Source: Bacteroidota bacterium
GTDB lineage: Bacteria; Bacteroidota; Bacteroidia; Sphingobacteriales; Sphingobacteriaceae
Assembly: GCA_018267005.1 (NCBI GenBank)
Contig: JAFDZK010000005.1
Coordinates: forward strand, 1-38,647
Length of the DNA: 38,647 nucleotides
Reading direction: 5' to 3'
Made by a program: the position numbers and the translations under genes. Within the stretch, counting starts at the first letter, position 1; each line of letters starts with the position of its first letter. This document shows, piece after piece, positions 1 to 38,647 of the stretch. The notes under the pieces were generated by a model. That model had not been told where the DNA came from. It ran no database searches and saw only the letters and a list, made by a program, of their open reading frames with translations.

Positions 1-1051
1 TTCGCTTTGGTCTTTCCGCTCCCAGGATCACAGCCCATTGTTTGTATTTTTCCGAGCTATCGAACATAACCTTCAGGATAGAGAGTATGGGCATGGCCAG
101 GAACATTCCCGATATTCCGGCAATCGCTCCGCCTGCAATGATCCCAACGATTGAAACGAGCGCATTGATCTTCACCTGGCCGCCCACGATACGGGGCATC
201 AGGATATTATTATCCAGGAACTGAACGACTGTGATGGCGGCCAGGACAATTAGAATGTCAGTTAAATTTTCAGATCCTGCAAGGGTTATAATAACGCCGA
301 GAATATTACCTATAAGCGCGCCCAGATAAGGTATGAGATTCAAAAAAGCAAATAAAAGGCCGATCAAAAGCGCATTCTTTATACCGAATAAGGCCAGCGA
401 ACCTCCGAGTAATAGTGTAATGTAACCTATCTGTATGGCAAGACCGAACAGGTAGTGTTTGACCATTTTTTCGATTTGTATAACGCTTTCGGAAACTTTG
501 GGCTGTTCGGCAGGCGTAAACCAAAGCAATACGAATTTTAAAAAGATGTTTCGGTAAAACATTACCAGGTAGGTATACACCGGTAACAGACCAAAGAATA
601 TTACCGCATTTGTTAACGATCCGAGCGCGCCTTTGATCAGTCCTTCGAGACCGCTGAAAAATTTGCTGCTCTGTTCGTTGATAAATTTAAGCTGGTCTTT
701 GGGCGCAAAGCCGAAGGAGCGGCTGATCCACATACTCAGATGGTCTAAATGGAGCGCGACATTTCGCTGGATTTGTGTAAGATCGCTCAAAAGCGCCGCA
801 ACCCGGTCGGAAAACAACCAGATCACGGCTATTATCAATATTGTTAGCAAAAGAATCGGAAGAAAAATCGCTATTACTTCGGGCACTTTAAGCTTCCTGA
901 AAAAGCGAAAAAGCGGCATCAGCAGCAGTCCAAAGAAAAAAGCCATCACCAATGGCATGATGACCGTGCTTCCCTGTGCTATGACTAAAACGACGAGGCA
1001 TAGCCCAAGCAACTCGAGCGATCTTCGCACGGTTAGCGGTATTTCTTTCAT
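1..1051 (-). CDS. AI-2E family transporter (PerM-like), C-terminus cut by window edge
   Basis: Reading the minus strand from an ATG at 1051 gives about 350 residues open to the window edge. The protein is very hydrophobic: a TM pair near the N-terminus, a central soluble segment rich in amphipathic helix, then a cluster of C-terminal TM helices containing an LIPYLGALIG-like stretch and an NNILMPRIVGG-like stretch. Both are characteristic of the AI-2E/PerM family, whose members export small molecules or exchange ions; the substrate cannot be read from sequence. The start overlaps the stop of the P-type ATPase by 4 bp (ATGA), so translation is probably coupled and the two form one transcript. 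The family call is firm and the function open. The C-terminal end is missing. Confidence 0.85.
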   Translation of the reverse strand, partial: MKEIPLTVRRSLELLGLCLVVLVIAQGSTVIMPLVMAFFFGLLLMPLFRFFRKLKVPEVIAIFLPILLLTILIIAVIWLFSDRVAALLSDLTQIQRNVALHLDHLSMWISRSFGFAPKDQLKFINEQSSKFFSGLEGLIKGALGSLTNAVIFFGLLPVYTYLVMFYRNIFLKFVLLWFTPAEQPKVSESVIQIEKMVKHYLFGLAIQIGYITLLLGGSLALFGIKNALLIGLLFAFLNLIPYLGALIGNILGVIITLAGSENLTDILIVLAAITVVQFLDNNILMPRIVGGQVKINALVSIVGIIAGGAIAGISGMFLAMPILSILKVMFDSSEKYKQWAVILGAERPKR

Positions 1052-3711
1052 CTCTTCGAGGTTTTGACAACAACAAACTTGCCCGACTGTATCAGGATAA
1101 GCGGCACAAGGCCGGCGGCAATACAAATAAGCCACGACTGCCCAGGCATCAAGGCCAGGTTAAGCACCGAACTCATTTGAGGAACAACATATGCCAAAGC
1201 GACGATCAGCAAGCAGAGCAGGATTGCCCACCACACAAATTTGTTCCTGGTGACTTCATTGGAAAATATCCGGGAGCGTTCATGAGGCATGTTGAAAACA
1301 TGAGCCAGTTGTGCGAACGTGAGTGTAAAAAATGCAACATTGTTCAAAGTCGCGGGCGTGTATCCCAGGTAGCTGCTGTATTTGACTACCCCGATAACAG
1401 TCGTCGTCATAACAGCGGCGTACAGGATGATCTTTAACCATTTGTCCCGGTGCAATATTTCTTTGCCGGGATCGCGGGGTACCCGAAGCATAACGTTGTG
1501 ATCGGCCTTACCTAAGCCCAGCGCTAACGCGGGGAATACGTCCGTTACTACGTTAAGAAATAATATCTGCAAAGGCAAAAGCGTCGCAGCGGGCATAATA
1601 ACGCCCAGCAAAGTAATGGTCAGTATTTCAGCGAGGTTGCATGAGACAAGGTAGACCACAAACTTTTGAATGTTCTGAAAAATTGTCCTTCCCTGTGCAA
1701 TTGCTTCAGTAATGGAGGCAAAAGAATCATCCTTCAGCACGATATCGGCCGTTTCCCGCGCTACCTGCGTCCCGCGAAGCCCCATGGCGATCCCGATATC
1801 GGCTTTTTTTAGCGCGGGGGCATCGTTTATGCCGTCTCCGGTCATCGCCACAATGTAACCTGCCTCCTTATAAATAGCTGCGATGTCAAGCTTTTGTTGC
1901 GGCGTCGTTCGCGCGAACACCGCTGCGTTCAGTATTTTCTTTTTCCACTCCGGCGTTATCTCCTTTACACCGGGAAGCAGTTTCCCGCTGACCACGTTAG
2001 TTTCAGCCTCCGTTGCCAGGCCGACTTTGCGGGCAATGTTTAATGCCGTATGCGGATGGTCGCCCGTGATCATTACCACACGAATTCCAGCGCGCAGGCA
2101 GCGGTGAATGGCATCTTTAACATCGGCACGGGGAGGGTCGAGAAAGCCGGCAAGCCCTGCGAATATTAAACCGTCTGAAAATCCATGATGGTCTAACGGC
2201 ATATCTTCCTTCCAGGCCAACGCCAGTACGCGCAGCCCTTGCTGCGCCATATCGTCGGCCTGCCGGAGTATGTGCTCGTAATCAGTTGGTGTTAATTTGC
2301 GTACCTGCTGGCCCGATTGCATGCGGTCGCATATTTTTAGTAGCTGCTCCGCGGCGCCTTTGGCTGCGGTCAGATATCCTTTCGGGCCTTTGTGCAAAGT
2401 GATCATCATCATGGTTTCCGAACTGAAAGGGATCTCGGTAATTCGCGGATAGCTGGCGCGTATCTTATCCGTATTAAAACCAGTTATTTGGGCCAACTGC
2501 AGCAGCGACGATTCCATCGGCTCGGCTATCGTATGTCGCTGACTGTGCGCATTGTTACACAAAACACCCGCAAGCACTAATTTTTCAAGATTGACGGTGC
2601 TTTTTTCAAGCAGAGGCGCGTCGGAATCTCCCAAAAACGTGAACGTTTCTTCCGGGAAGGTCAGCGTATTGACGCTTATTTTGTTTTCCGTCAGTGTGCC
2701 CGTCTTATCGGTAAGGATAACGCCTATACTACCAAGCGTTTCCACTGCCGACAGCTTCTTCACGATTGCGTTTCGCCGGGCCATTAGCAGCACTCCCGTT
2801 GAAAGGGCAATCGTAGCGACAATAGGCAACCCTTCAGGTATCGAGGCAACAGAGAGCGCAACGGCCGTTTCCAAAATCAGGAAGAGGCTTTTGCCCCGCA
2901 TGGCCTCCATAAAAATGTATAAAGCCGTGATCAGCAATGTGCCGTATATCAGCCTGCGCGTAAGCGTGTTCAATTTTCGGTTTAGCGGCGTAGTTTCTTC
3001 ATCCGGTGCCTGCTCTACGAGCGCAGCGATTTGCCCCAACTCCGTATTCTTTGCAATACCCGTAACGATAGCCCTGCCATTGCCCTTTACTACTGAAGCG
3101 CCTTTAAAAACCATGTTAATTTGTTCAGCCGGAATGATAGCCGGGTGAAGTGCCCCGATCTTTTTAAAAACCGGCTGTGATTCTCCGGTTAGCGCTGATT
3201 CATCACATTGCAGTTGCTGTACTTCCGCCAGGCGGCCATCGGCTGGCACAATATCTCCTGCTTCGAGGTAGATAATATCGCCCGGCACTATTTCGCCGGC
3301 ATCGATTACCGAGAGATAATCATCGCGCAAAACCTTGCCAGTTATAATTTCTAATTTTTTCAGCTCATCCATCGAATTCCTCGCCTGCCACTCCATCGAA
3401 AAACCTATCAGCGCGTTGATCAGGATAACTGCCAAAATGGATATGGCTTCCGGTATATCATTAAAATAGAAAGAAATTACTGCACCGCCTGCCAGGATAT
3501 AAACCACCGCTCCTTTAAACTGCCTGGTAAAAAGTGCGATTAAACTTCGGGGCTTCCTGTGCTCATAAATATTAGGGCCGAACTGTTCATGCCGCTTCCT
3601 GGCTTCCTGTTCGCTGAGCCCTCTTTGTAAATCGACGCGGAGTGCCGTTGCAAGCGCCCCGGGCTCTAAAATATAGGGTTGAGCTATTGGATAAGTAACT
3701 GACATCTTCAA
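1048..3711 (-). CDS. Cation-transporting P-type ATPase, P2A (calcium-type)
   Basis: 887 residues, full length for the family. It carries an N-terminal cation-ATPase domain (about 10-80), the actuator motif TGES at 175-178, the TM4 motif PEGLP near 290 typical of P2A Ca2+ pumps, the phosphorylation motif DKTGT with Asp335, and GDGINDAP at 625-632, followed by six C-terminal TM helices. It should pump Ca2+ or a related cation out of the cytoplasm at the cost of ATP. An alternative start lies two codons downstream (3705). The downstream AI-2E gene overlaps by 4 bp. The promoter is probably the perfect TACATTTG box 12 nt upstream with two Crp/Fnr-type sites. A P2A pump close to stress genes recalls CtpF of the mycobacterial dormancy regulon, but that is analogy only. 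Confidence 0.93.
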   Translation of the reverse strand: MKMSVTYPIAQPYILEPGALATALRVDLQRGLSEQEARKRHEQFGPNIYEHRKPRSLIALFTRQFKGAVVYILAGGAVISFYFNDIPEAISILAVILINALIGFSMEWQARNSMDELKKLEIITGKVLRDDYLSVIDAGEIVPGDIIYLEAGDIVPADGRLAEVQQLQCDESALTGESQPVFKKIGALHPAIIPAEQINMVFKGASVVKGNGRAIVTGIAKNTELGQIAALVEQAPDEETTPLNRKLNTLTRRLIYGTLLITALYIFMEAMRGKSLFLILETAVALSVASIPEGLPIVATIALSTGVLLMARRNAIVKKLSAVETLGSIGVILTDKTGTLTENKISVNTLTFPEETFTFLGDSDAPLLEKSTVNLEKLVLAGVLCNNAHSQRHTIAEPMESSLLQLAQITGFNTDKIRASYPRITEIPFSSETMMMITLHKGPKGYLTAAKGAAEQLLKICDRMQSGQQVRKLTPTDYEHILRQADDMAQQGLRVLALAWKEDMPLDHHGFSDGLIFAGLAGFLDPPRADVKDAIHRCLRAGIRVVMITGDHPHTALNIARKVGLATEAETNVVSGKLLPGVKEITPEWKKKILNAAVFARTTPQQKLDIAAIYKEAGYIVAMTGDGINDAPALKKADIGIAMGLRGTQVARETADIVLKDDSFASITEAIAQGRTIFQNIQKFVVYLVSCNLAEILTITLLGVIMPAATLLPLQILFLNVVTDVFPALALGLGKADHNVMLRVPRDPGKEILHRDKWLKIILYAAVMTTTVIGVVKYSSYLGYTPATLNNVAFFTLTFAQLAHVFNMPHERSRIFSNEVTRNKFVWWAILLCLLIVALAYVVPQMSSVLNLALMPGQSWLICIAAGLVPLILIQSGKFVVVKTSKR

Positions 3712-3723
3712 AAACAGTTACTC

Positions 3724-3788
3724 CAAATGTAATGATGGGAAACAAGGGAATATCTGACACAAAACAGGCTCAATAATGATAAGAGTCA
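3724..3788 (-). promoter_or_regulatory. Predicted promoter and twin Crp/Fnr-type sites of the P-type ATPase operon
   Basis: On the minus strand a perfect Bacteroidota -7 box, TACATTTG, occupies 3731-3724. A degenerate palindrome (plus strand TGA-CACAAA-ACA, 3755-3766) ends 23 nt before it. A perfect palindrome AATAATGA-N6-TCATTATT (TGA-N6-TCA core 3777-3788) lies exactly 22 bp further upstream, centre to centre. The layout matches five other promoters in the window. Inferred start of transcription is near 3720, which places the sites near -41 and -63, as for class II and class I activators. Confidence 0.6.
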
Positions 3789-3822
3789 TTATTTGGGCCA
3801 GCGGCCTGATATTAACGAAAAC

Positions 3823-3887
3823 TGATAAAACTCACTATCTTTTATGATGGCAATCAGTGCCTTATCCTTTGATGCAGTCTACTTTTA
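3823..3887 (+). promoter_or_regulatory. Predicted promoter and twin Crp/Fnr-type sites of the LolA-ABC operon
   Basis: Two perfect TGA-N6-TCA sites are seen: TGATAAAACTCA at 3823-3834 and TGATGGCAATCA at 3845-3856, 22 bp apart centre to centre. The -7 box TACTTTTA (3880-3887) follows the proximal site after 23 nt. No good -33 TTG element is present, which fits activator dependence. The start codon is 9 nt (3897) or 18 nt (3906) beyond the box. Confidence 0.6.
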
Positions 3888-3896
3888 GGTTAAATA

Positions 3897-4649
3897 ATGC
3901 CTGACATGAGACTACGTACACTATTCGTGCTTATAACCTCTCTTTTTTTAAGAGCCGCCGGACAGAATGCAACCGAAATCGTAAAAAAAGCCGATGATAA
4001 AATGCGCGGAAACACCATGCAGGCTGACATGGTGATCAGGACAATCCGCCCGACCTGGAGCAGGGAGATGCAGTGCAAAACCTGGATGAAGGGAAATAAT
4101 CTTGCAATGATCCTGATCACTGCGCCGGCAAAGGATAAAGGCGTTGTCTTTTTGAAAAGAAAAAAAGAAGTATGGACCTGGGTGCCATCGCTGGAACGCA
4201 CCGTAAAACTCCCTCCATCCATGATGGGACAAAACTGGATGGGAACCGACTTCACCAATGACGACCTGGTTAAGGAGTCATCGGTTGCAGAGGACTACAA
4301 CCATTCAATTGCCGGCGATACGCTCATCCAGGGGCGCACATGTTATATCATCAATATGATACCGAAACCGGAGGCGGCGGTGGTATGGAGCAAAGTGATC
4401 ATCTGTATCGATAAGAAGGACTTTCTTGAATTGAACTGCCGCTTTTATGACGAAGACGGAAAGCTGGTCAATACTATGAACAGCTATGACATAAAAACTA
4501 TGGACGACAGGTTTATTCCTACGCGCTTTGAGATGATACCGGCAGATAAAAAAGGGCAAAAAACGGAGATGATCTACAAAAGTGTCCGCTACAACCAGCC
4601 GATTGACGATAGTTTTTTTACGGTTGAAAAAACGCAAACCCTTTACTGA
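3897..4649 (+). CDS. LolA-like outer-membrane lipoprotein-sorting protein
   Basis: 250 residues with a short hydrophobic N-terminus ending near AAGQ, so a secreted periplasmic protein. A start at 3906 (MRLRTLF) gives a cleaner signal peptide; 3897 is the longest ATG start. The body matches the LolA-like family often annotated as outer membrane lipoprotein-sorting protein: an early VKKADDKMRG segment, a WxWxPSLxR stretch followed by KLPPSMMGQ, then a DxxFxxxDL-like region near 120 and a C-terminal PxDxxFF. Such proteins form an incomplete barrel that shuttles lipids or hydrophobic compounds across the periplasm. It leads an operon with two permeases, an ATPase and an outer-membrane barrel, so it is probably the periplasmic carrier of that export route rather than the housekeeping LolA. 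Confidence 0.82.
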   Translation: MPDMRLRTLFVLITSLFLRAAGQNATEIVKKADDKMRGNTMQADMVIRTIRPTWSREMQCKTWMKGNNLAMILITAPAKDKGVVFLKRKKEVWTWVPSLERTVKLPPSMMGQNWMGTDFTNDDLVKESSVAEDYNHSIAGDTLIQGRTCYIINMIPKPEAAVVWSKVIICIDKKDFLELNCRFYDEDGKLVNTMNSYDIKTMDDRFIPTRFEMIPADKKGQKTEMIYKSVRYNQPIDDSFFTVEKTQTLY

Positions 4650-4650
4650 A

Positions 4651-5868
4651 ATGTGGTTGGTTAAATTATCGTGGAAAAATATCTGGCGCAACAAGAACCG
4701 GAGCATGATCACCATTGCGGCGATCTTCTTTGCCGTGATCTTATCAGTTGTTGCCAGCAGCCTCCAGGATGGCATTTTCGGTAATTTGGTCAAAAACATC
4801 GTAAGCTTTTATACCGGCTACATACAAGTACATAAAAAGGGTTATTGGGATGAGCAGGTGCTCGATAATAGCTTCCGGGCGGACCGGCATGTTACCCGGA
4901 AGATACTTCAGGTTAAAAATATAACCGCTGTAACCCCGCGCCTGGAATCATTTGCATTAATTTCTTCGGGCGACGTTACCAAAGGTGGTCTTGTCGTTGG
5001 CATTGATCCTGCGAAAGAAAATGACATCACGCTGTTGAAGCAAAAACTCGTACAGGGCAGGTACCTTTCAGACAATGACAGAACGGTACTGATCGCTCAA
5101 GGGCTGGCCGGCCGGCTTAAGCTCAAACTAAACGACACCGTGGTGCTGATCGGACAAGGGTATCACGGCGTTATGGCTGCCGGCAAGTACCCGATTAAAG
5201 GCATCGTTAAATTCGGTTCGCCTGACCTGAACGAACGTGTGCTTTTTATGCCCATCTCAACTGCGATGGACCTTTACGGGGCCGACAGCATGGCAACTTC
5301 CTACATCCTTTCGGTGCGTGACATTGCGAAACTTCAATCGACTGCCGCAGACGTACAATCGTCACTCGGGGCTGATTATGAGACGATGACCTGGGAACAG
5401 ATCATGCCGGACGTAAGGCAGCATATCCAGGCCGACACCAACAGCATGAAATATATCCAGGGCATTTTATATCTGCTCATCTGTTTCGGAATTTTCGGTA
5501 CGCTGCTGATGGTGATGGTAGAGCGAAAATATGAATTGGGGATGCTGATTGCCATCGGCATGAAAAAGGGCAGGCTTGCAGTTCTGCTGATGCTTGAATC
5601 GATGTTCACCGTGATCACGGGATGCGTGCTTGGCATCTTAGTAAGTATTCCGGTGGTATATTATCTCAATAAATACCCGCTGAGGATGGGCGGCGAAACA
5701 GCCAAAGCTTACGAAAAATTTGGTTTTGAGGCCGTATTTCCCACATCTATCGATGCATCCAATTTTATTACACAGGGACTAATTGTCATGGGTGTCGGGC
5801 TTGTCCTTTCATTATACCCGATATACAAGATCATAAGGCTGGACCCGGTAACGGCAATGAAACGTTGA
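4651..5868 (+). CDS. ABC transporter permease (FtsX/MacB/LolE type)
   Basis: 405 residues from ATG 4651, one base after the TGA of the LolA-like gene; a longer frame from 4582 overlaps that gene and lacks the natural N-terminus. It starts with WKNIWRNKNRSM, typical of FtsX-type permeases, followed by TM1, a large periplasmic MacB_PCD-like domain (about 45-270) and three C-terminal TM helices with the IGMKKGRL-like coupling region. It has the same length and architecture as the next gene, so the two probably form a heterodimer resembling LolC/LolE, driven by the ATPase at 7100. The family is clear; the cargo is inferred only from context. Confidence 0.88.
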   Translation: MWLVKLSWKNIWRNKNRSMITIAAIFFAVILSVVASSLQDGIFGNLVKNIVSFYTGYIQVHKKGYWDEQVLDNSFRADRHVTRKILQVKNITAVTPRLESFALISSGDVTKGGLVVGIDPAKENDITLLKQKLVQGRYLSDNDRTVLIAQGLAGRLKLKLNDTVVLIGQGYHGVMAAGKYPIKGIVKFGSPDLNERVLFMPISTAMDLYGADSMATSYILSVRDIAKLQSTAADVQSSLGADYETMTWEQIMPDVRQHIQADTNSMKYIQGILYLLICFGIFGTLLMVMVERKYELGMLIAIGMKKGRLAVLLMLESMFTVITGCVLGILVSIPVVYYLNKYPLRMGGETAKAYEKFGFEAVFPTSIDASNFITQGLIVMGVGLVLSLYPIYKIIRLDPVTAMKR

Positions 5869-5869
5869 C

Positions 5870-7087
5870 ATGATGATACTGATGATGGCATGGCGGAATA
5901 TATGGCGCAATAAAATGCGGAGCCTGGTTATTATCCTGTCGATAGCGCTCGGCCTCTTCGCCGGGATTTCAGTGCTCGGTTTATACAAGGGAATGATGAA
6001 AAGCCGGGTGCGCAACGTGATCGATGCCGAACAAAGCCATTTGCAAATACACGATCCTGGTTTTAAAAACGACTACGAACCCAAATTCATCTTGCAGAAC
6101 GGTAGTTCGCTTTTAAAAACGATCAATGCTTTACCGCAGGTAAAAACCGCCAGTCCGCGCAGCATAACCAACGGTATGCTTGCGACGGCCAGTGGAAGCT
6201 CGGGAGTGCAGATCAACGGCGTTATCCCCGACCTGGAATACAAAACAACGCAACTAAAGGCCAAGATCATTGAAGGCAAAGCTTTTGACCCTGCGCGCAA
6301 AAACCAGGTTATCATAGGTAAGAAACTGGCGACTAAGATGAAACTGAAAACCGGGGCAAAGCTGGTGCTGACCTTCACCGACACAGCAGGCAACCTGGTA
6401 TCGGGCGCGTTTCGCGTTGCAGCAATTTATCGCAGCGACAACGCTCCGCTTGATGAAAGAAATGTCTATGTCAATATCAGCGACCTCGACAATCTATTGA
6501 ATATTCCGGGGGCGTTTCATGAGATAGCCATCCTGTTAAAAAGTGACGAAGATGTGGGGCCGGTACAACAACTGCTGAAGCAGAAATTTCCGGGTTATCA
6601 AATTGAGAACTGGCGGGAGATATCGCCGGAAACCGATCTGATGGTTAAAACCACCGATCAGTATTCTTATATCATCATGGTCATTATCATGTTCGCCCTG
6701 GCCTTTGGCATTATTAATACCATGCTGATGGCCATCCTGGAAAGGACCAGGGAAATCGGTATGATGGTGGCCCTGGGTACGACACGCGTCCGTATCTTTT
6801 TGCTGATCCTGACAGAGACCATCTTTATAACCATTACCGGAACACCCATTGGGATCGCGGCCGGGTGGCTCGTTATCAATCATTTCAATAAACACGGTCT
6901 TGATGTATCGGGTATGGGCGGCGAAATGATGAGCAGCTTTGGATTCGGCACGATGATATATCCTGAATTTCCGATCGACAAATTGTTCGGCATACTGGTA
7001 ATTGTCATCGGCACAGCGCTTATTTCATGCCTGTTTCCCGCCATGAAGGCGTTACGGCTGCGTCCTTCTGAAGCGTTAACCAGGTAA
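5870..7087 (+). CDS. ABC transporter permease (FtsX/MacB/LolC type)
   Basis: 405 residues, beginning one base after the previous stop, so almost certainly co-translated. N-terminal WRNIWRNKMRSL, TM1, an extracytoplasmic domain, then three C-terminal TM helices with ERTREIGMMVALGTTR, the FtsX-domain signature contacting the ATPase. It is clearly a paralogue of the preceding permease. The pair plus one separate ATPase mirrors LolCDE, not the one-gene MacB arrangement. Bacteroidota often carry several such systems, so a specialised lipid, lipoprotein or hydrophobic-molecule exporter is likelier than the essential Lol system. Confidence 0.88.
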   Translation: MMILMMAWRNIWRNKMRSLVIILSIALGLFAGISVLGLYKGMMKSRVRNVIDAEQSHLQIHDPGFKNDYEPKFILQNGSSLLKTINALPQVKTASPRSITNGMLATASGSSGVQINGVIPDLEYKTTQLKAKIIEGKAFDPARKNQVIIGKKLATKMKLKTGAKLVLTFTDTAGNLVSGAFRVAAIYRSDNAPLDERNVYVNISDLDNLLNIPGAFHEIAILLKSDEDVGPVQQLLKQKFPGYQIENWREISPETDLMVKTTDQYSYIIMVIIMFALAFGIINTMLMAILERTREIGMMVALGTTRVRIFLLILTETIFITITGTPIGIAAGWLVINHFNKHGLDVSGMGGEMMSSFGFGTMIYPEFPIDKLFGILVIVIGTALISCLFPAMKALRLRPSEALTR

Positions 7088-7099
7088 GCACAAAAAATT

Positions 7100-7855
7100 A
7101 TGCAACGGTATATGAAAATAGTAGCAAATATTGACAAGGAGCCGGTTAACAAGGAAACCGTTATAGATGCGCACAACATCAGCAAGGTCTATAATCCCGA
7201 CACCATTCCGGTGTATGCAGTGAACAATGTGCACCTGCATTTGCTCAAAGGAGAGTTTACGGCGCTCGTCGGCCCGTCCGGCTCCGGTAAGACCACCTTG
7301 CTTAACCTGATCGGCGGCCTGGATAAGCCCGATAGCGGCAATATTTATATCAATGGCGTTGACATCACCCAATTATCGTCCGGCGAACTGATCGATTTCA
7401 GGCTGAAGAATATCGGCTTTGTATTCCAGTCCTTTAACCTCATACCGGTACTTACGGCAAAGGAAAATGTGGAATTTATCATGCTGCTGCAAGGCGCCGG
7501 TCGGTCGGAGAGAGATGACAGGATAAAGCAATTATTCAGGCAGATTCAACTCGAGGACAAATTAGACAGCCGCCCGGCGCAATTATCGGGCGGCCAGCAG
7601 CAACGTGTAGCTGTTGCCCGCGCGCTGGCCAGTAAGCCCAGGTTTGTACTGGCCGATGAACCCACCGCCAATCTTGATTCGCAATCAGCGTCAAATCTGC
7701 TCGACATAATGGCTAAGTTAAATAAGGAAGAAGATATTACTTTTCTGTTCTCAACCCACGATCAGCGGGTTATCGACAGGGCCCGGCGGGTGGTCAGGCT
7801 GGTTGACGGCAAAATCGTCAGCGACTCCGCCGCGGTTGCCACCGAACACGCCTAA
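7100..7855 (+). CDS. ABC transporter ATP-binding protein (LolD/MacB type)
   Basis: 251 residues. Walker A GPSGSGKT is at residues 58-65, the Q-loop is in VFQSFNLIPVLTAKEN, the signature LSGGQQQRVAVARAL and Walker B FVLADEP follow, and the H-loop is FSTHD. The VFQSFNLIPVLTA stretch is characteristic of the LolD/MacB/FtsE group that energises FtsX-type permeases. It begins 12 nt after the second permease. About 20 extra N-terminal residues precede the usual domain start, so initiation at the second Met (7112) is possible. It should hydrolyse ATP on the cytoplasmic face for the two adjacent permeases. Confidence 0.92.
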   Translation: MQRYMKIVANIDKEPVNKETVIDAHNISKVYNPDTIPVYAVNNVHLHLLKGEFTALVGPSGSGKTTLLNLIGGLDKPDSGNIYINGVDITQLSSGELIDFRLKNIGFVFQSFNLIPVLTAKENVEFIMLLQGAGRSERDDRIKQLFRQIQLEDKLDSRPAQLSGGQQQRVAVARALASKPRFVLADEPTANLDSQSASNLLDIMAKLNKEEDITFLFSTHDQRVIDRARRVVRLVDGKIVSDSAAVATEHA

Positions 7856-7866
7856 TTTTTAATCCG

Positions 7867-9015
7867 ATGAAAAAGTTGCTGCTCCTGGTGCTGAATCTAT
7901 CTCTGGCGTCATTTTCCCTGGCGCAGGATAGCACGACCGTCAGCAAGTTTTTTATAAACGGATATATTAAAGATATGCAGACCTTTAGTATCGACAGCAG
8001 CTTCAAAAATACCGAATGGGGCAACCTGGTCCACAACAGGGTTAACCTGAAATGGAAACCATCCGACAACATTACAGGCGCTGTGGAGGTAAGATCACGT
8101 ATATTTTACAGTGATGCGCCCGAACTGCCTGCCGGTTCAATCGCGATAAGGAACGTAAATGAGTATGTGAACATGCAGGAAGTGTGGGTCAATACGCATT
8201 CGGTAGTTTTCACCAGCAATGTCGAGAGGCTTTACCTCGATTACCGTTCGGGCAAATTTAACTTCAGGGTTGGTCGCCAGCGTATCAACTGGGGGATGGC
8301 GACCACCTGGAACCCCAATGATATTTTCAACAGCTACAATTTCCTGGATTTCGACTATGAAGAACGGCCGGGAACTGACGGGGCAAAACTAACGTACATT
8401 ACGAATAATACTTCGAGTCTCGAATTTGCCTATGCGCATACCGCTTTAAGCAACGGAAATATCGGCGCGCTCAAATATGCCTTCAACAAATGGAACTACG
8501 ATTTTCAAATACTAACCGGCGTATACTATGATAAGCCGACGGTTGGAGCCGGATGGGCAGGGTATATTGGCGACGCGGGCTTTAAAGGTGAAGCGCAATA
8601 TTTTTTTGCCGGAAGGGATTCCACCGGGCATTTGAACCTGACGATGGAAACCGATTATAAATTTGCAGGAGACTGGTACATTAATTTCGGCTTGTTATAC
8701 AACAATTACGGTTTATCGGGGCCCGTCAATACCGCTAATGCCATCGATCTGAACCTTTCGCCCAAAAATCTGATGCCGACCAAATGGAATTTTATCCTTA
8801 CCACTACCAAACAGTTTTCGCCCCGGCTATCGGCCAGCACCGCCTTACTGTTATCGCCGGGCACCAATCTTTTTATTTTTTTGCCGTCGGTTCAATACAA
8901 CCTGGCGACAAACCTTGATCTTGACCTGTTCTGGCAATCGTTCTTTGCTGAGGTGAACAATGATTTTAAAGCAATGCGGCACCTGGGTTATCTAAGGGTG
9001 AAATTTAGTTTTTAG
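7867..9015 (+). CDS. Outer-membrane beta-barrel protein, DUF1302/porin-like
   Basis: 382 residues with a clear signal peptide (MKKLLLLVLNLSLASFSLAQ), alternating hydrophobic strands and a C-terminal aromatic residue (KFSF), as in outer-membrane barrels. The segment GRQRINWGMATTWNPND followed by an ERPGTDG stretch resembles the GRQ-WG-P-D signature of DUF1302-type barrels. In Proteobacteria these neighbour LolA-like or DUF1329 proteins and hydrophobic-compound exporters. It starts 11 nt after the ATPase, last in the operon. I infer that it is the outer-membrane end of a route LolA-like carrier, ABC pump, barrel. The barrel call is firm and the DUF1302 relation moderate. Confidence 0.75.
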   Translation: MKKLLLLVLNLSLASFSLAQDSTTVSKFFINGYIKDMQTFSIDSSFKNTEWGNLVHNRVNLKWKPSDNITGAVEVRSRIFYSDAPELPAGSIAIRNVNEYVNMQEVWVNTHSVVFTSNVERLYLDYRSGKFNFRVGRQRINWGMATTWNPNDIFNSYNFLDFDYEERPGTDGAKLTYITNNTSSLEFAYAHTALSNGNIGALKYAFNKWNYDFQILTGVYYDKPTVGAGWAGYIGDAGFKGEAQYFFAGRDSTGHLNLTMETDYKFAGDWYINFGLLYNNYGLSGPVNTANAIDLNLSPKNLMPTKWNFILTTTKQFSPRLSASTALLLSPGTNLFIFLPSVQYNLATNLDLDLFWQSFFAEVNNDFKAMRHLGYLRVKFSF

Positions 9016-9040
9016 CAGCGTATAATGTCACATCTTTAAA

Positions 9041-9083
9041 TGACAGCCATCATTATTCATCCCGGGAATAATAAGGAGCTTTA
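9041..9083 (+). promoter_or_regulatory. Predicted promoter and Crp/Fnr-type site of the DUF302 gene
   Basis: TGACAGCCATCA at 9041-9052 is a perfect TGA-N6-TCA site inside ATGAC-N4-ATCAT. A -7-like box GAGCTTTA (9076-9083) follows after exactly 23 nt, as at five other promoters here. The position 22 bp upstream (9019-9030) keeps only the TCA half. This is the weakest member of the set because its box lacks both the first T and the final G. Confidence 0.45.
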
Positions 9084-9132
9084 ACCTCGAGGCGATTGAT
9101 TAATTGGCAGCGCTTTTTAAACCTGAACAGTT

Positions 9133-9519
9133 ATGAAATACTATTTCAATAAAAAGATAAATGGAAGTTTCGACGATGCCGTTCAAAAAGTTACGGAAGG
9201 CCTGGGAAAAGAAGGTTTTGGCGTCTTAACAGAAATCGACGTCAAAGCGACTTTAAAAAAGAAACTCGGCGAGGATTTTTACAACTATAAAATATTGGGT
9301 GCATGTAACCCGCCATACGCGCACAAAGCATTATTGGCTGAAGATAAGATCGGTACGATGTTACCCTGCAATGTGATCGTCCAGGAACGCAAGCCGGGCA
9401 AAATAGAAGTGTCGGCCATTAATCCGATGTCATCGATGAAATCGGTATTGAATAAAGATTTACATGCTATAGCGGCAGAAATTGCTGCCAAACTAAAAAA
9501 GGTAATTAAGCAGCTCTGA
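9133..9519 (+). CDS. DUF302 domain protein
   Basis: 128 residues, no signal peptide and no membrane segment. The pattern FDDAVQKVTEGLGKEGFGVLTEIDVKATLKKKLG, then YKILGACNPPYAHKAL and a later LLPCNV-like GTMLPCNVIV, is the full DUF302 domain. DUF302 proteins are small soluble proteins of unknown biochemical role, often found beside oxidative-stress or sulfur genes. It appears to be its own transcription unit, with a Crp/Fnr-type site upstream and a hairpin downstream. Two cysteines (in GACNPP and LPCN) are conserved family features. Confidence 0.88.
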   Translation: MKYYFNKKINGSFDDAVQKVTEGLGKEGFGVLTEIDVKATLKKKLGEDFYNYKILGACNPPYAHKALLAEDKIGTMLPCNVIVQERKPGKIEVSAINPMSSMKSVLNKDLHAIAAEIAAKLKKVIKQL

Positions 9520-9535
9520 GGAGCGCCATCGCGCC

Positions 9536-9563
9536 GGCACCGGAGGGAGAAGGCCGGGGTGCC
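9536..9563. repeat. GC-rich inverted repeat between DUF302 and ccp genes
   Basis: GGCA-CCGG ... CCGG-gg-TGCC forms an 8-bp stem with a two-base bulge and a 10-nt loop. It lies 17 nt after the DUF302 stop and ends just before the ccp control region. It may terminate the DUF302 transcript, but no T-run follows. Read on the other strand it resembles the CCCC-GGCC-CTCTCC intergenic palindromes common in this group, so it could be a relic of one. Confidence 0.4.
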
Positions 9564-9624
9564 TAAAATCATTTAATAAGATGACCGCTGTCATTGGCCG
9601 GTAAGGCGCAAACCATCAGCTTTG
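9560..9624 (+). promoter_or_regulatory. Predicted promoter and twin Crp/Fnr-type sites of the cytochrome c peroxidase gene
   Basis: Proximal site TGACCGCTGTCA (9582-9593), within ATGAC-N4-GTCAT. Exactly 22 bp upstream is TGCCTAAAATCA (9560-9571), five of six core bases. After 23 nt comes the -7-like box CAGCTTTG (9617-9624), which differs from TAnnTTTG only in its first base. The chosen ATG (9654) is 29 nt beyond the box. Confidence 0.55.
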
Positions 9625-9653
9625 ATCATAACCTTTCTTTAAAACCAACCATC

Positions 9654-10706
9654 ATGAAAAAGCTCATTTTCGGCTTTTGCGCCATTGCTATCATTCTTTC
9701 GTGCAGGCAAAGCAGTAAAAAGCCTACGCCCGTTTTATCTAAACAATGGGAGGATTCTCTTATGCAATTGGCTCAAAACACTTTTAAGGTATTACCTGTC
9801 ACGGCCGATAGTAAAACCAACCCGCTAACTCCCGAAAAAATCAAGCTTGGCAAAGTATTGTTTTTTGACACGAGGCTTTCGAAAACGGGGAATAATAGTT
9901 GTAATTCGTGCCATAACCTTGAAACCTATGGCGTAGACAATCTGCCTACGTCGGTGGGCGATGCCGGCAAGCACGGCGGCCGAAATTCACCTACTGTGTT
10001 TAATGCAGCCTTACAGAACATGCAGTTTTGGGATGGCAGGGCAACGGACGTAGAAGAACAGGCAGGTATGCCGATATTAAATCCGGTTGAGATGGCTATT
10101 CCTCACAAGGGCTTTTTAATCGACAGGTTAAGCTCAATTAAGTTGTACCAGGATCTGTTTAAAGCGGCATTTCCGGGCGAAAAAAAGCCGATCACCTACA
10201 AGAATCTGCAAAAGGCGATTGGCGCTTTCGAGCGCACGTTGCTTACCCCGTCGCGATTTGACAAATATATGGCCGGCGATACGAATGCGATAACGATGGA
10301 AGAAAAGCTGGGGTTAAAGGTGTTTACAGAATCGGGCTGCGCCGGTTGTCACCATGGGGTGGGCGTTGGCGGGGGGACCTTGCAAAAATTTGGGTTAGTA
10401 ACCGACTATCGCACGCTTACCGGCAGCAAAATGAACGATGAGGGGAAAAAACAGGTATCACACAAGGATCAGGATAAGGATGTGTTTAAAGTACCGACGC
10501 TTCGGAATGTTGCGGGAACGCATCCCTATTTTCATGACGGAAGCATAGCAAGCCTGGATACGGCGGTTAAGATTATGGGCAAAGCCCAGTTAAACAAAAA
10601 CTTGTCCAGGTTACAGGTAAAACAGGTGGTCGCATTCTTAAATTCATTGTCAGGCCAGATCAACCCGGAAGACAAAACATTTCCGTCAGAACTGGCAAAG
10701 AAATAG
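9654..10706 (+). CDS. Di-heme cytochrome c peroxidase (CcpA/MauG family), lipoprotein
   Basis: 350 residues from ATG 9654; a 20-codon longer frame begins at a TTG (9594) that falls in the control region, so it is rejected. The N-terminus MKKLIFGFCAIAIILSC is a lipoprotein signal with lipobox ILSC, so the enzyme should be anchored in the periplasmic side of a membrane. Two heme c motifs are present: CNSCH (Cys83, Cys86, His87) and CAGCH (Cys229, Cys232, His233), spaced as in bacterial di-heme peroxidases, which reduce H2O2 to water with electrons from a cytochrome or other small donor. A GRNSPTVFNAALQNMQFWDGRA segment is also family-typical. It lies 37 nt before the phosphorylase homologue, probably one transcript. 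Proteobacterial ccp genes are classic FNR/ANR targets, which fits its upstream sites. Confidence 0.93.
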   Translation: MKKLIFGFCAIAIILSCRQSSKKPTPVLSKQWEDSLMQLAQNTFKVLPVTADSKTNPLTPEKIKLGKVLFFDTRLSKTGNNSCNSCHNLETYGVDNLPTSVGDAGKHGGRNSPTVFNAALQNMQFWDGRATDVEEQAGMPILNPVEMAIPHKGFLIDRLSSIKLYQDLFKAAFPGEKKPITYKNLQKAIGAFERTLLTPSRFDKYMAGDTNAITMEEKLGLKVFTESGCAGCHHGVGVGGGTLQKFGLVTDYRTLTGSKMNDEGKKQVSHKDQDKDVFKVPTLRNVAGTHPYFHDGSIASLDTAVKIMGKAQLNKNLSRLQVKQVVAFLNSLSGQINPEDKTFPSELAKK

Positions 10707-10743
10707 CGCGTGCTGTCATTACAATATTATCCGTACGAATCCA

Positions 10744-12402
10744 GTGAGCTTTTCATTTCAATCACCATATACAGTTGATCCGAAATATAAAACAGCGGTG
10801 GCTTATTTCTGTATGGAATATGCTATCGGCCAATCGCTGAAAACCTACGCCGGCGGACTGGGCTATCTCGCCGGCTCGTTTATGCGAAGCGCGTATGAAC
10901 TTAAGCAGAATATCGTCGGCATTGGCATCCTATGGAAATACGGCTATTATGACCAGGGACGAAAAACGGACCAGGCTATGGAAGTTGTTTTCCGCGAAAA
11001 GATGTATCGTTTCCTGGTCGACACCAAAATCAGGTTCACGATAAAAATATCAGGTCATGAAGTGTGGGTAACCGCTTTTTATTTGCCGCCCGGGATTTTT
11101 AAAACAGCTCCCCTTTTCTTTTTAACAACCGACCTGCCCGAAAACGACCATCTCGCCCATACGGTTTCGCATAAGCTTTACGATTGTAATCCCGAAACCC
11201 AGGCCGCGGCTGCAATATTACTGGGTGAAGGCGGAGCGAAACTGCTGGAACAATTAAACTTTCAGCCGGAACTTTACCATCTGAATGAATCGCATGCGTT
11301 GCCGCTTATTTTTTATTTGTTCAGGCAATACGGATCTATTGGGGAAGTACGAAAAAGAGTCGTTTTCACAAACCACACGCCCGAACCGGGCGGCAACCTT
11401 AAATCGGATGTTTACCTGCTGCATAAGATGGGTTTTGCCGGCGATCTTCCTTTAGAACAAATGAAATCCATAACGCAAAGTAAGGACTACCTCGACCATA
11501 CTTTAACTGCGTTGCGCTTTGCGGGTAAGGCAAACGCGGTTTCCGGGATACATTTAAATACGCTGAGGGACATGTGGAACGGGTTTAGCGACGTGTGTGA
11601 GCTTATATCAATTACCAATGCGCAGAATTACTCGTATTGGGCGGACAAGCAAATGTACGAGGCGCTTAAGGCCGGTGACGACAGGGCATTAACCGGAAGA
11701 AAGCGAGCCTGTAAGGCGTCGCTGTTCGAGGAAGTGGCCGATCAATGCGGCGTTCTGCTTGACCCTGGCGTACTGACCATCGTATTCGCAAAACGATTTG
11801 CCGGGTATAAAAGGTCCGAGCTATTGCTGCACGATATGGATTTTTTTCACAATCTGCTGACCGATGAAATGCGGCCGGTTCAAATGATATGGGCCGGAAA
11901 GCCATATCCTATGGATTACCCCGCAATAGCAAGTTTTGATAAGATCGTAAATTTATGCAAGACCCTGCCGAATTGCGCGATTCTTACAGGTTATGAATTG
12001 AAACTGTCACGCTTGCTTAAGCAGGGCGCTGATGTTTGGCTGAACACACCCCGGCTAAACCATGAAGCATCGGGAACCAGCGGCATGTCGGCGGCTATGA
12101 ATGGCTGTGTAAATGTCTCCATTCCCGATGGCTGGTTCCCCGAATTTGCACGCGACGGGGTTAACAGCTTTATAATTCCCAACACGGAAGTAACAGAGCA
12201 CAAGTTTCAGCAGGACGAGACCGATGCCCATAATCTTTACAGCTTACTGTCTGAAACGGTTATACCTATGTATTATGACCGTCCGCTGGAATGGATCAAA
12301 GTCATGAAAAATAGCATGACCGATGTCATTCCTCGATTTGACAGCAATCGCATGGCGGACGAGTATTACACGAAGCTCTATACCGGTTCAGCCTTCGCTT
12401 AG
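10744..12402 (+). CDS. GT35 alpha-glucan phosphorylase homologue lacking the PLP lysine
   Basis: 552 residues from a GTG start, 37 nt after ccp. The N-terminal AYFCMEYAIGQSLKTYAGGLGYLAG and the C-terminal HEASGTSGM...AAMNG match short alpha-glucan phosphorylases of family GT35. The VFAKRFAGYKRSELL segment (about 345) also fits the GT35 phosphate/sugar site region. In phosphorylases the motif reads GTSGMK(A/F)xxNG and that Lys holds pyridoxal phosphate. Here the residue is Ser449 (TCG at 12088-12090). Unless another lysine substitutes, classical PLP-dependent phosphorolysis of glycogen should not occur. It might be an altered glycosyltransferase, a glycan-binding protein or a regulatory homologue. 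It was probably selected as an intact protein: the frame is uninterrupted and the other motifs are kept. Confidence 0.8.
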   Translation: MSFSFQSPYTVDPKYKTAVAYFCMEYAIGQSLKTYAGGLGYLAGSFMRSAYELKQNIVGIGILWKYGYYDQGRKTDQAMEVVFREKMYRFLVDTKIRFTIKISGHEVWVTAFYLPPGIFKTAPLFFLTTDLPENDHLAHTVSHKLYDCNPETQAAAAILLGEGGAKLLEQLNFQPELYHLNESHALPLIFYLFRQYGSIGEVRKRVVFTNHTPEPGGNLKSDVYLLHKMGFAGDLPLEQMKSITQSKDYLDHTLTALRFAGKANAVSGIHLNTLRDMWNGFSDVCELISITNAQNYSYWADKQMYEALKAGDDRALTGRKRACKASLFEEVADQCGVLLDPGVLTIVFAKRFAGYKRSELLLHDMDFFHNLLTDEMRPVQMIWAGKPYPMDYPAIASFDKIVNLCKTLPNCAILTGYELKLSRLLKQGADVWLNTPRLNHEASGTSGMSAAMNGCVNVSIPDGWFPEFARDGVNSFIIPNTEVTEHKFQQDETDAHNLYSLLSETVIPMYYDRPLEWIKVMKNSMTDVIPRFDSNRMADEYYTKLYTGSAFA

Positions 12403-12444
12403 ATTAGGGCACTTATACGAAATTATGCGGCCTTCAGGCAATAT

Positions 12445-13074
12445 TCATTGTAAAAGGCCGTGTTCCGTTATACTTTTGACGATAAGCTGGCCATATTCAT
12501 GCCCCAGGCTTTCCGAGTCGGATGGATTGAATGATTGCGTCTGAACAGAAAACAATAGTTTCTGCGTATCCATTTCATATACATTGCTTTCCCAAAAATA
12601 CCGTGTGTTCATTACATAATAGCCCGGCTCGTAAATGCGCCTGTAAATGGCGGTATGGTAGCCCCAAAAATGCCGGTAATAATAGCTGTACGGCGAATAA
12701 TAATAAATATGGCCGGGCACGTAACTCTTCTCCTTTTCCTTATCGAGCAAGACGATGGTTATCACGGCATCGACGCCGCTGTTTTTTAGTTTATTCATGG
12801 CGGCCTGCTCATCCATGCCATCAAAAGCTTTCGGGCCGTACTCGTGCAGCGAAGATACAGCGTTATATCCCAGGGCCTGCAAGTCTCCCACCATATGACT
12901 TTCCATGTTTTCCTGCAGGGTCCGGTCGGCGGTACGGATTAGGCCCAGCACCATGATCTTGTTGTAGCGCTGCGCGGCGGCGTCCGGCGCTTTCCATGCC
13001 GAAGTAATTCTCGATGTGCCGCAGCCTGTCATGAGCACCAGGCTGAAAACGACGAACGATAGTAAGGTTTTCAT
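12445..13074 (-). CDS. DUF4136-like lipoprotein
   Basis: 209 residues. N-terminus MKTLLSFVVFSLVLMTGC is a lipoprotein signal peptide (lipobox MTGC). SRITSAWKAPD followed by a conserved hydrophobic strand, then GVDAVITIVLLD and a Tyr-rich middle (YYYSPYSYYYRHFWGYH), resembles DUF4136-type envelope lipoproteins, whose role is unknown. It is convergent with the phosphorylase gene, 42 bp away. Its upstream region shows single TGA half-sites but not the twin-site layout of its neighbours, so I do not place it in that set. The family name is moderate confidence; the lipoprotein call is firm. Confidence 0.7.
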   Translation of the reverse strand: MKTLLSFVVFSLVLMTGCGTSRITSAWKAPDAAAQRYNKIMVLGLIRTADRTLQENMESHMVGDLQALGYNAVSSLHEYGPKAFDGMDEQAAMNKLKNSGVDAVITIVLLDKEKEKSYVPGHIYYYSPYSYYYRHFWGYHTAIYRRIYEPGYYVMNTRYFWESNVYEMDTQKLLFSVQTQSFNPSDSESLGHEYGQLIVKSITEHGLLQ

Positions 13075-13117
13075 TATTGAATATTTTTAGATTTTGATTC
13101 TATCTTAAGCAAAGGAC

Positions 13118-13147
13118 GAAGCTGTCATCGCTGCGGACAACAGCTTC
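13118..13147. terminator. Inverted repeat downstream of the PepSY-like gene, possible terminator
   Basis: GAAGCTGT (13118-13125) and ACAGCTTC (13140-13147) form a perfect 8-bp stem with a 14-nt loop, 12 nt after the stop of the minus-strand gene ending at 13160. No strong T-run follows in the direction of that gene, so it is a weak terminator candidate. It could equally sit in the leader of the DUF4136 gene. Confidence 0.35.
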
Positions 13148-13159
13148 ATGGGCCAGGTA

Positions 13160-13657
13160 CTATTTGCTTTTGCTGAAGCGCTCCACTTCACGTACTTCAC
13201 CATTTTCTTCACGAACCAGGACCAGCAGTTTGCCGTACTCTACATTCGCCAGCCATATGCTGCGGTTGTCCTGGTTTACCTGGATGGTGGTTGTTATTAT
13301 TCCGCCTTTATATTCGCGATTGATCTTTTCCGCGATGTCGGCCGGCAGGTTTCTTCCGGTCCCATAAGCCAAATGGTAATACAGATATCCGTTCTTATCA
13401 TACAGCGCGTGATTTTTTTGCTCATTGGAGATAAATTTTACCAGGTAATTTTTATCGATCTTGTACCAGGTATGGCTGACCACGTCTTTGAACTTTTCGT
13501 GGAATGCGTCACTAACTTTTTGATTCACATAAGATTTGGCCGTAATTACAACCATAGGCAGAGTGTCCACTTTGGCCACTTCCTGGGCATAGGAGCTTTG
13601 CACCGATAGCAAAACCATCAGGACGCCCATTGCCTGGCAATACAATAATTTTTTCAT
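13160..13657 (-). CDS. Secreted PepSY-like protein, function unknown
   Basis: 165 residues from ATG 13657 (16 upstream codons in frame are non-coding leader). The N-terminus MKKLLYCQAMGVLMVLLSVQSSYAQ is a signal peptide. The rest contains VSDAFHEKFKDVVSHTWYKIDKNYLVKFISNEQKNHALYDKNGYLYYHL, the repeating pattern of Bacteroidota PepSY-like (BT_3222-type) periplasmic proteins, with EVREVERFSKSK at the end. These may bind or inhibit periplasmic partners, but no activity is established. It is divergent from the universal stress protein and appears to share a twin Crp/Fnr-type operator with it. Confidence 0.65.
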   Translation of the reverse strand: MKKLLYCQAMGVLMVLLSVQSSYAQEVAKVDTLPMVVITAKSYVNQKVSDAFHEKFKDVVSHTWYKIDKNYLVKFISNEQKNHALYDKNGYLYYHLAYGTGRNLPADIAEKINREYKGGIITTTIQVNQDNRSIWLANVEYGKLLVLVREENGEVREVERFSKSK

Positions 13658-13689
13658 GACTTGAATAGTTTTTAGAATGGTTACGCAAA

Positions 13690-13785
13690 CAAAGTTTGAG
13701 CACAATAGACTGTTTTCAAATGATTTATGTCATTTGCTAACCTGACTTGCATCATTTATCTCCTGTAAAACATCCCGAATATTTG
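13690..13785. promoter_or_regulatory. Divergent control region: two Crp/Fnr-type sites shared by two promoters
   Basis: Sites TGATTTATGTCA (13721-13732, in AAATGA-N6-TCATTT) and TGACTTGCATCA (13743-13754) are 22 bp apart centre to centre. To the right, box AATATTTG (13778-13785) begins after 23 nt and points to the universal stress protein. To the left, the minus-strand box AAACTTTG (13697-13690) begins after 23 nt and points to the PepSY-like gene. Each site is therefore proximal to one promoter and distal to the other. Both boxes differ from TAnnTTTG only in the first base. Confidence 0.65.
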
Positions 13786-13816
13786 TGATTATAAATCATT
13801 CATCCGGGCTTTGATC

Positions 13817-14686
13817 ATGGGAAATATTCTCGTTTTGACCGATTTTTCAGAAAACTCATTCAGGGCAGCGGAATGGGCTTTACTATTGGCTGAAAAGAGC
13901 CGCGCCAGGCTGGTTATATTTCACAGCTACCTCGGCGTTCCGGTAATTCCGTACGACACTTACACGGGTCAGGGCTCCGAACCGGAGCCACTTATGAGGA
14001 TAGACGAAGAATTCAAACAAGCGCTTTCGGAATTTGCGCAGCGCCTGGAACATAAAGCTGCCGAAAACGATTCAAATAACTTCACGCCGGTCATTGAAAC
14101 CGAATTGGGTGAAGGCAATCTCGGAATTAATGTCAAAGAATTAATTGAAAAAAAGGACATTGAATTGGTGGTAATGGGATCAACGGAAAAAACACGCTTC
14201 GGCCACCTGCTTATGGGCAATAAGATCGGCCAGGTAATCGAAAAAGTTAACACACCTGTTTTAATCGTGCCTGTACAATCGCGGCCCGCCCGACTGGAGA
14301 AAGTTACTTTCGCGGTAAATTTCGACAATTCCGAAATACGGGCATTCCATCTCCTGGCTCATCTTTCCGAGCGATTCGGCTTTAGCGTCGAGGTTGTCCA
14401 CATAATCACAGCGGGCGAAAGTTACAACGATGAGGCAAAACGCGCCCTCATGGATAAATTAAACAATGGCAACCGGATAGTCAACCTGGGTTATCATGCC
14501 GTGAAAGGCACAGCCGTCCTTGCGCGGCTCAAACGCGAATGCAAAAAAAATGGCTGCGATTTACTGGCTATGACGCACCGGCAGTATAGCTTACTGCAAA
14601 GAATGTTTCATAAAAGCACCGCCCGTGCGGCATTGCACGACCAAAAGTTGCCCCTTTTGATCTTTCCCTCAAAAGCAGAAGAATAA
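13817..14686 (+). CDS. Universal stress protein, two tandem UspA domains
   Basis: 289 residues from ATG 13817 (a TTG two codons upstream is less likely). Domain 1 covers about 1-150: ILVLTDFSENSFRAAEWALLLAEK opens it and VVMGSTEKTRFGHLLMGNKIGQVIEKVNTPVLIVP closes it, giving the G-x2-G-x9-G-S/T-like ATP-binding loop. Domain 2 (about 155-285) is weaker: it ends in LLAMTHRQYSLLQRMFHKSTARAALHDQKLPLLIF and lacks the glycines, so only domain 1 may bind ATP. Tandem USP proteins of this type accumulate under starvation or low oxygen in many bacteria. It is followed by a membrane protein 30 nt downstream, likely the same transcript. Confidence 0.9.
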   Translation: MGNILVLTDFSENSFRAAEWALLLAEKSRARLVIFHSYLGVPVIPYDTYTGQGSEPEPLMRIDEEFKQALSEFAQRLEHKAAENDSNNFTPVIETELGEGNLGINVKELIEKKDIELVVMGSTEKTRFGHLLMGNKIGQVIEKVNTPVLIVPVQSRPARLEKVTFAVNFDNSEIRAFHLLAHLSERFGFSVEVVHIITAGESYNDEAKRALMDKLNNGNRIVNLGYHAVKGTAVLARLKRECKKNGCDLLAMTHRQYSLLQRMFHKSTARAALHDQKLPLLIFPSKAEE

Positions 14687-14716
14687 CACCACCGACATAT
14701 TTAAATAGCATTAGTC

Positions 14717-15205
14717 ATGAACGCAGCGCATTATCACTTATTGGTGAATCACTTACCGATCATTATTCCGATAGCGGGGCTTTTGGTACTGGTTGGAGGA
14801 TTCATATTTCGCTCGGAAATTGTGAAAAGAACCTCTTTCTTCCTTTTTATATTAGCCGCATTGTCGGCGATCGCCGCATCCTCGACGGGAGACGGCGCGG
14901 AGGACGCTATTGAACATCTGCCCGGCATTAGCGAACACCTGATCCACGCCCATGAACGTTCGGCTGAAATTTTTTCGATAGTTCTTTATGTGCTTGGAGG
15001 TTTGTCCGTTATCGCGCTTTGGGCAAATTGGAAGCAAAAGTCGTATTCAGGTTTGCTGTCGTGGTTTGTTATTGGATTTAGCGTGGTCGTATTGTTCTTT
15101 TCCAGGCAGACCGGTACATCCGGCGGTGTTATCCGTCATACTGAAATCAGAACGGATACGACCGGAATTCAAGGCAATCAGAATCAAAATAACGACGACG
15201 AGTGA
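14717..15205 (+). CDS. DUF2231-like four-helix membrane protein
   Basis: 162 residues with four predicted TM helices (about 9-28, 35-53, 84-103, 113-132) and a polar, Asn/Asp-rich tail. The opening HYHLLVNHLPIIIPIAGLLVLVGG with a conserved His-Leu-Pro, plus a conserved Glu/His loop (EHLPGISEHLIHAHE), resembles DUF2231-type inner-membrane proteins of unknown function, sometimes linked to cytochrome or redox genes. The histidines in TM1 and the loop could bind heme or metal, but this is speculation. It lies 30 nt after the universal stress protein gene. Confidence 0.65.
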   Translation: MNAAHYHLLVNHLPIIIPIAGLLVLVGGFIFRSEIVKRTSFFLFILAALSAIAASSTGDGAEDAIEHLPGISEHLIHAHERSAEIFSIVLYVLGGLSVIALWANWKQKSYSGLLSWFVIGFSVVVLFFSRQTGTSGGVIRHTEIRTDTTGIQGNQNQNNDDE

Positions 15206-15286
15206 GATAAGCGCTGCCAGGCTGGCATTTCTATAGGAAAGTATTTAGCGTTTTTTACCGGGAATACACCAAAAAATCGCGACGCG

Positions 15287-15634
15287 TTAACAAACCAAAT
15301 TTGGATTAGGGTAATTATCGCCTTGATCTTCGGACACGTTATCGAGGCATTGAAAATCCTTTTCGACCAGTAAATAAAGCGGTCCTTTTTGATCAAAGCC
15401 AACGATATCGGTTTCAATCCATTCATCGGCCCAAATTTCAGGTATAAAAACAACGATCTTGTTATTCGTAAATTTGGCTTCCAGGTTTTGGGCCGGACTT
15501 TTCTGCAGCGCGTAAATAAGTCGTGATTCGCCGAAATCAACAGTTTCGTCTATATAGCCGTCGCGTCCAAACCGCGCGACATCAGACATCGAAAGCCTGT
15601 ACCGTAATGAATTTCCCTTAATGCGTACCTTCAT
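15287..15634 (-). CDS. DUF7009-like small protein downstream of cobA
   Basis: 115 residues, soluble, no signal peptide. It begins MKVRIKGNSLRYRLSMSDVARFG, a pattern I associate with Bacteroidota DUF7009 proteins, followed by alternating beta-strand segments and a short acidic tail with a terminal Cys. Its start lies inside the end of cobA (17-bp overlap), so both are probably translated from one mRNA. Function unknown; location suggests a link to siroheme or nitrite metabolism. Convergent with the DUF2231-like gene, 81 bp away, where I see no clear terminator. Confidence 0.6.
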   Translation of the reverse strand: MKVRIKGNSLRYRLSMSDVARFGRDGYIDETVDFGESRLIYALQKSPAQNLEAKFTNNKIVVFIPEIWADEWIETDIVGFDQKGPLYLLVEKDFQCLDNVSEDQGDNYPNPNLVC

Positions 15635-16421
15635 GTTCGTCCATATTTAGCATATTTCTCAACTCAACTACATACCCTATGATTATAATAGCCGGGTGGC
15701 TCAAGCCATTATTTTCCGCCATGGCCGCCAAATCTTTTACCAGCCCCGATGCCGATTTTTGATGATCCAGTGAAGCGTGCTGTATAATAGCCGCCGGCGT
15801 ATCGCCCCTTCCCTCGTTTATATAAGTATCCGCAATGGAATCCAACTGTTTCATTCCCATGTAAACCACTACCGTAGCATTGCTTTGCATGGCCAGGCGC
15901 AGATCGGCAGATAACGTTCCATCTTTTTTGGTTCCGGTCACCACCCAAATACCTTCACTTACCGCGCGATGGGTAAGGGGAATATCTTCCATGCCGCAAG
16001 CCTGCATACTGGTAATGCCCGGTATAAAATGCGTTTTGATACCGATTTGCCTTGCATAAATGATCTCCTCGAAACCCCGTCCGAAGATAAAGGGGTCGCC
16101 GCCTTTCAGCCGGACTACTCTGCCTTTGGTAAAACAAAAGTGTTTTATCAATTCGAGAATGGATTCCTGCGGTGTATATTGCCCGTACGGTTGCTTACCC
16201 ACATATATTTTATCCGCCCATTCGGGGGCAATACCCAGGAGTTCCTTATTAGCCAGGTTGTCGTATAGCACCACATCAGCCTGCTGCAATATTTTATATC
16301 CTCTAACGGTCAGCAATTCAGGGTCTCCCGGGCCGGCCCCCAGGACAAATAACTCCGGCACAATCACTTTGGCATCCATATTTGCTGATATATCTGACAT
16401 TTTCTGGCACAAATCACACAA
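15618..16421 (-). CDS. cobA: Uroporphyrinogen-III C-methyltransferase (SUMT)
   Basis: 267 residues. ELFVLGAGPGDPELLTVRG, RLKGGDPFIFGRGFEE and the GITSMQACGMEDIPLTHR region are the classical SUMT motifs for S-adenosylmethionine and uroporphyrinogen III. It dimethylates uroporphyrinogen III to precorrin-2, the first step to siroheme, which the neighbouring NirB needs. No Met8/CysG-N partner for dehydrogenation and iron insertion is in the window. The N-terminal extension MCDLCQKMSDISANMD is unusual; initiation at the second Met (16400) is possible. It is divergent from nirB across a very AT-rich 252-bp spacer. Confidence 0.95.
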   Translation of the reverse strand: MCDLCQKMSDISANMDAKVIVPELFVLGAGPGDPELLTVRGYKILQQADVVLYDNLANKELLGIAPEWADKIYVGKQPYGQYTPQESILELIKHFCFTKGRVVRLKGGDPFIFGRGFEEIIYARQIGIKTHFIPGITSMQACGMEDIPLTHRAVSEGIWVVTGTKKDGTLSADLRLAMQSNATVVVYMGMKQLDSIADTYINEGRGDTPAAIIQHASLDHQKSASGLVKDLAAMAENNGLSHPAIIIIGYVVELRNMLNMDEHEGTH

Positions 16422-16673
16422 AATCGCTTAGAAATCCTTTTACAACGCAAAATAAGTTATTAAAAACCGCCTAACTCATGAAATTATCTAAAAAATAAAA
16501 CAATTTTATAATTAATTATTACCATTATCATAAAAATCACTTAAAACAATAAAAATTCAGGCGATTTTATTGACAAATATCATAAAATTAACTAACATTG
16601 CTATTGTAAATACATTTTCGGTCGCAACTTGGGTGTATTTATTAAAAATTGCTTTAACATTTAAAAAATCAGT
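16422..16673. other. AT-rich intergenic spacer between cobA and nirB
   Basis: 252 bp with no gene. It is markedly richer in A and T than the flanking genes and contains one FNR-like palindrome (16570-16583). A weak -7-like box TACATTTT is at 16611-16618. No promoter for cobA is obvious to me. Confidence 0.6.
16570..16583 (+). promoter_or_regulatory. FNR-like operator upstream of nirB
   Basis: TTGACAAATATCAT matches the FNR consensus TTGAT-N4-ATCAA at 8 of 10 fixed positions and contains TGA-N6-TCA. The only nearby -7-like box, TACATTTT (16611-16618), begins 28 nt after the TCA, not 23 nt as at the six promoters of the left block. A convergent gene for an FNR-like regulator lies next to nirD. 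Confidence 0.5.
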
Positions 16674-19166
16674 ATGTCGAAACCAACCATTATAGTAGTT
16701 GGCAACGGTATGGTTGGATATAAATTTTGCGAGAAACTTGTATCCCGGTCAACAAACTACAATATCGTAGTTTTTGGCGAAGAACCGCGCCATGCATACG
16801 ACAGGGTTCACCTGAGCGAATACTTTGCCGGCAAGACGGCTGACGATCTTTCGCTTTCGGCCGCGTCCTGGTACGCGGACAACGATATAACGCTTCACCT
16901 CGATGATCCGATACAGGAGATCAACCGGGCAGCGAAAACCGTTCATTCTTTAAAAGGACTAAACCTAAATTATGACTACCTGGTACTGGCCACGGGCTCG
17001 TCGGCTTTTGTACCTGATATTCCCGGGGTCGAAAAAGAAGGTGTATTTGTTTACCGCACCATCGAAGACCTCGATCTGATCAAGGCCTACGCAGTTAATG
17101 CAAAGAGGGGCGCCGTGATGGGCGGTGGCCTTCTTGGCCTGGAAGCTGCCAAGGCGCTGATCGACCTCGGCATCAGCGAAACTCATGTCATAGAATTTGC
17201 CCCCAGACTAATGCCCCGGCAGATCGACTCGGCCGGAAGCGCCATGCTGCAGGCTAAACTAAAGCAATTGGGTGTAAATATCCATTTAAACAGGAACACG
17301 GCCTGTATTACTGGCAACCATAAGATAGAGTCGTTAAAATTCAACGACGATACGGCATTACCAATTGATATGCTGGTTATAAGCGCGGGTATCCGCCCGC
17401 GCGATGAACTGGCTAAGCTGGCCGGCTTGCAGACCGGCTCGCGCGGCGGCATCACCGTAAATGAGAAAATGCAGACCAGCGACCCCTCGGTCTTCGCTAT
17501 CGGCGAGTGCGCGCTGTACGAAAACATGATCTATGGTCTGGTAGCGCCGGGCTACGAAATGGCCGACGTGGCGGTGTCGCAAGTGATCGGTTCAGAAAAG
17601 TCGTTCCACGGTTTTGATATGAGCACAAAGCTGAAGCTGATCGGTATTGATGTAGCCAGCTTTGGTGACGCCTTTATAACCGAACCCGAGTGCCGGACCA
17701 TTATTTTCGAAGACACGCACAAAGGCGTTTACAAACGCATCAACATCAGCAACGATGGCAAGTATTTACTGGGCGGCATCCTGATCGGTGAAGCCGAGGC
17801 TTATAATATGCTGCTGCAGACGGTTAACAACAAGATCGTTTTACCGCCAAATCCTGAAGACCTGATCCTGGGTTCGCGCGGCGGCGAAGCCGCGAATGAA
17901 GGTACAGGTGTACTGAGCCTGCCCGATGACGCGCTGATCTGCTCGTGCGAGGCGGTAACCAAAGCCACCATATGCGGCGCAGTGAATGATGGCTGCACCA
18001 CGGTTGACGGCATAAAAAAATGCACCAAAGCCGGCACAGGTTGCGGCGGCTGCGTGCCGCTGGTAAAGGACCTGATAGCGGGCACCATGAAGGCCAACGG
18101 GCAGTATATTAAGAATGTAATATGTGAACACTTTGATTATTCAAGACAGGAGCTTTACGACCTGGTTAAGATAAATGAGCTGAAAAGTTACGACCTGGTA
18201 CTGGATCATTTTGGCAAGGGCGATGGCTGCGAGGTGTGCAAGCCTGCGGTTGCCAGCATCCTTTCGAGCCTGTGGAACGACGTGATCGTGAAGCAGGATA
18301 CGATACAGGACAGCAACGACCGTTTCCTGGCCAATATCCAGAAGGGCGGCACCTATTCAGTAGTTCCGCGTGTGCCGGGCGGCGAGATCACCGCCGATAA
18401 ACTGATCGTGTTGGGTCAGGTCGCAAAAAAATATGGCCTCTATACGAAAATAACCGGCGGGCAGCGTATCGACCTGTTCGGCGCACACTTGAACGACCTG
18501 CCCCTGATATGGGAAGAACTGATCGATGCCGGCTTTGAAAGCGGCCATGCCTATGGCAAGGCATTGCGTACCGTAAAAAGCTGCGTTGGCAGCACCTGGT
18601 GCCGCTTTGGTTTACACGACAGCGTTTCATTCGCCATCGAGATCGAAGAAAGATACAAGGGGATCCGCGCTCCCCACAAGATCAAGGGCGGTGTAAGCGG
18701 CTGTATCCGGGAATGCGCGGAAGCACAATCCAAAGACTTTGGCGTCATAGCAACTGAAAAGGGCTGGAACCTGTATGTATGCGGCAATGGCGGTTCGAAA
18801 CCACAGCACGCGCAGTTATTAGCCAGCGATTTAGATAAGGAAACGCTAATAAAATATCTCGATCGTTTCCTGATGTTTTATATCAAAACAGCCGACCCGC
18901 TGACCCGCACCGCAACGTGGCTGAACAAAATGGAAGGCGGCTTAAGCTACCTGAAGAATGTGGTGATAAACGACAGCCTGGGTATTGGCGCACAGTTGGA
19001 GGAAGAAATACAGTCGCTGATCGATAGCTACCACTGCGAATGGAAAGAAGTGGTCAACAGCCCGGAATTGCGCAAACGTTTTGCACACTTTATCAACGCA
19101 CCGGAAGAAAAAGACCCGACCGTAAAGTTTGAGCCGATGCGGGAACAGTTGAAGGCGAAATGGTAA
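16674..19166 (+). CDS. nirB: NAD(P)H-dependent nitrite reductase, large subunit
   Basis: 830 residues, the normal length. An N-terminal FAD/NAD(P)H module (about 1-400, with VVGNGMVGYKFCEKL and the NAD-site MGGGLLGLEAAKAL) is followed by a BFD-like [2Fe-2S] domain (about 422-470, CSCEA...GTGCGGC), a second short Cys pair (CEVC) and the siroheme/[4Fe-4S] domain. The siroheme-cluster ligands are CxxxxxC at 637/643 and CxxxC at 677/681. It should reduce nitrite to ammonium in the cytoplasm with six electrons from NAD(P)H. It is followed by nirD. An FNR-like site about 90 bp upstream suggests control by the nearby regulator. Confidence 0.97.
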   Translation: MSKPTIIVVGNGMVGYKFCEKLVSRSTNYNIVVFGEEPRHAYDRVHLSEYFAGKTADDLSLSAASWYADNDITLHLDDPIQEINRAAKTVHSLKGLNLNYDYLVLATGSSAFVPDIPGVEKEGVFVYRTIEDLDLIKAYAVNAKRGAVMGGGLLGLEAAKALIDLGISETHVIEFAPRLMPRQIDSAGSAMLQAKLKQLGVNIHLNRNTACITGNHKIESLKFNDDTALPIDMLVISAGIRPRDELAKLAGLQTGSRGGITVNEKMQTSDPSVFAIGECALYENMIYGLVAPGYEMADVAVSQVIGSEKSFHGFDMSTKLKLIGIDVASFGDAFITEPECRTIIFEDTHKGVYKRINISNDGKYLLGGILIGEAEAYNMLLQTVNNKIVLPPNPEDLILGSRGGEAANEGTGVLSLPDDALICSCEAVTKATICGAVNDGCTTVDGIKKCTKAGTGCGGCVPLVKDLIAGTMKANGQYIKNVICEHFDYSRQELYDLVKINELKSYDLVLDHFGKGDGCEVCKPAVASILSSLWNDVIVKQDTIQDSNDRFLANIQKGGTYSVVPRVPGGEITADKLIVLGQVAKKYGLYTKITGGQRIDLFGAHLNDLPLIWEELIDAGFESGHAYGKALRTVKSCVGSTWCRFGLHDSVSFAIEIEERYKGIRAPHKIKGGVSGCIRECAEAQSKDFGVIATEKGWNLYVCGNGGSKPQHAQLLASDLDKETLIKYLDRFLMFYIKTADPLTRTATWLNKMEGGLSYLKNVVINDSLGIGAQLEEEIQSLIDSYHCEWKEVVNSPELRKRFAHFINAPEEKDPTVKFEPMREQLKAKW

Positions 19167-19205
19167 TTGAGTCATTAAGGCATTGGGTCATTAGGTCATT
19201 GGTTA
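19167..19205. repeat. Short GTCATT-type tandem repeat between nirB and nirD
   Basis: Directly after the nirB TAA the sequence runs through four imperfect units based on GTCATTAGG/GGCATTGGG. The same TTGAGTCAT opening follows the TAA of the gene ending at 29409. Simple slipped-strand repeats of this type explain the pattern; no coding or clear regulatory role is visible. Confidence 0.5.
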
Positions 19206-19248
19206 GTTCTTCAGAAGTCAGGATTTAGAAATTAGAATTTATCGATAT

Positions 19249-19602
19249 ATGGAAACATTAATAGATATCAAATGGGTAATGGCCTGCTACTGCGACGATA
19301 TACCCGAAAATGGCGGCGCTTGCGTGAAGCACGGCGATGAGCAAATCGCGATCTATAATTTTTCGCGCAGGGGCGAATGGTTCGCCACGCAGAACCTGTG
19401 CCCGCATAAACAGCAAATGGTTTTGTCGCGCGGCATGATCGGCAGCACCGGTGAGGCCTGCGAGCCTAAAGTGGCCTGCCCCTTCCACAAAAAAACGTTT
19501 TCATTGCTCACCGGCGAGTGCCTGAGCGGAGAAGAATTCCAGATCAAAACCTACCCGGTTAAGATACAGGACGGCAGGGTTTATATCGGCATTGCGGCTT
19601 AA
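19249..19602 (+). CDS. nirD: Nitrite reductase small subunit, Rieske-type
   Basis: 117 residues of the NirD Rieske-like fold. It keeps both halves of a Rieske cluster motif, C-P-H (Cys51, His53) and C-P-F-H (Cys77, His80), so it may bind a [2Fe-2S] cluster. It should associate with NirB in the cytoplasm and support nitrite reduction. It follows nirB by 82 bp of repeat-containing spacer. Its stop overlaps the stop of the convergent regulator gene by 4 bp (19599-19602), leaving no room for a terminator, so read-through antisense transcription is possible. Confidence 0.92.
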   Translation: METLIDIKWVMACYCDDIPENGGACVKHGDEQIAIYNFSRRGEWFATQNLCPHKQQMVLSRGMIGSTGEACEPKVACPFHKKTFSLLTGECLSGEEFQIKTYPVKIQDGRVYIGIAA

Positions 19603-20285
19603 CAGGCGGCAAGCTTTGCAAGACCTTCACGGTCGGCAATTGCGATGCTTTTGCCCGAAAGCCTGATCAGCTTTTCCTTGACGAGTTCGTTGATCATCCG
19701 GAAAACGGTTTCATAAGTTGCGCCTGCAAATGAGGCCAGGTCCTGCCGGCTGAGATCGATGCCGATAAAGCCTTTGTCATCCTCGCCAAACAATTCGCTC
19801 AAATGAAGCAACGCATCGGCAACGCGGCCCTTCACAGGCATATGCGCCAGGTTACGCATTTTTTTTTCGGACTCGCAAAGCTCCTCCGCAAAAAACTGCA
19901 GCAATTGCGCACCGAATTCAGCATTCGTTTTTAGTGTAGCCTCAAATAATTTGGTATCGATAAAACAAACCACGCTCGGTTCAAGGGCCGCGGCCGATAT
20001 CGGATAAACAAAATTATTGCCCAGTCCCCGATGGCCCACCATGGCGCCATCCTTTGCGAAGCGTATGATCAGCTCCTTATCTTCATCCCACTGCTTATAG
20101 ACCTTCAGGCTTCCGGCATAGACAAAATAAACCCCAGTTACCGGGTCGCCTTCTTTAAAAAGAACCTCGCCTTTTTTAAGTTTGATGTTCTTTTTACCCA
20201 AAGCAACAGCCGGTTGCCACTCTTTCAGACAGTTTTGGCACATAAAACAAGTATTTGCATCACAAATGGCGGAATTTTTGTTCAT
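19599..20285 (-). CDS. Crp/Fnr family regulator with FNR-type cysteines
   Basis: 228 residues. An N-terminal Cys cluster, CX4CX2CX2C (Cys8, 13, 16, 19), precedes a cNMP-binding-type beta-roll (about 25-130) with GEVLFKEGDPVTGVYFVYAGSLKVY, a dimer helix and a C-terminal winged HTH (about 150-215). Cys107 in ALEPSVVCFID aligns with Cys122 of E. coli FNR (ALETSMVCEI), which with N-terminal cysteines ligates the O2-sensing [4Fe-4S] cluster. The recognition helix reads YETVFR, keeping the Glu and Arg (192, 196) that read TGA in CRP and FNR. It is therefore a probable oxygen-responsive activator. It sits between the two halves of the nitrate island, divergent from the uptake operon. Confidence 0.9.
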   Translation of the reverse strand: MNKNSAICDANTCFMCQNCLKEWQPAVALGKKNIKLKKGEVLFKEGDPVTGVYFVYAGSLKVYKQWDEDKELIIRFAKDGAMVGHRGLGNNFVYPISAAALEPSVVCFIDTKLFEATLKTNAEFGAQLLQFFAEELCESEKKMRNLAHMPVKGRVADALLHLSELFGEDDKGFIGIDLSRQDLASFAGATYETVFRMINELVKEKLIRLSGKSIAIADREGLAKLAAC

Positions 20286-20610
20286 TTTTTACTTAGATAT
20301 TGTGTTATATATACACTTTCTTTTCTGTCTTGGATAAATCAGTAGCCAATTTCATATTTTCCAGTAGAAATTGACCAATTAAGGTTGATTATTCTAAATA
20401 AATTTTCCTAAATGATTCAATTTATGAAGAAATTTAAATCAATACATCAATAACTAACCGATATTTTGGCATAATTGATAATTTTTCTCAATATAAATTT
20501 TTGTAAAATATCATTTTTAACAATATCGATCCGATTTAAATTAAAATTTTTATAAAAAATTAACTTTTATATAATTTAAATCATAAAAATTTACCAAATC
20601 GATCGTTTTT

Positions 20611-20642
20611 ATTGTCAAGAAACATTAATCAGGGTATATTTA
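20611..20642 (+). promoter_or_regulatory. Predicted Bacteroidota promoter of the nitrate-uptake operon
   Basis: ATTG (20611-20614), a 20-nt spacer and TATATTTA (20635-20642) match the Bacteroidota TTTG-N19-21-TAnnTTTG pattern with one mismatch in each element. The inferred start near 20646 gives a leader of about 150 nt before the ATG at 20796. Confidence 0.5.
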
Positions 20643-20724
20643 TATCAAATAAATGATTGCAACGATCGAAATTGATAAAACTTTAACGCCTATGGTTAAA
20701 ATATAATAAAGGTCAAAAAAAATC

Positions 20725-20765
20725 CCCGCCCGGAGGTCGCAGTCCAGGCAGGGTTAACAGTTTTT
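20725..20765 (+). terminator. Leader hairpin followed by T-run, possible attenuator
   Basis: CCCGCC (20725-20730) pairs with GGC-a-GGG (20747-20753), continued by GGA (20732-20734) with TCC (20743-20745), around an 8-nt loop. A run of five T (20761-20765) follows after 7 nt. It stands out as GC-rich in a very AT-rich leader. A terminator that can be bypassed when nitrate is present would be a plausible role, as in proteobacterial nas leaders, but no antiterminator protein is in the window. Confidence 0.4.
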
Positions 20766-20795
20766 CTTGCTTTAACAATTAAAAAACTAAATCAA

Positions 20796-22328
20796 ATGTA
20801 CAAAAATGTATTAAATCAATACACGCCTGTTCTTTTTCTATTTTTTGTCGGTTTCAGCACGCAAAAGGCTAAGGCTCAGCTATCACTATCCGGCCAGCTA
20901 CGCAGCCGCGGCGAACTCCGCGACGGGTACGGCACCCTCGAACCTATAAATAATAAGGATGCCGCGTTTATCTCACAGCGCACAAGGATCATCTTCAACT
21001 ATCGTTCAAGCAAATTAGTTTTTCACACCTCGGTTCAGGACGTTCGTCTCTGGGGGCAGGATGCATCCACTACCACCATAACCGACGGCAACCGGCTCGA
21101 GGTTCATGAAGCCTGGGCGGAACTTATACTCTCCAATAAAAGAGATAGTGCATTTAAAATATCTCCTTTTGACTATTTCGGCATACGAGTTGGAAGGCAG
21201 GAATTGGTTTACGATGACGAACGATTGCTCGGCAACCTCGACTGGACGCAACAGGCTCGCCGGCACGACGCCATCGTGTTTAAAGCGCTTCAAAGCGGCT
21301 GGCAATTTGACCTGGGCGCAGCCTTCAATCAGAACACCGACGCCATTAATTATAATGGCACCTATTACACTCCGGCCAACGTCGCAGCAACGGTTAAGGA
21401 TAGTAAAGGCAATCTCGCTAACACGCCAACGGGTTTGATCCCGCTGGTTAACAGTTCGGGCGTTAGCGCCAAAAATGGCAGCCCGGCATTCGCCAACCCG
21501 CCCGGCACCAATGCTGCCACACAGGACTACAAGGCGATGCAATATTTATACGTGGCCAAAAAGTTTAATAAAACCAAGATATCCGGTTTATTCCTTACCG
21601 ACCAATTTGGCAAATATGTACTTGATTCGGTTAAAAACGTATCTGGTACGGATGTTGGCTACGTGTACGGCCGCAGGTTTAATCAGCCTGGCGTCAACAC
21701 AAGATTCACCGCGGGCATCCTCGCGAACCCTGTATTTGGCAGTAACGATGAATGGCTTGGCACAGCCGGGTATTATTACCAGGGCGGTCGTAACCGCGAC
21801 GGAGCATCCCTAAGTGCTCATACCTACACCCTTTCGCTAACCTACAAGCCGGGCAATATCGGTTATACGGCGGGTTGGGATTATCTTTCAGGCAATAACA
21901 GCTTCAGCAGTTCAGCTACGGATCACCGTTTCGACCCGCTTTACGGTACTCCCCACAAGTTTTGGGGCTACATGGATTATTTCTACGCGGTAAGCGGCGC
22001 ACCCACGGGCGGTTTAAGCAATCCTTATTTGAAGGTAAAGTATAGCGCAAGCCGTCTTTCGGTAGAATTGGCTAACCACTATTTCAACCTGGCGCAGGAA
22101 CAAAAAGACAACACCGGTCAGCCGGTCAGCAAGTACCTGGGCACCGAGTTCGATCTGACTACCGGGTACAAGCTGAACAAATTCACCAATGTTGACTTAG
22201 GGCTTTCCTACATGGCGGCTACAGCAAGTATGGAGTATGCCAAAAATATCACGCCGGGCGCCGCCAGGCTCAGCCCGGTTTGGGCATACCTGCAATTGAA
22301 CATCAAGCCTGAATTTTTAAATAAATAG
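20796..22328 (+). CDS. Alginate-export-family outer-membrane barrel, probable nitrate-operon porin
   Basis: 510 residues. A signal peptide (about 1-28, ending KAKAQ) precedes a long series of amphipathic beta-strands. SGQLRSRGELRDGY near the start, VSVQDVRLWGQD-like HTSVQDVRLWGQD and FGIRVGRQELVYDDERLLGNLDWTQQARRHDAIVFK are typical of the alginate-export barrel family (PF13372). Members are outer-membrane channels with varied substrates. As first gene of an operon with a nitrate transporter and nitrate reductase, it probably lets nitrate or nitrite through the outer membrane; alginate is not implied by this setting. Confidence 0.85.
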   Translation: MYKNVLNQYTPVLFLFFVGFSTQKAKAQLSLSGQLRSRGELRDGYGTLEPINNKDAAFISQRTRIIFNYRSSKLVFHTSVQDVRLWGQDASTTTITDGNRLEVHEAWAELILSNKRDSAFKISPFDYFGIRVGRQELVYDDERLLGNLDWTQQARRHDAIVFKALQSGWQFDLGAAFNQNTDAINYNGTYYTPANVAATVKDSKGNLANTPTGLIPLVNSSGVSAKNGSPAFANPPGTNAATQDYKAMQYLYVAKKFNKTKISGLFLTDQFGKYVLDSVKNVSGTDVGYVYGRRFNQPGVNTRFTAGILANPVFGSNDEWLGTAGYYYQGGRNRDGASLSAHTYTLSLTYKPGNIGYTAGWDYLSGNNSFSSSATDHRFDPLYGTPHKFWGYMDYFYAVSGAPTGGLSNPYLKVKYSASRLSVELANHYFNLAQEQKDNTGQPVSKYLGTEFDLTTGYKLNKFTNVDLGLSYMAATASMEYAKNITPGAARLSPVWAYLQLNIKPEFLNK

Positions 22329-22358
22329 TTTTTTGACTAACGAATTAAAAATACGCTC

Positions 22359-23654
22359 ATGAAAAATCAACTCACCAAACTCAATATATTTTCCCTGAAA
22401 GGCGTACAGATGCGCACCTTTCACCTCACCTGGCTCATGTTTTTTGTATGCTTCTTTGGCTGGTTCGGCCTTGCGCCGCTGATGCCGACTATCCGCGCAG
22501 AACTGCATTTGACCAAAGCCATGGTTGGCAATACCATTATTGCATCCGTTGCATCAACCATTATTGCCCGCCTTATTATAGGCAAGCTGTGCGATACCTG
22601 GGGACCGCGAAAAACAGCGGTAAGATTACTGCTTGTTGGCTCGTTGCCGGTGTTCATGGTGGGGCTGGCACATAGCTATACCACCTTCCTGCTGTTCCGG
22701 CTGGCAATAGGGGTTATCGGCGCTTCATTCGTCATCACGCAGTTCCATACTTCGATGATGTTTGCTCCTAAAATAAAAGGGACGGCCAACGCGGTAACCG
22801 GCGGGTGGGGTAACCTGGGCGGCGGCGTGACCAACATGGTAATGCCATTGATCTTCGCTGCCATCGTTGGTTTTGGGTATACCAAAGCAGAAGCCTGGCG
22901 CTATGCCATGATCGTACCGGGCGTAATGATGCTGATCATCGCTTTCCTGTACTGGAAATACACCAAAGACACACCCGAAGGCAACTATGATGAGATCGGT
23001 CACACCAAATCAAAATCTCATAAAACCAACTGGAAAATACTGGCCGACTGGCGCATCTGGGCGCTGACCGTGGCTTATGCGATGTGCTTCGGCTTGGAGA
23101 TCACCTTTGACAATGTGGCCTCGCTGCATTTTGTTGATTCGTTTCACCTTTCGCAAAGCAGGGCTGGTTTCTGGGCCGGCATATTCGGCTCTATGAACAT
23201 TTTCGCGCGAGCATTGGGCGGCATCGTGTCCGACAAGGTTGGCGGCAAGTACGGTATGCGCGGCAAAGGTTTATTACTGGCCGGTGTGCTATTACTTGAA
23301 GGGTGCGGATTGCTGTTGTTTGCACAGGCAGGTAATCTTGTAGCGGCAATTTCTTTTATGCTGATGTTCGCGCTGTTCCTCAAAATGTCCAATGGAGCCA
23401 CTTACGGCATTGTCCCGTTCATTGACAGCAAAAACGTCGGCCTGGTGGCCGGTATCGTTGGCGCCGGCGGCAACCTGGGCGGGATGCTGTTCGGCTTCCT
23501 GTTCAAATCCACATCCATCACCTATGTGCGGGCATTTACTTACATCGGCTATTCGGTCATCATCGTTTCGCTGATCGTTTTGATCACGCGTTTCCGTAAA
23601 GAAAAGGCATTGCAGGAGGAAGTGAAGCCGATGATTGCGGGCAGCGTGGCGTAA
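22359..23654 (+). CDS. narK: Nitrate/nitrite MFS transporter (NarK/NasA-type)
   Basis: 431 residues with twelve predicted TM helices. Two glycine-rich nitrate signatures typical of NNP-family carriers are present: GGWGNLGGGVTN (about 147) and GAGGNLGGMLFGF (about 368). An Arg in TM2 (RLIIGKLCD-type) and one in TM8 (RALGG) would contact the anion. It moves nitrate into, and possibly nitrite out of, the cytoplasm for the nitrate reductase downstream. It lies 30 nt after the barrel gene. The 110-bp gap to the next gene is filled by an inverted-repeat element. Confidence 0.94.
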   Translation: MKNQLTKLNIFSLKGVQMRTFHLTWLMFFVCFFGWFGLAPLMPTIRAELHLTKAMVGNTIIASVASTIIARLIIGKLCDTWGPRKTAVRLLLVGSLPVFMVGLAHSYTTFLLFRLAIGVIGASFVITQFHTSMMFAPKIKGTANAVTGGWGNLGGGVTNMVMPLIFAAIVGFGYTKAEAWRYAMIVPGVMMLIIAFLYWKYTKDTPEGNYDEIGHTKSKSHKTNWKILADWRIWALTVAYAMCFGLEITFDNVASLHFVDSFHLSQSRAGFWAGIFGSMNIFARALGGIVSDKVGGKYGMRGKGLLLAGVLLLEGCGLLLFAQAGNLVAAISFMLMFALFLKMSNGATYGIVPFIDSKNVGLVAGIVGAGGNLGGMLFGFLFKSTSITYVRAFTYIGYSVIIVSLIVLITRFRKEKALQEEVKPMIAGSVA

Positions 23655-23655
23655 A

Positions 23656-23752
23656 GCCTCACCCTGCCCTCTCCAAAGGAGCGGGTAGATATAAGTAAAA
23701 TAGACAACCTGGCTTTTCAGCCCCTCTCCCTTGGAGAGGGGTCGGGTGAGGC
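23656..23752. repeat. REP-like inverted-repeat element between narK and the nitrate reductase gene
   Basis: The 97-bp unit starts GCCTCACCC and ends GGGTGAGGC. The arms continue inward with CCTCTCCAAAGGAG on the left and CTCTCCCTTGGAGAGG on the right, so each arm is itself a small palindrome; the centre is AT-rich. This is the form of the intergenic GTGAGG/CTCTCC palindromes seen many times in Sphingobacteriaceae genomes. It sits inside the operon, where its RNA could fold and tune expression of the downstream gene. Confidence 0.65.
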
Positions 23753-23764
23753 AAAAAAATAAGC

Positions 23765-26700
23765 ATGACCGCACACAAAAAGAAAGACAACAAACTCACA
23801 TCAACCTGCTGCTATTGTGGGGTTGGCTGCGGCGTGGTTATCCACAAAGAAAAGAACGGCAACATTACGGTCGAAGGCAACAAGGATTACCCGGTAAACA
23901 AGGGTATGCTTTGCAGCAAAGGAATGAACCTGCACTACACCGTCAACGACCGCAGCGACAGGCTTTGGTATCCGCAGATGCGCTATAACCGAAGTATGCC
24001 GATGCAAAGGGTAAGTTGGGATGAGGCGCTCGACCGCGCCGCTGCGGTTTTTAAAACTTTGATCAATAAATACGGCCCCGATTCGGTGGCCTTTTATGCT
24101 TCGGGGCAATGCCTCACCGAGGAGTATTATGTGATCAACAAGCTAATGAAGGGATTCATCGGCAGCAATAATATCGACACCAATTCGCGGCTGTGCATGA
24201 GCAGTGCCGTAGCCGCTTATAAAATGGCTTTAGGCGGAGACAGCGTGCCGGTTTGTTACGATGATATCGAGCTGGCCGATTGTTTTTATGTAACCGGCGC
24301 AAATCCCGCCTGGTGCCACCCGATTTTATGGCGACGGGTTGAAAATCGTAAGGCCACCAACCCGAATGCAAAGATCATCATCGTTGACCCTCGTGTTACC
24401 GATAGTTGTTCGATTGCCGATCTACATCTCCAGATCAACCCTGGCACAGATATTACCGTAAATCATGCTATCGGCCGGTTGCTGATCGAAAACGGCGATA
24501 TCGACATTGATTTTGTACGAAATCATACTGAAGGTTTTGAAGCGTATAGTTCCCTGGTTTTTCAGCAGACAGTTGAAGAAGCGGCGAATATCTGCGGGCT
24601 GGATGAGCGGGATATTCGCTTAGTGGCTCAATATATCGGCGAAGCAAAAGGCTTTATATCGATGTGGACGATGGGACTGAACCAAAGCTCGGTCGGCGTC
24701 AATAAAAATCTAAGCCTCATTAATCTGAACCTGATCACGGGCCACATCGGCAAACCGGGTTCAGGTCCGTTATCGCTTACCGGTCAACCCAATGCCATGG
24801 GCGGCCGCGAGGTAGGCGGACTGGCCAACCTGCTGCCCGCGCACCGCGACCTGGATAACCCGCAGCACCGCGAACAAGTGCAGCTATTTTGGGGCGGGAC
24901 TACGATTAGCCCGAATGCGGGTTTGACAGCTACCGAAATGTTCAAAGCACTGGACGATGGACGTCTGAAAGCGATCTGGATTATGTGCACCAACCCGATC
25001 ACGAGTATGCCGAATACCCGGTTTGTGGAACAAGCATTGAAAAAAGCAAAGTTCGTGGTGGTGCAGGAGATCAGCGATAAACCTGAAACGCTGGCTTTTG
25101 CCGACGTGATCCTCCCCGCCGCCGCCTGGGCCGAAAAGGAAGGCACGATGACCAATTCGGAAAGACGCATCAGCTACCTGAACAAGGTGATCGAGCCGCC
25201 GGGTGAAGCGCTGCCCGATGCGGAGATCATCTGCCGCTTCGCACAGAAAATGGGTTACAAAGGGTTCGGCTTTGAGAACGCTGCGGCGATTTACGCAGAG
25301 CATGCCCGGCTCACATCGAAAACCAACATCGATATCAGCGGGCTTAGCCATGAGACCATTAAAGAGAAAGTTTCAGTGCAATGGCCTTATAAAAAGAAGG
25401 GTAAGACGGTCGGCACGCCGAGGTTGTTCACCGACGGATCATTTCATACCTCTTCGCAAAAAGCCATCATTCATGATGTGCCCGAAATGCATTCGAGCGA
25501 AAGAACAGACCACGATTACCCGTTCATCCTCACCACCGGCCGTATCCGCGATCAGTGGCATACCATGAGCAAAACCGGCAAAGTGAATAAACTGAATCAG
25601 CACCTGAAGGAAGCTTTTGTGGAGATCAACCCGGCGAATGCTAAAGCATTGAAATTGAATGAGGGGGATGTAACTGTTATCAGCTCACGGCGCGGTGAAG
25701 TTCGGGTTAAGGCTAAAATTACGCCTGGCGTCAAAAAAGGCGTCATCTTTCTGCCGATGCATTGGGGTAAAATTCTGAACAGCGATCTCAATCGCGCCAA
25801 TAACATTACCAATGATATAGTCGATCCAATCTCAAAAGAGCCGGACTTTAAGTATTGTGCAGTTAATGTACAGAAATATAAAAAACCTCACCAGCGCATT
25901 ATTGTCGTCGGCGCGGGCGCGGGGGCCTTCGGCTTTGTGAAATCCTATCGCGAGCTTAACCCGGACGACGAGATCACGATCTTCAGCAAGGAGAATTTTC
26001 CATTCTATAACCGTGTACAGTTGCCCGATTACATAAGCGGTGAACTGCAATGGGAACAGCTGGTAAAAATGAAGGACTCTGAAGAACCTGCTTATAATAT
26101 CCGGCTGCTGAGAGGCGTAAGCATCGACCGGATCGATCGCGCCAATAAACAGGTAACCGACTCACGCGGCCTAAAATATTTCTACGATATTTTAATACTG
26201 GCTACCGGCAGCCGCCCCGCGCGGCCAAAAAACATGCCTATGCTGCCGGGCATTTTCACCATGCGCAGCCGGGCAGACGCCGACGACTTTAAAAAACATA
26301 TGCCGGCTGACGGGCACGTCGTGATCATTGGCGGAGGCTTGCTTGGCCTGGAGATGGCGGCTGCGCTGCGCGAAATGGGCACGCGGGTTACCATTATTCA
26401 CCGTACATCCCGGTTCCTTAACAAGCAACTGGACCCATTGGGCAGCCAACTACTCAGCGAAGAAATGGCCGACCAGGGCTGTGATATTTATTACAATGAT
26501 GAGGTGCAGCTATACTATGGCCGGTCAAAACTTACAGGTGTCGGTTTGCGAAGCGGCCGAAAGATCGATTGCGACGCGATGATCATAGCCATCGGTACCA
26601 TCCCCAACATTGAGCTGGCTAAAAACTGCAGCCTGGATTGCAATCGCGGGGTGATCGTAAACGAACGGCTGCAAACCAGCGACCCGGATATTTATGCTGT

Positions 26701-27283
26701 TGGCGAAATCGCCGAGCATAACGGTGAATTATATGGTTTTACCGCCGCTGCCGAACAACAGGCGGAGGTAGTTGCCAAATACCTCAACGGCGATATTGCC
26801 GGTTACTATAAAGGCACCACGCTGATGAATATCATTAAAATTCACGGATTCGACCTGTGCAGTATCGGCATGCCCGAGTGCCCGGCAGAGGTGGATTACG
26901 AGGAGGTGACCTTTATTGATAAGGCTAAGCGTTATTACAAAAAATGTATCATTCACCAGGATAGGCTGGTGGGTGCTATCCTTATAGGCGACAAGAGTGA
27001 ATTTTTGGAATTCAGGGAACTGATTGCCAATAAAATTGAACTGAGCGAGAAGCGGCTTCAGCTACTGCGCAGCGGCAATAAAGCCGATCCCGTTTTGGGC
27101 AGGCTGGTTTGCAGTTGCAATAATGTGGGCAGTGAAAACATCCATAAAAAGATAGCGGAAGGATGTGATAACATGCAGGACCTATGCACAATAACCGGCG
27201 CGGGAACGGGCTGCGGCTCGTGCAGGCCGGAAGTGAAGCGATTGTTAGACGAGGCTTTAAAGAATTTGATTCCGCAGGGATAA
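23765..27283 (+). CDS. Nitrate reductase fused to an FAD/NAD(P)H reductase and a BFD domain
   Basis: 1172 residues in three parts. Residues 1-700 are a NasA/NarB-type molybdopterin oxidoreductase: [4Fe-4S] ligands C15-x2-C18-x3-C22-x27-C50, the Mo-ligand candidate Cys144 in RLCMSS, and a C-terminal dinucleotide-binding domain (TGRIRDQWHTMSKTG). Residues about 711-1090 are an FAD-dependent pyridine-nucleotide oxidoreductase like the N-terminal part of NirB (RIIVVGAGAG, then VIIGGGLLGLEMAAALR). Residues about 1114-1165 are a BFD-like [2Fe-2S] domain (CSCNN...GTGCGSC). NAD(P)H electrons would pass FAD, FeS, Mo and reduce nitrate to nitrite in the cytoplasm, uniting in one chain what Klebsiella splits into NasC and NasA. 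No signal peptide is present, so it is assimilatory. The next gene begins immediately after its TAA. Confidence 0.92.
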   Translation: MTAHKKKDNKLTSTCCYCGVGCGVVIHKEKNGNITVEGNKDYPVNKGMLCSKGMNLHYTVNDRSDRLWYPQMRYNRSMPMQRVSWDEALDRAAAVFKTLINKYGPDSVAFYASGQCLTEEYYVINKLMKGFIGSNNIDTNSRLCMSSAVAAYKMALGGDSVPVCYDDIELADCFYVTGANPAWCHPILWRRVENRKATNPNAKIIIVDPRVTDSCSIADLHLQINPGTDITVNHAIGRLLIENGDIDIDFVRNHTEGFEAYSSLVFQQTVEEAANICGLDERDIRLVAQYIGEAKGFISMWTMGLNQSSVGVNKNLSLINLNLITGHIGKPGSGPLSLTGQPNAMGGREVGGLANLLPAHRDLDNPQHREQVQLFWGGTTISPNAGLTATEMFKALDDGRLKAIWIMCTNPITSMPNTRFVEQALKKAKFVVVQEISDKPETLAFADVILPAAAWAEKEGTMTNSERRISYLNKVIEPPGEALPDAEIICRFAQKMGYKGFGFENAAAIYAEHARLTSKTNIDISGLSHETIKEKVSVQWPYKKKGKTVGTPRLFTDGSFHTSSQKAIIHDVPEMHSSERTDHDYPFILTTGRIRDQWHTMSKTGKVNKLNQHLKEAFVEINPANAKALKLNEGDVTVISSRRGEVRVKAKITPGVKKGVIFLPMHWGKILNSDLNRANNITNDIVDPISKEPDFKYCAVNVQKYKKPHQRIIVVGAGAGAFGFVKSYRELNPDDEITIFSKENFPFYNRVQLPDYISGELQWEQLVKMKDSEEPAYNIRLLRGVSIDRIDRANKQVTDSRGLKYFYDILILATGSRPARPKNMPMLPGIFTMRSRADADDFKKHMPADGHVVIIGGGLLGLEMAAALREMGTRVTIIHRTSRFLNKQLDPLGSQLLSEEMADQGCDIYYNDEVQLYYGRSKLTGVGLRSGRKIDCDAMIIAIGTIPNIELAKNCSLDCNRGVIVNERLQTSDPDIYAVGEIAEHNGELYGFTAAAEQQAEVVAKYLNGDIAGYYKGTTLMNIIKIHGFDLCSIGMPECPAEVDYEEVTFIDKAKRYYKKCIIHQDRLVGAILIGDKSEFLEFRELIANKIELSEKRLQLLRSGNKADPVLGRLVCSCNNVGSENIHKKIAEGCDNMQDLCTITGAGTGCGSCRPEVKRLLDEALKNLIPQG

Positions 27284-28726
27284 ATGATCATGGAGCATAT
27301 CATCAAAATAAATCTCATGGGTGGCTATGTTTCAGCGGGCGACCTGTACGAAATATTGCTGATCGCCGAAAGCGCCGGGGCAAGGGACCTTCGCTTTGGT
27401 AACCGCCAGCAACTATATTTTACTGTTAAACACAGCGACCTTGAAACCCTGGAGATGGAAATGCTGCGCGTGAACATCCCATACGAAGTGGATGCCGACG
27501 AACATGCCAACATCATCAGTTCATACGTCGGCGATACGATTTTCAGCAACGAAAGCTGGCTGAAGGAAGGCGTTTACCGCGACATTTTTGACCTGTTCAA
27601 TTATCAGCCAAAACTTAAGATAAACCTCGTCGATCAGCAGCAAACGTTTGTGCCGTTCTTTAGCGGCAACCTCAATTTCATCTCGTCCGACATCAGTAAT
27701 TACTGGCATTTTTATATACGCTTTCCGAAATCCAACCAGTTTTACCGTTGGCCCTCGCTGGTTTATTCGGATGACATCGCGGTATTGGCAAAGATCACCG
27801 AAGACGTAGTTTTTGCGCAAAAAGAGTACTTTTTTGATCAACCAAAAGTTAACGAGTTGTTTTTCTATAAGCTGGTAAGCTCGAAGATACCGACATCGCT
27901 GAGCCATCGCAGCGAACCGCTAAAACTGCCCGATTTTTACCTGCCCTACTACGAGGGTTTTAACAAATACGGCAACGGCCAATACTGGCTCGGCATTTAC
28001 CGGCGTAACGAACTCTTTCCCCTTGAATTTCTAAAAGATGTATGCACCCTGTGCGTTAAAACAAGGATCGGCCAGATCTATACCACGCCCTGGAAATCGA
28101 TCATCATTAAAGGAATTGAACAGGCCGACCGTATCGAATGGGGGCATATCTTGGACAGATACCGTCTAAACGTACGCCACGCCGCCAACGAGCTTAACTG
28201 GCAGATCGAGGACCTGTGCGCGGAGGGGCTGAGCCTGAAACATCGATTGGTTCGCGAGTTCGAGGAAGCGGATATTCGTACGTACCGGCTCAGCTTTGCC
28301 ATTAAAACACAGCCGAAAACAGGTTTGCTGGGATCGGTGGTGATCAAGAAACGATCGCCCGGCACATTCGACATACAGCATACGCGTGATTTTAATCCCA
28401 ATAATAAAGACCTAATTGTTTATAGGGAAGCGCTGGAAATAGAAGACCTGGCGCCAAGCCTCGCCGAACTGTGCGAATATTATTATTCGGTCGCCGCCCG
28501 GGATAAGGTTGCGGCTAATTTTAAAAAACCGAAAGACGACGCCGGCAAAAGCAGCCAACGCCTCGCGTATCAATGCAAAAATTGCCTGAATATCTACGAT
28601 GAACAATATGGCGACGGATTGAATGGCATTCCGGCTGGTACGCGATTTGAAAGTATGGATAATTACACTTGCTCAGTTTGCGAATCGCCGAAGGACGATT
28701 TTACGATCATTCAAGCAGTCGCCTGA
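27284..28726 (+). CDS. Sulfite/nitrite-reductase-like protein without catalytic cysteines, fused to rubredoxin
   Basis: 480 residues. The C-terminal 50 are a rubredoxin: CKNC at 431-434 and CSVC at 463-466, binding one Fe. The first 420 have two ferredoxin-like halves of the nitrite/sulfite reductase type: AESAGARDLRFGNRQQLYF (about 29-47) parallels the RLTTRQxLQ strand, and GQIYTTPWKSIIIKG in the second half parallels the matching strand of siroheme enzymes or CobG. No CxxxxxC or CxxxC siroheme-cluster motif is present, so it is unlikely to reduce nitrite itself. It probably relays electrons or docks to the nitrate reductase, whose TAA it follows without a gap. An alternative start is two codons downstream. 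Confidence 0.75.
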   Translation: MIMEHIIKINLMGGYVSAGDLYEILLIAESAGARDLRFGNRQQLYFTVKHSDLETLEMEMLRVNIPYEVDADEHANIISSYVGDTIFSNESWLKEGVYRDIFDLFNYQPKLKINLVDQQQTFVPFFSGNLNFISSDISNYWHFYIRFPKSNQFYRWPSLVYSDDIAVLAKITEDVVFAQKEYFFDQPKVNELFFYKLVSSKIPTSLSHRSEPLKLPDFYLPYYEGFNKYGNGQYWLGIYRRNELFPLEFLKDVCTLCVKTRIGQIYTTPWKSIIIKGIEQADRIEWGHILDRYRLNVRHAANELNWQIEDLCAEGLSLKHRLVREFEEADIRTYRLSFAIKTQPKTGLLGSVVIKKRSPGTFDIQHTRDFNPNNKDLIVYREALEIEDLAPSLAELCEYYYSVAARDKVAANFKKPKDDAGKSSQRLAYQCKNCLNIYDEQYGDGLNGIPAGTRFESMDNYTCSVCESPKDDFTIIQAVA

Positions 28727-28747
28727 ATATATTCCCCGGTAAGTCAT

Positions 28748-28767
28748 GCCGGCCGCCGCATACCGGC
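28748..28767. terminator. Weak hairpin after the nitrate operon
   Basis: GCCGG and CCGGC form a 5-bp stem with a 10-nt loop, 21 nt after the last operon gene. There is no T-run, so the assignment as terminator is weak. Confidence 0.25.
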
Positions 28768-28881
28768 TCTGCTAAAGCGCCAATTAGGCGAACTGCTACC
28801 TCTGCTTCACAACTGTTAATAAAGCCGGACTTGTTAACAAATAAATCACACTGGCTTGACGTTTATATGCATAGTTATCAC

Positions 28882-28921
28882 TTAATTTTATAGACCTGAA
28901 AATCAGGTCACTTAAAATTAA
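28882..28921. promoter_or_regulatory. Long imperfect palindrome upstream of the YkuK-like gene
   Basis: GACCTGA-AAA-TCAGGTC (28893-28909) is flanked by TTAATTTTA (28882-28890) and its complement TAAAATTAA (28913-28921), giving 16 paired bases with small internal mismatches. It ends 14 nt before the next start codon. It may be an operator, a leader hairpin that covers the start, or the terminator of the nitrate operon; the A/T arm does supply a T-run in the stem. Confidence 0.45.
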
Positions 28922-28935
28922 CCTAAGAAAATTTT

Positions 28936-29409
28936 ATGACCTGGAGAAAATTTAGCGGCGAGATCATTCACACGCCCATCCTCGAAGAAGTCGAAAAAGC
29001 CATCGAAAGGGAAACCAACCTGGGTAACAAGCTCAAGGTTTGCATTGGCACCGATTCACAGGTAAAGGGCAACATCACCGATTTTGCCACGGTGATCGTT
29101 TTCCTGCGCGAAAAACGCGGCGGCTTTATGTACATCCACCAGGAGCGCACCGGGCAAAAGATGAGCATCAAGGAGCGCATGCTGACCGAGGTACAGAAGT
29201 CCATCGACATTGCTTATAAACTGTGCGACTTGCTGGACCTGTACGATGTGGACCTGGAAGTGCATGCCGACATCAACACGAACCCGATGTTCAAGTCGAA
29301 CCAGGCTTTGCATGAAGCCATGGGTTACATCCTGAGCATGGGCTTTGTATTCAAAGCCAAACCGGAAGCCTTTGCCAGCTCTTATTGCGCGAATAAAATA
29401 GTGCAGTAA
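28936..29409 (+). CDS. Ribonuclease H-like YkuK family protein (DUF458)
   Basis: 157 residues. VCIGTDSQVKG near 35-45 supplies the first acidic residue of an RNase H fold, with ATVIVFLRE after it, LEVHADIN near 112 and a SMGFVFKAKPEAFASSYCANK ending, the whole pattern of the DUF458/YkuK family. Its biochemical role is unknown; the acidic residues are compatible with a metal-dependent nuclease. It has no evident functional link to the nitrate genes. A palindrome precedes it and a short GAGTC repeat follows its stop. Confidence 0.82.
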   Translation: MTWRKFSGEIIHTPILEEVEKAIERETNLGNKLKVCIGTDSQVKGNITDFATVIVFLREKRGGFMYIHQERTGQKMSIKERMLTEVQKSIDIAYKLCDLLDLYDVDLEVHADINTNPMFKSNQALHEAMGYILSMGFVFKAKPEAFASSYCANKIVQ

Positions 29410-29446
29410 TTGAGTCATAAGTCTTGAGTTCTGAGTCTTGAGTCAT
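29410..29446. repeat. Short GAGTCTT-type tandem repeat after the YkuK-like gene
   Basis: Immediately after the TAA, units based on TTGAGTC(AT/TT) recur five times in 37 bp. The first nine bases equal those after the nirB stop. The rest of the 179-bp spacer to 29588 holds no gene and no clear promoter. Confidence 0.5.
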
Positions 29447-29588
29447 CACCGGGACAGTGATTCCAGGCCTACAATCAAAGACTGACGGCTTCGTTCCAAA
29501 GGCAGAAAAACGCTGCCCCTGAAAATCGACCCTCCAAAACAGGCCTGCTTTCCCTTTCGTTGGTTACCTTCGTATCAAATTTTGTCTG

Positions 29589-30068
29589 ATGAGCCCAATT
29601 GTCATACGGCACGCGACTTTAGCCGACCTTGATACCCTGCTTGATTTCGAAAAGGGCATCATGGAGTTCGAGCGCCCCTTAGACCCGACGATAAAAGAAG
29701 GCGATGCACATTACTATGACCTGGCGGCATTGATCAAGTCGCCTGATGCGCAAGTTATTGCGGCGGAACAGGACGGTGAATTGGTCGGCAGCGGTTATGC
29801 GCATATTATAGAGTCGAAACCCTATCTAAAACACCCGAAACACGCCCACATGGGTTTTATGTACGTAAAACCGAACCATCGCGGTAAAGGCATTAATCAA
29901 ATGATCATGCAGGCGCTGCAGCAATGGGCACTGTCAAAAAACATCAACGAATTCAGGCTGGAAGTATACCATAACAATCCAAGCGCCATCAGGGCTTATG
30001 AAAAAATAGGCTTTATGCCCTTGCTTTTGGAAATGCGCATGCAACTGCCGATGGAAAGAAAGCAATAA
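29589..30068 (+). CDS. GNAT family N-acetyltransferase
   Basis: 159 residues covering a complete GNAT domain. MYVKPNHRGKGINQMIM contains the acetyl-CoA pyrophosphate-binding loop (R-G-K-G), and NPSAIRAYEKIGF is the usual C-terminal motif. It transfers an acetyl group from acetyl-CoA to an amine; the substrate is not predictable. It is followed 33 nt later by a small SRPBCC protein on the same strand. Confidence 0.9.
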   Translation: MSPIVIRHATLADLDTLLDFEKGIMEFERPLDPTIKEGDAHYYDLAALIKSPDAQVIAAEQDGELVGSGYAHIIESKPYLKHPKHAHMGFMYVKPNHRGKGINQMIMQALQQWALSKNINEFRLEVYHNNPSAIRAYEKIGFMPLLLEMRMQLPMERKQ

Positions 30069-30101
30069 AACCGTGCGGCTGTTTACATCGTTAGTTCCAT
30101 T

Positions 30102-30560
30102 GTGAAAACTTACTCTTTCCGTCGCGAAACATTGATCCCCGTCACACTGGACATGGCCTGGGACTTTTTTACCTCACCGCTGAACCTGACTAAGATAACC
30201 CCGGCTGAAATGAACTTTGTAGTGACGTCGGACTTTCAACCCGGCACTAAAGTTTATCCGGGCATGATCATCACCTACAAAGTGTCGCCGCTGTGGGGCA
30301 TTAAAATGAACTGGATGACGGAGATCACCCAGGTAAAAGAAAAGCAATATTTTATCGATGAACAGCGTTTCGGTCCATACGCGTTATGGCATCACCAGCA
30401 TCATTTTCAGGAAACCGACCGCGGAGTATTGATGACCGACATCGTTAATTATGCCATAGGCTGGGGCTTTATCGGGCGGATAGCAAACAGCCTGGTTGTC
30501 GCCAAAAAACTGGAAGAGGTGTTTGATTACAGGGAGAAGGTGATACGTAAGATATTTTGA
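30102..30560 (+). CDS. SRPBCC family ligand-binding protein
   Basis: 152 residues from a GTG start. FRRETLIPVTLDMAWDFFTSPLNLTKITPAEMNF is the opening helix-strand pattern of START/SRPBCC cell-division-inhibitor-like proteins, and the WMTEITQVKEKQYFIDEQRFGPYALWHHQHHF stretch is typical. The fold holds a hydrophobic pocket for a lipid or small ligand; the ligand is unknown. No earlier ATG is in frame near the domain start, so GTG (30102) is preferred. Convergent with the TPR gene. Confidence 0.85.
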   Translation: MKTYSFRRETLIPVTLDMAWDFFTSPLNLTKITPAEMNFVVTSDFQPGTKVYPGMIITYKVSPLWGIKMNWMTEITQVKEKQYFIDEQRFGPYALWHHQHHFQETDRGVLMTDIVNYAIGWGFIGRIANSLVVAKKLEEVFDYREKVIRKIF

Positions 30561-30598
30561 AATTTATAGGCACCACACGCGTAGATTAGTAATTTAAA

Positions 30599-32635
30599 TT
30601 ATTTACAATACTCCCTCACCTTTTCCCGCGCAGCTTTTGAACCTATTTCCGCAGCCCTGTTAAAATCGCCGCAGGCGCCGGCTTTATTGTTCAAATTGAT
30701 CTGTGCAAGGCCGCCCGTATAATAAATTTCTTCGTTGTTCGGACTAAGGCGGATAGCCTCCTCCAGGTCGGCATTGGCCTGCTCTTTTTCGCCCAGGTAA
30801 CTTTCGGCCAGCGCACGGTAAGCAAACGCTTCGATGTTATTGTCCAGGTCGAAGAATAAGGCGCTGCTGTAATCGTCTTTAGCGCCCTGGTAGTTCTTCA
30901 AAGCCATTTTAATATTGCCGCGAATAAGATAGGCCTTGTCGTCCTTATCGTTCAGCATGATAGCCTTGTCCACGTCCTTCATAGCGCCATCGTAATCCTT
31001 CATGACTGCTTTTACGCTGCCGCGGTTATGATAGCCGTCGATGCTGGCGTTGTCCATTTGCAACACTTTGTTATCGTCGGCTGAGGCTTCATGCAGGTTG
31101 CCGAGTTTTTCGTCGGCAATGCCGCGCTGGATATAGTATTTAACATTCCTGGGAAATTTGGTGATGAGCAAATTGAAGGTCTGCAGCGCCTCACCGTAAA
31201 AGCGGTTATTGATCATCAGGTAACCCAACCTCGAGTACATGCTGTAATCTTTGGAGTTCAACTCCATAATTTTTTTGAAATCCTGCGAGGCCCCGGCCCT
31301 GTCGCCGGTTTTTACACGGGCGCTTATGCGTTTGATATAATTCTCCGAGTTTCCGCCATTCAGCTCAACAGCCTTGTCATAATCCTTCAGGGCTGCCGTG
31401 TATTGTTTCATAGCGCTTTCAATATCCCCGCGCACAGCATAGGCATAGTCGTTGCTCTTATTGTTGTAGTCGACTGCCGTATTAATATCTTTCAACGCGG
31501 CGCTGGTGTCGTGTAAAGCCATATTTGCCCGCGAGCGCGTTATATATGCCGGGCTGTTCCTCGGGTCGAGCTTGATCGACGTATCCGCATCATCTTTGGC
31601 CTCCGCATAATTGCCGAGCTCGAGCTTAATGTCGCCGCGGGCCTGGTACGCATCGCTGCTTTTGCGATCCAGTTCGATAGACTTTTCAAAATCGTCCAGC
31701 GCGGCCTGCTTATCGCCCAGGTCTTTCTTCACCACGCCATCATACAGGTAAAGCTCGGCGTTATCAGGGTCCTTTTTGATCAGGTTGCCGAAATATGCCA
31801 ATGCGGCCCGGCTATCGTCGCTATGCCCAAGCACATTGGCAAGGTACTTATAAACGTGCGGCATGCGCGGGTTCATCTGGATGGTCCGTTCGTAATCGGC
31901 GACAGCATTTTCATAATCCGCCAGGTTCGCTTCAGCATTGCCGCGATAAAAGACCGCCTCGGCATTGCGTGGGTTTAGCTTAATGGCTGTTGAATAATCG
32001 GCAATCGCTCCTTTATAATCGCCGAGATTGCCCCTGGCATTGGCCCGGTAAAAGGCCAGGTCGGCATTATTGGGATCCATCTTAATCGCTTTGTCATAAT
32101 CGGCTATGGCGGCCCGTTCATTTTTCTGGTTGCTTTTAGCCACACCGCGGTATTCGTACAACGCAGGGTCGTTGGGCGTGAGCCGGATAGCCGCTGTAAA
32201 ATCAGCTTCAGCGCCTGCATAATCGCCCGAGTTCGCCTTGGCATTGGCCCGGTAATGATACATGTCGGCGCTCGGGTGAGCGCTAAGCGATATCGCTTTA
32301 TTAAAGTCGGCAATGGCGCCTGTATAATCGTCGATAGCATTCTTTGCATTGGCGCGGTAAAACCAGGCTTTTACATTATTCGGCTCAAGCTCTATGGTTT
32401 TGGTAAAGTCGGCTATGGCTTCGCGCTGCTCGTTCAGGTTGGCATAAGCGTTGGCACGGTAAAACCAGGTGGATGCTTTGGTATCACCCAGTTGTATAGC
32501 CTTGGTGAAATCGGCCACTGCTCCACGGTAATCTTTTTCGTTCGCTTTGGCATTGCCGCTCCGCACATAACTATCGGCGGTCTGGGCAGCACACCAAAAA
32601 GGAAGAGTAAGGAATATGATCAATAACCTTTTCAT
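30599..32635 (-). CDS. Secreted TPR protein with about 19 repeats
   Basis: 678 residues from ATG 32635; an upstream in-frame extension of 32 codons lacks the signal peptide at its front and is rejected. MKRLLIIFLTLPFWCAAQ is a signal peptide. Almost the entire mature protein is TPR: I count 19 units of about 34 residues, each with a Y(R)xN/GxAK...GDYxxAIxDFxKAIxLxP pattern. The first eight units are most regular. Such solenoids mediate protein contacts in the periplasm or at the outer membrane; the partner is unknown. It has no close neighbour on the same strand. Confidence 0.9.
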   Translation of the reverse strand: MKRLLIIFLTLPFWCAAQTADSYVRSGNAKANEKDYRGAVADFTKAIQLGDTKASTWFYRANAYANLNEQREAIADFTKTIELEPNNVKAWFYRANAKNAIDDYTGAIADFNKAISLSAHPSADMYHYRANAKANSGDYAGAEADFTAAIRLTPNDPALYEYRGVAKSNQKNERAAIADYDKAIKMDPNNADLAFYRANARGNLGDYKGAIADYSTAIKLNPRNAEAVFYRGNAEANLADYENAVADYERTIQMNPRMPHVYKYLANVLGHSDDSRAALAYFGNLIKKDPDNAELYLYDGVVKKDLGDKQAALDDFEKSIELDRKSSDAYQARGDIKLELGNYAEAKDDADTSIKLDPRNSPAYITRSRANMALHDTSAALKDINTAVDYNNKSNDYAYAVRGDIESAMKQYTAALKDYDKAVELNGGNSENYIKRISARVKTGDRAGASQDFKKIMELNSKDYSMYSRLGYLMINNRFYGEALQTFNLLITKFPRNVKYYIQRGIADEKLGNLHEASADDNKVLQMDNASIDGYHNRGSVKAVMKDYDGAMKDVDKAIMLNDKDDKAYLIRGNIKMALKNYQGAKDDYSSALFFDLDNNIEAFAYRALAESYLGEKEQANADLEEAIRLSPNNEEIYYTGGLAQINLNNKAGACGDFNRAAEIGSKAAREKVREYCK

Positions 32636-32856
32636 AAATTTTTTGCAGAAGCAAATAACATAACTTATTCCTTTAATTAATAACTGTTTGGCTTTACCAG
32701 CCCCAAACTGTGTATCATTCGCCACTCTCAAAAATGATCTTTACCCGCTTTGGCGACTTGCTTATACATGCGCGCATTTACTTCCGGCAATCCGGGCGCT
32801 TTTGAGCAAATGGCATAGGTTTTGTATCGCGTTTGTTACAATTCAGATTTCACACA

Positions 32857-33009
32857 ATGAAGAAGCTCAAACAATCATTTGCCGAAGTAATATCCGGTCA
32901 GCCGAACAAAGAACATTACATCAAAGTAGCAATTTCAATCTTAATTATTTCAACTATCCTCGGAAGCGGCCTGCTGCTGGCTTTCCAATATTTCAATATC
33001 ACCAAATAA
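32857..33009 (+). CDS. Small single-span membrane protein (50 residues)
   Basis: ATG 32857 to TAA 33007-33009 encodes 50 residues. It begins with a Lys-rich cytoplasmic-type segment (MKKLKQSFAEVISGQ), then has one hydrophobic helix at about 24-45 (AISILIISTILGSGLLLAFQYF) and a short tail. The composition, with positive inside charges and a clean TM segment, is what a real small membrane protein looks like, in a 387-bp gap otherwise empty of genes. I do not recognise the family. It is convergent with the barrel gene, 13 bp away. Confidence 0.55.
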   Translation: MKKLKQSFAEVISGQPNKEHYIKVAISILIISTILGSGLLLAFQYFNITK

Positions 33010-33022
33010 ATCGCGGCATCAA

Positions 33023-33889
33023 TTATCGCGTGTCAATACGATAGATCAGCGACAATGATGCGCTGGTGCCCTCGCCCGTGTTTCGTCCGGCTATAAACTG
33101 GCTGCCGGTCAGGAATACGGTAAAATCCCTGCTGAAACTGTGCCCGTAGCTCAGCGAAACCTGCTTGAACGAAAAATTTGTGCTGGTGTAAAAGTTGGCT
33201 ACCTGGTAAGGCGTAAGCGTTTTATACTTACTGGTAGTATAAAATCCGCCCAGGCTTAGCGACACCTGGTCCTTCAAACTTTTATTGAGCGTCATGCCCA
33301 CCGTACCCGAATACCTGCCCTGCAGCGGCCCTATCGAGCCGAAATACTGGCGTATGCCATCGTCCAGGTTAAAATAGCAGTTATTGCCAAACATCATAAA
33401 GCTGCCTGCGAATGATGCTTTAAATTCGGCGCCGGTTTGACCGTAGCCCAAAGCCAGGTTTTTATATAAGGGCGTTATGACGGTGCCCTGTACCGAAAAA
33501 TAATACTGGTAGCTGATGTTTGCCAGGTAATATTTCAAGCCGGTTTCCAGGTCAGTAAAACCTTGTATGGCACCGGGATGATAGGTATCGTCCTGGTAAT
33601 TATTGATGCTGTAGGGCAGCGTTCCGATAAATGACAGCCGCCTGCTGATACCGTATTCCATGTACCATGCGGCAGTAATGGAATTAAATTTACCGTGGTT
33701 GGGGAAAGGCATCAGGTGACTGTTGGCGTTCCACTCGCGATTGGCCCAGAAATAGCTTGCCGACGGCGATAGCAGGAACCTGCCGGGACGCAGCGGGAAA
33801 CCGCCGGCGAACACTCGGGCCTGCAACATCGTCAGCAGCAATAGTAAAACGAATTTGTATCCGGAGGGTCTGTTCAGCGTCATGTTCAT
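33023..33889 (-). CDS. Outer-membrane beta-barrel protein, function unknown
   Basis: 288 residues. A signal peptide (about 1-30) is followed by RPGRFLLSPSASYFW and alternating strand segments ending in SLIYRIDTR. WYMEYGISRRLSFIGTLPYS and DLETGLKYYL resemble transporter-like or phenol-pathway-type outer-membrane barrels. It starts 3 bp after the stop of the acetylesterase gene, so it is the third gene of a tight operon with acyltransferase and esterase. An alternative start two codons downstream exists. Confidence 0.7.
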   Translation of the reverse strand: MNMTLNRPSGYKFVLLLLLTMLQARVFAGGFPLRPGRFLLSPSASYFWANREWNANSHLMPFPNHGKFNSITAAWYMEYGISRRLSFIGTLPYSINNYQDDTYHPGAIQGFTDLETGLKYYLANISYQYYFSVQGTVITPLYKNLALGYGQTGAEFKASFAGSFMMFGNNCYFNLDDGIRQYFGSIGPLQGRYSGTVGMTLNKSLKDQVSLSLGGFYTTSKYKTLTPYQVANFYTSTNFSFKQVSLSYGHSFSRDFTVFLTGSQFIAGRNTGEGTSASLSLIYRIDTR

Positions 33890-33892
33890 GTT

Positions 33893-35224
33893 TTAAAATA
33901 ATCCGAAGGTATCCCTCATCCATCTGCCCTCATAATTTTTATATCGCACCGCTACTTCGTGCCCCAGGTCCTTAAAAATAATGATATGCTTCTTTGCCGT
34001 AATATTGTTGTACGCCGCATACTCGTTTGCGGGCGGAGCAAGCGGATCAAGCACCCCGATACCCATCAGCGTGGGGCATTCGATATCCGTCGCGAAATTT
34101 TTTACGTCGAAATAATCGAGGTTGTCCAGCGCTTTTTGTAATGTCAGGCCGGGCACCGTCCGGACGTATTTCTTCATGTCCTCTATGGGCCACTCCACCT
34201 CGCCTACCAGGTTATGCACATCGCACAGGATGGGATTTTGAGCCGAGCACAGCGTTACCCGCTTATCCAGCGCAGCCGTCGCGATAGCAAGGAAACCACC
34301 CATGCTGCCGCCCGATACCAGGATGTTGTCGTGCCGCAGTTCGGGACGCGAAAAAATAAAGTCGACCGCGCGCACACAATCCATAATTACGCCGCGCATG
34401 ACGTATTTATTCTTATCGTCCAGGTTATAGAATAAAAACTCATCCCTGGGCCGTTGGATCACATCGGTGCTGTTACCCTGCCCGCGAACATTAAGCGTGA
34501 TAATAGCCAGGTCGACGTCCGAACCGAACATAGGCGGCAGTCCCACCTGGTAGCCCGGCAAGCCGAGCAGCACGGCGAATTTCTTGTGCGTATTGTTCGT
34601 CTTGGGAATGGTAAGCCAGCCGCGTATGGTCATATTGTCGAGCGACTTCATTTCGAACCCGAATACCCGGCGGTTGTCCCTGGTCGAATCGGGGTATTCC
34701 TTCACCTTAAAATCGGGCTTAACTTTTGCCAGGTCATCTTTTGCTTTTTGCCAAAACTGGTCGAAATCGGCCGGCTTCGGATATTGCGAGCGGATCTCTT
34801 CGGGCCGGATGCCGAATGCGCGGCGGGTAGTATCGTCATAGTCGGATACATTGATCATAAAGTTGATCTTGTAAAAGCCGGCCTTCAGACCGGGTATGTC
34901 AAAATCATAACTTTCGTTGGTGTTCCGGTCGATCTTTACCTTGATGACCTTATCCTGCAGTTTAACGCCCTTTTCGGTCATCAGTAGGTAGCTGACGGTG
35001 CCCACCTGGTCGGTATCGAGCGTATTCTTTACCGAAAAAGTGAATGAAGCCGTTCCCTTGAAAATGGCGTTGCCGTCGTGTATCACCAGGTCGGTTGTTA
35101 CCTCGCCGCCGGCTTTAAAGCTTTTACCGTTATTGGCCGCGGCTGCTTTCCGGGGAAAAACCAGGCCCGACAACAACGTCATCACTAAAAAAACCTTCAT
35201 ACTGAATGTAAACTTACCCGACAT
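33893..35224 (-). CDS. Secreted acetylesterase, CE7 (acetyl xylan esterase-like)
   Basis: 443 residues. A signal peptide (start 35224, or 35200 for a shorter form) is followed by an extra N-terminal beta-sandwich region (about 30-145) and then the CE7 alpha/beta-hydrolase. RGQGNSTD, the nucleophile elbow GGSMGG with Ser307, Asp393 in VLDPLAPP and His422 in GHEV give the catalytic triad of acetyl xylan/cephalosporin-C deacetylases. It removes acetyl groups from sugars in the periplasm. It overlaps the upstream membrane acyltransferase by 11 bp if the longer start is used, suggesting translational coupling. Confidence 0.88.
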   Translation of the reverse strand: MSGKFTFSMKVFLVMTLLSGLVFPRKAAAANNGKSFKAGGEVTTDLVIHDGNAIFKGTASFTFSVKNTLDTDQVGTVSYLLMTEKGVKLQDKVIKVKIDRNTNESYDFDIPGLKAGFYKINFMINVSDYDDTTRRAFGIRPEEIRSQYPKPADFDQFWQKAKDDLAKVKPDFKVKEYPDSTRDNRRVFGFEMKSLDNMTIRGWLTIPKTNNTHKKFAVLLGLPGYQVGLPPMFGSDVDLAIITLNVRGQGNSTDVIQRPRDEFLFYNLDDKNKYVMRGVIMDCVRAVDFIFSRPELRHDNILVSGGSMGGFLAIATAALDKRVTLCSAQNPILCDVHNLVGEVEWPIEDMKKYVRTVPGLTLQKALDNLDYFDVKNFATDIECPTLMGIGVLDPLAPPANEYAAYNNITAKKHIIIFKDLGHEVAVRYKNYEGRWMRDTFGLF

Positions 35225-36434
35225 GGCTCATTTGTTTTGGCTTCGCCCTGATCAAAAAATTAGATTTACGTATATAGTGGTTTAAAGGTTCCTCGATACA
35301 CTTGAATAAAAGTATAGATAAACCATTTAATAAAATAAAAGCATAGATAATATTTAACCAGTCGTATTCAAAGGGCGAGTGCCAGTCGACGCCCCATTTA
35401 TCGTACAAGTCAAATACCCGGTCGTTAAGCCAGTTGATGCCCCTGCTAATAAAGATGTACATGTAACCCAGGTGTATGAGATAAAAAATATACGAGCTTT
35501 TACCCAGCAGCTCCACAAATGGATTGGCCAGCACGCTCTTCATCCTGGTAGTTTCGGTTATGAGCCCGTAAAAGAACGAGGCTATAGCGATGGGCAATAA
35601 ATAATTGTTGGTAATGATACCGAAAGGGTTTTGCAGACCGACGAACCACCCGGCCGGGATCGGCAGCCGTGACAGTATCCACACGCAGAAAAATATGCCA
35701 AAGAAACCGATATACGTAAATTTCAGCTTGTTTTTTCGTTCCACACCATTCTTACGGACCATCAGCGCGAGCTTGATGCCGACAAAAAATTCGAAACAGC
35801 GTCCGAGAAAAGTGTACAGCATCATGAAGGTGAAATTGCCAAAGAAGCCGTCCCAGTCGACATTCCTGAAGATCAGCACCAGCAAAAAGCCCAAACCGGT
35901 AATGGCGACGATCTGCAGGAAAAACTTCCTGTACTTGCTGATGACGAGGAATATGACGGGCGCTGAAAAATAAAAACACTCCTCGACTGTAAGCGACCAG
36001 CCCTGGGCGATGCCTGTAAATTTCAACTGATGAAAGAAACCACGCACGAAAGTAATGTTCATAAAAAACAAGCCCACGGCGCTCGGGAAGCCGTTTGTTA
36101 TTGCCGGGTCGCGACTAAAATAGTAGTAAATGAATACGCCTGTGGTAAGCAGGAAGTACATGGGGTAAATTCGCGCCACGCGGTTTTTCAGGTATTGCAG
36201 GAACCACTCCTTCGTTAAATGGAAGTTGCCGTAATACCTGAAAGCGATCAAAAAGCCCGACAGTACAAAAAAGATGGTTACGCCGATATGAAATTCCAGG
36301 AAAAAGCGCTTCAAAAAATGCGGAAAGTTAGCGTCGAACGTATCCAGGTAGTGCGAAATGAAGACGAGGTAGGCGGCCATAGCGCGCACCCCTGTCAACG
36401 CCGGAATGTAATTCTGCTGCTCTCGCTGTGACAA
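35214..36434 (-). CDS. Membrane acyltransferase 3 family protein
   Basis: 406 residues with about ten TM helices. PALTGVRAMAAYLVFISHYLDTF and FHIGVTIFFVLSGFLIAFRY are the classical acyltransferase-3 motifs with the conserved His of TM1. Such enzymes O-acylate extracellular polysaccharides or lipids from cytoplasmic acyl-CoA. Being followed directly by a deacetylase and a barrel suggests that one glycan is acetylated and edited by this operon, but the substrate is unknown. The divergent neighbour is 158 bp away. Confidence 0.92.
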   Translation of the reverse strand: MSQREQQNYIPALTGVRAMAAYLVFISHYLDTFDANFPHFLKRFFLEFHIGVTIFFVLSGFLIAFRYYGNFHLTKEWFLQYLKNRVARIYPMYFLLTTGVFIYYYFSRDPAITNGFPSAVGLFFMNITFVRGFFHQLKFTGIAQGWSLTVEECFYFSAPVIFLVISKYRKFFLQIVAITGLGFLLVLIFRNVDWDGFFGNFTFMMLYTFLGRCFEFFVGIKLALMVRKNGVERKNKLKFTYIGFFGIFFCVWILSRLPIPAGWFVGLQNPFGIITNNYLLPIAIASFFYGLITETTRMKSVLANPFVELLGKSSYIFYLIHLGYMYIFISRGINWLNDRVFDLYDKWGVDWHSPFEYDWLNIIYAFILLNGLSILLFKCIEEPLNHYIRKSNFLIRAKPKQMSHVG

Positions 36435-36548
36435 AATCTATTTTATTTATCGCTTTTTACGCCGTTTAGCGGAATGGGGTTTTTACCCATTATTAATTAA
36501 ACAATAATAAAAAAAATTATCTCAAAGGGAATTACATTAACAGGCATT

Positions 36549-36581
36549 ATTGAAAATGGCGGTGCAGTTTTTGTAATTTTG
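36549..36581 (+). promoter_or_regulatory. Predicted Bacteroidota promoter with very short leader
   Basis: ATTG (36549-36552), a 21-nt spacer and a perfect TAATTTTG box (36574-36581) match TTTG-N19-21-TAnnTTTG. The start codon at 36593 lies only 11 nt beyond the box, so the mRNA leader should be a few nucleotides long. Confidence 0.6.
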
Positions 36582-36592
36582 TTAATATACCT

Positions 36593-36943
36593 ATGGGAAA
36601 AAGAATACTAAGTTTTGTTCTCAGCACCATCCTCGCCGCGGCGATCATTGCGGGTATCGTCATGATCACCAAAAGTGACACACCGCACCATGACGAGATC
36701 GACGGGATCATCAGCAAGCTTGATTATGTGATGAACAAGCGCGACCGCTCAAAAGATTATGCGGTGATCAGCACTAATGAAGGAGAATATAAGCTGATCC
36801 TTGTCCCCGTAGCCGGCCAGGCGCAGTTTTACCAGGTTGCCAAAGCAGGCGACCGGATCTATTCGCGCGCCGATGCGGATACGCTGTACCTTTATCACCA
36901 GGATGCGAAGCTTAGATACCTGGCTAAACCGGCTGAGCTTTGA
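36593..36943 (+). CDS. Small membrane-anchored or secreted protein, unknown
   Basis: 116 residues. One hydrophobic helix (about 5-25) acts as signal anchor. The rest is a short soluble domain with YVMNKRDRSKDYAVISTNEGEYKLILVP and DRIYSRADADTLYLYH, compatible with a small beta domain. I do not recognise the family. It has a good promoter of its own and no same-strand partner. Confidence 0.6.
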   Translation: MGKRILSFVLSTILAAAIIAGIVMITKSDTPHHDEIDGIISKLDYVMNKRDRSKDYAVISTNEGEYKLILVPVAGQAQFYQVAKAGDRIYSRADADTLYLYHQDAKLRYLAKPAEL

Positions 36944-37104
36944 TGGAACAAGTAAGCCATCTCAGGACCCCACGACCGTCGTTACGTGAAACCACAGGGC
37001 TGAACCACGGGCACGACGAAGCATTTTTGGTCAAGATAAACAACATCATCGATTTGCATGTGCAGGGATGGCCACGCTATCGCTCGCCATGACGATCAGC
37101 TGGT

Positions 37105-37127
37105 GGTTCGGCTCATAGCGCCGAACC
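37105..37127. terminator. Hairpin spanning the stop of the radical SAM gene
   Basis: GGTTCGG (37105-37111) and CCGAACC (37121-37127) form a perfect 7-bp stem with a 9-nt loop that contains the stop codon (37113-37115). No T-run follows on the minus strand. It may stabilise the 3' end of the mRNA. The rest of the spacer 36944-37112 holds nothing I recognise. Confidence 0.3.
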
Positions 37128-38054
37128 CTGCACAATGCCCCTATCGGCAATCGTCTTATCGATATAATGCTGTATCTCGGATTTTTTGAGGCCCCAGTTG
37201 GGCGCAATAAGCAGTTCCATGTCCGAAAGCCCGAATAAACGCTGGACCACAACGTCCGGGCGGACGAGCGGCAATAGCTCGCAAAGAAAATCGGTGTACT
37301 CGGACAAGGAGAATAATTTAAACGGCTGACGCTTGTATTTTACACCCATCACCGAACCTTCCACGATATGCAGGTGATGGAACTTAACAAATTTGATCTG
37401 CCGGAAACGGTTGATCTCGCCGGCATACTTCAGCATCATTTCCTTAGTTTCCCAGGGGAAGCCGAAAATGGTATGTACACAAATATCCAGCGGGCTGTTT
37501 TGCACCAGGTTCAGCGCATTTACCAGATCTTCGTGCGTGCAGCCGCGGTTGATCTGCGCCAGTGTATCGTTATAGATCGACTCCATACCCATTTCCAGGT
37601 CGACGTCGAAACGGTCCGTATAACTTTCCAGCAGGGCTATCTTTTCGGCATCGATGCAATCGGGGCGAGTGCCTACCGACAGCCCGACGATATTTTCGGT
37701 ATTGATGCTCAACGCTTCGTCGTACAGCATTTTCAGGTAATGCGCCGGGGCATAAGTGTTGGTGTTCGGCTGGAAATAGATGATGAACTTATCGGCTTTG
37801 TTACCCTTTACGGCACGCTCCATGCCCTTGATCACCTGCTCGCGCAGGGTAGGCGTTTTGCGTGACACCTCGGGCGTAAAGGAATCGACATTACAGTAGG
37901 TGCAGCCGCCATAGCCTTTTGAGCCATCGCGGTTGGGACAGGTAAAGCCGCCGTCAACGATCACTTTGAACACGCGCTCGCCCTTATATTTTTCGCGCAG
38001 CCATGCCCCGTAATTGTTGTAGCCTTTGATACCTTGTTGTAAGAGGGATTCCAC
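37113..38054 (-). CDS. TIGR01212 family radical SAM protein (YhcC-like)
   Basis: 313 residues from a GTG start (38054); no in-frame ATG lies upstream before a stop. The N-terminal GYNNYGAWLREKYKGERVFKVIVDGGFTCPNRDGSKGYGGCTYC holds cluster ligands C39-x11-C51-x2-C54, the unusual spacing typical of TIGR01212. VGTRPDCID and LEMGMESIYNDTL are further family motifs. The enzyme cleaves S-adenosylmethionine to a radical; its substrate is not settled, with tRNA modification discussed for homologues. A 22-bp tandem repeat lies 13 bp before the start. Confidence 0.9.
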   Translation of the reverse strand: MESLLQQGIKGYNNYGAWLREKYKGERVFKVIVDGGFTCPNRDGSKGYGGCTYCNVDSFTPEVSRKTPTLREQVIKGMERAVKGNKADKFIIYFQPNTNTYAPAHYLKMLYDEALSINTENIVGLSVGTRPDCIDAEKIALLESYTDRFDVDLEMGMESIYNDTLAQINRGCTHEDLVNALNLVQNSPLDICVHTIFGFPWETKEMMLKYAGEINRFRQIKFVKFHHLHIVEGSVMGVKYKRQPFKLFSLSEYTDFLCELLPLVRPDVVVQRLFGLSDMELLIAPNWGLKKSEIQHYIDKTIADRGIVQGSAL

Positions 38055-38066
38055 CGGGATTATTAT

Positions 38067-38125
38067 TTTGATTACACCGATTACTATATTTGATTACACC
38101 GATTACTGTGTTTGATTTACACCGA
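38067..38125. repeat. 22-bp tandem repeat, two full and one degenerate unit
   Basis: TTTGATTACACCGATTACTA and a near-identical copy start at 38067 and 38089. A third, with one inserted T and a diverged end, starts at 38111. The ACACCGATT core recurs three times with 22-23 bp spacing and once more loosely (TACCGATT) near 38150. It lies between the radical SAM start and ctaA. The repeats carry TTTG, so they could act on either promoter or be a simple repeat-length polymorphism. Confidence 0.6.
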
Positions 38126-38273
38126 TTGATTTCGGATTATGACGATTGTACCGATTGGGCAAAGATACAATTTTGAAACGGACGCGATTGGCGGCAGCCC
38201 TATTAAAAGTGATCTTCGTCATTTCGGCCGGCCGCGCGATTACCGAACTTTGCCGCTTTTATAAAGCAACCGC

Positions 38274-38647
38274 ATGCGGGCCACCTCATTTGAATATTAT
38301 ACAGGCGCCACAAAAACTAAAAACAATAAAGCAATTATCTATTGGCTAAGCCTCGGCGCCTGCATGCTGATAGTGCAGGTACTGCTCGGCGGCATTACCC
38401 GGCTAACCGGTTCAGGTTTATCGATCACGGAATGGAAACCGCTAATGGGCGCTTTGCCGCCGCTGAACAAAGCCGAATGGCTGCAAAGTTTTGAAAAGTA
38501 CCGGCAAATAGCACAGTTCAAAAAAGTCAACAGCAGTTTTACACTCGCCGACTACCAGGCAATTTTCTTCTGGGAATGGCTGCACCGCGAATGGGCCCGC
38601 CTTATGGGACTGGTATTCCTGGTGCCGTTCATCGTCTTTGTGATTCA
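38274..38647 (+). CDS. ctaA: Heme A synthase (CtaA/COX15 family), cut by window edge
   Basis: The first 124 residues are visible. IIYWLSLGACMLIVQVLLGGITRLTGSGLSITEWKPLMGALPPLN is the hallmark first TM helix and loop of COX15-type heme A synthase, and FFWEWLHREWARLMG carries the conserved His of TM2. The enzyme oxidises the C8 methyl of heme O to give heme A for cytochrome c oxidase in the inner membrane, which implies aerobic respiration with an aa3-type oxidase. The C-terminus lies beyond the window. Confidence 0.92.
   Translation, partial: MRATSFEYYTGATKTKNNKAIIYWLSLGACMLIVQVLLGGITRLTGSGLSITEWKPLMGALPPLNKAEWLQSFEKYRQIAQFKKVNSSFTLADYQAIFFWEWLHREWARLMGLVFLVPFIVFVI

Follow-up and report, generated by a model that had tools for sequence, protein, structure and literature searches.

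Paired Crp/Fnr-type sites between divergent stress-protein and secreted-protein genes, and a putative microoxic regulon, in a Sphingobacteriaceae bacterium

At class II CRP/FNR promoters of E. coli the activator dimer sits at -41.5, and class III promoters add a second dimer upstream. Universal stress protein (Usp) and energy genes are switched together at low oxygen in the DosR regulon of mycobacteria (hypoxia and dormancy) and in the Anr regulon of Pseudomonas, which in this respect resemble the putative regulon described below. DosR is also alike in its haem-based kinases but differs in its DNA-binding family, which is of the LuxR/NarL type; the Anr regulon differs in having no kinase. In rhizobia, the microoxic FixL-FixJ-FixK cascade works through sites with the TGA..TCA consensus TTGANCNNGATCAANG and has the cbb3 oxidase among its targets (PMC4999443). 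Sigma-A promoters of Flavobacterium psychrophilum carry TAnnTTTG at -12 to -5, and cbb3 is induced at low oxygen in this organism; Crp/Fnr goes unmentioned in the main text of that paper (PMC9723704). Low-oxygen control in environmental Bacteroidetes is sparsely described in the open-licence literature that we searched, and we found there no description of a receiver-Crp/FixL system in Bacteroidetes or of tandem FNR sites.

We analysed a stretch of 38,647 nucleotides from a bacterium of the Sphingobacteriaceae (contig JAFDZK010000005.1; hereafter the window), in which a pair of Crp/Fnr-type sites lies between two divergent genes. As in class II/III promoters of E. coli, a predicted dimer at -41.5 is accompanied by a second one upstream; unlike there, one palindromic pair, at -41.5/-63.5, appears to serve two divergent promoters, and a single spacing is used almost exclusively throughout the regulon. 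With FixL-FixJ-FixK the system has in common a FixL-type haem-PAS kinase, a DNA-binding output of the FNR/FixK type, TGA..TCA sites, the cbb3 oxidase and the microoxic theme. It differs in that there is no separate DNA-binding FixJ followed by FixK: the receiver is fused directly to a FixK/FNR-type protein, and the path from kinase to target promoter would take one step. A further difference is the combination of rigid 22-bp site pairs with Bacteroidetes -7 boxes. The -7 box and its register are common to the double-site promoters and the F. psychrophilum sigma-A promoters (PMC9723704).

Architecture and conservation of the divergent region

The features of the locus and of the related promoters and genes are collected in Table 1. 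Sites A and B are 22 bp apart from start to start, leaving an N10 gap, and each is followed outward by a box after 23 nt; the preliminary description of this DNA had these positions and spacings right to the base. When the boxes were placed in the published Bacteroidetes TAnnTTTG register, -12 to -5 (PMC9723704), transcription was predicted to start at 13790 (+) and 13685 (-), so that both sites fall at -41.5 or -63.5 for both genes. This agrees with the earlier estimate that each dimer would sit near -41 for one gene and near -63 for the other. The predicted leaders are 27 nt (ATG 13817) and 28 nt (ATG 13657). Both boxes are imperfect versions of TAnnTTTG, yet they match the box of the regulon itself, in which the A and the TTT are each present in about 97-100% of cases and the final base is G or A. 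On both sides a predicted site centre lies near -41.5, the class II Crp/Fnr position, and the cores are palindromic TGA-N6-TCA, which a logo from 30 promoters extends to TGAY-N4-RTCA. Judged by their sequence, the two sites between the Usp and secreted-protein genes make up a single symmetric switch, suited to either gene.

Table 1. Coordinates of the operator, its promoters and related features (window positions unless a contig is named)
Feature	Position	Strand	Remarks
Operator site A	13721-13732		TGATTTATGTCA, TGA-N6-TCA; predicted centre -41.5 for minus gene, -63.5 for plus gene
Operator site B	13743-13754		TGACTTGCATCA, TGA-N6-TCA; predicted centre -41.5 for plus gene, -63.5 for minus gene
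-7 box, secreted-protein promoter	13690-13697	-	AAACTTTG (plus strand CAAAGTTT)
Spacer, minus box to site A	13698-13720		23 nt
Spacer, site B to plus box	13755-13777		23 nt
-7 box, Usp promoter	13778-13785	+	AATATTTG; identical in both orthologous regions
Universal stress protein	13817-14686	+	289 aa; Usp PF00582, E=8e-29; G008 orthologue 73% identical
Membrane protein, second gene of plus unit	14717-15205	+	weak DUF2231 match below cut-off; order identical in G008 (L030)
Small secreted protein	13160-13657	-	165 aa; no known family; orthologues 80-81%, paralogue 43%
Probable lipoprotein, second gene of minus unit	12445-13074	-	209 aa; 86% identical in L030, order kept
Tandem-site promoter, 1 mismatch	3724-3788	-	precedes P-type ATPase-like gene 1048-3711 (name read from sequence)
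Tandem-site promoter, 0 mismatches	3823-3887	+	precedes gene at 3897
Tandem-site promoter, 2 mismatches	9019-9083	+	precedes DUF302 gene 9133-9519
Tandem-site promoter, 1 mismatch	9560-9624	+	precedes cytochrome c peroxidase-like gene from 9654 (name read from sequence)
Receiver-cNMP-HTH_Crp response regulator	C44:11716-12762		candidate activator; receiver PF00072, E=6e-29
FixL-like haem-PAS histidine kinase	C44:12767-13948		regulator gene lies directly behind kinase gene

In the genome collection, at the sensitivity used, the secreted protein was found to have close orthologues (80-81%) at two other loci only: L135 (isolate SZAS-84, whose sequence is the same as genome G008) and L136 (SZAS-83). 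In both, the gene is divergent from a Usp promoter. Neither locus has lost a site or a box, and the sites are still 22 bp apart with 23 nt to the box on each side; the preliminary description, which had proposed this check, thus passes it. The minus box at the 23-nt offset reads AAACTTTG in L136 and CAATTTTA in L135. Over the three orthologous regions the bases that define the arrangement are invariant at 12 of 12 positions, compared with 5 of 22 others (Fisher p=1.1e-5).

The secreted protein had been called PepSY-like, a label for which Pfam, NCBIfam and PDB profile searches gave no support: neither Pfam (E<=5) nor the PDB by profile (E<=1) gave a match, and NCBIfam (E<=0.01) gave none of relevance. 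An AlphaFold model built from 3 sequences was poor (pLDDT 51). For the probable lipoprotein encoded behind it, a family match was sought and none was found. The paralogue of the secreted protein (contig C143, L124) has its own perfect double-site promoter, and the secreted protein therefore looks like a genuine member of one regulon. On the evidence of their promoters, co-regulation of the Usp and secreted-protein genes appears well supported. The earlier claim that the same two dimers co-activate both genes is thus upheld for co-regulation, by the conservation of the region and by the promoter of the paralogue, while we infer that the effect is activation.

Recurrence of the double site and the content of the regulon

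In the window there are 25 TGA-N6-TCA sites, against 8.0 +/- 3.1 in shuffles. We then searched the whole genome (G000; 4.77 Mb in 598 contigs), with the reversed pattern as control. The exact 34-bp sequence TGA-N6-TCA-N10-TGA-N6-TCA was found 19 times and its reversed counterpart 0 times; when gaps of 0-30 were allowed genome-wide, 19 of the 32 site pairs had a gap of 10. A box of the form xAxxTTTR was present at offset 23 on 17 of the 38 sides of the 19 double sites, whereas the mean count for any other single offset between 0 and 59 was 0.15. The complete 65-nt promoter (pair plus box), with up to two mismatches, occurred 39 times in G000 (control, 2) and 935 times across 60 genomes (control, 79). 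Columns outside the search pattern were also biased: both sites tend to read TGAY..RTCA, and the proximal one tends to be followed by a T. The combination of double site and box is beyond chance, and the double-site switch recurs at roughly 35-40 promoters of this genome.

Forty-three promoters have an exact proximal site and a box. A second site (at most one mismatch) was found at gap 10 in 25 of them and an exact second site at any other gap in none, and most of the remaining promoters had nothing recognisable at the gap-10 position. The genome seems to have two promoter classes, tandem-site and single-site, with the window locus in the former. Single-site class II promoters lacking a distal site were found at C121:5865-5907, at C102:7939-7981 and in the window at 38210-38252. 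The one just upstream of the stand-alone Crp/Fnr gene C121:5987 suggests self-regulation by a different Crp protein.

Two of the 19 double-site loci have an exact box on both sides, namely the window locus and C139:2546 (FtsH / pyridoxamine-oxidase-like protein); at C121:2766 (nirK / hemerythrin) the box is nearly exact on both sides. Relatives have two-sided pairs at L046, L057 and the orthologous L030 and L136. The symmetric two-way arrangement is recurrent, yet it is a minority among double sites. If only the proximal site worked for each gene, the locus would consist of back-to-back class II promoters with the second site serving the other gene, and the symmetric picture would come out alike. 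The majority of double sites, however, have a box on just one side and still keep the distal site at 22 bp, so the distal site is retained where no second gene needs one. We regard the proximal-site explanation as highly improbable.

Elsewhere in the window, the divergent region 3724-3887, between the P-type ATPase-like gene and the gene at 3897, contains two separate tandem-site promoters and no common pair, as well as additional degenerate sites in 22-bp phase at 3733, 3755 and 3777. A lone TGACAAATATCA site at 16571-16582 has no tandem partner and lies upstream of a nitrite-reductase-like gene at 16674; it is possibly a target of the Crp/Fnr protein encoded in the window.

Genes directly behind tandem promoters encode the cbb3 oxidase (ccoNO), a copper nitrite reductase (nirK) with cytochrome c, hemerythrin, cytochromes c, three Usp and two Hsp20 proteins, FtsH and pyruvate phosphate dikinase. 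Tandem promoters also precede genes for an alcohol dehydrogenase, a fatty acid desaturase, an L,D-transpeptidase and a D-2-hydroxyacid dehydrogenase, the last being followed by hemN on the same strand. By its predicted functions this gene set is a microoxic/stress regulon, and because of its content and of the FixL-like kinase described below, oxygen would be the signal. The preliminary description had further suggested that the secreted protein may be a functional partner of the Usp in the same response. Because about 39 promoters, in front of genes of widely differing kinds, have this switch in common, the evidence supports co-regulation and does not extend to partnership.

Sites near -41 can repress in some systems, and those of this locus could be repressor operators, or a switch that favours one direction, instead of elements of co-activation. 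Their fixed -41.5 register together with a -7 box at 39 promoters, in front of microoxic genes, is nevertheless the geometry of a class II activator, and the sites cover neither the boxes nor the predicted starts. We give repression or one-way switching only a very slight chance.

A candidate regulator and its kinase

Five Crp-type proteins of G000 scored above the Pfam cut-off. One of them, the receiver-cNMP-HTH_Crp protein (receiver-Crp), is encoded together with a FixL-like kinase next to cbb3 and hemN genes on contig C44. The recognition motif ETVSR, which is of the FNR type and has the E-x-x-S-R helix of the FNR/FixK subgroup, was present in 30 of 30 members of the receiver-Crp family that were checked; so were the receiver Asp (CDIMMP) and TKPF. 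A receiver with its phospho-acceptor Asp, in combination with a kinase partner, is what is expected of a response regulator. FNR is among the closest sequence relatives of the protein, but in place of the FNR Fe-S sensor the N-terminus is a receiver domain, and a search of the sequence for an FNR-type cysteine cluster (4Fe-4S) found none. As predicted from its domains, receiver-Crp is distinct from FNR itself, the receiver replacing the Fe-S N-terminus.

The PAS domain of the kinase has FixL as its best match (E=1e-34). Residues aligned with what we take to be His200, Arg206, His214, Ile215 and Arg220 in FixL numbering are kept, and the alignment thus points to a haem-PAS with the proximal His and the distal-pocket Arg. 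The score against the NCBIfam FixL equivalog was 160.5 bits, below the cut-off of 850. By these comparisons the kinase is classed as FixL-like and not as rhizobial FixL. Two further stretches with FixL-like kinases are located at C143:1928-4848 of the same genome.

Kinase and receiver-Crp genes are adjacent in 45 of the 47 genomes that have the regulator. Regulator genes of G000, G049, G054 and G048 (two copies in the last) are followed by a double site at distances of 1, 10, 17, 48 and 77 nt. In G000 this tandem site (C44:11682-11715) drives the next gene, that of the D-2-hydroxyacid dehydrogenase; behind the G048 regulator the driven gene is probably a Usp gene.

Co-occurrence over the 60 genomes was tested for two of the Crp-type proteins of G000, receiver-Crp and the window-encoded Crp. 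With phylogeny ignored, the median number of 65-nt promoters was 13 in genomes with receiver-Crp and 3 in those without it (p=4e-5), and the numbers of exact double sites were 4 and 1 (p=4e-4, phylogeny likewise ignored). Some genomes (G011, G025 and G058) have the regulator and zero exact double sites. The window-encoded Crp was not significantly associated with promoter number (p=0.07, again ignoring phylogeny). It is absent (E<=1e-25) from the promoter-rich genomes G030 (31 promoters), G010 (30) and G050 (28) and present in the promoter-poor G021 (1 promoter). As it is neither necessary nor sufficient, we do not favour it as the regulator.

The one clear exception is G005, where we counted 14 exact double sites and 44 promoters. 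A receiver-Crp gene did not turn up in its assembly of about 600 contigs, even when sought via Crp-type HTH domains. The single clear Crp/Fnr of this genome stands alone and has a different recognition motif, ENVIR. At C301:6402-7873 a related kinase (46% identical) is followed by a receiver-only protein that replaces receiver-Crp, possibly as a side branch of one pathway. Either the receiver-Crp gene was lost in the 600-contig assembly or another protein reads the double sites in G005. This exception lowers our confidence in the identity of the regulator and leaves the promoter architecture unaffected.

G005 also lends itself to the alternative that two independent dimers of a stand-alone Crp/Fnr protein occupy each double site, the protein being, for example, the one encoded in the window at 19599-20285 or one of its paralogues (C102, C121). 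The family reads TGA-type half sites, and the window does encode a member. The distribution of the window Crp given above speaks against this, and independent dimers do not predict a gap of almost exclusively 10. Stand-alone Crp/Fnr proteins seem better suited to the single-site promoters, one of which lies beside such a gene. Binding by stand-alone proteins is in our view unlikely, and the regulator of the double sites is probably the receiver-cNMP-Crp protein and not the Crp/Fnr encoded in the window.

Proposed mechanism and implications

Taken as a whole, our preferred reading is that one Crp/Fnr-type activator, most likely receiver-Crp (C44:11716-12762), occupies the palindromic 34-bp double operator as two dimers and would in this way co-activate both units at low oxygen. 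We put its probability at roughly two in three. Which protein binds, that oxygen is the signal, that the dimers bind as a pair and that they activate instead of repressing are all parts that we infer. At low oxygen the FixL-like kinase would phosphorylate the receiver of receiver-Crp, and the receiver domains would then join two Crp-type dimers into a dimer of dimers. Such a complex would account for the rigid spacing of 22 bp, or two turns. The proximal dimer at -41.5 would meet RNA polymerase in class II fashion, supported by the distal dimer at -63.5. At the divergent locus each dimer would play both roles, one per gene, so that the complex could recruit RNA polymerase in both directions and turn on the Usp and the secreted-protein units.

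A broader proposal can be made, although more tentatively and with its chances at somewhat under even. A shortened FixL cascade may be in wide use among Bacteroidia, with the receiver fused to an FNR/FixK-type activator. Once phosphorylated, the receivers would lock two dimers together, and this obligate dimer of dimers would read no sites other than those paired at two turns. The 34-bp palindrome would then be a self-contained, direction-neutral activating module, able to serve one promoter or two divergent ones, for respiration, denitrification and stress proteins at low oxygen.

With the strict rule of site, 10 bp, site, 23 nt and box, an unannotated genome becomes readable as a putative low-oxygen regulon, for which a probable sensor and regulator can be named. 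The rule also gives context to proteins without a known function, such as the secreted protein encoded next to the operator. If it is true that the receivers pair Crp dimers, a one-component DNA reader would here have been made into a two-component one.
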